Assembly (NCBI RefSeq): GCF_000282315.2
Contig: NZ_AKJN02000002.1
Span: 248,001 to 312,000 of the forward strand
Reading direction: 5' to 3'
From: Pseudomonas sp. GM41(2012)
GTDB lineage: Bacteria > Pseudomonadota > Gammaproteobacteria > Pseudomonadales > Pseudomonadaceae
Length of the DNA stretch: 64,000 bases
A program made the translations under genes and the position numbers. This document shows, piece after piece, positions 1 through 64,000 of this stretch; position 1 is the stretch's first letter, and the number at the start of each line of letters is the position of its first letter. The notes beneath the pieces were generated by a model. It was not told the DNA's origin and searched no databases. It saw only the letters and a program-made list of their open reading frames with translations.

Positions 1-2539
1 TCCACAGCGCCATACTCAGCGCCGCAACGGCCAGCAACAACGTCGCTTGCAGATTCAACGGTGCGAAGCGCAGCACCTCACTGACCCACGCCAGCGCCCA
101 CCAAGCCGCGCCCCACACCAGCAGCACTTCGGACAAACGCTGCAAGCTCAGCACATCGAAGGCCGACGCATGATTGCCGAGCTGCAAGCGCCAGGCGCCG
201 ACCATTGCAGCCAAACCCAACACCAGCGGCGTCCAGAAACCGCTGTGAGCCAGAGGCTTCAATCCTTCACTCGCAAGCGGTCCGAGCAAATCCGGCCCGG
301 CCAGCAGGAACGCCGCGCCACCGATCACCTGCAACAGCAAACCGAAGACAAAACTCACGCGCTGCTTCAGATAAAGACTGAGCCAGATGATGAACAGACC
401 GCTGGCCGCCCATACCGCGCTCGCTGTTTGCCAAGGCAGGACGAACAGCACCGCCAGATTGATCAACACCAGACCGGCCAGCAGCACCACCGACAAGCCG
501 CGCAGCAAGCGCACATCGCTTCGGACCATCTCATCGCGCGCCGCCAGCAACATGCCAGCGATCAGCGCCAGGCCGATCAACGACGCGCTCAGCAAACCGC
601 TCCAACCCGCGCTGAACACAGCGGCGGACTCACCGCTCGAACCTTGCAGCCGCAGCAGGAACAACGCACCGCCGAGCAACTGCACGGCGAATGCGGTGAA
701 CAGGAAGGTGCGCGACTGCAGACGCAAGCCAACGAACAAGGTCGCCAACCCCGCCAGCGCCCAACTGATCGCCGTACCGTGAGTGAAGAAGAACAACGGC
801 GCCAGCAGATAAAGAAAGGTCAGACCGAGGCAGGCCAACACGGGCAGCCCTTTACGCTCCCAGTCCGACGTCTGCTCGGGCAAGGCTTTGCGCAACTGGT
901 AGAAGCTGAACAACAACGCCACGCCGAGCATCAACGCACCGAGCGGCGCACCCTCGAGCAGGCTGCTTTCGCCGATTCGCAGCTCACTGAGGAAGGCCAG
1001 CGCCGAGCCCAGTTGCAGCAGCAAGGCAAAGGCTCGGGCCAGCGGTCGTTGCTGACGCAGGCCCAGCCAGAAGATGCCGGCGCCTTCGACAGCCCAGGCA
1101 GCAGCGGTCCAGCGCGCATCGAGCCCCAACGGAATCGCCAGGCTGGCGAAGATCACCCCCAGCGCCAGACAGGTTTCCGCCAACAGCAACGCTCGTCCGC
1201 CCATCAGCAGGCGCGCCAGGCCCATGTAAATCATGCCCAACGCCAATGCGCTGAAGGCTGAAGCGAATTCCAAGTGCTGGACCAATGCGAACTGCAAGCC
1301 GAAGCCCACCAACGGAGGACCGAACAGCATCGTGCCGTCGACGTAATCGCCCTTGCGCGCCGACCAATGCAGCAGCGCTTCACGGCTGTCGTCCTCGGGT
1401 GCATCGCTCATTTCCAGCAACTTGCGCCTGGCGAACAGCAGACCGATGGCCAGGTACATCAGGAAGAACACAATCAGGAACGGCTCGGTACTCCACAACA
1501 ACTCCGGCGTATAGGAACGCAGACCCCAGGCGAAACCGATGCCGAAGGTGCCGACGAAACCGATCAGGTTGAGCAGCCGCCAGGCCTTGAACCAGGCGAT
1601 GGCGAGGATGCCGGCGTTGAGCAAGGCGAAGTAGCTGAACAGTGCGACATGGTTGCCGGCGCCGGTGGAGGTCAGGATCGGCGCGGCAAAACCACCCAAC
1701 GCTGCAGCGGCAGCCAGGCCCAAGGCATCCTGGGTGATGGCAAGAATCGCCGAGAACACCGTCACCGCGACCAGCAGGCCTAACGCCGCCGTAGGATCGA
1801 GCAGCGGATGCAGGCGCATCGCGGCAAACACGGTCAGGTACAGCACCGCGATCCCGGTGCCTTGCAGCATCAACGCGTAATTGCTGTTGCGTGTTCTAAG
1901 CCACCAGCCCAGCCCCAGAAGCCCCAATGCCGCCGCCGCAACACCGGCGTAACGCAACTCGATCGGCACCACCATGCCTTCGGTGGCGTAACGCAGCAGG
2001 AAGGCCAAACCCAGAAACAACAGCACCACACCGACCCGCAGCACCGTGTTGCCGCCGAACAGCCAGTTGCGGGCGCCACTGATGGCGCGGTCAATGAAGT
2101 TCGGGCCACGCGGGATGGCGGGTTGTTGTGGTTCGTGGGCGACCGGTTCGGGTTTCCAGGCATCGACGGGCACTGGACGGCTGCTTTCGGCGGCAGCCGC
2201 GGTAATCGGTTCCAGTTCGGGAGGGAGTTCCCAGACCAGTTCCGGGGCTTCGGCAGGGATTTCGTCGAGCGTGAATTCAGGAGACGGCTCGGGTTCGTGG
2301 GATTCCGGCGTCTTGACGCCTGACACTTCCAGCAATGACAGCCGTTGCTGCACCGCATTCAGCGCGATCTGAGCCTGATCAAGTAGCTTACGTTGCTCGG
2401 TGGCCTGTGAACCCAGGCGGCCAATGCGAATGGCCTGGCCAATACCCAGCCCGAGCAATGCGCCCAACAGCGCATCGCTGAAGGACTCGTCGAGTACCCA
2501 GCCCAGCACCATCCCTATCAGCATGAACATCCATTGCAT
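1..2539 (-). CDS. DUF2339 multi-pass membrane protein (C-terminus cut by window edge)
   Basis: An uninterrupted minus-strand reading frame starts at the ATG ending at 2539 (MQWMFMLIGMVLG) and is still open at base 1, giving about 846 codons; the C-terminus lies outside the window. The protein begins with a hydrophobic segment, then a linker rich in Pro and Glu, then FGGNTVLRVGVVLLFLGLAF, the usual opening of the DUF2339 membrane domain. Many further hydrophobic segments follow. The family is a large inner-membrane protein of unknown function, so no activity is assigned. The gene is transcribed away from glgP in the same direction, separated by a REP doublet. The complementary strand also carries long open frames here, which I treat as GC-bias shadows. 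Confidence 0.85.
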   Translation of the reverse strand, partial: MQWMFMLIGMVLGWVLDESFSDALLGALLGLGIGQAIRIGRLGSQATEQRKLLDQAQIALNAVQQRLSLLEVSGVKTPESHEPEPSPEFTLDEIPAEAPELVWELPPELEPITAAAAESSRPVPVDAWKPEPVAHEPQQPAIPRGPNFIDRAISGARNWLFGGNTVLRVGVVLLFLGLAFLLRYATEGMVVPIELRYAGVAAAALGLLGLGWWLRTRNSNYALMLQGTGIAVLYLTVFAAMRLHPLLDPTAALGLLVAVTVFSAILAITQDALGLAAAAALGGFAAPILTSTGAGNHVALFSYFALLNAGILAIAWFKAWRLLNLIGFVGTFGIGFAWGLRSYTPELLWSTEPFLIVFFLMYLAIGLLFARRKLLEMSDAPEDDSREALLHWSARKGDYVDGTMLFGPPLVGFGLQFALVQHLEFASAFSALALGMIYMGLARLLMGGRALLLAETCLALGVIFASLAIPLGLDARWTAAAWAVEGAGIFWLGLRQQRPLARAFALLLQLGSALAFLSELRIGESSLLEGAPLGALMLGVALLFSFYQLRKALPEQTSDWERKGLPVLACLGLTFLYLLAPLFFFTHGTAISWALAGLATLFVGLRLQSRTFLFTAFAVQLLGGALFLLRLQGSSGESAAVFSAGWSGLLSASLIGLALIAGMLLAARDEMVRSDVRLLRGLSVVLLAGLVLINLAVLFVLPWQTASAVWAASGLFIIWLSLYLKQRVSFVFGLLLQVIGGAAFLLAGPDLLGPLASEGLKPLAHSGFWTPLVLGLAAMVGAWRLQLGNHASAFDVLSLQRLSEVLLVWGAAWWALAWVSEVLRFAPLNLQATLLLAVAALSMALW

Positions 2540-2589
2540 GGTCGATATCCCTAAGCGGCCCATTGCCTTGTAGCGTCTGCGCTGACGTC

Positions 2590-2655
2590 ATCGCGGGCAA
2601 GCCTTGCTCCTACAGGATTTGCATATAGCCTGTAGGAGCATGGCTTGCCCGCGAT
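2590..2655. repeat. REP doublet (REPIN-like palindrome), family A
   Basis: Two 27-nt arms (2590-2616 and 2629-2655) are inverted copies with one mismatch, built around TCGCGGGCAAGCC and GCTCCTACAGG. The same element recurs at 15580-15662. It lies between DUF2339 and glgP and resembles the dispersed REP sequences of fluorescent pseudomonads. Confidence 0.85.
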
Positions 2656-2743
2656 TGAGCGCGCAGCGCTCACTGAAACTGACGCTTAGTATATCGATCA
2701 GGCCCAACAACCGTCGGGCCTTGCTCGCAATTATTGCTAAAAG

Positions 2744-5194
2744 TTACTCCAAAGCTTTCCAGATATCCGTGGCGTACTCGCGAATGGTCCGGTCGGACGA
2801 GAACCAGCCCATCCTGGAGGTGCTCAACACCGCCGAACGCCACCATTCCTTCGAATCGTGCCAATGGGCTTCTACCCGCATCTGCGCGTCCCAATAGGAG
2901 TCGAAATCGGCGCAGACCAGAAAGCGATCGTAGTCGATCAGCGAATCGATCAATCCTGTGTAACGGGAAGGATCATCCGGCGAGAACACCCCGCCGCGTA
3001 TCGCTTGCAACACATCATTAAGCCGATGGGATGCCGCAATATCCGGCGTCGCATTGAACTCATGATTCTGCTTGCGCGCTTCAACCTGCTGAGCGCTGAG
3101 GCCGAAGATAAACATGTGTTCGACGCCGATGCGTTCGCACATTTCGACGTTGGCCCCGTCCAGGGTGCCGATGGTCAGCGCGCCGTTGAGGCCGAACTTC
3201 ATGTTGCTGGTGCCCGAAGCCTCGAAGCCTGCGGTGGAAATCTGCTCCGACAAATCCGCTGCCGGGATGATGCTTTCCGCCAGACTGACGTTGTAGTTGG
3301 GCAAGAACACCACTTTGAGCAAACCGCGCACCGTCGGGTCGTTGTTCACCACCCGGGCGATGTCATTGGTCAGTTTGATGATCAGCTTGGCCTGGTGATA
3401 ACTGGCCGCCGCCTTGCCGGCGAAGATCTTCACCCGTGGCACCCAATCGATTTCCGGCTCGGCGCGAATCGCCTGATACAGCGCGACGGTGTGCAACAGG
3501 TTGAGCAGCTGACGTTTGTATTCGTGGATCCGTTTGACTTGCACGTCGAACATCGCGGCCGGGTTGACCGCGACCCCCAGCCGTTCGTGAATGATGTACG
3601 CCAGGGCTTTTTTGCTGTGCAGGCGCTGCTCGGCGAAGGCCTTGCGGAACGCGGCTTTCTCGGCAAACGGCTCCAGGCCGAGCAAACGTTCTTCGGCGTT
3701 GTCCAGAAGATCCGGGCCGAGGGCGTCGACCATCATTGAGGTCAGTTCGGGGTTGGCCTGGTAAAGCCAGCGGCGGAAGGTGATGCCGTTGGTCTTGTTG
3801 TTGATTCGGTCCGGGTAGAGCTTGTGCAGTTCGGAGAACACCGTTTTGCGCATCAGCTGCGTGTGCAGCCCGGACACGCCGTTGACGCTGTGGGAGCCAA
3901 GGAACGCCAGGTTGCCCATGCGTACACGGCGGCCGTTGTCTTCTTCGATCAGCGATACCGCGCGCAGGACCTCGAAGTCATGGATACCCTTGGCCCGCAA
4001 CGAATCGATGTGCTGGGCGTTGATCAGGTAAATGATCTGCATGTGCCGCGGCAACATCCGCTCCATCAAACCGACCGGCCAGGTTTCCAGCGCTTCCGGC
4101 AGCAGCGTGTGGTTGGTGTAGGACAGCGTGTCGACAGTGACCTGCCATGCCGCATCCCACGCGACGTCATAGACATCGACCAGTTGCCGCATCAGTTCGG
4201 CCACGGCAATCGAGGGGTGGGTGTCGTTGAGCTGGATCGCGGCATGATCGCCCAGGGTCAGGACCGAGGTGTGCATGTTGCGATGGCGGCGCAGCAAGTC
4301 CTGCAAGGACGCGGCGACGAAGAAATATTCCTGGCGCAGGCGCAGTTCCTGGCCGGCTTCGGTGCTGTCCGCTGGGTAGAGCACCCGGGAAATACTTTCG
4401 GCCCGGGCGACTTCTGCCACGGCGCCCAAGTGGTCGCCGGCGTTGAAGCGCTCAAGGTGCAAATCTTCCATGGCCCGGGCGCGCCACAGGCGCAGCGTGT
4501 TGACGCTCGCCCCGCGCCAGCCGACGACCGGTGTGTCATACGCAATGGCGCGAACGGTTTCCGCTGGCGTCCAGACCTGCTTGGACTTGCCGGATTCGTC
4601 GGTGACGGTTTCGACACTGCCGCCGAAACCGATCGGGTATACGACCTCTGGCCGTTCGAACTCCCAAGGGTTACCGAAATCCAGCCAATGTTCGGTCTGT
4701 TCCTGTTGCCAGCCGTCGACGATGGCCTGGCGGAACAAACCATGTTCGTAACGAATGCCGTAACCGTGGCCGGCAATGCCGAGGGTCGACATGCTTTCCA
4801 TGAAGCACGCGGCCAGACGACCGAGGCCGCCGTTGCCCAGCGCTGCGTCTGGCTCCAGCAGGCGGATGCGCTCAAGGTCGACGCCGAGTTCAGTCATGGC
4901 CTCGCGGGCGACGTCCAGCAGGCCAAGGTTGCTCAGGCTGTCGTAGAGCAGACGGCCGATCAGAAATTCGAGGGAGAGGTAATAAACCCGCTTTTGACCT
5001 TTGCGGTAAATCTGCCGGGTGTGATCCATCCAGTGCTCGACCATGTGATCGCGCGCCGCCAGGGCAATGGCTTCGAACCAGTCGTGGTCGAAGGCGTGAT
5101 CCGGGTCTTTGCCCACCGCGTAGGTGAGTTTGGTCAAGACGGCGTCGCGAAATGCGGCCACCTCTGCTTCGCGAACAAGTGGTTCTTGAGTCAT
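2744..5194 (-). CDS. glgP: Glycogen/maltodextrin phosphorylase
   Basis: 816 residues, the normal length for bacterial glycogen phosphorylase. It releases glucose-1-phosphate from alpha-1,4-glucans by phosphorolysis in the cytoplasm, using pyridoxal phosphate. The PLP-site motif EASGTSNMKFGLNGALTIGT is intact in the C-terminal third, and the N-terminal region carries the family segments GNGGLGRLAACF and GYGIRYEHGLF. It starts MTQEPLVREAEV. The gene seems to be a single transcription unit: upstream is a 254-bp gap shared with a divergently transcribed YkgJ-type gene, and downstream lies a REP doublet. No other glycogen gene is next to it. Confidence 0.95.
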   Translation of the reverse strand: MTQEPLVREAEVAAFRDAVLTKLTYAVGKDPDHAFDHDWFEAIALAARDHMVEHWMDHTRQIYRKGQKRVYYLSLEFLIGRLLYDSLSNLGLLDVAREAMTELGVDLERIRLLEPDAALGNGGLGRLAACFMESMSTLGIAGHGYGIRYEHGLFRQAIVDGWQQEQTEHWLDFGNPWEFERPEVVYPIGFGGSVETVTDESGKSKQVWTPAETVRAIAYDTPVVGWRGASVNTLRLWRARAMEDLHLERFNAGDHLGAVAEVARAESISRVLYPADSTEAGQELRLRQEYFFVAASLQDLLRRHRNMHTSVLTLGDHAAIQLNDTHPSIAVAELMRQLVDVYDVAWDAAWQVTVDTLSYTNHTLLPEALETWPVGLMERMLPRHMQIIYLINAQHIDSLRAKGIHDFEVLRAVSLIEEDNGRRVRMGNLAFLGSHSVNGVSGLHTQLMRKTVFSELHKLYPDRINNKTNGITFRRWLYQANPELTSMMVDALGPDLLDNAEERLLGLEPFAEKAAFRKAFAEQRLHSKKALAYIIHERLGVAVNPAAMFDVQVKRIHEYKRQLLNLLHTVALYQAIRAEPEIDWVPRVKIFAGKAAASYHQAKLIIKLTNDIARVVNNDPTVRGLLKVVFLPNYNVSLAESIIPAADLSEQISTAGFEASGTSNMKFGLNGALTIGTLDGANVEMCERIGVEHMFIFGLSAQQVEARKQNHEFNATPDIAASHRLNDVLQAIRGGVFSPDDPSRYTGLIDSLIDYDRFLVCADFDSYWDAQMRVEAHWHDSKEWWRSAVLSTSRMGWFSSDRTIREYATDIWKALE

Positions 5195-5448
5195 TGATAG
5201 GACCTCGAGCGAGCGTGGAGTAGTTGAGCCTAGACGGTCTGACAGGCCGTTGGAACTCTGGTTCGGCAGTTTTTCCCGTTAGTGTGAGATAGATCGACAT
5301 TACCTTGCCGCGCACCGGAAAGAATGCAGGGGCCGTGCCGGGTTACAGGTGTTACTGGGAGGAATACGAAAAAATCTGGCGAAAGGTTGTTCAAAAATCC
5401 ACCAGTCCCGGTATGATCGCGCGCCCTGATGCACGCTGGTAACAACCG

Positions 5449-5892
5449 ATGATGAAGTCCAACCTGATCGCCGCCGCGGAGATCGATCGCCTCGATACCT
5501 GGGCCAAGTACTCCGCTCCGATGTGTGGTTCGTGCGTTTCCAGCTGCTGCACCCTGCCGGTCGAGGTCAAGATCAAGGATCTGATCCGTATCGGCATCGT
5601 CGATGAGTTCGAGCGCGGCGAGCCGCCAAAGAACATCGCCAAGCGTCTGCAGAAGGAAGGGATCGTCGAGCGTTACAACCAGAAGTCCGAGATCTTCACC
5701 CTTCAGCGCATGAGCAACAACGATTGCCTGTACCTGGATCGTAAGAGCCGTCTGTGCACTATTTATGAAAAGCGCCCGGATACTTGCCGCAACCACCCGA
5801 AAATCGGGCCGCGGCCGGGGTATTGCGCGTATAAGCCGAAAGAAGTGGCGCGCGAGACCAGCGAGAGCCGCCGCACGCTCGAGAAGTTCTGA
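5449..5892 (+). CDS. YkgJ-family cysteine cluster protein
   Basis: 147 residues (146 if the second of two adjacent ATG codons is used). The Cys pattern CGSCVSSCC near the N-terminus plus later CLYLDRKSRLC and the CRNHP segment is that of the YkgJ family, whose conserved cysteines are thought to bind a metal or Fe-S cluster. The molecular function is not established. It is divergent from glgP. A TATGAT -10-like box lies at about 5411-5416, shortly upstream of the start. The gene is followed by a MITE-like repeat and then the terminator shared with typA. Confidence 0.85.
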   Translation: MMKSNLIAAAEIDRLDTWAKYSAPMCGSCVSSCCTLPVEVKIKDLIRIGIVDEFERGEPPKNIAKRLQKEGIVERYNQKSEIFTLQRMSNNDCLYLDRKSRLCTIYEKRPDTCRNHPKIGPRPGYCAYKPKEVARETSESRRTLEKF

Positions 5893-5933
5893 TCGAGGCT
5901 AAGGGCCGATTCTGCGTCGCTCTTGAGAACCAC

Positions 5934-6093
5934 CCCTCACCCCAGCCCTCTCCCCAGTGGGGAGAGGGGGGAAGGGAGCAGATCTTTGGGCTTTTCAAAT
6001 CCTGAGTTCGACTTCGGACTTTCAGGTCGCAGTATTTCGACTAACAACTCGGTCAGCTCCCTCTACCCTCTGGGGAGAGGGTTGGGGTGAGGG
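5934..6093. repeat. 160-bp MITE-like element with 23-bp inverted ends
   Basis: The left end (5934-5956) and right end (6071-6093) are inverted copies with one mismatch, built from CCCTCACCCC and CTCTCCCCA. Each end is followed inward by a further self-complementary stretch, so each end can fold by itself as well as with the other. The interior of about 115 bp has no coding potential that I can support. It fills most of the 327-bp gap between the YkgJ-type gene and typA. Confidence 0.7.
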
Positions 6094-6160
6094 GGCGATC
6101 CCCAGTCATCCCAAGATTCTGAATCCACCGCCATCAAAATTCGTCTTCCCCCAGACAAAC

Positions 6161-6198
6161 AAAAACGCCCCCGACCTTGCGGTCGGGGGCGTTTTTTT
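6161..6198 (-). terminator. Rho-independent terminator of typA
   Basis: A perfect GC-rich stem (CGCCCCCGACC / GGTCGGGGGCG) with a four-base loop and A and T runs on both sides, so it can work in both directions. It lies 22 bp beyond the typA stop codon. Confidence 0.9.
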
Positions 6199-6219
6199 AG
6201 CAGCTAACTAAGTCGAAAC

Positions 6220-8040
6220 TCAGTTACCGGCTTTCTTGGCAGCGCGGGTACGCTCGCTTTCGCCCAGGATCTTCTTACGAAGACGGATGGACTTAGGAGT
6301 GACTTCGCACAGTTCGTCTTCTTGCACGAACTCAAGAGCTTGTTCCAGGGTGAAACGGATAGGCGGAACCAGAGCGATGGTTTCGTCTTTACCCGAGGCA
6401 CGCATGTTGTCGAGCTTCTTGCCTTTGGTTGGGTTAACGCCCAGGTCGTTGTCGCGGCTGTTGATGCCGACGATTTGACCTTCGTACACGTCTTCACCGT
6501 GACCCAGGAACAGTTTGCCGCGAGCTTGCAGGGTTTCCAGCGAGTAAGTCAGAGCCTTACCGGTAGCAACCGAAACCAGCACGCCGTTCTGACGGCCGGA
6601 CATGTCGCCGGACTTCATCACGTCGTAACGGTCGAAGATCGAGGTCAGGATGCCTGCACCGGAGGTCAGGGTCAGGAACTCGTTACGGAAACCGATCAAG
6701 CCACGAGCCGGGATGTTGTACTCAAGGCGCACACGGCCCTTGCCATCCGGAACCATGTTGGTCAGGTCGCCTTTACGGATACCGATCTGTTCCATGATCG
6801 AACCTTGCGATTCTTCTGGCAGGTCGATGGTCACGTTTTCGTACGGTTCGTGCTTGACGCCGTCAACCATGCGGATGATCACTTCCGGACGACCAACACC
6901 CATTTCGAAGCCTTCGCGACGCATGGTTTCGATCAGTACCGAGAGGTGCAACTCACCACGGCCGGAGACTTTGAACTTGTCGGCGGTGTCGCCTTCTTCA
7001 ACGCGCAGAGCAACGTTGTAGAGCAGTTCTTTGTCCAGACGTTCCTTGATGTTACGGCTGGTGACGAACTTGCCTTCTTTACCGCAGAAAGGCGAGTCGT
7101 TTACCTGGAAGGTCATGGAAACGGTTGGTTCGTCAACGGTCAGCGGCTTCATCGCTTCGACGTTCAGTGGGTCGCACAGAGTGTCGGAGATGAACAGCTG
7201 GTCGAAGCCGCTGATGCAGACGATGTCGCCGGCAGCTGCTTCTTCAACGTCGATACGGTGCAGACCGTGGTGACCCATCAGCTTCAGGATACGACCGGTA
7301 CGCTTCTTGCCGTCGGCGTCGATAGCGACAACCGGAGTGTTCGGCTTGATGCGACCACGAGCGATACGGCCAACGCCGATAACACCCAGGAAGCTGTTGT
7401 AGTCCAGAGCGGAAATTTGCATCTGGAACGGACCTTCACGGTCGACTTTCGGCGCAGGTACGTTGTCGACGATCGACTGGTACAGCGGGGTCATGTCTTC
7501 AGCCATGTCGGTGTGTTCCAGACCGGCAATGCCGTTCAGGGCCGAGGCGTAGACGACTTTGAAGTCCAGCTGTTCTTCGGTAGCACCGAGGTTGTCGAAC
7601 AGGTCGAAGATCTGGTCCAGAACCCAGTCCGGACGCGCGCCTGGACGGTCAACCTTGTTGATCACCACGATTGGACGCAGGCCGGCTTCGAATGCCTTCT
7701 TGGTCACGAAACGGGTTTGCGGCATAGGGCCGTCTTGAGCGTCAACCAGCAGCAGAACGGAGTCAACCATCGACATTACGCGTTCAACTTCGCCGCCGAA
7801 GTCGGCGTGGCCCGGGGTGTCCACGATGTTGATGTGGTAGCCGTTCCAGTTGATGGCGGTGTTTTTCGCCAGAATGGTAATACCGCGCTCTTTCTCCTGG
7901 TCGTTGGAGTCCATCACGCGCTCGTCGTTGAGCTCGTTGCGCTCCAGGGTGCCGGATTGACGCAAGAGTTTGTCTACCAGGGTGGTCTTACCATGGTCAA
8001 CGTGAGCAATGATGGCGATGTTGCGTAGATTTTCGATCAC
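6220..8040 (-). CDS. typA: Ribosome-associated translational GTPase TypA/BipA
   Basis: 606 residues, the family length. It is a cytoplasmic GTPase related to EF-G and LepA that binds the ribosome and helps 50S assembly and stress adaptation. The G motifs are visible: AHVDHGKTT near residue 10-18, DTPGH for the G3 switch and NKVD for base recognition. The C-terminal domain specific to BipA follows, ending in a basic tail. It starts [15 protein letters not shown]. The thiI gene lies upstream on the same strand across a 139-bp gap. A strong terminator follows. Confidence 0.97.
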
Positions 8041-8179
8041 TTGTGTATCTCGATCAGAGGATTCGGTGTGCTGACAAGTCTTGGCAGCGATTTACAGTAG
8101 AGTCAGGCCTTGCCGTTACAGCTTGACGGCAGAGTCGGGGGGCCGGTGACGCAGGCCACAGGCATACAGCCCCGGGCTC

Positions 8180-9634
8180 TTAGCTCGGTCGATAAACGCG
8201 CACATTGGCATGCCCCTCACTGAGCAAATGGTGGGCATGCAGGCGACTCATCACGCCTTTGTCGCAATACAGCAGGTACTGGCGAGTAGGGTCCAGTTCC
8301 TTGAAACGAGCGTTCAATGCATAAAACGGCATCGTTTGTACCTCAATGCCAACGAGGCCCAGCGGGTCGTCTTCAGCGGCATCCGGATGACGGATGTCGA
8401 TGACGATCTGACCAGCCAGCGCTTCACTGACTTCTTCGATCTGCAAGTCCTGGCCCAATTCGTCGATCACGCGATCGATCGGCACCAGTTTGGCGTTCTC
8501 GAGCGCACGCTCAAGTACTGCCATGTCGAACTGTTGTTCTTCGTACTCCACGCGTGGACGCTTGGCGTGGGTCTTGGGGTTCACCGAGATGACCCCGCAG
8601 TATTCCGGCATGTGCTTGGCGAAGTCGGCAGTCCCGATTTCGTTGGCCAGGTCGATGATGTCCTGCTTGTGACTGGCGATCAGCGGACGCAAGACCAGCT
8701 TGTCGGTCACGCAGTCGATCACGGACAGGTTCGGCAGCGTCTGGCTCGACACCTGGGAAATCGCTTCGCCGGTGACCAGCGCTTCGATCTCCAGCCGATC
8801 GGCAATACGGGAAGCAGCGCGCAACATCATACGCTTCAAAACTACGCCCATATGACTGTTATCGACTTTCCCGAGAATTTCTCCCAGTACTTCCTCGAAA
8901 GGCACACTGACAAATAACACGCGTTGGGAGCTGCCGTACTTCTTCCAGATGAAATGCGCGACTTCCATAACGCCCAGTTCATGGGCTCGTCCGCCCAGAT
9001 TGAAGAAGCAGAAATGGCTCATCAGACCGCGGCGCATGATCTGGTAAGCAGCAACAGTGGAATCGAAGCCGCCGGACATCAGCACAAGTGTCTGTTCCAG
9101 GGCACCCAGCGGATAACCGCCGATGCTGTTGTGCTGGTTGTGGATCACGAACAACCGTTTGTCGCGAATTTCGATACGAACTTCGATTTCCGGCTCTTTC
9201 AGCGAGATTCCGGCGGCGCCGCACTGACGACGCAGTTGGCTGCCGACGTATTTCTCGACGTCCATCGAACTGAATTCATGCTTGCCGGCACGCTTGCAGC
9301 GCACCGAAAAGATCTTCCCGGCCAACGCATCACCAAAGTGCTGCTTGCACTTGGCGACGATGTCGTCGAAGTCACCCAGCGGGTATTCGTCGACCTGAAG
9401 AAAATGCGCGATGCCCGGCATGCAGCTCAGGCGCTCGGTCATCTCCTTCAAGGCTTTGGGCTCGCTGACGCGGGTTTCAAGCTCGAGATTGTCCCACACA
9501 CCGTTCACCACCACAGCCGGGTCCAGGTCGCGGAGCACGGTACGGATGTTTTTGGCCAACTGGCGGATGAAACGCATCCGTACCGGGCGGCTCTTGATGG
9601 TGATCTCGGGGAAGACTTTTACGATTAGTTTCAT
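8180..9634 (-). CDS. thiI: tRNA 4-thiouridine synthase / thiazole-pathway sulfurtransferase ThiI
   Basis: 484 residues from the start [15 protein letters not shown]; an in-frame ATG 21 codons further upstream only adds residues not seen in the family, so I use 9634. Domain order is ferredoxin-like/THUMP, then the PP-loop ATPase motif SGGFDS, then a C-terminal rhodanese-like domain whose active cysteine is present in YCDKGVMS. ThiI adenylates U8 of tRNA and transfers sulfur to give 4-thiouridine, and in species with the rhodanese domain it also serves thiamine thiazole formation. It is divergent from glnA. Confidence 0.96.
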
Positions 9635-9850
9635 GAAAACAGCGCGCGCTGGGCCAGCCGAAAAAGGGGGGCGCGGATTATAGCGGAAATTGCTCAAGGT
9701 TTAACCAGTTAATGTGCAGAAGGTTTTGCGCGCACCAAAACAGGTCATTTGTTGAATTTAACGCTACATTACGGGGCGCTATTTCCAGCTTTGCTGCGCT
9801 TTACACCTTTATAAGCGTGAAATTGGGGCAAAAAACCCATGGTGGGGCAC

Positions 9851-9866
9851 TGGCATGCAATTTGCT
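9851..9866 (+). promoter_or_regulatory. Sigma-54 (-24/-12) promoter of glnA
   Basis: TGGCATGCAATTTGCT matches the sigma-54 consensus TGGCAYG-N4-TTGCW with exact spacing. It predicts a transcription start near 9877 and an 88-nt leader. NtrC-activated glnA transcription is well established in related bacteria. A weak NtrC-like half site (GCGCACCAAAACAGGTC) is seen near 9730-9746, about 137 bp upstream of the predicted start. Confidence 0.8.
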
Positions 9867-9964
9867 CCCTTGTGAGGCAGGTTGCCTTGGCAGAGTATTC
9901 GCGCCGGCATCACCCACATTCTAAGGGCATCCACTACTAAGCCCGAAGCCACCCGGAGGACACT

Positions 9965-11371
9965 ATGTCGAAGTCGGTTCAACTCATCAAAGATCATGAC
10001 GTCAAGTGGATTGATCTGCGCTTCACGGACACCAAAGGCACTCAGCACCACGTGACCATGCCGGCTCGCGACGCGCTGGATGAAGCTTTCTTCGAAGAAG
10101 GCAAAATGTTCGACGGTTCCTCCATCGCTGGCTGGAAAGGCATCGAAGCCTCCGACATGATCCTGATGCCGGACGACAGCACTGCCGTTCTCGACCCGTT
10201 CACCGAAGAGCCAACCCTGATCCTGGTTTGCGACGTGATCGAACCTTCGACCATGCAAGGCTACGACCGTGACCCACGTGCGATCGCCAAGCGTGCCGAG
10301 GAATACCTGAAGTCGACCGGTATCGGCGACACCGTATTTGTTGGTCCAGAGCCTGAATTCTTCATCTTCGACCAAGTGAAGTTCAAGTCCGACATCTCCG
10401 GCTCCATGTTCAAGATCTACTCCGAACAAGGTTCGTGGATGTCCGACCAGGACGTGGAAGGCGGCAACAAAGGCCACCGTCCAGGCGTCAAAGGCGGCTA
10501 CTTCCCGGTTCCGCCGTTCGACCACGACCACGAAATCCGTACCTCCATGTGCAACGCCATGGAAGAAATGGGCCTGGTCATCGAAGTTCACCACCACGAA
10601 GTGGCAACTGCCGGCCAGAACGAAATCGGTGTGAAGTTCAACACCCTGGTGGCCAAGGCTGACGAAGTTCAGACCCTGAAGTACTGCGTACACAACGTTG
10701 CTGATGCATACGGCCGCACCGCGACCTTCATGCCTAAGCCGCTGTACGGCGACAACGGTTCGGGTATGCACGTTCACCTGTCCATCGCCAAAGATGGCAA
10801 GAACACCTTCGCTGGCGAAGGCTATGCCGGCCTGTCCGACACCGCTCTGTACTTCATCGGCGGCATCATCAAGCACGGTAAAGCGCTGAACGGCTTCACC
10901 AACCCGTCGACCAACTCCTACAAGCGTCTGGTCCCAGGTTTCGAAGCTCCGGTAATGCTGGCCTACTCGGCTCGTAACCGTTCCGCTTCGATCCGTATTC
11001 CTTACGTGTCCAGCCCTCGCGCTCGCCGTATCGAAGCCCGCTTCCCGGATCCGGCAGCCAACCCGTACCTGGCCTTCGCTGCCCTGGTAATGGCCGGCCT
11101 GGACGGTATCCAGAACAAGATCCACCCTGGCGATGCTGCTGACAAAAACCTGTATGACCTGCCGCCTGAAGAGGCGAAAGAGATCCCACAAGTTTGCGGC
11201 AGCCTGAAAGAAGCCCTGGAAGAGCTGGACAAAGGTCGTGCGTTCCTGACCAAAGGCGGCGTTTTCAGCGACGACTTCATCGACGCTTACATCGCCCTGA
11301 AAAGCGAAGAAGAAATCAAAGTACGTACCTTCGTACACCCACTGGAATACGAGCTGTACTACAGCTGCTGA
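9965..11371 (+). CDS. glnA: Glutamine synthetase, type I
   Basis: 468 residues. It catalyses ATP-dependent condensation of glutamate and ammonia to glutamine, as a cytoplasmic dodecamer. The signature regions are visible: FDGSSIAGW near residue 50, the [14 protein letters not shown] segment near 260, and the C-terminal adenylylation loop [13 protein letters not shown] near residue 398, with the modifiable tyrosine present, so GlnE control is expected. A good ribosome site (GGAGG) precedes the ATG. It is transcribed from the sigma-54 promoter above and closed by a strong terminator. The ntrBC genes lie 1.6 kb downstream after two DUF4124 genes. Confidence 0.98.
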
Positions 11372-11400
11372 TCCGGTAGCGCCTGCGCAAGCGGCGTGAC

Positions 11401-11432
11401 AAAAAAGAGGCCTCCTTCGGGAGGCCTTTTTT
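11401..11432 (+). terminator. glnA terminator
   Basis: GGCCTCC-TTCG-GGAGGCC stem-loop with a stable tetraloop and a run of six T, 29 bp after the glnA stop. Confidence 0.93.
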
Positions 11433-11462
11433 ATGCCCGCGGTTTAGAGACCAACACAGAAC

Positions 11463-11556
11463 CCTGTGGGAGCGAGCCTGCTCGCGATAGCATTATTTCA
11501 TTCAACATTGATGTTGACTGTTCCACCGCTATCGCGAGCAGGCTCACTCCCACAGG
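11463..11556. repeat. REP doublet (REPIN-like), family B
   Basis: Inverted 28-nt arms (11463-11490 and 11529-11556) carry the core TGTGGGAGCGAGCCTGCTCG. Family B recurs at 16996, 20023, 29056, 59732 and 62557 in this window. It lies between the glnA terminator and the DUF4124 genes. Confidence 0.85.
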
Positions 11557-11669
11557 GGTTTGCGGTGTTTGGGAGATCGATGTAAATCATGCCCGGATGT
11601 TTATGAATTGGGTCAACCGGCGCCCCTGACCTATGCTGCAAGCCAACGCCTTCGCTTCCGGTCAATTTT

Positions 11670-12179
11670 ATGGGTCGTGGTTTTCTATTGATGCTGCTGT
11701 TGATCGCCCTGCCCGCTGCAGCGCAGATCTACAAGTACACCGACGCCGACGGCAATACCGCCTACAGCAATCAACCGCCCGATGGCGTGAAGGCTCAGCC
11801 GGTCGAGTTGCCACCGCTGAACAGGGTTGAGCCCCAATCTCCTTCTGCGCCACCTGTCGAAGCCACCAGCCGCGAACAGCCGCGCAGCGCTTACGAGGTG
11901 CTGGAGCTGTCCAACTTACCCACCACCGAAGCGCTGCGTGCCAACAACGGCACCTTCACCGTCAACGTGCTGATCAAACCCCGCCTGCAAGGCCCTCATC
12001 TGTTCAGGCTGTTGCTGGACGATCAACCTTACGGCCAGCCGAGCAACGTGCCGATCCTGCAACTGGTCAATATTGATCGCGGCACACACAGCCTCGCGGT
12101 GCAGGTGATCGACGGGGAAAACATCGTTCAACAAAGTCCCACCGTGACGTTCACCGTACAACGGGTGCACAAGCCGTGA
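11670..12179 (+). CDS. DUF4124-containing secreted protein, copy 1
   Basis: 169 residues beginning MGRGFLLMLLLIALPAAAQ, a signal peptide, followed directly by the short DUF4124 motif IYKYTDADGNTAYSNQPP. A Pro-rich linker and a C-terminal beta-rich region follow. The function of DUF4124 is unknown; it is common in proteobacterial envelope proteins. Its stop codon overlaps the GTG start of the next gene, and the two proteins are similar in layout (signal peptide, DUF4124, and a C-terminal segment with NIDRG), so they look like tandem paralogs in one operon. No strong ribosome site is visible before the ATG. Confidence 0.8.
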   Translation: MGRGFLLMLLLIALPAAAQIYKYTDADGNTAYSNQPPDGVKAQPVELPPLNRVEPQSPSAPPVEATSREQPRSAYEVLELSNLPTTEALRANNGTFTVNVLIKPRLQGPHLFRLLLDDQPYGQPSNVPILQLVNIDRGTHSLAVQVIDGENIVQQSPTVTFTVQRVHKP

Positions 12180-12796
12180 GGCTGTGGCTGCTGATCATCT
12201 ACTTGATCGCCCTGCCAGTGACGGCAGAGGTGTTCACCTACGTCGACGCCCAGGGCAATCGGGTCTACACCGATAAGCCAGGCTCCAGCAACGCCAAGCG
12301 CGTGCCACTGGCGACGAGTAACCGCATGTCCGCCAACCCTGGCGGCGCAGCACCGGTGATGGCTGGAAAGAAGGCCGAAACAAAACCACTGCTCCACTAC
12401 GACATGCTGAGAGTACTGGTGCCGGAGCCAGACGCCACGGTACGCAGCAATGCTGGCGAAATTATCGTCAGCGTCACCAGCGAACCCGGCCTGCAGCGAG
12501 GCCATCGCTACCAACTGCTACTCGACGGCCAACCCACCGCAGCGCCCGGCCTGAGCCCCGTGTTCGCCCTGAGCAACATCGATCGAGGCAGCCATAACCT
12601 CTCCGTGGAAATCCTCGACGAGCAGGGCCGCACGGTCGAGCGCACCGCCAACCAGCCGTTTCACATGCTGCGCATCTCCCTCGCGCAGAAGCGCCAGGTC
12701 AAACCCTGCGCCCTCTCCGATTACGGCCAACGGCCGGAATGTCCGCTCAAAGACAAACCCGTAGAAGAAAAAAATCCCTTCCTGCGCTTCTTCTAA
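12176..12796 (+). CDS. DUF4124-containing secreted protein, copy 2
   Basis: 206 residues with a GTG start overlapping the stop of the preceding gene by four bases, which implies translational coupling. A signal peptide (MRLWLLIIYLIALPVTA) is followed by the DUF4124 motif VFTYVDAQGNRVYTDKP. The C-terminal part shares LLLDGQP and SNIDRGSHNLSVEILD with copy 1 (LLLDDQP, VNIDRGTHSLAVQVID), supporting a duplication. Function unknown. Genes like these sit between glnA and ntrB in pseudomonads, but nothing in the sequence ties them to nitrogen control. Confidence 0.8.
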   Translation: MRLWLLIIYLIALPVTAEVFTYVDAQGNRVYTDKPGSSNAKRVPLATSNRMSANPGGAAPVMAGKKAETKPLLHYDMLRVLVPEPDATVRSNAGEIIVSVTSEPGLQRGHRYQLLLDGQPTAAPGLSPVFALSNIDRGSHNLSVEILDEQGRTVERTANQPFHMLRISLAQKRQVKPCALSDYGQRPECPLKDKPVEEKNPFLRFF

Positions 12797-12812
12797 CGCC
12801 GTTCAGGTTTGC

Positions 12813-12829
12813 GCACTATATTGGTGCAA
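12813..12829. promoter_or_regulatory. NtrC-binding site (enhancer type) upstream of ntrB
   Basis: GCACTATATTGGTGCAA fits the NtrC dyad GCACY-N5-GGTGC exactly and is, as far as I recall, the same as the classical high-affinity site upstream of enterobacterial glnA. A further TTGCACC half lies at 12834-12840. The centre is about 160 bp upstream of the start predicted from the sigma-54 box at 12955. Confidence 0.75.
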
Positions 12830-12954
12830 TTGGTTGCACCGTACCCATATACCAACCCATTTTGGTTCGAAAGTACCCGTCAAAGCTGGCAGAACGCCAC
12901 GCAAACGAGCGTCAAACGCCCGTTTCAGGCCTTAAACGCTTCTTTTCGGAGCCT

Positions 12955-12970
12955 TGGTTTGGTTTTTGCA
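12955..12970 (+). promoter_or_regulatory. Candidate sigma-54 promoter of ntrBC
   Basis: TGGTTTGGTTTTTGCA keeps the GG and GC dinucleotides at -24/-12 with consensus spacing, although the -24 block (TGGTTTG) is weaker than usual. It would start RNA near 12981, 46 bp ahead of the ntrB ATG. The NtrC site upstream makes autoactivation plausible. A sigma-70 promoter is not excluded. Confidence 0.5.
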
Positions 12971-13026
12971 TTTTCCTCGTATCGGCGCGTTATTCACGCG
13001 CATGCCCTGCTCCAAAAGAGGTCCTG

Positions 13027-14112
13027 ATGACCATTAGCGACGCACTGCATCGATTGCTACTCGACAACCTGACCACCGCCACCATTCTGCTCGATGCCGA
13101 ACTGCGCCTTGAGTACATGAACCCGGCGGCGGAGATGCTCCTGGCCATCAGCGGTCAGCGTAGCCATGGGCAGTTCATCAGTGAGTTGTTCACCGAATCC
13201 ACCGAGGCGCTGAACTCCCTGCGCCAGGCGGTCCAGCAGGCACATCCGTTCACCAAGCGTGAAGCGATGCTCACCGCCCTCACCGGCCAGACGCTGACCG
13301 TCGACTACGCGGTAACGCCCATCCTGGCCAACGGCGCCACCATGCTGCTGCTGGAAGTCCACCCCCGTGACCGCTTGCTGCGAATCACCAAGGAAGAGGC
13401 GCAGCTGTCGAAACAGGAAACCAGCAAGATGCTGGTGCGCGGCCTCGCTCACGAGATCAAGAATCCTCTCGGCGGGATTCGCGGCGCGGCGCAATTGCTC
13501 GCCCGTGAACTGCCGGAAGAAAGCCTGCGCGACTACACCAACGTGATCATTGAAGAGGCCGACCGCCTGCGCAATCTGGTCGATCGCATGCTCGGCTCCA
13601 ACAAGCTGCCGTCACTGGCGATGTGCAATGTCCACGAAGTTCTGGAACGCGTTTGTCATCTGGTGGAGGCCGAAAGCCAGGGTTGCATCACTTTGGTGCG
13701 CGACTACGACCCAAGCATTCCCGACGTGTTGATCGATCGCGAACAGATGATTCAGGCCGTGCTGAACATCGTGCGCAATGCGATGCAGGCCATCAGCAGC
13801 CAGAACGAGCTGCGCCTTGGCCGCATCAGCCTGCGCACCCGCGCCATGCGCCAGTTCACCATCGGCCACGTGCGCCATCGTCTGGTGACCAAGATCGAAA
13901 TCATCGACAACGGCCCGGGCATTCCCGCGGAATTGCAGGAAACCATCTTCTTTCCCATGGTCAGCGGCCGCCCGGACGGTACCGGGCTGGGCCTGGCCAT
14001 TACCCAGAACATCATCAGCCAGCACCAGGGCCTGATCGAATGTGACAGCCATCCAGGCCACACCACCTTCTCGATCTTTCTGCCACTGGAACAAGGAGCC
14101 ACATCGACATGA
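13027..14112 (+). CDS. ntrB: Nitrogen-regulation sensor histidine kinase/phosphatase NtrB
   Basis: 361 residues from ATG 13027; the frame is open further upstream but that part has no family similarity. An N-terminal PAS domain (LLDNLTTATILLDAELRLEYMN) lies at about residues 10-120. The phosphoacceptor motif GLAHEIKNPLGGIRGAAQLL follows, then the kinase ATPase boxes IVRNAMQAI (N), DNGPGIP (G1) and GRPDGTGLGLAI (G2). There are no membrane segments, as expected for the cytosolic NtrB that answers to PII. It phosphorylates NtrC under nitrogen limitation. Its stop overlaps the ntrC start by four bases. Confidence 0.97.
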   Translation: MTISDALHRLLLDNLTTATILLDAELRLEYMNPAAEMLLAISGQRSHGQFISELFTESTEALNSLRQAVQQAHPFTKREAMLTALTGQTLTVDYAVTPILANGATMLLLEVHPRDRLLRITKEEAQLSKQETSKMLVRGLAHEIKNPLGGIRGAAQLLARELPEESLRDYTNVIIEEADRLRNLVDRMLGSNKLPSLAMCNVHEVLERVCHLVEAESQGCITLVRDYDPSIPDVLIDREQMIQAVLNIVRNAMQAISSQNELRLGRISLRTRAMRQFTIGHVRHRLVTKIEIIDNGPGIPAELQETIFFPMVSGRPDGTGLGLAITQNIISQHQGLIECDSHPGHTTFSIFLPLEQGATST

Positions 14113-15545
14113 GCCGTAGTGAAACCGTGTGGATCGTCGATGACGACCGTTCTATCCGTTGGGTCCTGGAAAAAGCCTTGCAGCAAGAAGGCATGACCAC
14201 GCAAAGCTTCGACAGCGCCGATGGCGTGATGAGCCGCCTGGCGCGCCAGCAGCCGGACGTGATCATCTCCGACATTCGCATGCCGGGTGCCAGTGGCCTG
14301 GACCTTCTGGCGCGGATTCGCGAACAACACCCACGGCTGCCGGTCATCATCATGACCGCTCACTCCGATCTGGACAGCGCTGTCGCGTCCTATCAGGGCG
14401 GCGCGTTTGAATACCTGCCGAAACCGTTCGACGTTGACGAAGCGGTGTCGCTGGTCAAGCGCGCGAACCAGCACGCCCAGGAACAGCAAGGCCTGGAAGT
14501 CCCGGTCGCCTTGACCCGCACCCCGGAAATCATCGGTGAAGCGCCGGCGATGCAAGAAGTGTTTCGCGCCATCGGGCGCTTGAGCCACTCCAACATCACT
14601 GTACTGATCAACGGCGAATCCGGTACCGGTAAAGAGTTGGTGGCACACGCGCTGCACCGTCACAGTCCGCGTGCGGCTTCGCCGTTCATTGCGCTGAACA
14701 TGGCGGCGATCCCGAAAGACCTGATGGAATCCGAGCTGTTCGGCCATGAGAAAGGCGCGTTCACCGGGGCGGCCAACCTGCGTCGCGGGCGTTTTGAACA
14801 GGCTGACGGCGGCACGCTGTTCCTCGATGAAATCGGCGACATGCCGGCAGACACCCAGACTCGTTTGCTGCGGGTGTTGGCGGACGGCGAGTTCTACCGC
14901 GTCGGCGGCCATGTGCCGGTGAAGGTCGATGTGCGAATCATCGCCGCGACTCACCAGAATCTGGAAACCCTGGTGCATGCCGGGAAATTCCGTGAGGACT
15001 TGTTCCACCGCCTCAACGTGATTCGCATCCACATTCCACGGTTGTCGGACCGTCGCGAAGACATCCCGACCCTGGCCAAGCACTTCCTCAGCCGCGCCGC
15101 GCAAGAACTGGCGGTCGAGCCGAAGCTGCTGAAAAGCGAAACCGAGGAATACCTGAAGAACCTGCCGTGGGGCGGCAACGTGCGTCAGCTGGAAAACACC
15201 TGCCGCTGGATCACGGTGATGGCTTCGGGTCGCGAAGTGCACATCAGCGACCTGCCGCCGGAGCTGCTGAACCTGCCGCAGGATTCGGCGCCGGTCACCA
15301 ACTGGGAGCAAGCGCTGCGCCAGTGGGCCGATCAGGCGTTGGCTCGTGGCCAGTCGAGCCTGCTCGACAGCGCTGTGCCGGCGTTCGAACGGATCATGAT
15401 CGAAACCGCCCTCAAACACACCGCCGGCCGCCGCCGCGATGCCGCCGTTTTGCTGGGCTGGGGGCGTAATACCCTGACGCGCAAGATCAAGGAACTGGGG
15501 ATGAAGGTTGATGGCGGGGATGATGATGAGGGGGATGAGGGTTAA
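14109..15545 (+). CDS. ntrC: Sigma-54-dependent response regulator NtrC
   Basis: 478 residues. The receiver domain has the acidic pocket DDD at 11-13 and phosphoacceptor D55 (VIISDIRMPG). The AAA+ domain has Walker A GESGTGKE, the sigma-54 contact loop GAFTGA and Walker B GGTLFLDEIGD. The C-terminal Fis-type helix-turn-helix ends near LGWGRNTLTRKIKELG, followed by an acidic GDDDEGDEG tail. It activates sigma-54 promoters such as those in front of glnA and nrsZ here. The ATGA overlap with ntrB indicates coupled translation. Confidence 0.98.
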   Translation: MSRSETVWIVDDDRSIRWVLEKALQQEGMTTQSFDSADGVMSRLARQQPDVIISDIRMPGASGLDLLARIREQHPRLPVIIMTAHSDLDSAVASYQGGAFEYLPKPFDVDEAVSLVKRANQHAQEQQGLEVPVALTRTPEIIGEAPAMQEVFRAIGRLSHSNITVLINGESGTGKELVAHALHRHSPRAASPFIALNMAAIPKDLMESELFGHEKGAFTGAANLRRGRFEQADGGTLFLDEIGDMPADTQTRLLRVLADGEFYRVGGHVPVKVDVRIIAATHQNLETLVHAGKFREDLFHRLNVIRIHIPRLSDRREDIPTLAKHFLSRAAQELAVEPKLLKSETEEYLKNLPWGGNVRQLENTCRWITVMASGREVHISDLPPELLNLPQDSAPVTNWEQALRQWADQALARGQSSLLDSAVPAFERIMIETALKHTAGRRRDAAVLLGWGRNTLTRKIKELGMKVDGGDDDEGDEG

Positions 15546-15579
15546 GCAGCCTGGAGTTCTTCACTGACAGTTACATCCA

Positions 15580-15662
15580 ATCGCGGGCAAGCCTTGCTCC
15601 TACAGGATCTACGCCATATCAACATTGGCGTATGACCTGTAGGAGCAAGGCTTGCCCGCGAT
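15580..15662. repeat. REP doublet (REPIN-like), family A
   Basis: Inverted 27-nt arms at 15580-15606 and 15636-15662 match each other exactly and match the arms at 2590-2655. The element sits between the ntrC stop and the NtrC-type site of nrsZ. Confidence 0.88.
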
Positions 15663-15678
15663 GCTTTATGGGGCCTCA

Positions 15679-15695
15679 TGCACCGTGGCAATGCA
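15679..15695. promoter_or_regulatory. Candidate NtrC-binding site for nrsZ
   Basis: TGCACC-GTGGC-AATGCA has one perfect NtrC half site and a second matching at four of six bases. A second TGCACC half starts at 15692. The centre is about 178 bp upstream of the start predicted from the sigma-54 promoter at 15839. Confidence 0.5.
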
Positions 15696-15772
15696 CCGTG
15701 AACCGCAATCGCGCACAAACACTGATCCATTACCTCACCACTTTTCGCAATCGAACCCCTATCGAAAAAACA

Positions 15773-15799
15773 CGAAAGCCCCGGAATACGGGGCTTTCG
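15773..15799. terminator. Stem-loop terminator between ntrC and nrsZ
   Basis: A perfect 11-bp stem (CGAAAGCCCCG / CGGGGCTTTCG) with a five-base loop. The uridine-rich side (TGTTTTTTCG) is on the minus strand, but the stem could end ntrBC transcripts as well, separating that operon from nrsZ. Confidence 0.6.
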
Positions 15800-15838
15800 A
15801 CGTTTCAGCGCGACATTCTGTTTCAACTTGTTAAAACC

Positions 15839-15854
15839 TGGCACGCCCCCTGCA
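15839..15854 (+). promoter_or_regulatory. Sigma-54 promoter of nrsZ
   Basis: TGGCACGCCCCCTGCA is close to a perfect sigma-54 promoter (TGGCACG-N4-TTGCA), with the GG and GC at exact spacing. The predicted RNA start is near 15865. Confidence 0.88.
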
Positions 15855-15864
15855 ATAGTCCATT

Positions 15865-16090
15865 CAGTGATTCAGTTCACTACCCAGTTTCGGGGACCTT
15901 GGTACAGGCAGGCCGGGGATTCCCCTCTTTACACCGGGCTCACACCGCACAAGCGACGAGCCCAAGCAGTTTTGGGGCCCTTGATACAGGCAGGTCAGGG
16001 GTTCCTTCTTTACACCGGGCTCACGGCGCAATGCGCGAGCCCCGCCGTTTTGGGGACCTTGGTACAGGCAGGCCGGGGATTCCCTCTTTT
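15865..16090 (+). ncRNA. nrsZ: Nitrogen-regulated small RNA NrsZ (three-module)
   Basis: The gene is placed from the sigma-54 promoter to the pyrimidine/T-rich end at 16082-16090. Three repeated modules begin near 15891, 15973 and 16051 with a period of about 80 bp; each opens with GGGG-CCTTG-TACAGGCAGG-C and continues into a C/T-rich stretch. Modules 1 and 2 contain a strong stem-loop, GGGCTC paired with GAGCCC (15936-15963 and 16017-16042). P. aeruginosa NrsZ is encoded in the same position downstream of ntrC, depends on NtrB/NtrC and sigma-54, and is processed into shorter forms that affect swarming and rhamnolipid genes. Position, promoter and repeated modules make this the homolog. Targets in this strain are unknown and the ends are predicted. 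The 3' end abuts the stop of the convergent gene at 16089. Confidence 0.85.
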
Positions 16091-16529
16091 ATTGCTCTCG
16101 GAGATGGATCTCCAGCCGCCAGCGGTCATCGACCTCGCTACCGGCCCACTCGCCCTGCAGTGGCCGGGCCGCCACCACCGTCAGCAACAACCCCCCATCA
16201 CTCAAACGCACGCGCCAGTTCGCGCTCTTGTCGTTGATTTTGAGCTGACCTTTCTGCGCCTTTCCTTCAGCCTCGAACAGCAACGCGAGGCTACCGTCGA
16301 CGAACTCGCCGTGAGCCTTGGGTTCGTTGTTGAACCACACCACCAGTCCATCGCCCGTGACCTCGACCTGCTGCAATTCGCTGGGGTCGGGCGTGGTCAG
16401 GCGACCGATCATCAGCCCCACCATCACCCCGACAATCGCCAGCGAAGCCATCACTCGCGGGAATAGCTTCGAACGCGGGTCAGCTTCAGGCGTAGAATGC
16501 CGTTCATCTTTACCTTCGGAGCCGTGCAT
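16089..16529 (-). CDS. Membrane-anchored hypothetical protein downstream of ntrC
   Basis: 146 residues with a charged N-terminus (MHGSEGKDERHS), one transmembrane helix at about 26-45 (VMASLAIVGVMVGLMIGRL) and a soluble, probably periplasmic, beta-rich tail. No named domain is recognised. A gene of this kind occupies the same place between ntrC/nrsZ and trmL in P. aeruginosa. It is head-to-head with trmL: the two ATG codons share the bases CATG. Its stop codon lies at the very end of nrsZ, so transcripts from it would run antisense into the sRNA. Confidence 0.75.
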   Translation of the reverse strand: MHGSEGKDERHSTPEADPRSKLFPRVMASLAIVGVMVGLMIGRLTTPDPSELQQVEVTGDGLVVWFNNEPKAHGEFVDGSLALLFEAEGKAQKGQLKINDKSANWRVRLSDGGLLLTVVAARPLQGEWAGSEVDDRWRLEIHLREQ

Positions 16530-16983
16530 GTTTCACGTCATCCTTTTCCAACCAGAAATTCCGCCGAATACCGGCAACGTTATCAGGCTGTGCGCCAACA
16601 GTGGCTGCCACCTGCATTTGATCGAACCGCTGGGCTTCGAGATGGACGACAAGCGTCTGCGCCGGGCCGGCCTCGATTACCACGAGTATGCCACCCTGCA
16701 ACGCCACGCAGACCTCGCCAGCTGTCTGGAAAGCCTCGGTCATCCTCGGCTGTTCGCCTTTACCACCAAGGGCTCGCGGCCGTTCCACGATGCCAGCTTC
16801 GCCGAGGGCGATGCGTTCCTGTTCGGCCCGGAAAGCCGTGGTTTGCCGGCAGAAGTACTCGATGCCCTGCCCGGCGAACAGCGCCTGCGCCTGCCGATGC
16901 GTGAAGGCTGCCGTAGCCTGAACCTGTCGAACACCGTGGCGGTCGCCGTGTACGAGGCCTGGCGCCAAAACGGGTTCAAATAA
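16528..16983 (+). CDS. trmL: tRNA (cytidine/uridine-2'-O-)-methyltransferase TrmL
   Basis: 151 residues from ATG 16528, preceded by GGAG; the frame is open upstream but the family begins at MFHVILFQPEIPPNTGN. SPOUT-fold methyltransferase that modifies the wobble ribose of tRNA-Leu. Family motifs are PEIPPNTGNVIRLCAN at the N-terminus, FGPESRGLP, and the knotted SAM site LRLPM...SLNLSNTVAVAVYEAWRQ at the C-terminus. It is divergent from the membrane protein gene with overlapping start codons. Confidence 0.95.
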   Translation: MFHVILFQPEIPPNTGNVIRLCANSGCHLHLIEPLGFEMDDKRLRRAGLDYHEYATLQRHADLASCLESLGHPRLFAFTTKGSRPFHDASFAEGDAFLFGPESRGLPAEVLDALPGEQRLRLPMREGCRSLNLSNTVAVAVYEAWRQNGFK

Positions 16984-16995
16984 CACCACATAACA

Positions 16996-17089
16996 AATGT
17001 GGGAGCGGGCTTGCTCGCGAAGGGGCCATAACATTCAACATCATCGTTGTCTGTTACACCGCTTTCGCGAGCAAGCCCGCTCCCACATT
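16996..17089. repeat. REP doublet (REPIN-like), family B
   Basis: Inverted 26-nt arms centred on TGTGGGAGCGGGCTTGCTCG separate the convergent genes trmL and secB. Confidence 0.85.
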
Positions 17090-17114
17090 GGACTTGCTTC
17101 GATGCTCAGACCGC

Positions 17115-17600
17115 TTATTGAACGGTTGGAGTCTCGCCAGCCGCCTGCATGCGTTGCAGCTCTTGTGCGTACAGCGCGTCGAAGTTCACCGGGGCCAGCA
17201 TCAGCGCCGGGAACGAACCGCGGGTGACCAGGCTGTCCAGGGTTTCGCGAGCGTACGGGAACAGGATGTTCGGGCAGAACGCGCCGAGGGTGTGGCTCAT
17301 CGAAGCGTCGTCGAGGTTCTTGATCAGGAAGATCCCGGCCTGTTGCACTTCAGCAATGAACGCCACTTCTTCACCGTTTTTCACGGTAACTGACAAAGTC
17401 AGTACGACTTCGTGGAAGTCGCCTTCCAGGGCCTTTTGACGGGTGTTCAGATCCAGACCGACGCTCGGTTCCCACTGCTGGCGGAAGATTGCCGGGCTTT
17501 TCGGTGCTTCGAAGGACAAGTCACGTACATAGATGCGCTGCAAGGAGAATTGCGGTGCGGTTTCTTCTTCGCTAGCTGCAGTGTTCTGTTGGTCAGTCAT
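17115..17600 (-). CDS. secB: Protein-export chaperone SecB
   Basis: 161 residues, the family length. Cytosolic tetrameric chaperone that holds preproteins unfolded and passes them to SecA. SecB features include [19 protein letters not shown] at residues 18-36 and the C-terminal [20 protein letters not shown] segment; the tail is rich in small and polar residues. It forms a group with grxC and a rhodanese-like gene upstream on the same strand (41-bp and 1-bp gaps), the order seen in other gammaproteobacteria. Confidence 0.97.
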
Positions 17601-17641
17601 CTCAGATCCTTTCTGATCTTGGGGTCTTATAGGGAAGGCAT

Positions 17642-17896
17642 TCAGGCCTTGAGCATGGCGTCGAGCTTGCCGGCGCGCTCAAGGGCGAACAAATCATCAC
17701 AACCACCCACGTGGGTGCTGCCGATCCAGATCTGTGGCACGGACGTACGTCCGGCCTTCTGAGCCATGGCGGCACGCACCTGCGGCTTGCCATCGACCTT
17801 GATCTCTTCGAAGGCCACGCCTTTGTTCTCGAGCAGGTACTTGGCTCGCGAACAGTAAGGGCAGTAATCGCTGGAATAGACGACGACGTTGCTCAT
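17642..17896 (-). CDS. grxC: Glutaredoxin 3
   Basis: 84 residues. Small cytoplasmic dithiol glutaredoxin that reduces disulfides with glutathione. The redox motif CPYC is at residues 12-15, and the cis-proline/GSH-binding segment [19 protein letters not shown] is intact. It starts one base after the stop of the rhodanese-like gene and is followed by secB. Confidence 0.95.
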
Positions 17897-17897
17897 A

Positions 17898-18311
17898 TCA
17901 CTTCACCAGCGGCAGGTTGTCGCCTTTCCAGCTGGAAATACCGCCGGAGAGCTTGGCGGCGGTGAAGCCGGACTTCATCAGTTCGCGGGCATGCGTGCCA
18001 GCAGTCTGGCCCATGGCGTCGACCAGGATGATGGTCTTGGCCTTGTGCTTTTCCAGTTCGCCAACGCGAGCGGTCAGTTTGTCGTGAGGAATGTTCACCG
18101 CGCCAACAATGTGACCGGCGGCGAAGTCCTTGGTCGAACGAATGTCGATCACAACGCCCGCGTCCTTGTTGACCAGCCCGGTCAGTTCACCGGTGCTCAG
18201 GCTGCGACCGCCGCCTTGCATCTGATAAGCGATCAGCAACGCCAGCAGTACGACGAAGATACCGACGAGCAGATAGTGGTTAGTGGCAAATTCAATCAGG
18301 TGAGCAACCAT
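17898..18311 (-). CDS. Membrane-anchored rhodanese-like protein (catalytic Cys position is Asp)
   Basis: 137 residues from MVAHLIEFATNHYL; an upstream in-frame ATG adds 16 residues without family support. An N-terminal transmembrane helix (about 13-28, YLLVGIFVVLLALLIAYQ) is followed by a single rhodanese domain with VVIDIRSTKDFAAGHIVGAVNIP. The active-site loop reads IILVDAMGQTAG, so the cysteine expected after the fourth beta strand is replaced by aspartate. Sulfur transfer by this residue is therefore unlikely, and a structural or signalling role is possible. It is the first gene of the rhodanese-grxC-secB group and is divergent from gpmI. Confidence 0.85.
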   Translation of the reverse strand: MVAHLIEFATNHYLLVGIFVVLLALLIAYQMQGGGRSLSTGELTGLVNKDAGVVIDIRSTKDFAAGHIVGAVNIPHDKLTARVGELEKHKAKTIILVDAMGQTAGTHARELMKSGFTAAKLSGGISSWKGDNLPLVK

Positions 18312-18464
18312 CGAAGGAGGTTCCAGGGCGTTAAAATGTCGGCCAGTATACACAGCCACTATGGTGGGCCAAACCCCGTCCGGCGGTGACGCCGTCGGAA
18401 CTTAGCTTTAAACTGCCACTCCCTTTTCCATCGCCCTCTATTAACTCAGCCACGAGTGGAATCC

Positions 18465-19994
18465 ATGACTACCACGCCTAAACCTTTGGTCCTGATTATT
18501 CTCGACGGCTTCGGTCACAGTGAGAGCCCTGAATCCAACGCCATCTTTGCGGCGAAGAAGCCTGTACTGGACCGTCTGTGGGCCACCGTGCCGAACGGCC
18601 TGATCTCGGGCAGCGGCATGGACGTCGGCCTGCCGGATGGCCAGATGGGCAACTCCGAAGTCGGCCACATGAACCTCGGCGCCGGCCGCGTGGTGTATCA
18701 GGACTTCACACGCGTGACCAAATCGATCCGCGACGGCGAGTTCTTCGAGAACCCGACCATCTGCGCCGCTGTCGATAAAGCCGTTGCTGCCGGCAAAGCC
18801 GTGCATTTCATGGGCCTGCTGTCCGATGGCGGCGTTCACAGCCACCAGGATCACCTGGTTGCCATGGCCGAACTGGCTTTCAAGCGCGGCGCTGAAAAAA
18901 TCTATCTGCACGCCTTCCTTGATGGTCGCGACACGCCGCCGAAAAGCGCTGAGTCGTCCATCGAACTGCTGGATGCGGCCTTCCAGGCCCTCGGCAAAGG
19001 CCGGATCGCCAGCATTATTGGCCGTTACTTCGCCATGGACCGCGACAACCGTTGGGACCGCGTGTCCCAGGCTTACAACCTGATTGTCGATGGCAACGGC
19101 GAATTCAACGCCGCCACCGCTCAGGAAGGCCTGCAAGCCGCGTACGAACGCGGCGAGAGCGACGAATTCGTCAAAGCCACCAGCATCGGTGAGCCGGTAA
19201 AAGTCGAAGACGGCGACGCCGTGGTGTTCATGAACTTCCGCGCTGACCGCGCCCGCGAACTGACCCGCGTGTTCGTCGAAGACGATTTCAAGGAATTTGA
19301 ACGTGCCCGCCAGCCAAAACTGGCCGGCTTCGTCATGCTGACCCAGTACGCCGCCAGCATTCCCGCCCCATCGGCCTTCGCCGCAGGCAGCCTGGACAAC
19401 GTGCTGGGCGACTACCTGGCGAAAAACGGCAAGACCCAGCTGCGCATTGCCGAAACCGAGAAGTATGCCCACGTAACCTTCTTCTTCTCCGGCGGCCGTG
19501 AAGAACCGTTCCCGGGCGAAGAACGCATCCTGATCCCGTCGCCAAAAGTCGCCACGTATGACTTGCAGCCCGAGATGAGCGCCCCGAAAGTCACCGACCG
19601 CATCGTCGATGCCATCGAAAACCAGCGTTACGACGTGATCGTCGTCAACTACGCCAACGGCGACATGGTCGGCCACAGCGGCGTGTTCGACGCAGCGGTA
19701 AAAGCCGTTGAATGCCTCGACCTGTGTGTTGGCCGCATCGTTGATGCGCTGGAAAAAGTCGGTGGTGAAGCCCTGATTACTGCCGACCACGGCAACGTCG
19801 AGCAGATGTCCGATGAGACCACTGGCCAGGCGCATACCGCCCACACCACCGAACCGGTGCCGTTCATCTATGTCGGCAAGCGTGACTTCAAGGTTCGCGA
19901 CGGCGGCGTGCTGGCGGATGTGGCACCGACCATGCTGATGTTGATGGGCCTGGAAAAACCGGCGGAAATGACCGGGACATCGATTCTGGTGTAA
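18465..19994 (+). CDS. gpmI: 2,3-bisphosphoglycerate-independent phosphoglycerate mutase
   Basis: 509 residues from ATG 18465; a GTG nine bases upstream is a less likely start. It interconverts 3- and 2-phosphoglycerate in glycolysis using two Mn ions. Family motifs: [10 protein letters not shown] at the N-terminus, [18 protein letters not shown] with the catalytic serine, GRDTPP, and the metal-binding NGDMVGHSG and TADHGNVE. It is a single gene followed by a REP doublet and a terminator. Confidence 0.97.
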
Positions 19995-20022
19995 CCCGCC
20001 CCTTCAAACACCACCAAAACCC

Positions 20023-20112
20023 TGTGGGAGCGAGCCTGCTCGCGATAGCAATCTGACAGCCAACATCTTTGTTGAATGTACTGATGCCATCGCGAGCAAG
20101 CTCGCTCCCACA
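20023..20112. repeat. REP doublet (REPIN-like), family B
   Basis: Inverted 27-nt arms with core TGTGGGAGCGAGC / GCTCGCTCCCACA, between gpmI and its terminator. Confidence 0.85.
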
Positions 20113-20148
20113 TTGGTTTTCGGTGTTTTTCAGCCCGGTTATCACACA

Positions 20149-20170
20149 GCCCCAATTGGGCGTTTTTTTT
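20149..20170 (+). terminator. Terminator between gpmI and the EnvC-like gene
   Basis: Short stem GCCC-AATT-GGGC followed by eight T. It lies downstream of the REP doublet and 55 bp before the next start codon. Confidence 0.8.
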
Positions 20171-20224
20171 GCAGCGCTTGGCGGGCATACTAGGCTGTCC
20201 CTTTCCCTGGTGTCGCCCGCCTCT

Positions 20225-21523
20225 ATGCTTCGCGTCCTGATAGCCCTTGCTCTGACATGCCTGCTCCAACCGGCCTTTGCTGACGAGCGCGCGCAAACCC
20301 AACAACAGTTGGACGCCACGCGTCAGGACATTGCCGAGCTGAAAAAGCTGCTGGGCAAGCTCCAGGAAGAAAAGTCCGGTGTGCAGAAAGACCTCAAAGG
20401 CACCGAGACCGAGATGGGCAAGCTCGAGAAGCAGGTCGATGCCCTGCAAAAAGAGCTGAAGAAAAGCGAATCCGAGCTGCAGCGACTCGATGCCGAGAAA
20501 AAAAAACTCCAGAGCGCGCGCATTGAACAGCAGCGACTGATCGCCATTCAGGCCCGCGCGGCCTATCAGAACGGTCGTCAGGAGTACTTGAAGCTGCTGC
20601 TCAACCAGCAGAACCCGGAAAAATTCGCCCGCACCCTCACCTATTACGACTACCTGAGCCAGGCCCGCCTGGAGCAGCTGAAGAATTTCAACGAAACCCT
20701 GCGCCAACTGGCCAATGTCGAAAAGGACATCGCCATGCAACAGGCGCAATTGCTGGTGCAGAAAAGCAGCCTCGACAGCCAGCGTGATGAGCTCGACAAA
20801 GTCCGCAAGGAGCGCCAGCAAGTCCTGGCCAAGCTCAGCGACGACGTGAAGGCCCGCGATCAGAAGCTGGCAGCCCGCGAGCAAGATCAGGCAGACCTGT
20901 CTAAAGTCCTTAAAACCATTGAAGAAACCTTGGCCCGTCAGGCCCGAGAGGCAGAAGAAGCGCGGCAAAAAGCGCTGATCGCCCAGCAGGAAGCCGAAAA
21001 AAAGCGTTTACGTGAGGCCCAGGCTGCAGCAGATGCTGAAGCTACTGACGCCCCACGCAAACCCGTTAAATCGACACCCGGCGCCCTGGTATCAAGTTCA
21101 GGTGAGACCTTCGGCGGCCCCTTTGCTTCAAGCCGGGGAAAACTTCCCTGGCCAGTCGATGGTCGACTGCTGGCACGCTTTGGCGAAACCCGTGGCGACG
21201 ACGCCCGCACCAAGTGGGACGGCGTGATGATCAGCGCCTCCGCCGGCAGCCAGGTGCACGCCGTGCATGGCGGTCGCGTGGTGTTCGCCGACTGGTTGCG
21301 AGGTGCCGGGTTGCTGGTGATTCTCGACCACGGCAACGGTTTTTTGAGTCTTTATGGTCACAACCAGACGCTGCTCAAGTCTGCGGGTGACGTGGTAAAA
21401 GCCGGTGAGTCCATCTCCACTGTGGGTAGCAGTGGCGGGCAGGACACACCAGCGCTGTATTTCGCTATTCGTCAGCAGGGTCACCCGAGTGATCCGGCGC
21501 AATGGTGTCGTGCGCAAGGATAA
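20225..21523 (+). CDS. EnvC-like murein hydrolase activator
   Basis: 432 residues from MLRVLIALALTCLLQPAFA, a clear signal peptide; an open frame further upstream crosses the terminator and REP and is ignored. A long coiled coil spans about residues 25-280, then a linker, then a C-terminal LytM/M23 domain (WPVDGRLLARFGETRGDDARTKWDG...). The usual zinc ligands are not preserved (WDGVMI where HxGxD is expected, ALYFAIR in place of HLHFEIR), so it should be a non-catalytic activator of periplasmic amidases at division, as EnvC is. ctpA follows 31 bp downstream and yibQ after that, forming an envelope operon. Confidence 0.92.
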   Translation: MLRVLIALALTCLLQPAFADERAQTQQQLDATRQDIAELKKLLGKLQEEKSGVQKDLKGTETEMGKLEKQVDALQKELKKSESELQRLDAEKKKLQSARIEQQRLIAIQARAAYQNGRQEYLKLLLNQQNPEKFARTLTYYDYLSQARLEQLKNFNETLRQLANVEKDIAMQQAQLLVQKSSLDSQRDELDKVRKERQQVLAKLSDDVKARDQKLAAREQDQADLSKVLKTIEETLARQAREAEEARQKALIAQQEAEKKRLREAQAAADAEATDAPRKPVKSTPGALVSSSGETFGGPFASSRGKLPWPVDGRLLARFGETRGDDARTKWDGVMISASAGSQVHAVHGGRVVFADWLRGAGLLVILDHGNGFLSLYGHNQTLLKSAGDVVKAGESISTVGSSGGQDTPALYFAIRQQGHPSDPAQWCRAQG

Positions 21524-21554
21524 GTACGCCATCTACTTCAGGAGTTCGTTCGAC

Positions 21555-22874
21555 ATGCTGCATTTGTCCCGCCTTACCTCGCTGGCCCTGACGATCGCCC
21601 TGGTGATCGGCGCGCCTCTGGCGTTTGCCGCTCAACCGGCCCCGGCGGTCGCGCCTGCGGGCACTGCTGCGACCACCAAGGCGCCGTTGCCTCTGGAAGA
21701 GTTGCGCACCTTTGCCGAGGTCATGGATCGGATCAAGGCTGCCTATGTCGAGCCGGTGGACGACAAGACCCTGCTGGAAAACGCCATCAAAGGCATGCTC
21801 AGCAACCTCGACCCGCACTCCGCCTACCTGGGCCCGGAAGACTTCGCTGAATTGCAGGAAAGCACCAGCGGCGAATTCGGCGGCCTGGGCATCGAAGTCG
21901 GTGCCGAAGACGGTTTCATCAAGGTGGTTTCGCCGATCGATGACACCCCGGCCTCCAAGGCTGGCATTCAGGCCGGCGACTTCATCGTCAAGATCAACGG
22001 CCAGCCGACCCGCGGCCAGAGCATGACCGAAGCCGTGGACAAGATGCGCGGCAAGATCGGCCAGAAAATCACCCTGACCCTGGTTCGTGATGGCGGTGCG
22101 CCGTTCGACGTGACCCTGGTCCGCGCCATCATTCAAGTGAAGAGCGTGAAGAGCCAGTTGCTGGAGTCCGGCTACGGCTACATCCGCATCACCCAGTTCC
22201 AGGTCAAGACCGGCGACGAAGTCTCCAAGGCCCTGGCCAAGCTGCGCAAGGACAACGGCAAGAAGCTCAAAGGCATCATCCTCGACCTGCGTAACAACCC
22301 GGGCGGCGTGCTGCAAGCGGCGGTGGAAGTGGTCGACCACTTCATCACCAAGGGCCTGATCGTTTACACCAAGGGCCGTATCGCCAACTCCGAACTGCGC
22401 TTCTCCGCCACCGGCAAGGACGAAAGCGAAGCCGTGCCAATGGTTGCACTGATTAACGGCGGCAGCGCCTCGGCCTCGGAAATTGTCGCCGGCGCCTTGC
22501 AGGATCAGAAACGCGCGGTGGTCATGGGCACCACCAGTTTCGGCAAAGGCTCGGTACAAACCGTGCTGCCGCTGAACAACGACCGCGCACTGAAGATCAC
22601 CACGGCGCTGTATTACACGCCGAACGGCCGCTCGATCCAGGCTCAGGGCATCGTCCCGGACATCGAAGTACGCAAGGCCAAGATCACCAACGAGCAGGAC
22701 GGCGAGTACTTCAAGGAAGCCGATCTGCAAGGTCACCTGGGCAATGGCAACGGCGGCGCCGACAAACCGACCAGCTCCAGCGGCAAACCCAAGGCGATGC
22801 CGCAGGATGACGACTACCAATTGGCCCAGGCCCTGAGCCTGCTCAAAGGGTTGAGCATCACCTCCGGCCGCTGA
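21555..22874 (+). CDS. ctpA: Carboxy-terminal processing protease (S41) CtpA-like
   Basis: 439 residues from ATG 21555 with AGGAG upstream. A signal peptide (MLHLSRLTSLALTIALVIGAPLAFA) is followed by a short helical region, a PDZ domain (about 85-165, GEFGGLGIEV...VVSPIDDTPASKAGIQAGD) and the S41 peptidase core. The Ser-Lys dyad is in NGGSASASEIVAGAL and FGKGSVQT. It acts in the periplasm on envelope proteins, including peptidoglycan hydrolases in P. aeruginosa. The C-terminal tail is Gly/Ser/Pro rich. It is cotranscribed with the EnvC-like gene. Confidence 0.93.
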   Translation: MLHLSRLTSLALTIALVIGAPLAFAAQPAPAVAPAGTAATTKAPLPLEELRTFAEVMDRIKAAYVEPVDDKTLLENAIKGMLSNLDPHSAYLGPEDFAELQESTSGEFGGLGIEVGAEDGFIKVVSPIDDTPASKAGIQAGDFIVKINGQPTRGQSMTEAVDKMRGKIGQKITLTLVRDGGAPFDVTLVRAIIQVKSVKSQLLESGYGYIRITQFQVKTGDEVSKALAKLRKDNGKKLKGIILDLRNNPGGVLQAAVEVVDHFITKGLIVYTKGRIANSELRFSATGKDESEAVPMVALINGGSASASEIVAGALQDQKRAVVMGTTSFGKGSVQTVLPLNNDRALKITTALYYTPNGRSIQAQGIVPDIEVRKAKITNEQDGEYFKEADLQGHLGNGNGGADKPTSSSGKPKAMPQDDDYQLAQALSLLKGLSITSGR

Positions 22875-22875
22875 G

Positions 22876-23673
22876 ATGCGCCTGCGGTTATTACTCGGTC
22901 TGCTGTGCTGTCTGGCGGGTGTCGCTCACGCGGCGCCTGCCACAACAGCGGCCACACCTCACAAGGCTTATCTGAGCCTGATCATCGATGACCTGGGACA
23001 GAACCTGCCCCGGGATCGCCGCGTGCTGGCCCTGCCCGGCCCGGTCACCACAGCGATCATGCCGGACACGCCCCACGCCACCGAATTCGCCCGCGAGGCC
23101 CATCGCGCGGGCAAGATTGTCATCCTGCACATGCCCATGGACCCGGCCACCGGCCCGTTCGCCTGGCACCCCGACTTGCCCATCGACGAACTTGAGAAAC
23201 GCCTGAACGCAGCGTTCAAGGTCGTGCCCTACACCGCTGGCATCAACAACCACATGGGCAGCCGCATGACCTCTCAGCCGGCTGCCATGGCTTGGTTGAT
23301 GGCGGACTTGCAGCGTCGGCACAAATTCTTCGTCGACAGCCGCACCAGTGCGCAAACCGTGGCGGCCGCCGAGGCGCAGAAGATTGGTCTGGCGAGCGTT
23401 TCGCGGGATGTATTCCTGGATGACGAGCCCACTGAAGCCGCGATATTTACTCAGCTGCAGACGGCAATCAGCCTGGCGCGCAAGCAGGGTTCTGCGGTGA
23501 TGATCGGGCATCCGTATCCGCAGACATTAGCGGTGCTTGAACGTGAATTGCCCAAGCTCAAGGCTCAGGGCATTGACTGGATCGACATCAAACAGATGAT
23601 CAGTGTGCGCGGCAATCGTGCAACGGCAGCGCATGGCAAGGATGGCCAGTACCGCCTCCCGACCGCCCGGTAA
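22876..23673 (+). CDS. Divergent polysaccharide deacetylase family protein (YibQ-like)
   Basis: 265 residues with a signal peptide (MRLRLLLGLLCCLAGVAHA). The body is of the YibQ/divergent polysaccharide deacetylase type: LSLIIDDLGQNLPRDRR, HMPMDP, and GINNHMGSRMT, with the aspartates and histidines needed for metal binding at least partly present. The substrate is unknown; the position after EnvC-like and CtpA genes (start one base after the ctpA stop) suggests an envelope role. This order is conserved in gammaproteobacteria. Confidence 0.9.
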   Translation: MRLRLLLGLLCCLAGVAHAAPATTAATPHKAYLSLIIDDLGQNLPRDRRVLALPGPVTTAIMPDTPHATEFAREAHRAGKIVILHMPMDPATGPFAWHPDLPIDELEKRLNAAFKVVPYTAGINNHMGSRMTSQPAAMAWLMADLQRRHKFFVDSRTSAQTVAAAEAQKIGLASVSRDVFLDDEPTEAAIFTQLQTAISLARKQGSAVMIGHPYPQTLAVLERELPKLKAQGIDWIDIKQMISVRGNRATAAHGKDGQYRLPTAR

Positions 23674-23777
23674 TTCCCAGCAGCCCACTCCATTTCGCGA
23701 TAACTATTTATACCTGCCGGTACACCGCCCCGTGCCACGATAGCGCTCACTCTGAATTTCATCCCCAAGGAATGGAC

Positions 23778-25016
23778 ATGAAATACCTCAGTTTCTTTTG
23801 CTTCGCCGGCCTGATTGGCCTGCTGGCTATTTCCGCTGTACAGGCCCGCGACCTGGGCGAAGGCGCCGTCAACGACTCACCGTCAAGGGCACTGCAAAAC
23901 AGCGAGCATTTTTATGAAATCTGGAGCGGCGTGGGACGACTCAGCCTCCAATCGGGCGAGACTTGCAGCGCCGTTCTACTGGATACGCGAAACAGGCAAG
24001 GCCGAGCCACCGGCCCTGCTTACCTGCTCACCAGCGGTCATTGCGTGCTCTTTGAGTACGGTTCTGCGCGGACCCATCTGCCTTTGGAAGCCAGCGTCAC
24101 CTTCCACTACTTTCATGACATGCCACAGCGTAAGCGCCAATACGCCATCCGAACTGCCCGATGGAGCAGTCTGGTCGGGACCGATCTTGCAGTATTGGAG
24201 GTCGAGGCGACATTGGCGTCGCTGATACGGGCCGGGGTCAACCCGCTCAAGCTGGCGTCCCATCAAACCTACGAGAGTCAGGATGCGCTTAACGTTGGCG
24301 CGCCGGGCGGTTTTACCGAACAAGGTCTTCGATTGAGCGCCTGCGCTGAACAAACCGCCGGAACGTTCATCGATCACCCCGGGGTGTTCCCTTTGGCCAT
24401 GAAAAACAGCTGCGACCTTCACGCTGGCAGCTCCGGTAGCCCGATGCTGAACCGCCGCACCAATGAAATCACCGGCATCGTCAGTAAGGTCGTGGTCTCG
24501 CGCAATACACCCGCGCCGCCTGGCTGCGAGCACTCGACGTCCTGCACAGCTGCCCGTTTCAACTACAGCTACTCGGCCAACTTTCTACACAACTGCTTTA
24601 TTGACGGTGTCTTCACCAGTAATGGGGCGAACTGTTCGCTGGAGCCAGTCGAGCTGACTGTCACGGAGCCCTGGAAGCTCAAGTCATACGTGTATAGAAC
24701 GCAAAACGCGGACGGGCAGATCGTATTGCCTACGTGGGACTTCAGGTTCTCCCTCGAGGCGCCCTTCTATCGCTACAAAACGGTCCATAACGCCAGGGAC
24801 TGCAAAGCTTCCGACTATTACAGCGCCGCCATCAGCTCTGAAGATGCTTATATCAATAGTGAAATCGGGCCACAAAGCGGCGCACATGCGCTCTGTATTA
24901 TTGGCGTTGCCTCAGGGCAACAGCACCTGACAAGGGCGACATTGAACAACGTGTTTACCAGTGCCGTGTACTTGAGCGCGACGCCGGCCGCTCCGTCTCA
25001 GGTTGCATCGAAGTGA
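23778..25016 (+). CDS. Secreted trypsin-like serine protease
   Basis: 412 residues from the second ATG (23778), which has AAGGA six bases upstream; an ATG two codons earlier is too close to it. A signal peptide (MKYLSFFCFAGLIGLLAISAVQA) precedes a chymotrypsin-fold domain. All three catalytic residues can be seen: His in LLTSGHCV, Asp in VGTDLAVLE and Ser in AGSSGSPML. The C-terminal third has several cysteines and no recognised domain. It is not part of the envC-ctpA operon (98-bp gap). It stops three bases before the convergent solute-binding gene. Substrate unknown. Confidence 0.82.
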   Translation: MKYLSFFCFAGLIGLLAISAVQARDLGEGAVNDSPSRALQNSEHFYEIWSGVGRLSLQSGETCSAVLLDTRNRQGRATGPAYLLTSGHCVLFEYGSARTHLPLEASVTFHYFHDMPQRKRQYAIRTARWSSLVGTDLAVLEVEATLASLIRAGVNPLKLASHQTYESQDALNVGAPGGFTEQGLRLSACAEQTAGTFIDHPGVFPLAMKNSCDLHAGSSGSPMLNRRTNEITGIVSKVVVSRNTPAPPGCEHSTSCTAARFNYSYSANFLHNCFIDGVFTSNGANCSLEPVELTVTEPWKLKSYVYRTQNADGQIVLPTWDFRFSLEAPFYRYKTVHNARDCKASDYYSAAISSEDAYINSEIGPQSGAHALCIIGVASGQQHLTRATLNNVFTSAVYLSATPAAPSQVASK

Positions 25017-25019
25017 GGG

Positions 25020-25775
25020 TTACAGATACTTCGCCATGATGTCGTCCACCACGCCTTCCTTGCGCAACTGATCCAGCGCTGCCTGAAGCTTGGCAACGGT
25101 TTCGTCTGGCACGTCCTTGTTCAACGCCAGGTATAACTCGGCGCTGTTGAAGCGCAGCACAGTCTTGAGCCCGTTCACGCCGTCCTGGCGCGCCAGATAG
25201 CGGCCTGCCGGGTCACCCGTGGCCCACAGGTCGATCTGGCCGTTGACCAGTTTTTTTGCGTTGTCTTGATCGCGCAGCACAACGATCGGTTTCAGTCCCT
25301 GTTTGGCCAGCGTCTCGGCAATCGCATCGCCCTTGTAGGCGCCAATTTTGTACTTGCGCGCCTGCTCCAGCGTCTCGAGCGTGATCTGGCTGTCCGCCTT
25401 GGCCAGCATGATCCAGTCGTCCGGACCAATCGGGCCGACCCACTTGAAGAGTTTCTCACGGTCCGGCAACCGCGCCATCACGAACACGCCATAACCGGGT
25501 TTTTCCAGGGCAAGTTTGTAGATTCGCTCCCAAGGGAAACGCAGCGTCAGGCTGTAAGTGATGTCGGCGCGTTTGAACATCTCACGGACAATGTCCACGG
25601 CAATGCCGTTGATGTTCTCGTCCTGAGCGAAGTTCTTGCCGTTCTTCGCCATGTTGTACGGCGGGAAGTTTTCCGTCAGCAACACCAGACCGGTGCCGGG
25701 ATTTTCTTCGGCGTGAACTCCGTTGATGAACAACAGAGAAGCACTGGCGAGGACAAGAAGAAGACGTTTAAGCAT
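25020..25775 (-). CDS. Periplasmic solute-binding protein (amino-acid ABC type), orphan
   Basis: 251 residues. A signal peptide (MLKRLLLVLASASLLFINGVHA) is followed by a family-3 type II substrate-binding fold: LVLLTENFPPYNM at the N-terminus, INGIAVDIVREMFKRADI, and the C-terminal VDDIMAKYL. No permease or ATPase gene is adjacent, so it either shares another transporter or acts as a sensor. It lies downstream of hisF on the same strand, 73 bp away. The ligand is not predictable from sequence alone. Confidence 0.85.
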   Translation of the reverse strand: MLKRLLLVLASASLLFINGVHAEENPGTGLVLLTENFPPYNMAKNGKNFAQDENINGIAVDIVREMFKRADITYSLTLRFPWERIYKLALEKPGYGVFVMARLPDREKLFKWVGPIGPDDWIMLAKADSQITLETLEQARKYKIGAYKGDAIAETLAKQGLKPIVVLRDQDNAKKLVNGQIDLWATGDPAGRYLARQDGVNGLKTVLRFNSAELYLALNKDVPDETVAKLQAALDQLRKEGVVDDIMAKYL

Positions 25776-25848
25776 GTCGGGCTACCGGAATCCATGGCGT
25801 GCCCAAGAGTGCCTTGAGCCCGCCATGCTGTCCACTGGCCTGTACTGT

Positions 25849-26619
25849 TTAACGCATCACAATGCCGCGATGAGCCATGTAGGCCTTGGCTTCCTGCACG
25901 GTGTATTCGCCGAAGTGGAAAATACTCGCCGCCAGCACCGCGCTAGCGTGGCCTTCGAGGATGCCGTCGGCCAAGTGTTGCAGGTTGCCGACACCGCCGG
26001 ACGCGATGACCGGAATCCCCAGTGCGTCGCTGATGGCGCGGGTGACGCCCAGGTCGAAGCCGTTTTTCATGCCGTCCTGGTCCATGCTGGTCAGCAGGAT
26101 TTCACCGGCACCGAGGCCTTCCATCTTTTTCGCCCACTCAACGGCGTCGAGACCGGTTGGCTTGCGACCACCGTGAGTAAAGATTTCCCAGCGCGGGGTT
26201 TCGCCCGGACCGGAAACTTTCTTGGCGTCGATGGCGACGACAATGCACTGCGAGCCGAAATGCTGAGCCGCTTCGCCGACGAATTCCGGGTTGAACACCG
26301 CAGCGGTGTTGATCGAAACCTTATCCGCGCCGGCATTGAGCAAGTTGCGAATGTCCTGCACGGTACGCACACCGCCACCCACGGTCAGCGGAATGAACAC
26401 CTGGCTGGCCATGCGTTCGACGGTATGCAGCGTGGTATCGCGGCCATCGACGCTGGCGGTGATGTCGAGAAAGGTAATCTCGTCGGCACCTTGCTCGTCG
26501 TAGCGACGGGCGATTTCCACCGGGTCGCCGGCGTCGCGAATGTTCTCGAACTTGACGCCCTTGACCACCCGGCCGTTATCCACGTCCAGGCAAGGGATGA
26601 TGCGTTTGGCCAGCGCCAT
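25849..26619 (-). CDS. hisF: Imidazole glycerol phosphate synthase, cyclase subunit
   Basis: 256 residues, the normal size for the (beta/alpha)8 cyclase. With HisH it turns PRFAR and glutamine-derived ammonia into IGP and AICAR. Catalytic and phosphate-binding parts are visible: [15 protein letters not shown] at the N-terminus (Asp in CLDV), DITAS, and the C-terminal [16 protein letters not shown]. It is the last gene of the hisB-hisH-DUF2164-hisA-hisF cluster, nine bases after hisA. Confidence 0.97.
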
Positions 26620-26628
26620 GGTGAGTCC

Positions 26629-27366
26629 TCAGCCTTTGTACGAATCGCAGAAAGCTTGCGCTTCAGCGACATCGAGGGTGCCTTCGTAAATCGCCCGGCC
26701 GGTGATGGCACCGATGATGCCTGGCGCCTTGGCGTCGAGCAGCGACTTGATGTCACCCAGATTGTGGATACCGCCGGAAGCGATCACTGGAATCTTCGTC
26801 GCAGCGGCCAGCGCAGCGGTGAACGGTACGTTGCAGCCCTGCATCATGCCGTCTTTGGCGATGTCGGTATAAACGATCGCGGATACGCCGTCGGCTTCGA
26901 ATTGCCTGGCCAGGTCAATCACCTGAATGGTGCTGATTTCAGCCCAGCCGTCAGTGGCGACAAAACCGTCTTTGGCATCCAGACCGACGATCACTTTGCC
27001 CGGGAACGCGCGGCAGGCTTCAGCAACGAAAGCCGGATCTTTCACGGCTTTGGTGCCGATGATCACGTAGCTCACGCCCGCTTTCACGTAGTGTTCGATG
27101 GTTTCCAGCGAGCGGATACCGCCGCCGATCTGGATCGGCAGGTTCGGGTAGCGCTTGGCGATGGCGGTGACCACTTCGCCGTTGACCGGCTGGCCTTCGA
27201 AGGCGCCGTTCAGGTCGACCAGATGCAGACGGCGGCAACCGCCTTCCACCCACTTGGCAGCCATGCTCACCGGGTCATCGGAGAACACCGTGGAATCTTC
27301 CATGCGGCCCTGGCGCAGACGAACACAGGCACCGTCTTTAAGATCGATAGCGGGAATAATCAGCAT
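26629..27366 (-). CDS. hisA: ProFAR isomerase
   Basis: 245 residues from [17 protein letters not shown]; five extra N-terminal codons are possible but not family-like. (beta/alpha)8 enzyme that isomerises ProFAR to PRFAR in histidine synthesis. Catalytic Asp in PAIDLKDG and Asp in YTDIAKDGM are present, with phosphate-binding IGGGIRS and IASGGIHNL. It lies 42 bp after the DUF2164 gene and 9 bp before hisF. Confidence 0.97.
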
Positions 27367-27408
27367 CTGGCAAACCTTCAAATTCGATTGTTCAGCTTCG
27401 CTCGAAAA

Positions 27409-27666
27409 TCAGTTTTTCTCGAGCGCCCACAAGTCGCTTTCGATGCTTTCGAACCTCTCTTTGAGGTGCGTCTGCACATCGAAAATCGCCCTGTTGTAAT
27501 AGTGCGGCGCAATTTCACGGGTAAACAGCTCAAGGATTTCAGCCGCTTCGAACGAACCCAGGTCCAGTTCGAAGCGATCTTCCATAAAGCGTTTGATCTT
27601 GTGATTGGCCTCGTTCTCCTGTTCAGGAGTGAGGGTCAGGATCGGCGGCTTCTTCTTGACGGCCAT
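27409..27666 (-). CDS. DUF2164 protein inserted between hisH and hisA
   Basis: 85 residues, Lys-rich at the start (MAVKKKPPILTLTPEQ), with the DUF2164 segment FMEDRFELDLGSFEAAEILELF and FDVQTHLKERFESIESDLWALEKN at the end. Function unknown. Its ATG begins directly after the hisH stop, so it is translated within the his operon. Its steady place among his genes suggests cotranscription but does not show a role in histidine synthesis. Confidence 0.85.
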   Translation of the reverse strand: MAVKKKPPILTLTPEQENEANHKIKRFMEDRFELDLGSFEAAEILELFTREIAPHYYNRAIFDVQTHLKERFESIESDLWALEKN

Positions 27667-28305
27667 TTACCAGCGACCATCCCACGCGGCGAAGTTCTGC
27701 AGTAATTGCAGGCCATGGGTATGGCTCTTCTCCGGGTGGAACTGCACGGCGAAACGCGAGCCATCGGCCAGCGCCGCAGCGAAATCGACACCGTAGTGAC
27801 CGCCACCCACCACTTGCCGCGGGTTGCCGGCAGCGATGTAGTAGCTGTGCACGAAGTAGAAACGCGCCAGGTCCGGAATGTTGTGCCACAGCGGATGTGT
27901 GACCGTCTGCTTCACTTCGTTCCAGCCCATGTGCGGGACTTTCAGGTGTTCGCCCTCTTCGTGCAAATCCTTGCCGAAGAACTTCACCTGACCCGGAAAC
28001 AGGCCGATGCAGTCGACGCCGTCGTTCTCTTCACTGCTGTCGAGCAAGGCTTGCATGCCGACGCAGATGCCGAGGAACGGGCGGTCCTGGCTGACTTCAC
28101 GCACCAGCGAATCGAAGCCCAGGCGACGGATCTCCGCCATGCAATCGCGAATCGCGCCGACGCCGGGAAAAACCACCCGGTCGGCTTCGCGAATCACATC
28201 GGCATCGCTGGTGATCAGGACCTTGCCGGCACCGACGTGCTCGAGGGCCTTGGCCACCGAGTGCAGGTTGCCCATGCCGTAATCGATAACCGCGACCGTC
28301 TGCAT
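27667..28305 (-). CDS. hisH: Imidazole glycerol phosphate synthase, glutaminase subunit
   Basis: 212 residues. Class I glutamine amidotransferase supplying ammonia to HisF. The nucleophile elbow is [13 protein letters not shown], and the His-Glu pair is in [12 protein letters not shown]. It starts [17 protein letters not shown]. The ATG overlaps the stop of hisB (TAATG) and the stop abuts the DUF2164 start, so three genes are translationally linked. Confidence 0.97.
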
Positions 28306-28898
28306 TACAGAACGCCTTTGGTCGACGGCATCTGACCGGCCATGCGGTCATCCAGCTCCACAGCCATGCGCAGGGCGCGGCCGAAAGCCTTGAACACGGT
28401 TTCGATCTGGTGGTGAGTGTTGGTGCCGCGCAGGTTGTCGATGTGCAGGCTGACGAGCGCGTGGTTGACGAAGCCCTGGAAAAATTCCTGGAACAGGTCA
28501 ACGTCGAAGCCGCCAACGGTGGCACGGGTGTAGGGAACGTGCATCTGCAGGCCAGGGCGGCCGGAGAAGTCGATCACCACGCGCGACAGCGCTTCATCGA
28601 GCGGCACGTAGGCGTGGCCGTAGCGACGGATGCCTTTCTTGTCGCCGATGGCTTTGGCAAAGGCCTGACCCAGGGTGATACCGACGTCTTCCACCGTGTG
28701 GTGGTCGTCGATATGCAGGTCGCCCTTGCTGACAATATCCAGGTCGATCAGCCCGTGACGGGCGATCTGGTCCAGCATGTGCTCAAGAAAAGGAACACCG
28801 ATATCAAATCGGGCCTTTCCGGTGCCATCCAGGTTGATCGAGGCTTTGATCTGGGTTTCCAGAGTGTCGCGCTCGACTGACGCCTTACGTTCGGCCAT
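28305..28898 (-). CDS. hisB: Imidazoleglycerol-phosphate dehydratase
   Basis: 197 residues from [17 protein letters not shown]; an upstream ATG adding 12 codons is not family-like. It dehydrates IGP to imidazole acetol phosphate, using a Mn cluster. Metal motifs HHTVEDVGI and the C-terminal [16 protein letters not shown] are intact. It is monofunctional (no HolPase domain). It is the first gene of this his cluster and the start is preceded by a 157-bp gap before the next REP doublet. Confidence 0.96.
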
Positions 28899-29055
28899 CA
28901 CCAGCTCCGCAAAATCATTGGGCGAAAAAGGCAACCATTATAGGGGCGCGGGCGCCAAACAGAAACACGCGACGTGATATCCCTGACGGGCTGAACCCCG
29001 CGCTGTCGGGGATAGACATGTCCATACAAGCCATTTGGATGGAACACAAAACAAA

Positions 29056-29160
29056 TGTGGGAGTGACGGTGCGACGATTCGACCTGCTCGCGATGAGGCC
29101 CTCACATTCAACATCTCTGTCGACTGTCAGACCGCTATCGCGAGCAGGCTCACTCCCACA
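29056..29160. repeat. REP doublet (REPIN-like), family B with extended left arm
   Basis: The right arm is a normal CTATCGCGAGCAGGCTCACTCCCACA type. The left arm carries an additional block, ACGGTGCGACGATTCGA, within the palindrome core. It separates the convergently terminated MFS gene from the start of hisB. Confidence 0.8.
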
Positions 29161-29182
29161 CGGGGTGATGCGTTTACTTAAC

Positions 29183-30847
29183 TTAGTGGAACAATACTGC
29201 CGTTTTCTGCAGGGTCACCCAAACACCCCACGCCAACGGAATACCCACCACCAGCCACGCAGCCACTGCCAAAGGCTTGGTGCCCGCATCCGCTTTCCAC
29301 TCCAGTACGGTGCTGCTGTCAGCCCCTTTGTCGTGGCCCAGCGCCTGTTCGGCGGCCAGTTCAGCGTCGGTCATGAAGTACTTGTCAGCCACCGGACGCA
29401 CCAGCAGGTTGCAGATGAACCCCAGCACCAGCAGGCCCGCGAGGATGTACAAGGTGATGTCGTAAGCCGCGGCGCGTTCAACGCCGATGCTCAGCTGATA
29501 CTCACGCAGGTAGTTCACCAACACCGGACCCAACACACCCGCCGCCGCCCAGGCCGTCAGCAGACGACCGTGGATCGCGCCGACCATTTGCGTGCCGAAC
29601 AGGTCCGCGAGATACGCAGGAACCGTCGCAAAACCACCGCCGTACATCGACAGGATGATGCAGAAGGCCGCCACGAACAGCGCAACGTTGCCCAGGTGAC
29701 CGAGGTTCGGGATCAGCGCGTACAGGGCAAAACCCAGGGCGAAGAACACGAAATAGGTATTTTTGCGGCCCAGGTAGTCCGAGAACGAGGCCCAGAAGAA
29801 GCGGCCACCGATGTTGAACAGGCTCAGCAAACCGGTGAAACCGGCAGCAATCGCAGCGATCGAGGCCAGTTGCGAAGCGTCCAGTTGACCGAATGTCAGG
29901 CCGTTACCCAACAACGTGCCAGCGAACACTTCCTGCAACAGCGGCGAAGCCATGCCGAGGATGCCGATACCTGCCGAAACGTTCAGGCACAGCACCAGCC
30001 ACACCAGACGGAATTGCGGGGTTTTCCACGCCACGTTCACGTGGACGTGACGGTGGGTGATCATCGCATTGGAAGCTTTCTTCGCCGGGGCAGTCCAGCC
30101 TTCAGGCTTCCAGCCAGTTGGCGGAACGCGGTAGGACAGTGCGCCACCGATCATGAACACGAAGTAGATCGCGGCCATCACCAGGAAGCTCTGCCATACA
30201 CCGACGCTGGTTGGCGAAGCGAAGTGGCCCATCAAGGCTGCGGCCAGCGGAGCACCGACCATCGCGCCACCACCGAAACCCATGATCGCCATGCCGGTCG
30301 CCATGCCGCGCTTGTCCGGGAACCACTTGATCAGGGTCGATACCGGCGAGATGTAACCCAGGCCCAGGCCGATACCGCCAATGACCCCGGAGCCGATCCA
30401 CATCAGCCATATCTGGTGGGTATAGACCCCCAGCGCTGAAATCAGCAAACCGCCACACCAGCACAGTGCCGATACAACGCCAGCCTTGCGTGGCCCGGCG
30501 TGTTCCAGCCAGCCGCCCCAGATGGCGGCCGAGCAACCGAGGAAGATGAAGAACAGGGTGTAGATCCAGCCGAGCATCGAGATCGGCCAGTCGCATTGGG
30601 ACGAGAAGACTTGCGAGATGAAGCTCATGTCCGGCGCGCAGGCCACTGCCTTGGTCACGCCCAGGGCTTTGGACAGTGGCAACCAGAACACCGAAAAGCC
30701 GTAGGCCATGCCGATGCAAAGGTGGATGGCCAAGGCGGCCGGCGGTACCAGCCAACGGTTGAAACCGGGCTTGGCGATGATGCGTTCCTTGGACAGGAAC
30801 GCGGGCTGGTCGGCTTTGAGGCCGTCCGCCGTGATGCTCGTGGTCAT
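29183..30847 (-). CDS. OFA-family major facilitator transporter
   Basis: 554 residues with about 12 predicted membrane helices. The MFS features are similar to the oxalate/formate antiporter (OFA) group: GMAYGFSVFWLPLS in helix 1, GGWLEHAGPRKAG between helices 2 and 3, and FPDKRGMATGMAIMGFGGGA around helix 5. A C-terminal extension of about 80 residues includes a further hydrophobic segment (WLVVGIPLAWGVWVTLQ). The substrate, probably a small carboxylate, is inferred from the family only. A single gene, with a 220-bp gap to the divergent PanZ-like gene. Confidence 0.85.
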   Translation of the reverse strand: MTTSITADGLKADQPAFLSKERIIAKPGFNRWLVPPAALAIHLCIGMAYGFSVFWLPLSKALGVTKAVACAPDMSFISQVFSSQCDWPISMLGWIYTLFFIFLGCSAAIWGGWLEHAGPRKAGVVSALCWCGGLLISALGVYTHQIWLMWIGSGVIGGIGLGLGYISPVSTLIKWFPDKRGMATGMAIMGFGGGAMVGAPLAAALMGHFASPTSVGVWQSFLVMAAIYFVFMIGGALSYRVPPTGWKPEGWTAPAKKASNAMITHRHVHVNVAWKTPQFRLVWLVLCLNVSAGIGILGMASPLLQEVFAGTLLGNGLTFGQLDASQLASIAAIAAGFTGLLSLFNIGGRFFWASFSDYLGRKNTYFVFFALGFALYALIPNLGHLGNVALFVAAFCIILSMYGGGFATVPAYLADLFGTQMVGAIHGRLLTAWAAAGVLGPVLVNYLREYQLSIGVERAAAYDITLYILAGLLVLGFICNLLVRPVADKYFMTDAELAAEQALGHDKGADSSTVLEWKADAGTKPLAVAAWLVVGIPLAWGVWVTLQKTAVLFH

Positions 30848-31067
30848 GGTGTATCCCCCAATTATTAGATTGGTTCGTCAGCGCTCCTCACCCCCAGCCT
30901 TTATGCGCACGCATGACTGTTTTTGAGGTGAAGCTCCATTTTGGTGCGACATCGCGTCGCAGAAGGACGGACGAACCGGCAGAGGTTACCATCTGTACGT
31001 GACAGAAAAATCAAAGTGATATCACCTTTTGTATGTCATCAGTTCTCGTACCACTGAAGGAGCCCTC

Positions 31068-31472
31068 ATGCCGATCATTGTCGAGCCGCTAAACGAAGCC
31101 ACGTATCAGGATCAGCAAGATCTGCAGAAGATCTACCGCGATGCTCCGGACTGGCTGTTTGCCCCGTTTGCCGGGGAATTGCAGTTGATCGAAGGCTGCC
31201 TGCTGGACGGTTCGCTGATCGCCGGCCGCTTCAACGATCGGCTTTTGGGCGCGGCACGCCTGCAACGGCACTCAGATGTCTGGCACCTGTCCCAACTATG
31301 CGTACGAAAAATTACCCGTCGTCGTGGCGTGGCCGAGCGACTGGTGAATGAAGCGCAGAAAATGGCGTCGCAATCGGGCGCGACATTGCGTTTGCTGGCG
31401 CCTGCCGGGCATCTGGAGGCACAAGCGCTGGCGGCCAAACTGAAAATACCGCTGGATGAGTTGCCGACGTGA
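31068..31472 (+). CDS. PanZ-like acetyl-CoA-sensing GNAT protein
   Basis: 134 residues from ATG 31068 with GAAGGAG upstream (an open frame continues 13 codons further upstream). It has a GNAT fold like the PanZ/PanM family that promotes autocleavage of aspartate decarboxylase PanD in an acetyl-CoA-dependent way. The CoA-binding loop is seen in LCVRKITRRRGVAERLV. The N-terminal half LQKIYRDAPDWLFAPF is typical of the Pseudomonas version. No panD is nearby. The role in pantothenate control is inferred from the family. Confidence 0.75.
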   Translation: MPIIVEPLNEATYQDQQDLQKIYRDAPDWLFAPFAGELQLIEGCLLDGSLIAGRFNDRLLGAARLQRHSDVWHLSQLCVRKITRRRGVAERLVNEAQKMASQSGATLRLLAPAGHLEAQALAAKLKIPLDELPT

Positions 31473-31550
31473 TCACTGACCGGTCGTCCGCTGCGGGGCG
31501 CTATACTCCCCGGCTAAATTTCGAATTCGACTAACTACAAGGACTCGCCC

Positions 31551-33776
31551 ATGAAAGCGTTCGGCAAAATCCTGGGTCTGGTACTTCTCGGGCTATTGCT
31601 GATCATTGTGGCGCTGGGCTTTGCCCTGACCCACCTCTTTGATCCCAATGACTATAAAGACGAGATTCGCCAGATAGCCCGCGACAAGGCCCACATCGAG
31701 CTGACGCTCAATGGCGATATCGGCTGGAGCCTGTTCCCGTGGTTGGGCCTGGAATTGCACGAAGCCAGCGTCGCGACCCTGGCCAAGCCCGCCGAGCCGT
31801 TCGCTGATTTGCAGATGCTCGGCTTGTCGGTCCGTGTGCTGCCGCTGCTGCGCCGAGAAGTGCAGATGAGCGATGTGCGCGTCGAAGGCCTGAACCTGCG
31901 CCTGAACCGCGACAAGGACGGTCACGGCAACTGGGAAGACATCGGCAAGGCACCGGCGCCGGCCACTCCGACCACGCCGCCCGCGACCACTGGTGAACCC
32001 GCGACCGAGACCACCGCCCAAGCGGAAAAACCGGCCCAGCCGATTCGCCTGGACATCGACAGCCTGACCGTCAACAACGCCCGCGTTGAATACAGCGACG
32101 AGAAAACCGGCAAGCAATTCAGCGCCGAAAGCATCCAGCTGAGTACCGGCCCGGTGCATGACTCCACGAACATCCCGGTCAAACTCACCGCGTTCCTGGG
32201 CACTAACCAGCCGGTCCTGCGTGTCCGTACCGAGCTCAATGGCGAGCTACGCTTCGAGCGCGCACTGCAACGCTACAAATTCGAAGACATGAAACTCTCT
32301 GGCGAAGTGGCTGGCGATCCGCTGCAAGGCAAAACCATGACCTTCGCCGCCCAGGGCCAGTTACTGCTGGATAAAGCGGCGAACGTCGCCGAATGGACTG
32401 GCATCAAAATCTCTGCCAACCAACTGCGCGCATTGGGTGAACTGAAGGTCAACGACCTCGACAAAACCCCGCAAGTCAGCGGCGGCCTGTCGATCGCCCA
32501 GTTCGATCTGGCGAAATTCGTCGACAGCATCGGCCAGAAGCTTCCGGCGATGGCTGAAGGCAGCCTGAGCAAAGTCGAACTGGTCAGCCGCCTTGCAGGC
32601 ACGCCGACCAGCGTGATCCTGGACAACATCAACCTCAAAGTCGACGACAGCACCTTCAGTGGCCGCATCGCCGTCGAGGACTTCGCCAAACAATCGCTGC
32701 GGGCGACCCTCAAGGCCGACACCTTCAACGTCGACCGTTATCTGCCACCAAAATCCGCCGAAGCCAACAGCGCGACGCAGGTGCGTAAGGCCGAAGTGGC
32801 CAACACCGAGGCCGAAGCCATGGCCGGCGCGGGCAGCACACCGCTGCCGCCAGCACCGACCAAAGACGCGTGGAGCACCGAGCGGCTGTTGCCGGTGGAG
32901 CGCCTGGCCAAACTCGACGTAGACGCCGACCTCACCTTCGGACAGCTGACCCTCGATAAATTGCCGATCCAGAACGCTGCACTCAAGGCCACAGGCCAGG
33001 GCGGTCTGCTGACCCTGGAAAGTCTTCGCGGCGACCTGTACGACGGCAACTTCGACGCCAAAGGTACGCTCGACGTGCGCCAACAGGTGCCAGCGTTGAA
33101 CATGCAGACGAGCATCAGCAAAGTACCGGTGGAAAAAATCCTCGAAAGTCAGGGTAAAAATCCGCCGGTCAAAGGCCTGGTGACACTCAACAGCAACCTG
33201 ACCGGCAGCGGCAACAGCCAGAAAGCTCTGATCGAAACCCTCAACGGCAATGCCAGTTTCATCATCAACAACGGCGTGTTGCTCAATGCCAACCTCGAAC
33301 AACAGCTGTGCAAAGGCATCGCCACCCTGAACCGTAAATCCCTCAACGGCGAACCACGGGGCAAGGACACACCGTTCCAGGAGCTCAAGGGCAACCTGAC
33401 CTTCCGTAACGGCGTGGCCAGCAACCCGGACCTGAAAGTGCGCATCCCGGGCATGACCGTCAATGGCGACGGCGATGTCGATCTGCGGGTGCTGGGCATG
33501 GATTACCGCGTGGGCGTTATCGTCGAAGGCGACAAGAGCGACATGCCGGACCCGGCCTGCCAGGTTGGCGAGAAGTTCGTCGGCATCGAGTGGCCGCTGC
33601 GCTGCCGTGGCCCGCTGGAACTGGGCGCCAAGGCTTGCCGCCTCGATAACGAACGCATGGGCCAGGTCGCGAGCAAACTGGCTGGCGAAAAAATCAGCGA
33701 AAAAATCGACGAGAAGCTTGGCGACAAGGTCAGCCCGGAACTGAAAAACGCGTTGAAGGGGCTGTTCAAGCGATGA
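31551..33776 (+). CDS. AsmA-family envelope protein
   Basis: 741 residues. An N-terminal transmembrane anchor (about 8-28, [22 protein letters not shown]) is followed by the AsmA signature [34 protein letters not shown]. The body is a long periplasmic, beta-rich domain with an Ala/Pro/Thr linker at about residues 135-160. The C-terminal AsmA segment includes [22 protein letters not shown]. AsmA-like proteins are thought to move phospholipids between membranes or affect outer-membrane assembly. Its stop overlaps the mutY start (ATGA). Confidence 0.92.
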
Positions 33777-34840
33777 GAGCCGAGCAGTTTTCAACGGCGG
33801 TGCTGGACTGGTACGACCGCCACGGCCGCCACGACTTGCCCTGGCAACAAGGCATCACCCCGTATCGGGTGTGGGTCTCGGAAATCATGTTGCAGCAAAC
33901 CCAGGTCAGCACCGTGCTGAACTACTTCGACCGCTTCATGGCCTCGTTGCCGACGGTCGAAGCCCTGGCCGCCGCACCGGAAGACGAAGTGCTGCACCTA
34001 TGGACCGGCCTCGGTTACTACACCCGTGCGCGCAATTTGCAGAAGACCGCGAAGATTGTTGTCGCCGAGTACGGCGGCGAGTTTCCGCGGGATGTAGAAA
34101 AGCTGGTTGATCTGCCGGGCATCGGCCTGTCCACGGCTGGCGCCATCGCCAGCCTGAGCATGGGCCTGCGGGCGCCGATCCTCGACGGCAACGTCAAACG
34201 GGTGCTGGCGCGCTTTACCGCGCAAGAGGGCTATCCGGGCGAGCCCAAGGTCGCCAAACAGCTCTGGGCGAACGCTGAGCGCTTTACGCCGCATGATCGG
34301 GTCAACGCCTACACCCAGGCGATGATGGATCTGGGCGCCACGCTTTGTACCCGCAGCAAACCAAGCTGCTTGCTCTGCCCGCTCGAAAAGGGCTGCGAAG
34401 CGCACATGCTCGGCCTGGAGACACGCTACCCGATCCCCAAACCGCGTAAAGCCGTGCCACAGAAGCGTACGCTGATGCCGATGCTCGCCAACGGTGACGG
34501 CGCGATTCTGCTTTACCGTCGCCCTTCCACGGGCTTGTGGGGCGGTCTATGGAGCCTGCCGGAACTCGATGACCTCGACGACCTGCAACATCTGGCTTCG
34601 CAGCATTCGCTGGAGCTTGGCAGCCAACAGGCGCTGCCAAGCCTGGTACACACCTTCAGTCATTTTCAATTGTCCATCGAACCCTGGCTGGTTCAGGTCC
34701 AGGAGGCCGGCCATCACGTGGCCGAGGCCGACTGGCTCTGGTATAACCTCGCCACCCCGCCGCGCCTGGGCCTTGCCGCCCCGGTCAAAACCTTGCTCGA
34801 ACGCGCGGCCGCCGTATTGAACGCAGGAGAGTCGTCATGA
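33773..34840 (+). CDS. mutY: Adenine DNA glycosylase
   Basis: 355 residues. It removes adenine mispaired with 8-oxoguanine. The N-terminal helix-hairpin-helix domain shows [12 protein letters not shown] and the catalytic region [15 protein letters not shown]; the 4Fe-4S cluster cysteines are C-X6-C-X2-C-X5-C ([17 protein letters not shown]). The C-terminal Nudix-like domain for 8-oxoG recognition contains [18 protein letters not shown]. It overlaps asmA upstream and yggX downstream by four bases each. Confidence 0.97.
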
Positions 34841-35109
34841 CCCGCACCATCATGTGCCGCAAGTACAAAGAAGAATTGCCCGCCCTGGAGCGCGCTCCAT
34901 TTCCTGGCGCAAAAGGTCAGGACATTTTTGACCACGTCTCGGCCAAAGCCTGGGCAGACTGGCAAAAGCACCAGACCCTGCTGATCAACGAAAAACGCCT
35001 GAACATGATGAACGCCGAAGACCGCAAATATCTTCAGGGCGAGATGGACAAGTTCTTTTCCGGCGAGGAATACGCCAAGGCTGACGGCTACGTTCCGCCG
35101 GCTGAATAA
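34837..35109 (+). CDS. yggX: Oxidative-damage protection / Fe(2+)-trafficking protein YggX
   Basis: 90 residues, the YggX length. Small cytosolic protein linked to protection of Fe-S clusters. It begins [24 protein letters not shown] with the conserved cysteine at residue 7, and has [20 protein letters not shown] in the middle. ATGA overlap with mutY indicates coupled translation; pairing with the Fe-S enzyme MutY is conserved in gammaproteobacteria. Confidence 0.95.
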
Positions 35110-35173
35110 TCCCGCTTTTTCGAGGGTCGGAACGTAAGCGACGGTAATAATTAAAATTTTTTTGAAAACTTTC

Positions 35174-35202
35174 TTGACGACCCCCTGAAAAACCAGTTTA
35201 AT
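35174..35202 (+). promoter_or_regulatory. Sigma-70 promoter of tRNA-Phe
   Basis: TTGACG - 17 bp - TTTAAT, followed by a GC-rich discriminator just before the tRNA, a stringent-type arrangement. Confidence 0.8.
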
Positions 35203-35212
35203 GCGCCCCGTT

Positions 35213-35288
35213 GCCCAGATAGCTCAGTCGGTAGAGCAGGGGATTGAAAATCCCCGTGTCGGCGGTTCGATTCCGTCTCTGGGCACCA
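35213..35288 (+). tRNA. tRNA-Phe (GAA)
   Basis: 76 nt including an encoded CCA end. It folds as a full cloverleaf with acceptor GCCCAGA / TCTGGGC, D arm GCTCAGTCGGTAGAGC, anticodon loop ATTGAAAAT with GAA and T arm GGCGGTTCGATTCCGTC. The position after yggX is conserved in Pseudomonas. Confidence 0.98.
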
Positions 35289-35295
35289 AATACCG

Positions 35296-35328
35296 AAAAC
35301 CCTGAATCGCAAGATTCAGGGTTTTTTT
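35296..35328 (+). terminator. tRNA-Phe terminator
   Basis: AAACCCTGAATC-GCAA-GATTCAGGGTTT stem-loop with seven T on the plus strand. Confidence 0.9.
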
Positions 35329-35373
35329 ATGCCTGGGATTTGATCAGGCGTCGCGCAAGTCGTCTCTCTTTGG

Positions 35374-35823
35374 CTAGTTTTCACTACCCCAATGGAAGAC
35401 CAGATTGCGAGCAGCACCGCTTCCTACCTCCGCCGTATCACGCCGCTCCTCACCATTGCGTGTCGCGACGACGGTGTACTTGCCGGGTGGCAGCTGCACG
35501 TAAACCAACGGGCCGGCCTCACTCAGCGTCAGCACGGGCGACCCCGGGTTTTTCTGAATGACCAGATTCACATCCGGAACATATTCGTCCTTCGGTCCGG
35601 TGGAGAAGGTCATGTGCAGGTTGTAGCCCTGGGTTTGTTGAATGGCTCGAGCCTCATCCTCTCCGACCCCTCCGGACAGGTAAGTAATCCCGTTTTGCTG
35701 TTGCTGCTGGACTTGCACACCTGTGCTGTCGATCGGTTCAAGACTAGCGGCGTTAAGCACGACTGGAAACATCAGTACGCCGACGGCGGCGATGGGCAGC
35801 ATGAATGAATGGACGTTCTTCAT
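35374..35823 (-). CDS. Secreted hypothetical protein with carboxypeptidase-regulatory-like fold
   Basis: 149 residues. A signal peptide (MKNVHSFMLPIAAVGVLMFPVVLNA) is followed by a Gln-rich segment (VQVQQQQQNGITYLSGGVGEDE) and a beta-sandwich-like part (VYVQLPPGKYTVVATRNGEERRDTAEV) resembling carboxypeptidase regulatory-like repeats. Function unknown. A single gene, convergent with the tRNA-Phe terminator; the 261-bp gap upstream of it holds nothing I can support. Confidence 0.7.
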   Translation of the reverse strand: MKNVHSFMLPIAAVGVLMFPVVLNAASLEPIDSTGVQVQQQQQNGITYLSGGVGEDEARAIQQTQGYNLHMTFSTGPKDEYVPDVNLVIQKNPGSPVLTLSEAGPLVYVQLPPGKYTVVATRNGEERRDTAEVGSGAARNLVFHWGSEN

Positions 35824-36084
35824 GATGGCGACTCCCGGGTTGCTCAGAACCCAATCGTTACTCTTTTTAGATTTGTTACCGAATGTTCAAGTTTTAGATC
35901 GATTAGCACTTGAGCTAACTGCGAATCGGACTACGTGATGTATTCCTCAAACGCAGATTGCCGTCGGCGTGATCCCGCAAAACCAGTCCGACTTTCCTTC
36001 CGGTTTACCAGACGCGCCCGGCATCGCTGACCGACCCACACCTGCAATCCTCTTCTGCCTGTTCATCCAGCTGCGGAAGACTTC

Positions 36085-37144
36085 ATGAGCGCACTCAAAC
36101 CCGATAACACCCAAGACCCGCAACTCGCCTCACTGCTTGGCAATCTTGGCGAATTGATCCGCCAGGCACGGCAGAAGATGCTACGTGCGGTCGATACCGT
36201 CCAGGTGCAAAACCTGCTGGCAAATCGGACGGCATATTGTGGAGTTCGAGCAGGAAGGGGCTCGGCGGGCAGGTTATGGCAAGCAGTTGCTGTTGACGCT
36301 GGCAAAAGTACTGACCGCGGAGTTCGGAAAGGGCTTTGATGAGACTAACTTGCGAAAAATGCGCTTGTTTTATCAGACGTTTCCAATTCGAGACGCACTG
36401 CGTCCCGAATTGAGCTGGACGCACTACCGCAGACTGCTGCGAGTCGACAGTGACACGGCACGAAAATGGTATATGGACGAATCTGCCAACCAAAACTGGT
36501 CAAGCCGCGCGCTGGAACGCCAGATAAGCACGCTCTATTACGAGCGACTGCTGATGAGTCGGGACAAGCTTACCGTCATGAAAGAAGCCGCTACTAACAT
36601 CCATGCGATGAACGACAGCCCTCGAGAATTCATCCGGGATCCCGTGATGCTGGAATTTCTCGGCCTGCCCAACGCAGGAGTTGTTCTGGAAACCGAACTT
36701 GAACAAGCACTCATCGAGCAACTTCAAGGCTTCCTGCTTGAGCTGGGCAAAGGTTTCGCTTTCGTTGCCCGCCAACAACGCATAAATACCGAAGGTAGAG
36801 ACTTCTACATCGATCTGGTGTTCTACAACTACCTTCTCAAATGCTTCGTCATCTTCGATCTCAAACGAGGCGAATTAACTCATCAGGATGTCGGGCAGAT
36901 GGACATGTATGTACGCATGTATGACGACCTCAAGCGCAACGATGAGGACGGGCCGACCGTTGGCATCATCCTTTGTGCGCAAAAAAACGAGTCAGTGGTG
37001 CGCTACTCGATGTTGCAGGGCAACGAACAACTTTTCGCCAGCAAGTACAAGCTAGTGCTGCCGAGCGAGGAGGAGCTTCGGGCGGAACTGGATCGAGAGC
37101 GGGCGGCAATTGAAGAGAGACTGCTCGACCAGTTACCCGGATAA
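36085..37144 (+). pseudogene. YhcG-type PD-(D/E)XK nuclease (DUF1016), frameshifted
   Basis: Frame 1 from ATG 36085 gives the normal YhcG start (LLGNLGELIRQARQKMLRAV...VQVQ) and then goes out of frame; the following frame carries TCWQIGRHIVEFEQEGARRAGYG and the whole remainder to 37144. The shift is at the AAAA run 36209-36212: removing one A joins the two halves into a protein of about 352 residues. The C-terminal nuclease core is intact (FAFVARQQRINTEGRDFYID, LVFYNYLLKCFVIFDLKRGE). Such nucleases often accompany restriction-modification genes, but none is next to it. It may be a real inactivation, a phase-variable or slippage site, or a sequencing error. Confidence 0.8.
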
Positions 37145-37213
37145 ACACCGATGGATTGTTCATAAGCTGCGCGAAGACTATCGTTGGCAGCTACCCGCAA
37201 AGGTCCGACGCCG

Positions 37214-38188
37214 ATGAATTTGCAGGACATGCCCTCACTGGCACCCACTCAAACCGAGTTGCCACCGCGAACATCTACGGCAGGCGAACCGTTCAAGGAG
37301 CCCGCCGCAGACGGCTACAGCCTCGGCGGTTTTACCTGGAGGCACCCCCGTCAAGACGCTACCCGCCCGGTCGTCATCATCAACGCCGCCACCTCCGTCC
37401 GCTGCCGCCATTACTCGCGCTTCGCCGATTACCTGTTCGCCAACGGCTTCGACGTGATCACTTACGACTACCGTGGCATCGGCGAATCGCGACTCGCGTC
37501 GTTGAAAGGGCTTCGGGCTTCATGGTCAGATTGGGGCGCGCTGGACTTTGAGGCGATGCTCAAGCGCGCTCAGCGTGAATTCCCCGAGCAACCCATCGAT
37601 GTTGTAGGCCACAGCTTTGGAGGCTGTGCAGCGGGCCTGGGAGCCTCCGGGCATATGATTCGACGTCTGGTGACCGTCGGTGCGCAATTCGCTTACTGGC
37701 GCGATTACGCGCCCGCTCATCGCTGGCGGATGTTCGGCAAGTGGCATCTGGTGATGCCGTTGATGACATTGCTTTGCGGCTACTTCCCCGGCAAACGTCT
37801 CGGCTGGCTAGAGGACACGCCCGCCGGCGTGGTTCGCGACTGGAGCATGCCCACCGCGCACTACGAGAAACGCCCCAGCGGTCGCGTCCTTCACGCAAAG
37901 TCCGGGCGACTGCCCTTCTCATCCGTCACCGCACAAAACCTGGCCATCAGCATCAGCGACGATCCTTACGGCACGATTCCAGCCATCGAGCGGCTGCTGG
38001 GTTACTTCACCAACAGCACGAATGTCCACTTGCGAATCGGCCCCGAAGACATCGGCGAACAAGAAGTCGGACATTTCGCCTTTTTTCGTAGCCCATACCA
38101 AGCCACACTATGGCCCATTGCATTGTCCTGGTTGCAGACCGGCAAACTGGCCCCCGACACACCTGGGCGGCTAGTGCCACGCAACTGA
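37214..38188 (+). CDS. Alpha/beta hydrolase
   Basis: 324 residues from MNLQDMPSLA; the open frame begins 10 codons earlier with a TTG and lacks support. The alpha/beta fold is seen in VVIINAATSVRCRHYSRFADYL, YDYRGIGESR and the nucleophile elbow DVVGHSFGGCAAG, with a late histidine (EVGHFAFF) as the likely base. The family is similar to serine aminopeptidase/monoacylglycerol lipase-like hydrolases; the substrate is unknown. No signal peptide. It is a single gene between the broken nuclease and the paralog pair. Confidence 0.8.
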   Translation: MNLQDMPSLAPTQTELPPRTSTAGEPFKEPAADGYSLGGFTWRHPRQDATRPVVIINAATSVRCRHYSRFADYLFANGFDVITYDYRGIGESRLASLKGLRASWSDWGALDFEAMLKRAQREFPEQPIDVVGHSFGGCAAGLGASGHMIRRLVTVGAQFAYWRDYAPAHRWRMFGKWHLVMPLMTLLCGYFPGKRLGWLEDTPAGVVRDWSMPTAHYEKRPSGRVLHAKSGRLPFSSVTAQNLAISISDDPYGTIPAIERLLGYFTNSTNVHLRIGPEDIGEQEVGHFAFFRSPYQATLWPIALSWLQTGKLAPDTPGRLVPRN

Positions 38189-38225
38189 CTGATGCGCCTA
38201 CTCAACGGAATACGGAACGACGCCC

Positions 38226-38642
38226 ATGGCATCCGCCAACAAGCAGAACAAACGCGCCACTCGCGCCAAAGCCAAGGCCAAGCAGAACCGCACCCAACGG
38301 GCCGCCGCGCCGGTCGAGCTGGACCCGAACGACGATCGCATCGACTTCGAATCGGTGGACCTGACCGACCTGTTCAAAGAAATGATCGACGCGCAAAAGA
38401 TCAGCCAGCAAGCCATGTGCAAGGCCTTTCTTGAACACCCGTTGCTCGCGCTGGTGCTGGAGCAGGAAGGCGAAGAAACAGCGACAGACTTTATCGTCGC
38501 CGCGCTGATCGAATATCGCCAATGGTCCACCGAAGTGGACGAAGCCGGCGCACTGGCGTGGATCGAATCCCCGGCCTTCCAGGCTGACTACGTGGCGGCG
38601 TCCGACGCCATCGCGGCCCAAACACAATCGAAAGCGAACTGA
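38226..38642 (+). CDS. Small hypothetical protein, paralog 1
   Basis: 138 residues. The N-terminus is strongly basic (MASANKQNKRATRAKAKAKQN) and the rest acidic and helical. It is clearly related to the next gene: both begin MAS-NKQ-KRA-RAK-KAKQ and both have an LIEYRQW/LIDYRMW motif followed by AWIESPAF/AWLTDPQF. No known domain is recognised. The basic tail would suit nucleic-acid or ribosome binding, which is inference only. Five bases separate it from paralog 2. Confidence 0.75.
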   Translation: MASANKQNKRATRAKAKAKQNRTQRAAAPVELDPNDDRIDFESVDLTDLFKEMIDAQKISQQAMCKAFLEHPLLALVLEQEGEETATDFIVAALIEYRQWSTEVDEAGALAWIESPAFQADYVAASDAIAAQTQSKAN

Positions 38643-38647
38643 ATTTA

Positions 38648-39100
38648 ATGGCCTCCCTGAACAAGCAACAGAAACGCGCCAAACGCGCCAAGATCAAAGC
38701 CAAGCAAATCAACATCCACGGCCGCAAACCCGCCACGCCGGACGATGACCTGGGCGAAATCGGCGAGCCGATCCCGGAATACACCCTGGCGATGTTCAGC
38801 AAAATGCACGACGCAGAAGCCACCAGCCGCAACGACATGCTGCTGACCTTGCTGTCGAACCTCGCCGGAATCATCAGTGACCATCCAGAACTGCTGGACA
38901 TGGAAAACGCCGACAACGAAGCCATGGCCGCCACTCACCTGGCCGCCGACATGCTGATCGATTACCGCATGTGGGCCGACGGCATGGACCGCGACACCGC
39001 CCAAGCCTGGCTGACGGATCCGCAGTTCATCACTGACTTCGGTACGGCGCTCGACAGCTATCGCGAGTCGCTGGATGCTCAGGAAGAAAAGGCCGAGTAA
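38648..39100 (+). CDS. Small hypothetical protein, paralog 2
   Basis: 150 residues, basic N-terminus (MASLNKQQKRAKRAKIKAKQ) and acidic helical body (ADMLIDYRMWADGMDRDTAQAW). A tandem duplicate of the gene five bases upstream, so probably one operon, which ends at the terminator at 39118. That terminator is present again after vapC. Function unknown. Confidence 0.75.
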   Translation: MASLNKQQKRAKRAKIKAKQINIHGRKPATPDDDLGEIGEPIPEYTLAMFSKMHDAEATSRNDMLLTLLSNLAGIISDHPELLDMENADNEAMAATHLAADMLIDYRMWADGMDRDTAQAWLTDPQFITDFGTALDSYRESLDAQEEKAE

Positions 39101-39117
39101 ACACTCGCCTCAGAAAC

Positions 39118-39159
39118 AAAAACGGCCGCTTGTCATCACTGACAGCGGCCGTTTTTTTG
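39118..39159 (+). terminator. Terminator, first copy of a 42-bp duplicated sequence
   Basis: Stem CGGCCGCT-GTC / GAC-AGCGGCCG (one bulged T) with A and T runs. All 42 bases 39118-39159 recur without change at 39943-39984, on the other side of vapBC. Confidence 0.9.
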
Positions 39160-39282
39160 TGGAAACCGTTCCCAAAGGATCTGCCCCTACCTCTCGTCAG
39201 TGAAAAGGTATATCCCATTGACATATCCCCCTTTAAATCTATTCTTTGGACTCACAACACACCAAAAAAACGGAGGCCAAAA

Positions 39283-39513
39283 ATGGAACAGACCACCCTT
39301 TTCATGAGTAATCGAAGCCAGGCTGTCCGGCTTCCGAAAGCTGTGGCCATGCCAAGCGATGTGAAACGAGTCAACGTAGTCGCCATCGGCAGGGCTCGCA
39401 TCATCACCCCGGCGGACGAAACTTGGGATAGCTGGTTCGATGGAGATGGCGTAAGCGCAGACTTTATGACTGATCGCGACCAACCCTTCGAGCAGGAGCG
39501 TGAGTCGTTCTAA
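39283..39513 (+). CDS. vapB: VapB-type antitoxin
   Basis: 76 residues from ATG 39283 with GGAGG upstream; the open frame reaches back through the terminator but that part is not coding. AbrB/SpoVT-like swapped-hairpin DNA-binding domain: MEQTTLFMSNRSQAVRLPKAV is a typical VapB start. The acidic C-terminal tail (DFMTDRDQPFEQERESF) would bind the toxin. Two copies of an ATATCCC block at 39212-39229, next to a TTGACA, are candidate operator sites for autorepression. Its stop overlaps the vapC start by one base. Confidence 0.9.
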   Translation: MEQTTLFMSNRSQAVRLPKAVAMPSDVKRVNVVAIGRARIITPADETWDSWFDGDGVSADFMTDRDQPFEQERESF

Positions 39514-39920
39514 TGATCAAGTTCATGCTCGATACCAACATCTGCATCTTCACCATCAAAAACAAACCGCAAATCGTAAGAGAAGCTTTCAACCTTCACG
39601 ACGGGCAGTTGTGCATCAGTGCAGTCACGCTGATGGAATTGATCTACGGTGCCGAAAAATCTGCGACTCCCGAAAAGAATCTGGCGGTGGTCGAGAGCTT
39701 CGCAGCACGGCTTGAGGTTTTGCCATTCGACAACGAAGCGGCCGCGCACACAGGAATGATTCGGTCAGAGTTGGCAAGGGCAGGAACACCCATTGGCCCT
39801 TACGACTATATGATTGCGGGACATGCCCGTTCACGTGGGCTCATTGTTGTAACGAATAACCTGCGCGAGTTCGAACGGGTCCCAGGACTACGTGTAGAAG
39901 ACTGGGTTCACCCCACTTGA
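39513..39920 (+). CDS. vapC: VapC-type PIN-domain toxin ribonuclease
   Basis: 135 residues. PIN-domain endoribonuclease; VapC toxins usually cleave initiator tRNA or rRNA loops. The acidic active site can be followed: D7 in MLDTNICIF, Glu in TLMELIYGAEKS, and Asp in GPYDYMIAGHA, with a late acidic residue in NNLREFERVPGL. Full length. It lies in a TAATG overlap with vapB and is followed by the duplicated terminator. The pair forms a self-contained cassette. Confidence 0.93.
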   Translation: MIKFMLDTNICIFTIKNKPQIVREAFNLHDGQLCISAVTLMELIYGAEKSATPEKNLAVVESFAARLEVLPFDNEAAAHTGMIRSELARAGTPIGPYDYMIAGHARSRGLIVVTNNLREFERVPGLRVEDWVHPT

Positions 39921-39942
39921 GTTGGAAATAGCCTACAAAACA

Positions 39943-39984
39943 AAAAACGGCCGCTTGTCATCACTGACAGCGGCCGTTTTTTTG
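39943..39984. terminator. Terminator, second copy of the 42-bp duplicated sequence
   Basis: Identical to 39118-39159 over 42 bases. It serves vapBC on the plus strand and the minus-strand gene whose stop is at 40003. Confidence 0.9.
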
Positions 39985-40002
39985 CAACCTTCAAACCAAC
40001 AA

Positions 40003-40329
40003 TCAGGCAGCAACACCTTCCAGACGCGGGATATCAAAGCCAAGCTTGGCGCTGGCATAGCCCAGTTCGCCTTTGGCGATGGACTGAGCCTTGTAGCCGG
40101 AATTGATCAGGTCCTTCACGTACAGCTTGTTGTAGATGAACATGAACACGAGGTTGCTGAGGCTGAACGTGAAGCAGGCCACCACGAACATGATCGCTGC
40201 CCACTTGAAGTCGCCACGGAACAAGGCCGGGAAAAAGCCAAAGAAAAATACGGTCCACGAGAAGCCGATTGGCGCTTCTTTCATGGCACCGGTATTCGGG
40301 TTTTTGAACACAACCGATGTAAACGCCAT
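40003..40329 (-). CDS. Small membrane protein (DUF2628-like)
   Basis: 108 residues with one long or two close hydrophobic segments (FSWTVFFFGFFPALFRGDFKWAAIMFVVACFTFSLSNLVFMFIYN). The phrase GFSWTVFFFGFFPALFRGD and the following KLYVKDLINSGYKA recall DUF2628-type small membrane proteins. Function unknown. It converges on the vapBC terminator. If the vapBC insertion is removed, it would face the paralog operon across a single shared terminator. Confidence 0.7.
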   Translation of the reverse strand: MAFTSVVFKNPNTGAMKEAPIGFSWTVFFFGFFPALFRGDFKWAAIMFVVACFTFSLSNLVFMFIYNKLYVKDLINSGYKAQSIAKGELGYASAKLGFDIPRLEGVAA

Positions 40330-40709
40330 GCCTGTCTCCTTGATGCCCCAATGGGTTGGCTGAATGGCCGGGCTAGCTCCATGCAGCGCTGATCTGTTCT
40401 ACCGCTTGAACGGCAGGCACACGCAAATGCATCTGTGAACACACCGCAGATGAAGGAGCAGGCAAGAAAGGGTCGGGGGCTTTTAGCCGGGAAGGCTGAG
40501 GGCGTCGAGCAGTCCGTGTCCTGAAACTCCATCGCATCCCGTAACAGCGGGATACACATTCGGCGCAAAGGCTACTATCTCGCCATCATCGTGTCTATCC
40601 GCTTGCTAACCAATCAAGCACCTGAATGAAAGGCAAAAAAAACGACCGCGATCATCTCTGATGGCGGTCGTTTCGGTGCCTCAACATCAATTGGCTTGCG
40701 TCAGATCAT
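40330..40709. other. Intergenic region with terminator for the GABA permease gene
   Basis: 380 bp. The only clear signal is the stem-loop at 40635-40673 (AACGACCGC / GCGGTCGTT) with its uridine run on the minus strand, placed to end the permease transcript. I see no small gene or repeat in the rest. Confidence 0.7.
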
Positions 40710-42101
40710 TCAGCGCGCCAACGCTGCACTCAGCTTCTCGTTGTGACGACGACGCGCTACCAGCACGCCTGCAGCTACCACCAACAGCGCCAGCAGGCCG
40801 GTCGCGAGAATCTCTACGCGATGCGCTTCCTGGAACAGCATGATGGTCAGGGCTGCCACGATGAAAATGATCACCGCGTAGGTCAGGCCCGGGAACAGCC
40901 ACATGCTGAAGGCGATTTTCTCACCGCGAGCCATGCGCTGTTTACGCATACGCAGTTGCGAAATGGCGATTACCAGGTACACCAGCAGCGCGATGGCGCC
41001 GGAGCTGGCCAGCAGGAATTCGAACACGGCGGCCGGGGCCACGTAGTTGGCGAAAACCGCGAGGAACGCAGCGCCGGTGGAGAGCATGACGGCCCAGTAC
41101 GGCGTGCCGCTCTTGTTGGTGCGCTGGGAAACGGCCGGTGCATCACCGCGCTTGCCCAGAGAGAACATCATGCGCGAGGCAGTGTACAGCGCCGAGTTCA
41201 GGCAGCTGGTCACAGCAACCAGTACCACGATGTCGACGATCAGCTTGGCATTCGGGATGCCCATGCGCTCAAGCACGGTTTGGTAGGAGCCGACGGCTGC
41301 CAGTACCGGGTCGTTCCATGGCACCAGGGCCACAACGATGAAGATCGACACGAGGTAGAACAAGCCAATCCGCCAGATCACCGAGTTGGTGGCCTTGGAG
41401 ATTTGCTGGCCAGGGTTCTTCGATTCCGCGGCCGCGATGGTCACGATCTCGGTGCCCATGAAGGAAAACATGGTAGTCAGGATCGCGCCCAACACTGCGC
41501 CCATGCCGTTTGGCAGGAAGCCCTGGGTGTCGAACAGGTGCGAAACGCCGCTGACCTGACTGGTCGGCAGGAAGCCGAAGATCGCCAGAATGCCGAGGCC
41601 GATGAAGCCGATGATCGCCACGACTTTGACCAGGGCGAACCAGAATTCGAATTCACCGTAGTTCTTCACGCTGAACAGGTTCGTCACCGTCAGCAGCAAA
41701 GTGATGATCAAGGTGAAGGCCCAGATCGCCACATTCGGGAACCAGGCGTGCAGGATGGTCGCGGCGGCGTTGGCTTCCAGCGGAATCACCAACACCCAGA
41801 ACCACCAGTAGAGCCAGCCGATGGTGAAACCGGCCCAGTGACCGATCGCGCGATCGGCGTACGTCGAGAAGGAGCCTGTGTCCGGCGAAGCCACGGCCAT
41901 TTCGCCGAGCATGCGCATCACCAGCACCACCAGCATGCCGGCGGCAGCGTAGGCCAACAGAACGGCCGGGCCTGCAGCGGCGATGGCGTGGCCGGAGCCG
42001 ACGAACAGGCCGGCACCGATAACCCCGGCGATCGACAGCATGGTCACATGACGCGGTTTGAGCCCCTGTTCGAGGCCATTGGAGCTTGGGGTACTGCTCA
42101 T
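40710..42101 (-). CDS. gabP: Amino acid permease, GABA permease-like
   Basis: 463 residues with about 12 membrane helices. APC-family proton symporter of the amino-acid transporter group. Conserved segments: MLSIAGVIGAGLFVGSGHAI in helix 1, FSFMGTEIVTIAAAESKNPG near helix 6, and YTASRMMFSLGKRGDAP near helix 8. The closest remembered annotation is GABA permease; other polar amino acids are possible, and no gab catabolic genes are nearby. Closed by the stem-loop at 40635-40673. Confidence 0.75.
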   Translation of the reverse strand: MSSTPSSNGLEQGLKPRHVTMLSIAGVIGAGLFVGSGHAIAAAGPAVLLAYAAAGMLVVLVMRMLGEMAVASPDTGSFSTYADRAIGHWAGFTIGWLYWWFWVLVIPLEANAAATILHAWFPNVAIWAFTLIITLLLTVTNLFSVKNYGEFEFWFALVKVVAIIGFIGLGILAIFGFLPTSQVSGVSHLFDTQGFLPNGMGAVLGAILTTMFSFMGTEIVTIAAAESKNPGQQISKATNSVIWRIGLFYLVSIFIVVALVPWNDPVLAAVGSYQTVLERMGIPNAKLIVDIVVLVAVTSCLNSALYTASRMMFSLGKRGDAPAVSQRTNKSGTPYWAVMLSTGAAFLAVFANYVAPAAVFEFLLASSGAIALLVYLVIAISQLRMRKQRMARGEKIAFSMWLFPGLTYAVIIFIVAALTIMLFQEAHRVEILATGLLALLVVAAGVLVARRRHNEKLSAALAR

Positions 42102-42663
42102 TGAAACTACCTTTGTAAGGAAAAGCGATTACGTCCACCCGGTGTGGCGTTCCTTCTCGTAAAAAGAAACCAACGGGGCGTTCCGTATTCTGCACGCAAT
42201 AATTGCGCCAAAATGTTACAGAACGCCCAAGGATGGGGCTCTCCGCCAGACCGGACAGTTATCGCAAGTCATTGAGATTAATGGCAATTCGCCAGAGCGT
42301 TACCCTGCGACCCACTTTAAGAACGAAACGGCGCACCAGAAACACACCCAAAAATATAGCGACGCACAATAAAAGTGCGGTTCAGGAACGTTTGGCCGGT
42401 TAGCGCTTCCAACCCCCCGCCAAAGCTGGCAACATCGCGCCCTTTTTTGGAACAGCCCCAGCCTTTTTATCGACAGGCAGGGTTCAAACGGCTGTTCGGT
42501 TGATAGCAGCGCGACAGTCTGCTGTACCGATGCGACAACCTGCCACAGGCCACCCGTTTACCGCCCGTAGCGCTGTTGGCTGCCATTCAGACGCTATGCT
42601 AGCTTGGCCGCCTCGCCAGGAAGGCCGCCAACAGCAGGAGCGAAATACTTATGAGGAACGCAC
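42102..42663. other. 562-bp intergenic region between divergent gabP and the ABC importer
   Basis: Control region shared by two divergent transport units. I see no RNA gene, palindromic repeat or supported small ORF. Upstream of 42664 there is a weak purine-rich ribosome site (GCAGGAGCG) some distance from the ATG. Confidence 0.5.
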
Positions 42664-43437
42664 ATGGCTGAGGCCACGCCCGCGCTTGAAATCCGCAACT
42701 TGCACAAACGCTACGGACAGCTTGAGGTGCTCAAAGGCATCTCGCTGACCGCCCGCGACGGCGACGTGATCTCGATCCTGGGTTCTTCCGGTTCCGGCAA
42801 GTCCACCTTCCTTCGCTGCATCAACCTGTTGGAAAACCCGCATCAGGGACAAATCCTGGTGGCCGGCGAAGAACTCAAGCTCAAAGCCGCCAAGAACGGC
42901 GAACTGGTCGCAGCCGACGGCAAGCAGATCAATCGCCTGCGCAGCGAGATCGGTTTTGTGTTTCAAAACTTTAATCTCTGGCCGCACATGAGCGTGCTCG
43001 ACAACATCATCGAAGCGCCGCGCCGCGTACTTGGCCAGAGCAAGGCCGAGGCCATCGAAGTCGCAGAAGCCTTGCTGGCCAAGGTCGGCATCGCTGACAA
43101 ACGCCACGCCTACCCGGCGCAACTCTCCGGCGGCCAGCAACAACGCGCGGCCATTGCCCGCACGTTGGCGATGCAGCCCAAGGTGATCCTGTTCGACGAG
43201 CCCACCTCCGCCCTTGACCCGGAAATGGTCCAGGAAGTACTTAATGTCATCCGCGCATTGGCCGAAGAAGGCCGCACCATGCTGCTGGTCACCCATGAAA
43301 TGGGCTTCGCCCGTCAGGTTTCCAGCGAGGTGGTGTTCCTCCACCAGGGCCTGGTAGAAGAGCAAGGATCGCCACAGCAGGTGTTCGAAAACCCGCTTTC
43401 GGCGCGCTGCAAACAATTCATGTCCAGCAACCGCTAA
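42664..43437 (+). CDS. Polar amino-acid ABC transporter ATPase (HisP-like)
   Basis: 257 residues. Walker A GSSGSGKST, Q-loop FQNFNLWPHM, signature LSGGQQQR and Walker B VILFDEPTSALD are complete, with the H-loop VTHEMGF. The insertion between Walker A and the Q-loop (LKLKAAKNGELVAADGKQINRL) is typical of the HisP/ArtP group for lysine, arginine, ornithine or histidine. It opens a four-gene importer operon followed by a methyltransferase. Confidence 0.95.
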   Translation: MAEATPALEIRNLHKRYGQLEVLKGISLTARDGDVISILGSSGSGKSTFLRCINLLENPHQGQILVAGEELKLKAAKNGELVAADGKQINRLRSEIGFVFQNFNLWPHMSVLDNIIEAPRRVLGQSKAEAIEVAEALLAKVGIADKRHAYPAQLSGGQQQRAAIARTLAMQPKVILFDEPTSALDPEMVQEVLNVIRALAEEGRTMLLVTHEMGFARQVSSEVVFLHQGLVEEQGSPQQVFENPLSARCKQFMSSNR

Positions 43438-43450
43438 CGGAGCTACCCGC

Positions 43451-44197
43451 ATGCAGAACTACAAAAAAATCTTCCTGGCCGCTGCCGTCACCCTGGCCTT
43501 CAGCGCCGGTGCCGCCGCCGAGACCTTGAAGATGGGCATCGAAGCGGCCTACCCACCGTTCAACAACAAAGATGCCAGTGGCAATGTCGTCGGCTTCGAC
43601 AAAGAAATCGGCGACGCCCTGTGCGCCAAGATGAAAGTCGAATGCACCGTGGTTACGTCCGACTGGGACGGCATCATTCCGGCCCTGAACGCCAAGAAGT
43701 TCGACTTCCTGATCTCCTCGATGTCGATCACCGACGAGCGCAAGCAAGCGGTGGACTTCACCGACCCGTACTACTCCAACAAGCTGCAATTCATCGCACC
43801 GAAAAACGTCGATTTCAAAACCGACAAGGCTTCCCTGCAAGGCAAAGTGATCGGTGCACAACGTGCGACCCTCGCTGGCACCTGGCTGGAAGACAACATG
43901 GAAGGCGTTGAAATCAAACTCTACGACACCCAGGAAAACGCCTACCTCGACCTGACCTCCGGTCGTCTGGACGGCATCCTGGCGGACAAGTACGTCAACT
44001 ACGAGTGGCTGAAAAGCGACGCCGGCCGTTCTTATGAGTTCAAAGGCGACCCGGTGGAAGAAAGCGACAAGATCGGTATCGCTGTACGTAAAGGCGATGA
44101 GATTCGTACGAAGCTGAACGCCGCACTGAAAGAAATCGTCGCTGATGGCACCTACAAAAAGATCAACGACAAGTACTTCCCGTTCAGCATCTATTGA
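43451..44197 (+). CDS. Periplasmic basic/polar amino-acid-binding protein
   Basis: 248 residues. A signal peptide (MQNYKKIFLAAAVTLAFSAGAAA) is followed by a family-3 binding fold close to ArgT/HisJ/AotJ: LKMGIEAAYPPFNNKDASG, GFDKEIGDALCAKMKVEC (disulfide-like Cys pair), SSMSITDERKQAVDF and DGILADKYVN. Lys/Arg/Orn or His are the likely ligands. 13 bp after the ATPase gene. Confidence 0.92.
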   Translation: MQNYKKIFLAAAVTLAFSAGAAAETLKMGIEAAYPPFNNKDASGNVVGFDKEIGDALCAKMKVECTVVTSDWDGIIPALNAKKFDFLISSMSITDERKQAVDFTDPYYSNKLQFIAPKNVDFKTDKASLQGKVIGAQRATLAGTWLEDNMEGVEIKLYDTQENAYLDLTSGRLDGILADKYVNYEWLKSDAGRSYEFKGDPVEESDKIGIAVRKGDEIRTKLNAALKEIVADGTYKKINDKYFPFSIY

Positions 44198-44275
44198 TTC
44201 TGACCTGCCGGGCCGGCGCCGTTATTTGACGGCGCCAGTCCTTGGCATTGCCTGCCGCGATTTGAAAAGAAATCC

Positions 44276-44971
44276 ATGACTATCGATCTCTACGGATTCG
44301 GCCCGGCGCTCGCCGCTGGCGCGCTGATGACTGTGAAACTGGCACTCTCGGCCTTGTGCCTGGGGCTGGTGCTCGGTCTGCTCGGCGCCTTGGCCAAGAC
44401 TTCCCCGTACAAGCCGCTGCAATGGCTTGGCGGCACTTATTCAACCCTGGTTCGCGGCATCCCTGAATTGCTCTGGGTGCTGTTGATCTACTTCGGCACG
44501 GTCAACCTGATGCGTGCCCTGGGCGAGTTCTTCGGCAACCCCGACCTCGAACTCAATGCCTTCGCCGCTGGCGTGATTGCGCTGGGGCTGTGCTTCGGCG
44601 CCTACGCCACGGAAGTGTTTCGTGGTGCAATTTTGGCTATCCCCAAAGGTCACCGCGAAGCGGGTGTGGCGTTGGGCCTGTCGAAATTCCGTATCTTCAC
44701 CAAACTGATCATGCCGCAGATGTGGCGCATCGCCCTGCCTGGGCTGGGCAACCTGTTCATGATCCTGATGAAAGACACTGCACTGGTGTCGGTCATCGGC
44801 CTGGAAGAAATCATGCGTCACGCGCAAATCGGCGTGACCGTGTCCAAGCAGCCGTTCACCTTTTATATGGTGGCCGCGTTCATGTACCTGGGCCTGACGG
44901 TTCTCGCCATGACCGGCATGCACTTCATGGAAAAACGCGCCGCTCGCGGCTTCGCGAGGAGCACCCAATGA
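44276..44971 (+). CDS. Amino-acid ABC transporter permease 1 (HisQ-like)
   Basis: 231 residues, about five membrane helices. The EAA loop required for contact with the ATPase is seen in AIPKGHREAGVALGLSKFRIFTKLIMPQ. It starts MTIDLYGFGPALAAGALMT. Its stop overlaps the next permease start (ATGA). Confidence 0.92.
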   Translation: MTIDLYGFGPALAAGALMTVKLALSALCLGLVLGLLGALAKTSPYKPLQWLGGTYSTLVRGIPELLWVLLIYFGTVNLMRALGEFFGNPDLELNAFAAGVIALGLCFGAYATEVFRGAILAIPKGHREAGVALGLSKFRIFTKLIMPQMWRIALPGLGNLFMILMKDTALVSVIGLEEIMRHAQIGVTVSKQPFTFYMVAAFMYLGLTVLAMTGMHFMEKRAARGFARSTQ

Positions 44972-45657
44972 ACTGGGAAGTCATCATCAAGTGGCTGCCG
45001 AAACTGGCTCAGGGCGCGACACTGACCCTGGAACTGGTGGCCATCGCCGTGATCGCCGGTTTGCTGCTGGCGATTCCGCTGGGCATCGCGCGCTCGTCAC
45101 GACTCTGGTACGTGCGGGCATTCCCCTACGGCTACATCTTCTTTTTCCGTGGTACGCCGTTGCTGGTTCAGCTGTTCCTGGTCTACTACGGGCTGGCGCA
45201 GTTCGACGCGATCCGCAACAGCTCGATGTGGCCGTACCTGCGCGATCCGTTCTGGTGCGCCACGGCGACCATGACCTTGCACACCGCGGCCTACATCGCC
45301 GAAATCCTGCGCGGCTCAATCCAGGCGATTCCAAAGGGCGAGATTGAAGCTGCCCGGGCGCTGGGCATGTCCCGGGCCAAAGCGATGTTCTACATTATCC
45401 TGCCCCGCGCAGCCCGCATCGGCCTGCCGGCCTACAGCAACGAAGTCATCCTGATGCTCAAGGCCAGCGCCCTGGCCAGCACCGTGACCTTGCTGGAACT
45501 GACCGGCATGGCCCGCACCATCATTGCCCGGACCTACCTGCCGATTGAAATCTTCTTCGCCGCGGGCATGTTCTATCTGTTGATGGCCTACGTGCTGGTT
45601 CGCGGCTTCAAGCTGCTGGAGCGCTGGCTGCGCGTCGATGCCTGCCAAGGGCGTTGA
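44968..45657 (+). CDS. Amino-acid ABC transporter permease 2 (HisM-like)
   Basis: 229 residues from ATG 44968, overlapping the previous stop; a longer open frame upstream is not used. About five membrane helices, FRGTPLLVQLFLVYYGL after helix 2 and the EAA loop IPKGEIEAARALGMSRAKAMFYIILPR. It pairs with the HisQ-like permease. Its last 20 bases overlap the methyltransferase start. Confidence 0.92.
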   Translation: MNWEVIIKWLPKLAQGATLTLELVAIAVIAGLLLAIPLGIARSSRLWYVRAFPYGYIFFFRGTPLLVQLFLVYYGLAQFDAIRNSSMWPYLRDPFWCATATMTLHTAAYIAEILRGSIQAIPKGEIEAARALGMSRAKAMFYIILPRAARIGLPAYSNEVILMLKASALASTVTLLELTGMARTIIARTYLPIEIFFAAGMFYLLMAYVLVRGFKLLERWLRVDACQGR

Positions 45658-46867
45658 TTCCCACGTGCTGACGGGCGAGGCCCTACTCGCCCGCTTCACG
45701 GCGCTGGATGCTTTTCTGATCGAGCATCAGGCGTTATGGAAGCCTCGTCCGTTTACTCATCTGCGGCTTCCGTGGGAAACGTCCTACCCAGAGTTGTCTG
45801 TATGGCTACGCGGCAGGTCATTGGACGATGCGGAAAATGCTCATAACCAACCTGCTCTTCTGGAGGCGCCGGAGCCATTCGCTTCACTGGCGGCGCTTTC
45901 CCTTGAGCTGAGCGCTGTAGGTGAATTGCCGCCTCATGCACTCGATGTAGCTGGCCATCGGCTGAATGTCGATGTGCCGGGGCGCAAGTGGCAGCAGATC
46001 GAGGCGTTTGCCAGTCGGCTGGAATTTTCTGAGGCGCCGATGCATTGGCTGGATTGGTGTTCAGGCAAAGGACATCTGGGGCGACGCCTGTTACAAACCG
46101 GTCAGCAGCTCACTTGCCTGGAATATGACCCGGCGCTGGTCGCCAGTGGCCAGGCACTCAGTCAGCGTCATCATTTGCATGCGCTTCACGTCGAGCAAGA
46201 CGTGCTCGCGTCCGGTGCTGCCTCTTTATTGAAGGCTGACCACACGCCAGTAGCGCTGCACGCCTGCGGTGATCTTCATGTGCGGCTGATGCAACTCGCG
46301 AGCGCCACCGGTTGCAAGCAGCTGGCCATCGCCCCTTGCTGCTATAACCGGATCAGTGTGAGCGAGTATCAGACGCTCTCCTCTGCGGGTATGCGATCCG
46401 ACCTACAACTATCGCTCGAAGATCTCTCTCTGCCGATGAACGAAACCGTCACCGCCGGCGCTCGCGTCCGACGTCAGCGTGACACTTCCATGGCCCGACG
46501 CCTGGGTTTCGACCTGCTGCAACGGCAACTGCGCGGCGTTGACGAGTACCTGCCCACCCCTTCGCTGCCCAGTGCCTGGCTGGATAAATCCTTTGCCGAT
46601 TACTGCCATCATTTGGCCGCGCTTAAAGAGTTATCCACAATCGAACCGCAAGATTGGCCAGCGCTCGAAGCTACCGGTTGGCAACGACTGGCCGAAGTAC
46701 GCAATCTCGAGCTAGTGCGCGGACTTTTCCGACGCCCTTTGGAGCTTTGGCTGGTACTCGATCGAGCCCTTTTCCTCTCCGAGCAGGGGTATGCGGTTCG
46801 CCTCGGCACCTTCTGCGAAACCTCGCTTACACCGCGTAATTTCCTGATCCTGGCTGAGCGCCCTTAA
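45638..46867 (+). CDS. Class I SAM-dependent methyltransferase
   Basis: 409 residues. The SAM-binding motif I is WLDWCSGKGHLGRRLL near residue 135, followed by an acidic CLEYDPALV. A later cysteine-containing block VALHACGDLH...CKQLAIAPCCYN is similar to the family of methyltransferases with the PCC(Y/H) motif. The substrate is unknown. It begins 20 bp inside the HisM-like gene, so it is translationally coupled to the amino-acid importer; a shared pathway is inference only. Confidence 0.82.
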   Translation: MPAKGVDSHVLTGEALLARFTALDAFLIEHQALWKPRPFTHLRLPWETSYPELSVWLRGRSLDDAENAHNQPALLEAPEPFASLAALSLELSAVGELPPHALDVAGHRLNVDVPGRKWQQIEAFASRLEFSEAPMHWLDWCSGKGHLGRRLLQTGQQLTCLEYDPALVASGQALSQRHHLHALHVEQDVLASGAASLLKADHTPVALHACGDLHVRLMQLASATGCKQLAIAPCCYNRISVSEYQTLSSAGMRSDLQLSLEDLSLPMNETVTAGARVRRQRDTSMARRLGFDLLQRQLRGVDEYLPTPSLPSAWLDKSFADYCHHLAALKELSTIEPQDWPALEATGWQRLAEVRNLELVRGLFRRPLELWLVLDRALFLSEQGYAVRLGTFCETSLTPRNFLILAERP

Positions 46868-47087
46868 AACGCCTCAGCCTGTGGATAACTCTGGGGATGA
46901 AATTATCGTGGATCCAATATATACGGCTGTTTCGGGGCAGAAACACAACTGTTCAATTTTCGTACACCTGTAAAAAAAGCGGGAAAACAGGTATTTGCGA
47001 GCAAATGAGAACGGGTCCACAAATTTGCCTCTAAGCAGGTGCGGTACAGATCCCGTTGTGCATAAGCATTAAGGCAAAACAACATAA

Positions 47088-47282
47088 CGACCTGCGAAAC
47101 CTCAACTATCTTTGCCAAACGCCATATTTTCCTGCGTTCAAACAGCAAGTCCGTTCGGCAACCTGCTGGTGTACCTCGGAGGCGTCGAGAACCTGCCCCC
47201 GTTCTACACGCAAAGCGTGCAAGTGGCGCCCGCGCAAGTGCTGAGTGAGGACCTGATCAACGCGGTTAAAAACGGCGTGTAA
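47088..47282 (+). pseudogene. Remnant of an unidentified gene (C-terminal part only)
   Basis: A 64-codon plus-strand stretch has no start codon and is blocked upstream by a stop, but its last 40 or so codons look like real protein (NLLVYLGGVENLPPFYTQ and then VQVAPAQVLSEDLINAVKNGV). It is followed by a strong GGCCCCGC/GCGGGGCC stem at 47307-47332. This is what a gene that lost its 5' part would look like. I cannot name the family. Confidence 0.45.
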
Positions 47283-47306
47283 GGGGCTAAAGCAATTGCA
47301 CCGGTC

Positions 47307-47332
47307 GGCCCCGCAGAAGCATCCGCGGGGCC
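47307..47332 (+). terminator. Stem-loop after the gene remnant
   Basis: Perfect 8-bp stem GGCCCCGC / GCGGGGCC with a 10-base loop and no T run; probably the old terminator of the remnant. Confidence 0.5.
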
Positions 47333-47370
47333 AGCTTGACGCCTGCGCAAAAATAGTCTGAATTCAGGGG

Positions 47371-47398
47371 TTTACAGAACCAACCCAATCGCTATAAT
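47371..47398 (+). promoter_or_regulatory. Sigma-70 promoter of tRNA-Thr
   Basis: TTTACA - 16 bp - TATAAT, with a GC-rich discriminator 13 bp before the tRNA. Confidence 0.8.
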
Positions 47399-47411
47399 CG
47401 TCGCCCAACAC

Positions 47412-47472
<61 letters not shown>

Positions 47473-47487
<15 letters not shown>

Positions 47488-47538
47488 TACAAAACAAAGC
47501 CCTCGTAGTAATACGAGGGCTTTGTTGTTTCTGGGGTT
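47473..47538 (+). repeat. Direct repeat, left copy (tRNA-Thr 3' end plus terminator)
   Basis: It starts inside tRNA-Thr (CTGGTGCCGGCACC) and runs through the tRNA terminator. The right copy at 48600-48665 differs at about three positions in 65. It includes the terminator stem CAAAGCCCTCGTA / TACGAGGGCTTTG at 47495-47524. Placement at a tRNA 3' end is typical for attachment sites. Confidence 0.88.
47495..47524 (+). terminator. tRNA-Thr terminator
   Basis: 13-bp stem CAAAGCCCTCGTA / TACGAGGGCTTTG with a four-base loop (GTAA region), then TTGTTT. It is part of the direct repeat. Confidence 0.85.
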
Positions 47539-47771
47539 GGAGAATCTGCTTCTACCCGACCTTGATAGCCCCCCCAAATTCGCCTGCGCACCCTGCCGTT
47601 ACACATTCGCTTCAGCGTGACGTTGACGAGCGACTGCACCCACCTGAAACACACGCCAAGCCTAGGTTGACGTAATCAGCATGCTCAAATCGTGCGGAGC
47701 TTTTTTGCTCAAAACCAGGGGATAAACGACGGCTTCCATTTGGGAAAATAAAGTTTTCCCTTTTCCACTTC

Positions 47772-48128
47772 TCAGAGGCCATTGCTCCCAGATGCTGCTC
47801 CTACCTGGGGCCCTTTGCCGAACAAGGGGGCGGTTTCCACTTCCAGCATCAGCAACACCATTTCCGTCAACTCGGCGTCGGACTTCTGTCCCGCATAGAG
47901 GTCATGGAGTGCTTTGGCGAAGGGAATGCGCAGGTCTTGGCTTTCTTCGCGGGCGGTATCACTGAATTGCATTAGTTCGGTGATGGCTCGCAGCACAGCC
48001 GCTTGCCACCGAGCGGTGGTCCTGGGACCATCGCTGGTGATTGCAATCAACTTATCCTTCGTCAGCTGGCGAAGGACTGGTTCCCGCAACGGCTTAAGCG
48101 GCTTTGGGTTGCGAGTGATCTTTGACAT
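47772..48128 (-). CDS. Hypothetical protein in the cassette next to tRNA-Thr
   Basis: 118 residues. It begins MSKITRNPKPLKPLREPVLRQ, with a helical middle (WQAAVLRAITELMQFSDTAREE) and no recognised domain. Its first 35 bases overlap the 3' end of the AhpD-like gene, so the two are translated together. It may be an accessory subunit of the peroxidase-like partner, but this is inference. The 284 bp between its stop and the tRNA contain only the repeat and terminator. Confidence 0.65.
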   Translation of the reverse strand: MSKITRNPKPLKPLREPVLRQLTKDKLIAITSDGPRTTARWQAAVLRAITELMQFSDTAREESQDLRIPFAKALHDLYAGQKSDAELTEMVLLMLEVETAPLFGKGPQVGAASGSNGL

Positions 48129-48492
48129 ATCGGACGATACTCAGCGTCTCCTGCCGGAACTGCTCGTAGTCGATCTGCTGGGCGTTAATAAAGGTGCTGC
48201 CCATCATGGTCAGCGCGCCCATAAAGCTGGCTTCGGAAATTTCCTCGTCGCTCGCGCCAAACAAGCGCGCGGCTTCGGTATGGAACAGGGCGCAATACTT
48301 ACAACGAGTCGCCCCAGACACCGCCAGACCTATCAACTCCTTGTACTTATTAGGAATCTTGGTATCCGCCAGCCAGAAATCCCGGGCTACGCCCCAGAAT
48401 CCGATCGCTCCGCCTTCCGGCATCTGCTTAATCCACTCCGGTACCTGACCCAGGGTCTGTTCAATTTCCCGATAGGTATCATGAATAGCCAT
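48094..48492 (-). CDS. AhpD-like / carboxymuconolactone decarboxylase family protein
   Basis: 132 residues. The AhpD fold is shown by ELIGLAVSGATRCKYCALFHTEAARLFGASDEEI, which contains the CxxC and following His of AhpD-type peroxidases (CKYCALFH) with the upstream Glu (KELIG). The likely role is thiol-dependent peroxidase or a related reductase. GGAGG-type ribosome site before the ATG. First gene of a two-gene cassette bounded by the tRNA-Thr direct repeats. Confidence 0.85.
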   Translation of the reverse strand: MAIHDTYREIEQTLGQVPEWIKQMPEGGAIGFWGVARDFWLADTKIPNKYKELIGLAVSGATRCKYCALFHTEAARLFGASDEEISEASFMGALTMMGSTFINAQQIDYEQFRQETLSIVRYVKDHSQPKAA

Positions 48493-48599
48493 TTGACACC
48501 TCCTTACCTCTATAGAGACATCTGCTACGCAGATACAACTAGTTTAGTTCGCTGGCGGCCATGCCCGGAGTAAAAAGGGGGACGGATCTATTATTCCGT

Positions 48600-48665
48600 C
48601 TGGTGCCGGCACCCTACAAAACAAAGCCCTCGTAGAAATACGAGGGCTTTGTTGTTTCCGGGGTT
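48600..48665 (+). repeat. Direct repeat, right copy (tRNA-Thr 3' end plus terminator)
   Basis: A second copy of the tRNA-Thr tail and its terminator, about 1.13 kb from the first. The tRNA part is only CTGGTGCCGGCACC, with no intact tRNA before it. The terminator stem stays complete (CAAAGCCCTCGTA / TACGAGGGCTTTG) and could serve the convergent SDR gene at 48693. Confidence 0.88.
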
Positions 48666-48692
48666 TGAGTTCCTATACCCCGAGGGTTTCGA

Positions 48693-49535
48693 TCAGTCGA
48701 ATTCCGTCGATTCCGAAAGGTGCTCCCAAGCGTCGATTTCCGCCTGAAGATGCGCAATCTTTTCGCGCACCAGCCTCACAGCATCCTTCCCCAGCAACAG
48801 ATGAACCGGCGGCTTTTGCGCAGCCACCAGGGTCAACAATGCCTGCGCCGCTTTGTGCGGATCGCCGGCCTGCTTGCCACTTTTTTCTTCACGCGCCTTG
48901 CGGACTGGATCGAACACCGCGTTGTATTCACCCAATGTGCGACCCGAACGGATCATCGAGCGGCCTGCCCATTCGGTCCGAAACGAGCCCGGCGCCATGG
49001 CGGTCACGTGGATGCCCAGACTTTCCACTTCTTTGGCCAGCGCTTCACTCACGCCTTCGAGGGCGAATTTGCTGCCGCTGTAGTAGGCGATACCCGGCAA
49101 GGTGATGAAGCCGGCCATGGAGGTGATGTTGACGATATGCCCGCTGCGCCGCTCACGCATACCGGGCAGAACCGCCTTGATCATTGCCACTGCGCCAAAC
49201 ACATTGACGTCGAACTGACGCTGCAGCTCAGTCAGAGGTGACTCTTCGAGGATGCCCTCATGACCATAACCGGCGTTGTTCACCAACACATCGATCTGGC
49301 CCACCTCGCGCAGAATATCGGCCACCAGCGGCTCAATCGCCGGAAAATCGGTGACATCGAGCACGAACGCTTTGGCGCGATGAGCATCCAGCGCTTCGAA
49401 CGCAGCACGCTCGGATTCGCGCCGCACCGTCCCCACCACCGTGTGCCCCGCCGCCAGCGCTGCTTGCGAAAAAGCCAGGCCGAAGCCTGAACTGACTCCG
49501 GTAATCAGGAAAACCTTGTGAACGTCGATGGTCAT
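48693..49535 (-). CDS. Short-chain dehydrogenase/reductase
   Basis: 280 residues. Classical SDR: cofactor motif TGVSSGFG (Gly-rich), NNAGYGHE, catalytic Ser in NITSMAGF and YxxxK in YYSGSKFALEG. The substrate is not predictable. It lies next to a second SDR on the same strand, with a stem-loop between. Confidence 0.88.
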   Translation of the reverse strand: MTIDVHKVFLITGVSSGFGLAFSQAALAAGHTVVGTVRRESERAAFEALDAHRAKAFVLDVTDFPAIEPLVADILREVGQIDVLVNNAGYGHEGILEESPLTELQRQFDVNVFGAVAMIKAVLPGMRERRSGHIVNITSMAGFITLPGIAYYSGSKFALEGVSEALAKEVESLGIHVTAMAPGSFRTEWAGRSMIRSGRTLGEYNAVFDPVRKAREEKSGKQAGDPHKAAQALLTLVAAQKPPVHLLLGKDAVRLVREKIAHLQAEIDAWEHLSESTEFD

Positions 49536-49553
49536 GGTGTGCTCTCCAATGAA

Positions 49554-49581
49554 AACGCCGTCGACATTGATCGACGGCGTT
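49554..49581 (-). terminator. Stem-loop between the two SDR genes
   Basis: Perfect 11-bp stem AACGCCGTCGA / TCGACGGCGTT with a six-base loop, followed on the minus strand by TTTTC. It probably ends the upstream three-gene group. Confidence 0.65.
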
Positions 49582-49597
49582 GTGGACAGGTCAGGTC

Positions 49598-50308
49598 TTA
49601 GTGACCGGCGCTCTGACCACCATCAACGTGCAGGATCTCGCCGGTGACAAAGTTGGCACTGTCCAGATACACAACCGCCTGCGCGATGTCGCTGATCTCG
49701 CCCATATGCCCGACCGGGTGCAGATTCCCCAGCGCTTCATGAGTTTCTTCACCATGCATTGGCGTCTTGATGATGCCCGGGGAAACCGCATTCACCCGAA
49801 TCCCGCGCTTGGCGTATTCAATGGCCAAGGACTTGGTTGCCGCGTTCAAACCACCTTTGGTCAACGAAGCCAGTACCGACGGCACACCGTCGATGGCGTG
49901 GTCCACCAGGCTGGTGGTGATGTTGACGACGTGGCCGCTGCCTTGTTTTTCCATCTCGGTGATCGCGAGTTGGGTGATGTAGAAGAAACCGTTCAGGTTC
50001 ACCGACAGCACCGCGGCATAGTCTTCTTGGGTGTAAGCGGTGAACGGCTTGGCAACGAAGATCCCGGCGTTGTTGACCAGGGTGTCGATGCGGCCAAAAC
50101 GTGCGATGGCTTCACGGATGACTTGCTGGGCGACTTCCGGGTTGCCGATGTCACCTGCCACGGTGAGGATGTCCGGGTCGGTGGACGGTTTGATCGAACG
50201 CGAAGTGGCGACAACTTTGTAATCCAGATCACGGAAAGCTTTGACCATGCCTGCGCCGAGACCTTGGGAGGCGCCAGTAATTACGATGACTTTTTTCGAA
50301 TTGCTCAT
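49598..50308 (-). CDS. SDR-family protein lacking the catalytic tyrosine
   Basis: 236 residues from MSNSKKVIVITGASQGLG (GAGG upstream); an ATG four codons earlier is less likely. The Rossmann cofactor motif GASQGLGAGM, the NNAGIF motif and the Ser region VNITTSLVD are present. The YxxxK site instead reads VLASLTKGG, so the tyrosine four residues before the lysine is alanine. The enzyme may use another residue or be non-catalytic. Followed upstream by a DsbA-like and a tautomerase gene, likely one operon. Confidence 0.85.
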   Translation of the reverse strand: MSNSKKVIVITGASQGLGAGMVKAFRDLDYKVVATSRSIKPSTDPDILTVAGDIGNPEVAQQVIREAIARFGRIDTLVNNAGIFVAKPFTAYTQEDYAAVLSVNLNGFFYITQLAITEMEKQGSGHVVNITTSLVDHAIDGVPSVLASLTKGGLNAATKSLAIEYAKRGIRVNAVSPGIIKTPMHGEETHEALGNLHPVGHMGEISDIAQAVVYLDSANFVTGEILHVDGGQSAGH

Positions 50309-50351
50309 GATGAACCTCAACTAATAAATGATGGTTTGAAAAAGTAAGTAA

Positions 50352-51008
50352 TCAGGCTTCGGCGGGGGCCTTCGCCATTTGTTTCAACATCTGTTCGTAG
50401 TACTCGACCGACTGCGAACCGGACACCAGGTGACGACCGTTCAGCACCATGGCCGGAACCGAATTGATGCCGCGCTGGCGGTAAAACTCTTCAAGCTCAC
50501 GCACTTCTTTGGCGAACGCGCCGGACGCCAACACCTCTTGAGCAGCCGCCACATCCAGTCCCGCTTCAGCAGCCAGGCCAACCAGCGTCTCGCGATCGCT
50601 CGGGTTCCGGCCGTCGGTGAAATAAGCGCGCAGCAGGATTTTCTTCAGTGCGACCTGCCGCCCTTCCTGCAACGCCCACATCAACAACCGGTGAGCATCA
50701 AAGGTGTTGTAGAAGTGCGTACGCTTCTCCAGATCGAACTTGAAACCGATGGCCGCGCCGCGTTCGATCTGCATCGCTTTGCCAGCGGCGACGTCTTCGG
50801 CGGTTCGTCCATATTTGCGCATCAAATGCTCAACCGCTTTTTCGCCGACTGCCGGCATGTCCGGGTTCAACTCGAAGGGCTTGTAGGTCAGTTCCACCGA
50901 GACTTCACCCGCCACGTTCTCGATCGCCTGCTCCAACGCCGTAGCGCCTAAGGCGCACCACGGGCACACCACGTCGGAGACGAAATCGATGGAGACGGTC
51001 GCGGTCAT
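50352..51008 (-). CDS. DsbA-family oxidoreductase (FrnE-like)
   Basis: 218 residues without signal peptide, so cytoplasmic. Thioredoxin fold with the redox site CPWC in DFVSDVVCPWCALG and the cis-Pro region GINSVPAMVLNGRHLVSGSQ. Similar to the FrnE/2-hydroxychromene isomerase-like DsbA group. Its start overlaps the stop of the tautomerase gene by four bases. Confidence 0.9.
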   Translation of the reverse strand: MTATVSIDFVSDVVCPWCALGATALEQAIENVAGEVSVELTYKPFELNPDMPAVGEKAVEHLMRKYGRTAEDVAAGKAMQIERGAAIGFKFDLEKRTHFYNTFDAHRLLMWALQEGRQVALKKILLRAYFTDGRNPSDRETLVGLAAEAGLDVAAAQEVLASGAFAKEVRELEEFYRQRGINSVPAMVLNGRHLVSGSQSVEYYEQMLKQMAKAPAEA

Positions 51009-51226
51009 GACTTCCCCTCCGCCTCAGCCAGCTGCTTGCGGTACTGGGTGGTGGTGATGCCGGCGTAGCCCCAGTTATCGGTGTCGACTTCTTCGATCAC
51101 GATGTGGGTCAGGTGCGGATCCTTGTTGAGGACGCGTTGCAGGGTTTCTGTGATTTCGGCGATCACCTGAGCTTTCTGCTCAGAGGTAACGCCATCGCGG
51201 GTGATGCGTACGCTTACGAAAGGCAT
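51005..51226 (-). CDS. 4-oxalocrotonate tautomerase family protein
   Basis: 73 residues. After removal of Met the N-terminal proline (MPFVSVRITRDG) is the catalytic base of tautomerases. The following segment TSEQKAQVIAEITETLQRVLNKDP is typical for the family. First gene of the tautomerase-DsbA-SDR group; together they suggest detoxification or redox handling of carbonyl compounds, which is inference. Confidence 0.88.
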   Translation of the reverse strand: MPFVSVRITRDGVTSEQKAQVIAEITETLQRVLNKDPHLTHIVIEEVDTDNWGYAGITTTQYRKQLAEAEGKS

Positions 51227-51326
51227 GAGGAATCTCCAGTGACCTTCCCTTCGGAATGAATGGGTCGGCGTTGGAGTTCAATGTATGGGGTTGGCTGGAG
51301 GGGATAAAGGTGGGGGCGGGAACATC

Positions 51327-51345
51327 ATTAGTTACGTGGTGTAAT
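51327..51345. promoter_or_regulatory. Candidate LysR-type operator upstream of the tautomerase operon
   Basis: ATTA-N11-TAAT is an inverted repeat with the T-N11-A layout of LysR-family sites, about 100 bp ahead of the tautomerase start. No LysR-type gene is nearby in the window. Confidence 0.35.
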
Positions 51346-51446
51346 GAGTTTTGTCTCGCAGGCACAATACGTTTGCATAAAAAACGATCAATCGACTAGC
51401 CTGCACGTATCGCAAATTTTAGATAACTCAAAGGAGGGAGACGTTG

Positions 51447-51770
51447 ATGGCAGTTCAATTTTTCGACAGCCCATTTCATGCCACGCATGACAGCGAAGTC
51501 GCTAGCAAAAAAGCGTTGAAGATGGAGCTATCGCTCTTCATCACTGACTACATCAAAACCTTGGGCCTCAAACAAAGTGAGGCTGCTGCCAGATTGAACG
51601 TGACCCAATCACGCGTCTCAGAACTCACCACTGGCAAGATCGAGAAATTTACGATCGATGCAATGATGGACATGCTGGATAAACTCGGCTTTCGAACGGC
51701 TTTTACCTTGCCGTCCAACGATGCCGGGGCTTTGCCTCAGATCGTCATTTCACAAGCTAACGCCTGCTAG
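51447..51770 (+). CDS. XRE-family transcriptional regulator (orphan antitoxin-like)
   Basis: 107 residues from ATG 51447 (a TTG just before is also possible), preceded by AAAGGAGGGAG. The helix-turn-helix is LGLKQSEAAARLNVTQSRVSELTTG, typical of HigA/XRE antitoxins. No HigB/RelE-type toxin gene is upstream or downstream, so it is either an orphan antitoxin or a stand-alone regulator. Confidence 0.85.
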   Translation: MAVQFFDSPFHATHDSEVASKKALKMELSLFITDYIKTLGLKQSEAAARLNVTQSRVSELTTGKIEKFTIDAMMDMLDKLGFRTAFTLPSNDAGALPQIVISQANAC

Positions 51771-52080
51771 ACGTTGTGCGATTTTGCAGTAGGACTCAGC
51801 CCCTTCTGATGTATGAAAATTATGGCTGCCCATAATTATTGCCCAGCCATAAAAGTCAAAAAACCTTCAAACCACGCCACCACCTAGCCACGATTGCGCA
51901 TCCTCCCCCCTCCAGCTACCTTCAACCCGTCACTGCCAATTCAGTGACCGGGCCTGAGAACTCGAATTCGATGCAGAAACCAACCGGAGTTCTCCTTATG
52001 CATGCCCGCAATCTATTCAAAATTTTCGCTACCGCTACACCGGGTCACGCCCACCACCGCCCAAAAACCGGAGGTGCCCA
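51771..52080. other. Intergenic region upstream of the DUF3077 gene
   Basis: 310 bp. It contains an inverted repeat TTATGGCTG-N15-CAGCCATAA (51820-51852), a possible terminator of the XRE gene or an operator. A short ORF with a GGAG site (51998-52084, 28 codons, MHARNLFKIFATA) ends over the start of the DUF3077 gene; I do not call it as a gene but it could be a leader peptide. Confidence 0.45.
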
Positions 52081-52374
52081 ATGACCAACCCCCAAGACCT
52101 GAAAACCATCGGCCTCACCCCTTTCTCCTACCACGCCAACCAACCGCTGTTCCGCATCAACGCCGGTGTTCCGGTCATCCAGGCCCTCTCACACGCCTCC
52201 GACCGGCTCCACATCGCCAAACTTCTCGCATCTGACGCCGCCATGGTTCGTGACACCGACCGGCATGCCTGGGCGTCGCATTTTTTGCAGGATATGAGTA
52301 AGGCGATCATCGATGACGTAGCGAAGGTGCTCGATGCACCGGGTAACAACAAAGCCAGTAACGTCGTGTCATAA
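52081..52374 (+). CDS. DUF3077 protein
   Basis: 97 residues. The middle PLFRINAGVPVIQALSHASDRLH fits DUF3077, a small family common in Pseudomonas with unknown function. No signal peptide or membrane helix. It is followed by the terminator at 52391, the left copy of the repeat bounding the fic insertion. Confidence 0.75.
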   Translation: MTNPQDLKTIGLTPFSYHANQPLFRINAGVPVIQALSHASDRLHIAKLLASDAAMVRDTDRHAWASHFLQDMSKAIIDDVAKVLDAPGNNKASNVVS

Positions 52375-52390
52375 ACAAATCGCACACAAG

Positions 52391-52418
52391 AAAAAGCCCC
52401 GATCAATCGGGGCTTTTT
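52391..52418. terminator. Terminator between DUF3077 and fic (complete stem, left repeat copy)
   Basis: Perfect stem AAAAAGCCCCGAT-CA-ATCGGGGCTTTTT. It can end both the DUF3077 gene and fic. Its 3' half and following bases recur at 53768-53800. Confidence 0.9.
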
Positions 52419-52434
52419 GCGTTTCGACTCACAC
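52402..52434 (+). repeat. Left copy of the repeat bounding fic
   Basis: ATCAATCGGGGCTTTTT plus GTTTC and CTCACAC; the right copy is at 53768-53800 with about five differences, mostly in the second half. Confidence 0.7.
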
Positions 52435-52437
52435 ACA

Positions 52438-53562
52438 TTAACCTGCGTAATGCTTGAATTCGTTGCTGTCGCGAATGAGTAATTGCATCAGTTTCGGATG
52501 AATAAAAAGCTTCTCCTTACCCACCTGAACCTCTTCCAAAACTCCAATCATCACCAGCTCTTTCAGGTGACGAGACGCAGCCTGGCGCTGAGCAATTTTC
52601 TTCTCGACGACGTTGCTGATACGACAGTAGGGCTGCTCAAAAATGACATCGACCAGTTCACGCGTATAGGTCTTCGGCAGTTGTTCACGAACAAACTGAG
52701 TGGTGTGTTCGGACAATGCACGAATGGCTGCAATCTTTGCCGTCGTCCAGCGAGCGGTTTCTTCTACAGCGCTTAGCATGAACAACAACCATGGTTCCCA
52801 AGCCTGTTTAGTCGTGACTTCCAGTAAGTGTCGGTAGTAGTCGGCTCGGTAGGCAATGATGTAGCGGCTGAGATAGAGGATAGGTAGGTTCAACAGGCCT
52901 TCCTGAATCAAAAACAAAGTATTTATGACCCGTCCGGTGCGGCCGTTACCATCGATAAATGGATGGATTGCCTCAAATTGATAATGCCCGACTGCCATAC
53001 GAACGAGGGGATCGAGATCGGTTTCGTTGTGCAGAAAGCGTTCCCAGTTGGCGAGAAGGTTACGCAAGTGATCCTCACCCTCGGGCGGGGTGTAGATGAC
53101 TTCGCCGGTACGGTCATTCGCGAGCTGTGTGCCTGGCGTGCGGCGGATGTCCAACTTCACGCCTTTTAGCGTGCGGCAAATTTCTACAGCAGTGTTGGTG
53201 GACAGCGGCCGCTCCGTCAGGGATTGAAAGCCTTGATTCAGTGCTGTTCGATAACGTAACGCTTCCTTGGTCGCCGGATCCGCATGGTTTTCAGTGTCTT
53301 GAGCATGCTGGAACAATAAGTCCGTGGTGGTGACGATGCTTTCTATTTCCGAACTGTCTTTTGCTTCCAGCAACGGAATTGTATTGATCAGGACCGTCTG
53401 ATTCGGAATCAACTCTGCGGCCTGTTTCAACTCGGCCAACGCGGTACGTGCCTTAATACATTTTTTGAGGACGGCACGTGTTTCCAGCTCGATTCCTGGT
53501 GGTAGCAGCAGCAGTTGGTTGTATGGCCTGTCAGCCTGCCATGGCAGCAACGGTTCGGTCAT
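52438..53562 (-). CDS. Fic-domain protein (predicted AMP-transferase)
   Basis: 374 residues from MTEPLLPWQADRP with AGGA upstream; an ATG six codons earlier lacks a ribosome site. The Fic core HPFIDGNGRTGR is complete, so it should transfer a nucleotide (usually AMP) to target proteins. The N-terminal Fic_N part contains SSEIES near residue 70, the place of the inhibitory helix (S/T-xxx-E). A C-terminal winged-helix part (RISNVVEKKIAQRQAASRHLKELVMIG) is common in this class. It stands alone between DUF3077 and RES genes. Confidence 0.92.
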   Translation of the reverse strand: MTEPLLPWQADRPYNQLLLLPPGIELETRAVLKKCIKARTALAELKQAAELIPNQTVLINTIPLLEAKDSSEIESIVTTTDLLFQHAQDTENHADPATKEALRYRTALNQGFQSLTERPLSTNTAVEICRTLKGVKLDIRRTPGTQLANDRTGEVIYTPPEGEDHLRNLLANWERFLHNETDLDPLVRMAVGHYQFEAIHPFIDGNGRTGRVINTLFLIQEGLLNLPILYLSRYIIAYRADYYRHLLEVTTKQAWEPWLLFMLSAVEETARWTTAKIAAIRALSEHTTQFVREQLPKTYTRELVDVIFEQPYCRISNVVEKKIAQRQAASRHLKELVMIGVLEEVQVGKEKLFIHPKLMQLLIRDSNEFKHYAG

Positions 53563-53644
53563 GAATGCGATCCTGATCATCTTGTATGTTTTTTTGAGCA
53601 GAGAGAGGCTTTACTCATGTCGCCAGTGTAGACATGAGGCCATA

Positions 53645-53747
53645 ACGTGTCGCAATTTTTCACTTTTTGCGACACGTCTGAGAAACGTGTCGCCGCGGAC
53701 GACATGTTGGCGACACGTGTTACGGAAATTGAATTTTCGCGACATGA
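53645..53747. promoter_or_regulatory. Cluster of GTGTCGC / GCGACAC inverted repeats upstream of fic
   Basis: Two palindromes share the arm ACGTGTCGC: arms 53645-53655 and 53667-53677 (11 bp perfect), and 53685-53694 and 53709-53718 (10 bp perfect). A further half CGCGACATGAC is at 53738-53747. Five copies of one heptamer within 103 bp, 80-180 bp ahead of the fic start, suggest operators for a regulator or a structured element. Confidence 0.65.
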
Positions 53748-53767
53748 CCTCGTTTGGAATTTCCCTA

Positions 53768-53800
53768 ATCAATCGGGGCTTTTTAGTTTCCGGCTCACAC
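53768..53800 (+). repeat. Right copy of the repeat bounding fic
   Basis: It carries ATCAATCGGGGCTTTTT and CTCACAC, and the last bases are also the stop codon region of the RES gene (TCA at 53795-53797). It has only the 3' half of the terminator stem. Confidence 0.7.
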
Positions 53801-54472
53801 CTCGCTGACCTCAAACACGAACGAAATCTTGCGACTGCTCGCACTCCACACATATCGAATGTGCTTGCCCTGCTTCGGAATAGACACGGCCGGCGGACGA
53901 AAAGCAGCAACACATTCATGCCCAGCCAACCGGACGCTGTTGTAAAGCAGCCCCCACGACAAGGTTTCACGCAGTTGCCGGGCGAAGGCTTGTGACGGCC
54001 CGTAAGCGTCAGGATCCGGGTTGTGCAGTTCGGGGTAGTGTTGGCGAACGTCGTGCATCGGTTTGACGACTTTGTTGACGTAGGTGCGCAGGGTCAACTC
54101 GATGTCGGGCTCGTTGGTTGCGGCGAGGAAGCGTTCCTGGTGATAGCTCGTTTCAGCGATGGCGGCGGCCTGGCTGCTGGCGGCGTAGTAGACGCCGTAG
54201 GTGCCGTCGGTGAAGCGGCTGGTTTTGCCGATGTGGGTGAACGCGGCCATGACCGGTGATGAGCCGGGGCCGGAGATTCGGTCTTCGGGGAGCACGCGGG
54301 AGAGCACGCCGGCTTCTTGCACCAACCGGTCGTTGGTCAGGGCTTCCAGGGCGTAGGCGGTTTGCAGGTCTTCGGGGTCGAGCACGTCCTCAAACAGGGT
54401 GATCGGGGGAAACGCGCTGTTGATCATCCGGTAAGCACGGTTCCACTCGGGGAGCACGACTTGCGGGGCCAT
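53795..54472 (-). CDS. RES-domain toxin (NAD+ phosphorylase type)
   Basis: 225 residues. The RES family residues can be matched: Arg in NRAYRMIN near the start, Glu in AIAETSYHQERF and Ser in YNSVRLAG. Characterised RES toxins break down NAD+ with phosphate. No stop inside; full length. Its start overlaps the antitoxin stop by one base (TGATG). Confidence 0.92.
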   Translation of the reverse strand: MAPQVVLPEWNRAYRMINSAFPPITLFEDVLDPEDLQTAYALEALTNDRLVQEAGVLSRVLPEDRISGPGSSPVMAAFTHIGKTSRFTDGTYGVYYAASSQAAAIAETSYHQERFLAATNEPDIELTLRTYVNKVVKPMHDVRQHYPELHNPDPDAYGPSQAFARQLRETLSWGLLYNSVRLAGHECVAAFRPPAVSIPKQGKHIRYVWSASSRKISFVFEVSEV

Positions 54473-54882
54473 CAGCCGCGGACGCCATCGAGGTAGCGAC
54501 GCACGTCAGCGATGTCCACCACCCGGCCGGCGAGCATATAGCTCAACGCGGATTGACCATTGAACGGGGCGGCGGTGTTCGGACTGCTGACCCATTTGTA
54601 GGCGCGGTCGCGGTTATTGCTGAAGATGATGCTCAGGGCTTTATGGATGCCCATCAGGTAGGAGATGCGCTCCAGAGTGTCGTGAGGGAGACGCACATTA
54701 GGCGGCAGGTGTTTGTATTTATAGAAGGTGGTGTTGCCGACTTTGCCGAGTAGCGTGCGCTGTTCTTCGGCGGTGCAGCCCCAACGCTCCATCAGGTTGA
54801 AGAAGAACTTGAGCGCCACGCGGCCGGCTTCCGGGGTGTTGAGCTCTTGGGGAGCTGTGCGGACGGGGGATGAAGTGGCCAT
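54472..54882 (-). CDS. Xre/MbcA/ParS-type antitoxin of the RES toxin
   Basis: 136 residues from MATSSPVRTAPQEL with GGAG eight bases upstream; an ATG seven codons earlier contains that ribosome site and is rejected. The Xre-MbcA-ParS toxin-binding domain covers the C-terminal half (RISYLMGIHKALSIIFSN and WVSSPNTAAPFNGQSALSYMLAG). It precedes the toxin gene with a one-base overlap, as in known RES-Xre pairs. Confidence 0.92.
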   Translation of the reverse strand: MATSSPVRTAPQELNTPEAGRVALKFFFNLMERWGCTAEEQRTLLGKVGNTTFYKYKHLPPNVRLPHDTLERISYLMGIHKALSIIFSNNRDRAYKWVSSPNTAAPFNGQSALSYMLAGRVVDIADVRRYLDGVRG

Positions 54883-54928
54883 TGGATGGACTCCTTCGGG
54901 CAAAGGGATGTGCCTTCAGAGTAGTACA

Positions 54929-54937
54929 GTTCCGAAC
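54929..54937. promoter_or_regulatory. Candidate operator of the RES-Xre pair
   Basis: GTTCCGAAC, a short palindrome 47 bp ahead of the antitoxin start, with a further GTTCG close by at 54952. A reasonable autorepression site, but short. Confidence 0.35.
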
Positions 54938-55055
54938 ATACTTTAATTTTTTGTTCGCTTACGGATTATCTAAGGCTTTTCGACGATCACGGTTTCCACG
55001 CGATGGAAAATCCAGGCTCGCCCGGTGGCGCAAGCCAGAGCTCTTCTGCGCCCAC

Positions 55056-55082
55056 AAAAAAGCCCCGAACCAGCCGGGGCTT
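55056..55082 (-). terminator. Terminator of the OprD-type porin
   Basis: Stem AAGCCCCG-AACCAG-CCGGGGCTT with the uridine run on the minus strand, 46 bp after the porin stop. Confidence 0.85.
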
Positions 55083-55127
55083 CTCCTTTCTCAGCCTTGC
55101 ATCAGGCCTCGATAGCGCAACCGATCA

Positions 55128-56411
55128 TCAGAAAATGTTGATCGGGTAATCCACGAACACACGCACTTCATTACCGCTGGAGTTGTACTCACTCGATTTC
55201 TGCGAGACACGCAGGATCGAGCTGCGCAGTTTCACGCTCAGGTCTTTGGCCGGGCCGCTTTGCACGACGTACTTGAACTGGTTGAAGATTTCGCGCTCGG
55301 TGCCGCCTTCGCTGGTGGAGGTGGTGATGTTGTCGCCGCGCACGTAGGCGAAGTTGTAGCTCAGGCCTGGAACACCGAAGGTGCTGAAGTCCAGGCCGTA
55401 GCCCAGCTGCCAGCTGCGTTCGTCTTCGGCGTTGAAGTCGGACCAGTAGGAGTTCGCCAGGTAGATGGTGTTGCCGCCGTCGCCGACGCGACCTTGATCC
55501 TTCTGGTAGCCGCCGTAGGCATAGCCCAGGTTGCTGTCGCCGGTGCTGCGCTGGTGGGCGAGCGTGAACGAGTGCGCGCCGGTGGCGAATGTGGCGGCCA
55601 GGCTCCAGATTTTGTTGTCGTCGCCGGTCGCACCGCTTTCGCGAACGTAGGAATCGTCCAGTTTGGTGCGGTAGCCGTTGAAGTCCAGGGTCAGGGACTG
55701 ATCCTTGTCGATCGGGAACACGTAGTTGGCGTTCACGTATTGCTTCTTCAACACGTCTTCGACGTCGGAGGCGTACAGCGCAGCCTTGAACTGTTCGGTG
55801 AACTGGTAACTACCGCCCAACACGTTGATCGACTTCAAGCCGCCGCTGTCATGGCCTTCAGCGCTTTTGCGCGATTCGGCGGTGAAGCGACCGGCGTTCA
55901 GCTCCAGGCCTTTGATCTCCTTGGAGGTGATCAGCGTGCCGGTGTAGCTTTCCGGCAGCAGACGCCCGTTGTCGTAGCTCAACACCGGCAGGACTGGCAT
56001 CTGGTCGCCGTAGGTCAGGACAGTGCTGGATACGCGGAATTTTACCGCGCCGCCGGCTTTGGCCAGGTCGCCGGCCGGGTTACCGCTGTCGCCTTCCTTG
56101 AAGAAGTCGATGCCTTGGCCGCCACTGTGGCTACCACGGTCCAGACGCAAGGCGTACAGACCGAAGGCATCAACGCCTACGCCGACGGTACCTTGGGTGA
56201 AGCCCGAGGTGTAGGTGCCGATGGCAGCCTGACCCCATTCACGCTGGTCGTCGTTGCCGTCTTTTTTGTCGCGATTGATGTAGGCATTGCGCAGCAGCAC
56301 TTTGAGGCTGCTGTCTTCAACAAAACCCTTGGATTCGGCCTGGTCGTTAGCCATGACCTGTGTAGCACTCAACATCCCCAGAGCGATCAGGCTGATTCGC
56401 TTGTTCAACAT
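55128..56411 (-). CDS. OprD-family outer-membrane porin
   Basis: 427 residues. A signal peptide (MLNKRISLIALGMLSATQVMA) precedes the OprD signature FVEDSSLKVLLRNAYINRDKKD and REWGQAAIGTYTSGFTQGT. Alternating aromatic beta strands continue to a C-terminal phenylalanine (VDYPINIF), as needed for assembly of outer-membrane barrels. OprD-type channels take up basic amino acids, peptides or carboxylates; the substrate is not predicted. Single gene, about 250 bp from the DsbA-like gene. Confidence 0.93.
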   Translation of the reverse strand: MLNKRISLIALGMLSATQVMANDQAESKGFVEDSSLKVLLRNAYINRDKKDGNDDQREWGQAAIGTYTSGFTQGTVGVGVDAFGLYALRLDRGSHSGGQGIDFFKEGDSGNPAGDLAKAGGAVKFRVSSTVLTYGDQMPVLPVLSYDNGRLLPESYTGTLITSKEIKGLELNAGRFTAESRKSAEGHDSGGLKSINVLGGSYQFTEQFKAALYASDVEDVLKKQYVNANYVFPIDKDQSLTLDFNGYRTKLDDSYVRESGATGDDNKIWSLAATFATGAHSFTLAHQRSTGDSNLGYAYGGYQKDQGRVGDGGNTIYLANSYWSDFNAEDERSWQLGYGLDFSTFGVPGLSYNFAYVRGDNITTSTSEGGTEREIFNQFKYVVQSGPAKDLSVKLRSSILRVSQKSSEYNSSGNEVRVFVDYPINIF

Positions 56412-56496
56412 TTTGTTCTTTTCCTTATGATCGGTTGATACGCGCTGTGTCGAACGGCTGAAACGGCACTATCGCGCTCTTTTTTCACCCCAAACA

Positions 56497-56534
56497 AAAA
56501 GGCCCGCGCACGAAGAAATCGTGGCGGGCCTTTT
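56497..56534 (-). terminator. Terminator of the DsbA-like gene
   Basis: Stem AAAAGGCCCGC / GCGGGCCTTTT with uridines on both strands, between the stop at 56665 and the porin start. Confidence 0.8.
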
Positions 56535-56664
56535 AGTTATTTTATGAGTCGTGGCGGTTAGCCACAGGCGTGGGGCGAATCCTAGCCGCGCCCTTAACGA
56601 TGTGTCAATTTCATGAATCGTCTGTAAATAGGCGAAAAACGTCTAAGAAAACACTTGTCGCGCG

Positions 56665-57336
56665 TCAATGGGCGCAGCCGTCGAGGCCACAGGCTTGAAG
56701 CGCCGATGAGGCCCCTTGTGCGGGAAGCGACTGACTCAGCCATGCCGCGAAGGCTTGCGGCTTGCCGAGCCACGGGCCGATATCGATCAGGGTAAATTGG
56801 CCGTTGCGCTCAAGGACGAACGTCGGGAAACCCTGACCGCCGACTTCGGCCAGCAATGCTCGACTGTCCTTGATGTGGCGATCGGTTTCAGCTTCTTTGA
56901 AAGCAGCCTGGAACGCTTGAGATTCCAGACCGATGTCTTTCGCGAGTTCTAACAACACCGCTTCATCGGCAATGCGTTGACCTTCCTCGTAGTGAGCACT
57001 CTGCAAACGCCCCAGCAACTCCAGTCCTCGGCCGGCGATCTGCTCGGCTGCCAGCACCGCGGCAATCGGTGGTGCGGAATCGAACACCGCTGTCTCATCG
57101 CGCAGCAATCCTTCGAAATACGCCTCGCCGAACGGCTGGCCGGTGTACTCGGCAATGCGACGGTCGTGGGGCATCACGTAGTTGCGCAGTTGTGGCGAGA
57201 CGGTCTGGCGGTTGGCGCCAGTCATCATGCCGCCACCGTGGGCGATCACTGACAACACCGCCTGAGCGGCTTGCACCAGCGGTTTTGCGCCATAGCACCA
57301 GCCGCATAACGGGTCGTAAATGTAGTGAAGGATCAT
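56665..57336 (-). CDS. DsbA-family protein (CGWC type)
   Basis: 223 residues, no signal peptide. Thioredoxin-like fold with redox motif CGWC in YIYDPLCGWCYGAKPLV and cis-Pro region GGQGFPTFVLERNGQ. The C-terminus carries two further cysteines (ACGLDGCAH), a possible metal or second redox pair. Different from the CPWC protein at 50352. Function unknown beyond thiol-disulfide or isomerase-like chemistry. Confidence 0.88.
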   Translation of the reverse strand: MILHYIYDPLCGWCYGAKPLVQAAQAVLSVIAHGGGMMTGANRQTVSPQLRNYVMPHDRRIAEYTGQPFGEAYFEGLLRDETAVFDSAPPIAAVLAAEQIAGRGLELLGRLQSAHYEEGQRIADEAVLLELAKDIGLESQAFQAAFKEAETDRHIKDSRALLAEVGGQGFPTFVLERNGQFTLIDIGPWLGKPQAFAAWLSQSLPAQGASSALQACGLDGCAH

Positions 57337-57531
57337 GGGAAGACTCCGGCAAAGGCGTAGGAAAACGAGATGCCGGCAGATTAGTCCTCCGCCCGTTTCT
57401 GAAAAACGCTGGAATGGCTTTCAGTCTGTTTCATGAATCGGTCGAATGGCCTCACGGCCTCACTGTAGCTATCTCGACACAATTAGAAATAATCAAACAG
57501 CGGGAGCTTTCAAGAATAATTAACGGAAGTA

Positions 57532-57552
57532 AATAGCAAGCATTACCATTCG
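57532..57552. promoter_or_regulatory. Candidate Fur box
   Basis: AATAGCAAGCATTACCATTC resembles the Pseudomonas Fur consensus (AATAGCAATGATTCTCATT type), 38 bp before the siderophore receptor start. Iron repression of such receptors is well known. Confidence 0.5.
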
Positions 57553-57590
57553 CACCCTCGGATTACTCCACCCTTTCGGATGCGCTTCAG

Positions 57591-59681
57591 ATGCCTGCCC
57601 CCTTTCGCCTCACGCCCGTCACCCTTGGGCTTTCTGCATTTCTCTCTGCCGGTTTTGCCTGCGCCGCCACCACTGTTTTACCCGAGACGTCGATCAGCGC
57701 CGAAGCTGAAGCCGATGACCCGCGCGTGAAAGAAACCAGCACCGCGACCCGCACCGCCACGCCGGTGCGCTACGTTCCACAAGCCATCGACTCGATCAAA
57801 ACCGCAAACGTCGTGGATTACGGCACCAACGATCTTGGCACCGCGCTGAGCGGCATCCCCAACGTCAGCAGCGGCGCCGACACTCGCTTCGACAGCCTGC
57901 GCATCCGCGGTTTCGACGCCAGCAACGACTTCTACCTTGACGGCATCCGTGACGACAGCCAATACGTGCGCGATTTGCACAACATCGAACGCATCGAAGT
58001 CCTCAAAGGCCCGGCCGCTGTTTTGTATGGCCGTGGTAGTCAGGGCGGGATCGTCAATCGGGTCAGCAAGTTGCCTGAATTCGGTCGCCGCTCGACCCTC
58101 GAGGCCCAGGGCGGCAGCGATGATTTGCGCAGCCTCTACGCCGACCTCGGCACCGACCCGAGCGAGAACATCAGCCTGCGCCTGAACATGGGCAACATGG
58201 ATCAAAACAGCTTCCGCGATGGCGTGAGCGGCAATCGCCAACTGTTCGCACCGTCGATGAGCTGGCAACTGACCCCGGACTTGAACTGGCTGGTGCAGTA
58301 CGAATACAGCCGCTACAACCGTACGCCGGATCGCGGCATCCCCGGTGTAAACGGACGCCCGGCCGACGTAGGACGGGATACGACCTACGGCAGCGAGCAC
58401 GATTTCATCGACGACAAGTCGCAATCCCTGCGCTCGAAACTCAGTTATGAGCTCAGCGATAACTGGCAGCTGCGCCACACCCTGGGCGTGTTCAAGCTCA
58501 ACAGCGACTTCGACAACACCTACCTGACCGGTTACACCCCGGCGACCAACAAGGTCACGCGCCAGCACTGGCAACAGGACCTGACCACCCGCAACGTCTA
58601 CAACAACGTCGAGCTGGAAGGCGGTTTCGACACGTTCGGCCTTGAGCATCGTTTGCTGACCGGCATCGAAATCGGCAGCCAGCGGCGCGATCCGACGTTG
58701 TACAACGCGGCCACCGGACGCGGGACTCAGCCGGTGCCGGCGCTCGACCTGTACAACCCCGACCGCAATTTGCGCCACACCGGACGGATGCAAGTGTCCA
58801 GCAGCTCTCACACCGAAGTCGAAAGCCGTGCAGTGTACGTGCAGGATCAACTGCGTTTGAACGATCAATGGCAACTGCTGGCGGGTTTGCGTTACGACAC
58901 CTTCGACATCGAGTCGACCAACAAGCTGCGGGACATTTCCGAAAATCGTGACAGCCATAGCACCAGCCCGCGTGTAGGACTGGTGTGGACGCCGCTGCAG
59001 AATCATTCCTTCTACGCCTCCTGGACCAAGACTTTTTCCCCGGTCGGCGGTGGTTTGATCGGTATCACCCCAGGCGCCGCCGGCAACAGCAACGACCTGA
59101 GCCCCGAGCTGACCAAGCAAAAGGAAATCGGCGTGAAGAGCGACTGGCTCGATGATCGCCTGAGCACCACGTTGGCGATCTACGAACTGGAACTCTACAA
59201 CCGCCGTACCAGCGACCCCGACAATCCGACCGTCACCTTGATGACCGGCCTGCAACGTTCCCGCGGGATCGAGCTGACTGGCACCGGCAAATTCGCGGGC
59301 AACTGGTACGTGCGCGGTGGCGTGGGTGTGCAGGACGCGACGGTCGAAAAGGACAACAACGGCTTTGAAGGCAAACGCATCAGCAACGTGGCCAAGCACA
59401 ACGGCAGCCTGTTCCTGACCTGGAAACCGGAAATGGGCTGGTACGCCGAAACCGGTCTGACCCTGGTGGGCCAGCGCTACGCCGACAACCTCAACACCAC
59501 TGTCCTGCCAGGTTATGGCCGTTGGGATGCATTGGCCGGGTTCCGGCAGAAGGATTGGGATTTGCGCACGGCGCTGAACAACATCAGCGACAAGACCTAT
59601 TACTCGTCGGCCACCAGTGCAGCGCAGATTCAGCCGGGTGAACCGCGCAGCGTGGTCGTGACCGGAACCTACAGCTTCTAA
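57591..59681 (+). CDS. TonB-dependent siderophore receptor
   Basis: 696 residues. A signal peptide (MPAPFRLTPVTLGLSAFLSAGFACA) leads to the plug domain with LSGIPNVSSGADTRFDSLRIRGF and FYLDGIRDDSQYVRDLHNIERIEVLKGPAAVLYGRG, the standard plug motif. The 22-strand barrel ends in the aromatic VVVTGTYSF. It resembles catecholate-type receptors such as Fiu or a ferrichrome/FiuA relative; the siderophore is not settled by sequence. No partner genes. Probably Fur-controlled. Confidence 0.92.
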   Translation: MPAPFRLTPVTLGLSAFLSAGFACAATTVLPETSISAEAEADDPRVKETSTATRTATPVRYVPQAIDSIKTANVVDYGTNDLGTALSGIPNVSSGADTRFDSLRIRGFDASNDFYLDGIRDDSQYVRDLHNIERIEVLKGPAAVLYGRGSQGGIVNRVSKLPEFGRRSTLEAQGGSDDLRSLYADLGTDPSENISLRLNMGNMDQNSFRDGVSGNRQLFAPSMSWQLTPDLNWLVQYEYSRYNRTPDRGIPGVNGRPADVGRDTTYGSEHDFIDDKSQSLRSKLSYELSDNWQLRHTLGVFKLNSDFDNTYLTGYTPATNKVTRQHWQQDLTTRNVYNNVELEGGFDTFGLEHRLLTGIEIGSQRRDPTLYNAATGRGTQPVPALDLYNPDRNLRHTGRMQVSSSSHTEVESRAVYVQDQLRLNDQWQLLAGLRYDTFDIESTNKLRDISENRDSHSTSPRVGLVWTPLQNHSFYASWTKTFSPVGGGLIGITPGAAGNSNDLSPELTKQKEIGVKSDWLDDRLSTTLAIYELELYNRRTSDPDNPTVTLMTGLQRSRGIELTGTGKFAGNWYVRGGVGVQDATVEKDNNGFEGKRISNVAKHNGSLFLTWKPEMGWYAETGLTLVGQRYADNLNTTVLPGYGRWDALAGFRQKDWDLRTALNNISDKTYYSSATSAAQIQPGEPRSVVVTGTYSF

Positions 59682-59731
59682 ACACCACGAACCGGTGTGG
59701 ACACACAAATATTGTGTTCATACCGATAACC

Positions 59732-59821
59732 TGTGGGAGCGAGCCTGCTCGCGAAGAGGCCGACACATCCAACATCAATGTTGACTGTTAGACCGCCTTC
59801 GCGAGCAGGCTCGCTCCCACA
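59732..59821. repeat. REP doublet (REPIN-like), family B
   Basis: Arms CTGTGGGAGCGAGCCTGCTC / GCAGGCTCGCTCCCACA between the receptor gene and its terminator. Confidence 0.85.
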
Positions 59822-59854
59822 ATTAATCTCCATGCACACAAAACCTTCGCCCAT

Positions 59855-59885
59855 AAAAAAGCGCCGCCATCCCGGCAGCGCTTTT
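59855..59885. terminator. Bidirectional terminator between the receptor gene and the small hypothetical
   Basis: AAAAGCGC-GCC / GGC-GCGCTTTT stem with one mismatch, A and T runs on either side. Confidence 0.7.
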
Positions 59886-59907
59886 ATCAATCCTTTGTTT
59901 TTTCTTC

Positions 59908-60120
59908 TTATCCTTCCATCACATCCCACAACGCTTCCAGCTCCGCTTCGCTGAATAAACCAGCGGGGTAGCGTTCGATCATCGTCCGGCGCGGATCAGG
60001 TTCTCTGATCTGACGCGTTCCATTGGACTTCAACCAGTGCGCCAGGACCTGGAGCGATTCGCTGTTTACTGCCAGGGGATGCAACGCCCGCTCGGTCACC
60101 ACATTCATTTCGGCGTTCAT
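59908..60120 (-). CDS. Small hypothetical protein
   Basis: 70 residues from ATG 60120 with AGGAG 11 bases upstream; the frame extends another 14 codons to 60162. Sequence RALHPLAVNSESLQVLAHWL then GTRQIREPDPRRTMIERYP and an acidic tail (SEAELEALWDVMEG). No domain recognised. Good ribosome site and terminators on both sides support a real gene. Confidence 0.65.
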   Translation of the reverse strand: MNAEMNVVTERALHPLAVNSESLQVLAHWLKSNGTRQIREPDPRRTMIERYPAGLFSEAELEALWDVMEG

Positions 60121-60259
60121 TTCCGCGCTCTCTCCTGGATTGTGAGCGGCTAACTTATCCAAGGTTTATGACAGAACATCGCAGTTCTCCCCCTCCCTGT
60201 TACACCCTGAGCGATACAAGAGCTGTGCCAAGGTTTCGCAACTGTCGACAAGTGGATAC

Positions 60260-60294
60260 AAAAAAGCCCGCAGTCCTTTAGGGCTGCGGGCTTT
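60260..60294 (-). terminator. Terminator of aguA
   Basis: Stem AAAGCCCGCAG / CTGCGGGCTTT with a run of six uridines on the minus strand. Confidence 0.85.
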
Positions 60295-60363
60295 CTACAA
60301 AACGGGAAGGGAAAATGGTTGCCGAATCGATTCTGCAATCAACTCAAGCTGTTACAACTGCAC

Positions 60364-61470
60364 TCACTCTTTGTGCGGTGCTGGCTGTTGTTGGGTAAGG
60401 CAGTGGATGTTACCGCCCCCCAGTAACAGTTCGCGGCCGGGCACCATCACCACTTCGTGCTGCGGGAACAGTGCCTGCAAAATCTCTTTTGCCGGGCCAT
60501 CCAACGGATCGTCAAAGCTCGGCGCGATGATGCCGCCGTTCACGATCAGAAAGTTCACGTAGGAACCCGCCAGACGCACGGTCGGATTACGTTCCTGAGT
60601 CCCGTCCACCGGATCAACACCGGCGCACTCTTCTTCGGTCGCATACAGCGGCCCCGGAATCGGCATCTTGTGCACCGTGAATGGGCGACCCTTGGCGTCG
60701 GTGCTGCTTTCCAGCACTTTCATTGCCGCCTGGCAGCGCGGGTAGTTCGGGTCCTGCGGGTCATCGGTCCAGGCCAGCAACACTTCGCCCGGACGCACGT
60801 AGCAGCAGAAGTTATCCACATGGCCGTCGGTTTCGTCGTTGAACAAACCGTCCGGCAGCCAGATGATTTTATCCACAGCCAGATTGGCGCTGAGCACCGC
60901 TTCGATCTCTGCACGGTTCATGTGCGGATTGCGATTGCGGTTGAGCAGGCATTCTTCGGTAGTGATCAACGTGCCTTCGCCGTCGACGTGGATCGAACCG
61001 CCTTCAAGCACAAAGCCCTCGGTGCGGTAGCGCTGGCTGCGCTCGATCTCGAGGATCTTGCCGCCGACCTGGGAATCGCGATTCCACGGCGAGTACAGCC
61101 CCCCGTCGAAACCGCCCCACGAGTTGAAGTCCCAGTTCACACCACGGACTTCGCCACCGTTATTGATGACAAACGTCGGACCCGTGTCGCGAACCCAGGC
61201 GTCGTCGCTGGACATTTCCACCACACGAATATTCGGCACGTCCAGACGGGCACGGGCGTTTTCGTATTGGCCGGCGGAAACCGCTACGGTTACCGGTTCG
61301 AAACGCGCAATGGCTTTGGCCACCGCGACGTGCGCGGCTTGCGCCGGTTTGCCACCCAGACGCCAGTTGTCCGGGCGCTCGGGCCAGATCATCCAGGTCT
61401 GGGTTTGCGGCGCCCATTCGGCGGGCATGTAAAAGCCGTCGGCGCGCGGCGTGCTGTGCAAAGTGGTCAT
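60364..61470 (-). CDS. aguA: Agmatine deiminase
   Basis: 368 residues. It hydrolyses agmatine to N-carbamoylputrescine and ammonia. The catalytic cysteine is in [13 protein letters not shown] near the C-terminus; the other guanidine-modifying residues are in [17 protein letters not shown] and [15 protein letters not shown]. Starts [19 protein letters not shown]. Five bases downstream of aguB, so one operon (aguB then aguA). Confidence 0.97.
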
Positions 61471-61475
61471 GACAA

Positions 61476-62354
<879 letters not shown>

Positions 62355-62657
62355 GAATCATCTCCGGGGCAATTGCTTGAGGGTCGAAGGTGGTATCGAC
62401 CAATGACAGAAATGGGAAGCACCGGGCGTGGTGAGGCCACACCGGGGCAGAGGTGACTTTATAGCCGATAAAAATCGGCTTTAGAAGTCACCAACAAACC
62501 TTTTGTCATATTTTTTTGCTAAAAAGCCGATATCTATCGAATTAACACCGTACCAATGTGGGAGTGAGCCCGCTCGCGATTGCAGTCGAACATTCAACAT
62601 GGATGTCGACTGATCCTGCCCAATCGCGAGCAGGCTCACCCCCACAGGGACGTGTGT
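62355..62657. other. Intergenic region upstream of aguBA
   Basis: 303 bp. It contains a perfect 7-bp palindrome AGCCGAT-AAAA-ATCGGCT at 62463-62480, and a related AGCCGATATC at about 62525, about 110-170 bp upstream of aguB. These could be operator sites for an agmatine-responsive repressor. A REP doublet occupies 62557-62646. Confidence 0.45.
62557..62646. repeat. REP doublet (REPIN-like), family B
   Basis: Arms TGTGGGAGTGAGCCCGCTCG and GAGCAGGCTCACCCCCACA with a few mismatches. Confidence 0.8.
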
Positions 62658-64000
62658 TTACAGGCCCTCTGCGAGAACCTTCGACAGCATGTCCACGAAG
62701 AAATCCACGCTCTGACGCGAGGTCACCATCGGCGGTTTGATCTTGAGGACGTTCAGGTAATCGCCAGTTGGCTGCATGAAGATCCCCAACTCGCGCAATC
62801 GATCACACAGCGCCGCGGTTTCTTCGGTCGCCGGTTCCAGGGTTTCGCGATTGCGGATCAACTCGACGCCCAGATAGAAGCCGGAGCCATGCACCGCGCC
62901 CACCAGCGGATGGATATCGATCAGCGCTTCAAGCCGTTCCTTGAAATACCCGCCCACGACCTGAGCGTTTTCCCAGAGTTTTTCTTCCTCCATCACATCC
63001 AGCACTGCCATGCCGATCTGGCAACTGACCGGGCTGCCACCGGCCGACGAGAAGAAGTAACCCTCGGCCTCCAGCGCTTCGGCGATTTCCCGACGGGTGA
63101 TCACCGCGCCCAACGGCTGGCCGTTGCCCATGCCTTTGGCCATGGTGATGATGTCCGGCACCACGCCTTGCTCTTCGAAACCCCAGAAAAAATTGCCCAT
63201 CCGGCCGTAACCGACCTGCACTTCATCGGCGATACAAATGCCGCCCTGGGCACGAACCAGCGCATAAACCTGTTTCAAATACCCCGGCGGCAGCGAGATA
63301 CCGCCAGCATTGCCGTACACCGGTTCGCAGATGAAACCGGCCAGTTGACGCTTCTGCTCGGCAATTTTCGCCAGGTTGTGTTCGACGCTGCGCACGTAGT
63401 CCGGCGCGCTATCCGGTCCACGGAATTCGCCGCGATAAGTGTTCGGCGCGGTGACCGGATGCACCCAGTCCGGACGGCTGCTCAAAGCCTTCGGGTTGTC
63501 GGCAATCGAGGTCGAGACCGCGTCCGCGCCCACTGTCCAGCCGTGATAGGCCTCGAGCACGCTGAGCATGTCGCGGCCACCGCTGTAGGCCCATGCCAGG
63601 CGGATTGCCAGGTCATTGGCTTCGCTGCCACTGTTGACCAGAAATACCCGGTCCATGGAGTCCGGCGACAGTTTCAGCAAACGTTCAGAGAACTCGGCAA
63701 TCGCTGCGTAGTTAAAACGCGAGTTGGTATTGAGCAGCGACCACTGACGGCTGGCGACAGCGGCCATGCGCGGATGACCGTGGCCAAGCACCGCAACGTT
63801 GTTGAGCATGTCGAGGTAGGAACGGCCTTGCATGTCGATCAAATGATTGCGCCAGCCACGTTCGATACGCGGCGGGTCGACGTAATAGTGTTTCTGGGTA
63901 CGGGCGAAACTGGCGTCACGGCGCGCCAGCAACGTCTGCGAATCGAGTTCTTCTTCAGCGTCACAGGCCAGTCCCAGCAGCACCGCCGGTGACGGGCACA
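62658..64000 (-). CDS. Class III aminotransferase, probably C-terminal domain of a larger protein (cut by window edge)
   Basis: The frame is open through base 64000 with no stop, so the N-terminus lies outside. The visible part of about 447 codons is a complete class III (ornithine/GABA-type) PLP aminotransferase: VLEAYHGWTVGADAVSTSIA, ICIADEVQVGYGR and the PLP lysine in ITMAKGMGNGQPLGAV. The segment before (PSPAVLLGLACDAEEELDSQT) is not an aminotransferase start and fits the known Pseudomonas fusion in which a phosphotransferase and a peptidase-like domain precede the aminotransferase; an internal GTG at 63983 could be mistaken for a start. Confidence 0.85.
   Translation of the reverse strand, partial: CPSPAVLLGLACDAEEELDSQTLLARRDASFARTQKHYYVDPPRIERGWRNHLIDMQGRSYLDMLNNVAVLGHGHPRMAAVASRQWSLLNTNSRFNYAAIAEFSERLLKLSPDSMDRVFLVNSGSEANDLAIRLAWAYSGGRDMLSVLEAYHGWTVGADAVSTSIADNPKALSSRPDWVHPVTAPNTYRGEFRGPDSAPDYVRSVEHNLAKIAEQKRQLAGFICEPVYGNAGGISLPPGYLKQVYALVRAQGGICIADEVQVGYGRMGNFFWGFEEQGVVPDIITMAKGMGNGQPLGAVITRREIAEALEAEGYFFSSAGGSPVSCQIGMAVLDVMEEEKLWENAQVVGGYFKERLEALIDIHPLVGAVHGSGFYLGVELIRNRETLEPATEETAALCDRLRELGIFMQPTGDYLNVLKIKPPMVTSRQSVDFFVDMLSKVLAEGL

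Follow-up and report, generated by a model that had tools for sequence, protein, structure and literature searches.

A three-module NrsZ RNA downstream of ntrC in Pseudomonas sp. GM41(2012) and the variable number of its loop hairpins among relatives

Downstream of glnA and ntrBC in Pseudomonas sp. GM41(2012), the 64,000-nucleotide stretch analysed here (the window) carries an intergenic region with a promoter-like box and tandem repeats, which raises the question of what RNA it encodes and which part of that RNA does the work. The original prediction, made from the letters only, took it for a nitrogen-controlled small RNA of the NrsZ type and proposed a covariance search. In this search, the Rfam family NrsZ (RF02695) matched positions 15881–16101 (+) over the full model length (1–236) with 147.3 bits against a cut-off of 76.9, so that the NrsZ identity was borne out. 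This is the sole NrsZ match in the source genome (E up to 10), and a search with R1, a module model built from related hairpins, likewise gave one locus. The predicted RNA of ~228 nt extends from 15865 to 16092 (+); both ends are estimates, the start being placed 12 nt after the GC of the –12 element because of the exact sigma-54 box and the usual 12-nt spacing, and the end at the last U-run. The proposed "nrsZ position" also holds, as the locus lies 3′ of glnA and ntrBC behind a TGGCACG-N4-CTGCA box; the preceding ntrC gene (14109–15545, +), recognised from its translation as a response regulator of 478 aa, has a homologue upstream of many of the related loci. On the other side, a convergent gene of 146 aa (16089–16529, –) overlaps the predicted 3′ end of the RNA by a few bases, and is followed by an open reading frame (16528–16983, +) which we take to be a trmL-like methyltransferase gene. 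Among 119 named loci, the nearest relative is P. mandelii OWC5, with 97.0% identity over ~7 kb of aligned DNA. The window RNA is an ordinary, well-preserved NrsZ of a Pseudomonas close to P. mandelii.

Three further elements were seen in the window. A perfect inverted repeat (15581–15606 and 15636–15661; TCGCGGGCAAGCCTTGCTCCTACAGG and its complement, by eye), which presumably resembles a REP pair of Pseudomonas, lies between ntrC and the NtrC-like site described below. A hairpin at 15774–15800 (CGAAAGCCCCGGAATACGGGGCTTTCG, by eye), immediately upstream of the sigma-54 box, is probably the ntrC terminator. Far downstream, positions 51916–51968 match the Rfam family c4-a1b1, the target of C4-type phage antisense RNA (48.9 bits; cut-off, 46.7), hinting at a prophage.

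The three predicted modules are real: 45-nt repeat copies start at 15887, 15969, and 16047 (spacing, 82 and 78), and R1 gives exactly three matches in the window (E ≤ 2e-21; next best, E 0.14). The conserved part of the repeat is a hairpin, GGGGACCUUGG-UACAGGCAGG-CCGGGGAUUCCC, the loop UACAGGCAGG being identical in all three modules. Core hairpin 1 (15889–15932, +; loop, 15903–15912; R1, 66.5 bits) and core hairpin 2 (15971–16014, +; loop, 15985–15994; 57.3 bits) were both obtained in local folds, and both have a UCUUU (T3) tail; the loop-closing pair is A–U in core hairpin 2, and G–C in modules 1 and 3. Core hairpin 3 (16049–16092, +; loop, 16063–16072; 70.5 bits) has the tail UCUUUUAUU (T4) and is read, from the comparison of T-runs given below, as an intrinsic terminator. 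Two linker hairpins of the form GGGCTC...GAGCCC, at 15936–15963 (+; –14.5 kcal/mol) and 16017–16042 (+; –16.2 kcal/mol), separate the cores, and the RNA thus runs in the order leader, core, linker, core, linker, and core hairpin with U-run. The GGGG-CCTTG-TACAGG core of the original prediction is indeed repeated, although "CCTTG" and "TACAGG" turn out to be the stem and the loop of one core hairpin. The GGGCTC...GAGCCC stem-loops, which had been counted as parts of the modules, are really variable linkers: 285 distinct ones occur across the related arrays, and in 150 of them that were folded the median z is –2.74, with 87% below –1.5, indicating from the sequences that the linker fold is maintained while the sequence drifts. 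Nor is module 3 cut short, since its hairpin is whole and followed by the U-run, and the only missing piece is a linker after it. The full RNA folds better than 200 shuffled sequences (z, –3.06), its minimum-energy fold pairing module 1 with module 3 rather than forming the local hairpins. Open frames at 15828–16466 and 15632–16237 cross the region.

The claim of a near-perfect sigma-54 promoter at 15839 was confirmed at the sequence level by TGGCACGCCCCCTGCA at 15839–15854 (+), which matches the –24/–12 pattern TGGCACG-N4-CTGCA with 0 mismatches and is the only exact box in the window; at one mismatch or fewer, the window has three sites versus 0.64 expected by chance. Among 175 distinct arrays collected from relatives, a box with at least 8 of the 11 specified letters precedes 166, and all 11 letters are present in 151, GG and GC being required by the search itself. 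The NtrC-like site postulated at 15679 fared less uniformly. The sequence TGCACCGTGGCAATGCA (TGC-N11-GCA; 15679–15695, +) has 10 of 12 consensus letters, and many arrays have such a site at a corresponding distance; the window alone holds no more matches to the pattern than chance predicts (44 at three or fewer mismatches versus 44.5 expected). The best upstream site reached at least 10 of 12 letters in 97 of 156 arrays, 87 of the 97 falling in the bins 150–160 bp before the box, and merely 7–9 letters in the remaining 59; in control segments 450–660 bp upstream, which lie inside ntrC for arrays at ntrC, the score never exceeded 9. No copy relocated away from ntrC was scored with a site of 10 letters, and the same is true of those 59 arrays. 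Support for the site at 15679–15695, which is weak by itself, is positional and drawn from sequence comparison. Given this box, the neighbouring ntrBC genes, and what is published on P. aeruginosa, we infer that the window NrsZ would be under nitrogen control.

The comparison with relatives points to the hairpin loop as the constant element. It is identical to UACAGGCAGG in 515 of 521 candidate hairpins of the 175 arrays, an invariance that is partly ascertained because ACAGGCAG is part of both the R1 seed and the pattern used for collection. At three loci from diverged genera (L276, L277, and L278, of genera g13, g16, and g5), the loop is changed to TTTAGGCAGG or TTCAGGCAGG (L277 by eye), which suggests AGGCAGG as the deepest loop core. 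Two alignments bear on the stem. In A1 (36 of 72 distinct hairpins from the first 31 loci), 94.4% of the cells are paired, 6 of 11 pairs are changed on both sides (2.7 in shuffles), and 26 cells show double changes versus 4.5 in shuffles and at most 4 in slid controls, while further pair types are no more numerous than in shuffles (13 versus 14.3). In A2, which is model-aligned from the best 150 of 231 matches at 80 named loci (35 distinct) and overlaps with A1 in species, there are 9 double-change cells versus 3.2 in shuffles, and pairs with double changes are no more frequent than in shuffles (2 versus 1.4). As judged from these alignments, the core stem covaries.

The number of modules per array, in contrast to the loop, varies from one to eight. 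With identical arrays removed, the 175 comprise arrays of one (26), two (24), three (85), four (23), five (10), six (1), seven (4), and eight (2) modules; the loose hairpin finder counted eight in L003, where seven are real, and one spurious single in L180, which is cut by the locus edge, the eight of L192 are real, and arrays at the locus edges (L153, L164, L165, L232, and L250) may be undercounted. The collection scan holds at least 119 named loci, all counted by the script, of which the R1 search covered 80. P. putida HAI-2, for example, has four modules. At one locus of P. taiwanensis (L166), the modules lie 132 nt apart, and the sequence before the first one gave no recognisable –24/–12 box. 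When mapped on an ntrC tree of 136 arrays, the module number requires at least 35 changes versus 59.9 with shuffled labels, a soft figure, as good support is confined to 15 of the 133 inner branches. Traces of a recent unit duplication are present in only 9 of the 125 arrays that have at least three modules, and the spacing between modules is not always a multiple of three. Because relatives carry one to eight copies, the working unit is suggested to be the hairpin rather than the whole RNA.

NrsZ is widespread in the genus, being found in 389 of 398 sampled genomes at E ≤ 0.01 and in 274 above the Rfam cut-off. R1 matches 262 of 298 sampled genomes of the family, in 16 of 19 genera, some of the matches being marginal (for example in genus g7, E 0.008, at a locus without a proper hairpin). 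Eight single-module loci, six from genus g15 and two from the genus of the window, score 37.7–57.8 bits against the Rfam cut-off of 76.9; some of these are located off ntrC, and several adjoin an MSHA-type pilus cluster. Candidates outside the Pseudomonas family were rejected as chance: 7 of 115 sampled genomes of the order gave weak matches (E 8e-6 to 0.009), and the hairpin filter detected no loop hairpin at the six loci obtained.

A simple rule appears to govern how the RNA ends. A T3 run follows the core in 310 of the 346 inner hairpins, whereas the run is T4 or longer in 147 of 149 last hairpins and in 25 of 26 single ones (the spurious single of L180 included in the 26). The mean number of T in nine bases is 4.31 for 345 inner, 6.93 for 149 last, and 6.24 for 25 single hairpins, and in 143 of the 149 arrays, which are related and hence not independent cases, the last hairpin is T-richer than every inner one, with a tie in five. 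The window obeys the rule with the tails TCTTTACAC, TCTTTACAC, and TCTTTTATT of cores 1, 2, and 3. Because the last tail is nearly always the T-richest, the inner hairpins look built for read-through.

Several known RNAs are comparable. The NrsZ of P. aeruginosa PAO1 studied by Wenner et al. 2014 reportedly has three modules. It shares with the window RNA the place after ntrC, the sigma-54 box, three modules, the ACAGGCAG loop motif, and a length of ~226–230 nt, and differs in belonging to another species, whereas relatives of the window RNA carry one to eight modules, some of them elsewhere. CrcZ and RsmY/RsmZ of Pseudomonas are also under two-component control and have repeated motifs in one RNA; they act by titration through protein-binding A-rich or GGA motifs, GGA standing in exposed hairpin loops of RsmY/RsmZ. 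The NrsZ core loop UACAGGCAGG contains neither an A-rich motif nor a GGA of the RsmY/RsmZ type. Activation of CrcZ is ascribed to CbrA/B in a review section (PMC9308961). The alpha-r14 small RNAs, such as NfeR1 of Sinorhizobium, resemble NrsZ in their three hairpins, which all carry one ultraconserved unpaired motif, in their variable stems, and in their relation to nitrogen stress, but as summarised in PMC10746234 their motif is the anti-Shine-Dalgarno CCUCCUCCC, NfeR1 is repressed by NtrC, and there is no common loop motif; CCUCCUCCC is absent from the core loops of the window. NfiR of P. stutzeri A1501 is, in the account of PMC6606865, likewise small, NtrC-dependent, Hfq-linked, and folded into a stem-loop, but it lies beside nasA. 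The single-module RNA of Stutzerimonas was considered as NfiR and ruled out, as the A1501 NfiR probe (Table 3 of PMC6606865) lacks ACAGGCAG by eye.

For P. aeruginosa, the passages on NrsZ in one review (PMC8395346) give an RNA of ~226 nt in the ntrC–PA5126 intergenic region with 40- and 140-nt species, whose first 60 nt are active and which activates rhlA translation; another (PMC9308961) names the ACAGGCAG motif and the first stem-loop as functional. According to PMC6890931, NrsZ is present in Hfq CLIP-seq, the difference between conditions being not significant. Starting from the demonstrated family membership, location beside ntrC, –24/–12 box, and hairpin anatomy, we infer control and action as follows, and regard this as the best explanation as a whole and a likely one. 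NtrC and the sigma-54 RNA polymerase would produce the ~228-nt transcript under nitrogen limitation. The two inner cores, ending in U3 followed by A and C, would be read through, and the last, ending in UCUUUUAUU, would terminate. The U-rich single strand after each core may serve as an RNase cut site (RNase E is a guess) and as a seat for Hfq, such that one transcript would yield several units, each presenting the UACAGGCAGG loop on its hairpin. This loop would be the active site, base-pairing with mRNAs that hold CUGCCUGU-like stretches, and each initiation would supply more active units as the number of modules in the transcript rises. As spacers, the linker hairpins may prevent pairing between the self-complementary cores. 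The release of repeated pairing sites by processing, suggested in the original prediction, is plausible in view of the shorter species and the active first 60 nt in P. aeruginosa.

The mRNAs were surveyed by complementarity to the loop. The full complement CCTGCCTGTA occurs at nine sites in the source genome, three of which are the RNA itself and none of the six others in a 5′ UTR; the reversed control also gives six. These six were read as lying in coding DNA or on antisense strands, and the sense matches, named by eye, fall in gltB and a tssF-like gene. The gltB site (C12:171097–171106, L076) is an exact 10-nt loop complement in the coding sequence, and its 8-mer CTGCCTGT is preserved in 25 of 30 genomes. 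Because the site falls within a conserved protein motif, and because the five genomes in which it is disrupted all have an R1 match, gltB is a weak lead. A scan of ten genomes for the complement with GGA, taken as a Shine-Dalgarno-like element, and ATG returned 69 matches versus 21 for the reversed pattern, which is a poor control in that GGA and ATG are reversed too. The sole recurrence ahead of a real start codon in these ten genomes is CTGCCTGT shortly before a BON-domain lipoprotein gene, found in three of them from different genera (G438, G454, and G459; L106, L118, and L132) and absent from the genome of the window; it extends over the end of the SIS-domain gene ahead of it, so that its conservation may stem from protein coding. 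The remaining recurrences fall within reading frames, apart from a 28-mer that two genomes share without change; in the one genome checked, this 28-mer lies ~0.8 kb from a C4-type phage RNA. None of the complementarity candidates is convincing as a target.

The anatomy allows other readings of the short forms and of the repeats. Every core, as a G+C-rich hairpin with a U-run behind it, could be a terminator, leaky at the inner positions, and one promoter would then give a ladder of RNAs with one, two, and three modules through partial termination rather than cutting. The module ends at ~66, 148, and 228 nt from the estimated start are indeed near the 60-, 140-, and 226-nt forms given for P. 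aeruginosa in the review passages (PMC8395346), and the T3/T4 contrast shows that tail strength differs by position. However, the T-poverty of the inner tails and the strictly richest tail of the last hairpin point to selection for read-through, and the same review terms the species processed and lists a 40-nt form that fits no module end; partial termination seems to us unlikely. The repeats could instead make NrsZ mainly a decoy, whose one to eight identical exposed loops titrate a protein, as RsmY/Z or CrcZ do, without mRNA pairing. We know of no protein partner of the NrsZ loop. A loop that is nearly invariant while stems and linkers change, a copy number that has shifted so often on the weakly resolved ntrC tree, and the outcome of the complementarity scans would all suit a sponge. 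Against it stand the frequent single-module arrays (26 of 175, one spurious), poorly suited to titration, and, in the reviews, the activation of rhlA via its 5′ UTR and the activity of a single 60-nt module (PMC8395346 and PMC9308961), and we consider the decoy rather improbable. That the repeats are translated or a selfish DNA repeat without RNA function might be argued from the two open frames and the changing number of tandem units, but covariation, linker folding, box conservation, the spacings that are not only multiples of three, and the Rfam match fit an RNA and make this reading extremely improbable. Base-pairing by repeated loop units, which would be released from a probably NtrC/sigma-54-dependent NrsZ, is preferred.

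Single modules with a –24/–12-like box were also found at sites other than ntrC. In Stutzerimonas and its relatives, the RNA adjoins a META-domain lipoprotein gene, with a dinB or DUF6701 gene on the other side, and DUF6701 genes adjoin it in further genera. DUF6701 was detected at E ≤ 1e-10 in 17 of 30 genomes picked mainly for one module, and in these the distance to the RNA is at most 210 bp in ten, ~3.7 kb in one, and ~16 kb in three, the gene lying elsewhere in the other three; no DUF6701 match was found in the genome of the window. The genes between, scanned in G503 and G154 only, include those for an MshL-type secretin (TIGR02519; 260 bits in G503 and 241, just below the cut-off of 250.2, in G154), an MshEN ATPase, and a pilin-like protein, by which the cluster is assigned from sequence as an MSHA-type pilus cluster. 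This cluster of ~16 kb lies against the RNA gene on either side, or with both at dinB (L323–L328, L334, and L339–L346): between ntrC and the RNA in G154, and between dinB and the RNA in G503. In G545, ~17 kb with DUF6701 at one end lies between the RNA and trmL, and the RNA stays beside ntrC. G410 has two RNA copies, one on a contig with ntrC and DUF6701 and the other near trmL on another contig. In copies on either side, taken from different genomes, the common sequence begins near the promoter and extends to the U-run, after which the copies diverge (by eye). One reading is that the pilus cluster was once bracketed by two RNA copies; independent insertions of the cluster are also possible. 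Tentatively, NrsZ may be one form of a wider hairpin family with a single-loop RNA of 44 nt as its unit, standing alone in several genera including Stutzerimonas and partly off ntrC, and amplified beside ntrC to two to eight copies; the copy number would be a gene-dosage dial of the nitrogen response, a one-U change would decide where the transcript ends, and the RNA gene would be a repeated point of insertion or rearrangement for the MSHA-type cluster. Among the publication titles listed for NrsZ and for ACAGGCAG with Pseudomonas, none concerned module number or relocated copies, and the original NrsZ paper may describe variation.

While the RNA itself belongs to the known NrsZ family, the variation in module number, the U-run rule, and the second address are worth following. 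The Rfam model misses many relatives, and the nitrogen RNA is probably unannotated in such genomes. The sequence points to the working part of NrsZ, an almost invariant loop on a covarying stem. Natural arrays with one to eight copies make the question of dose testable as output versus module number, and the T3/T4 rule offers a one-base test of read-through versus termination. If the wider-family reading is true, the MSHA-type pilus may come under the same control as NrsZ.
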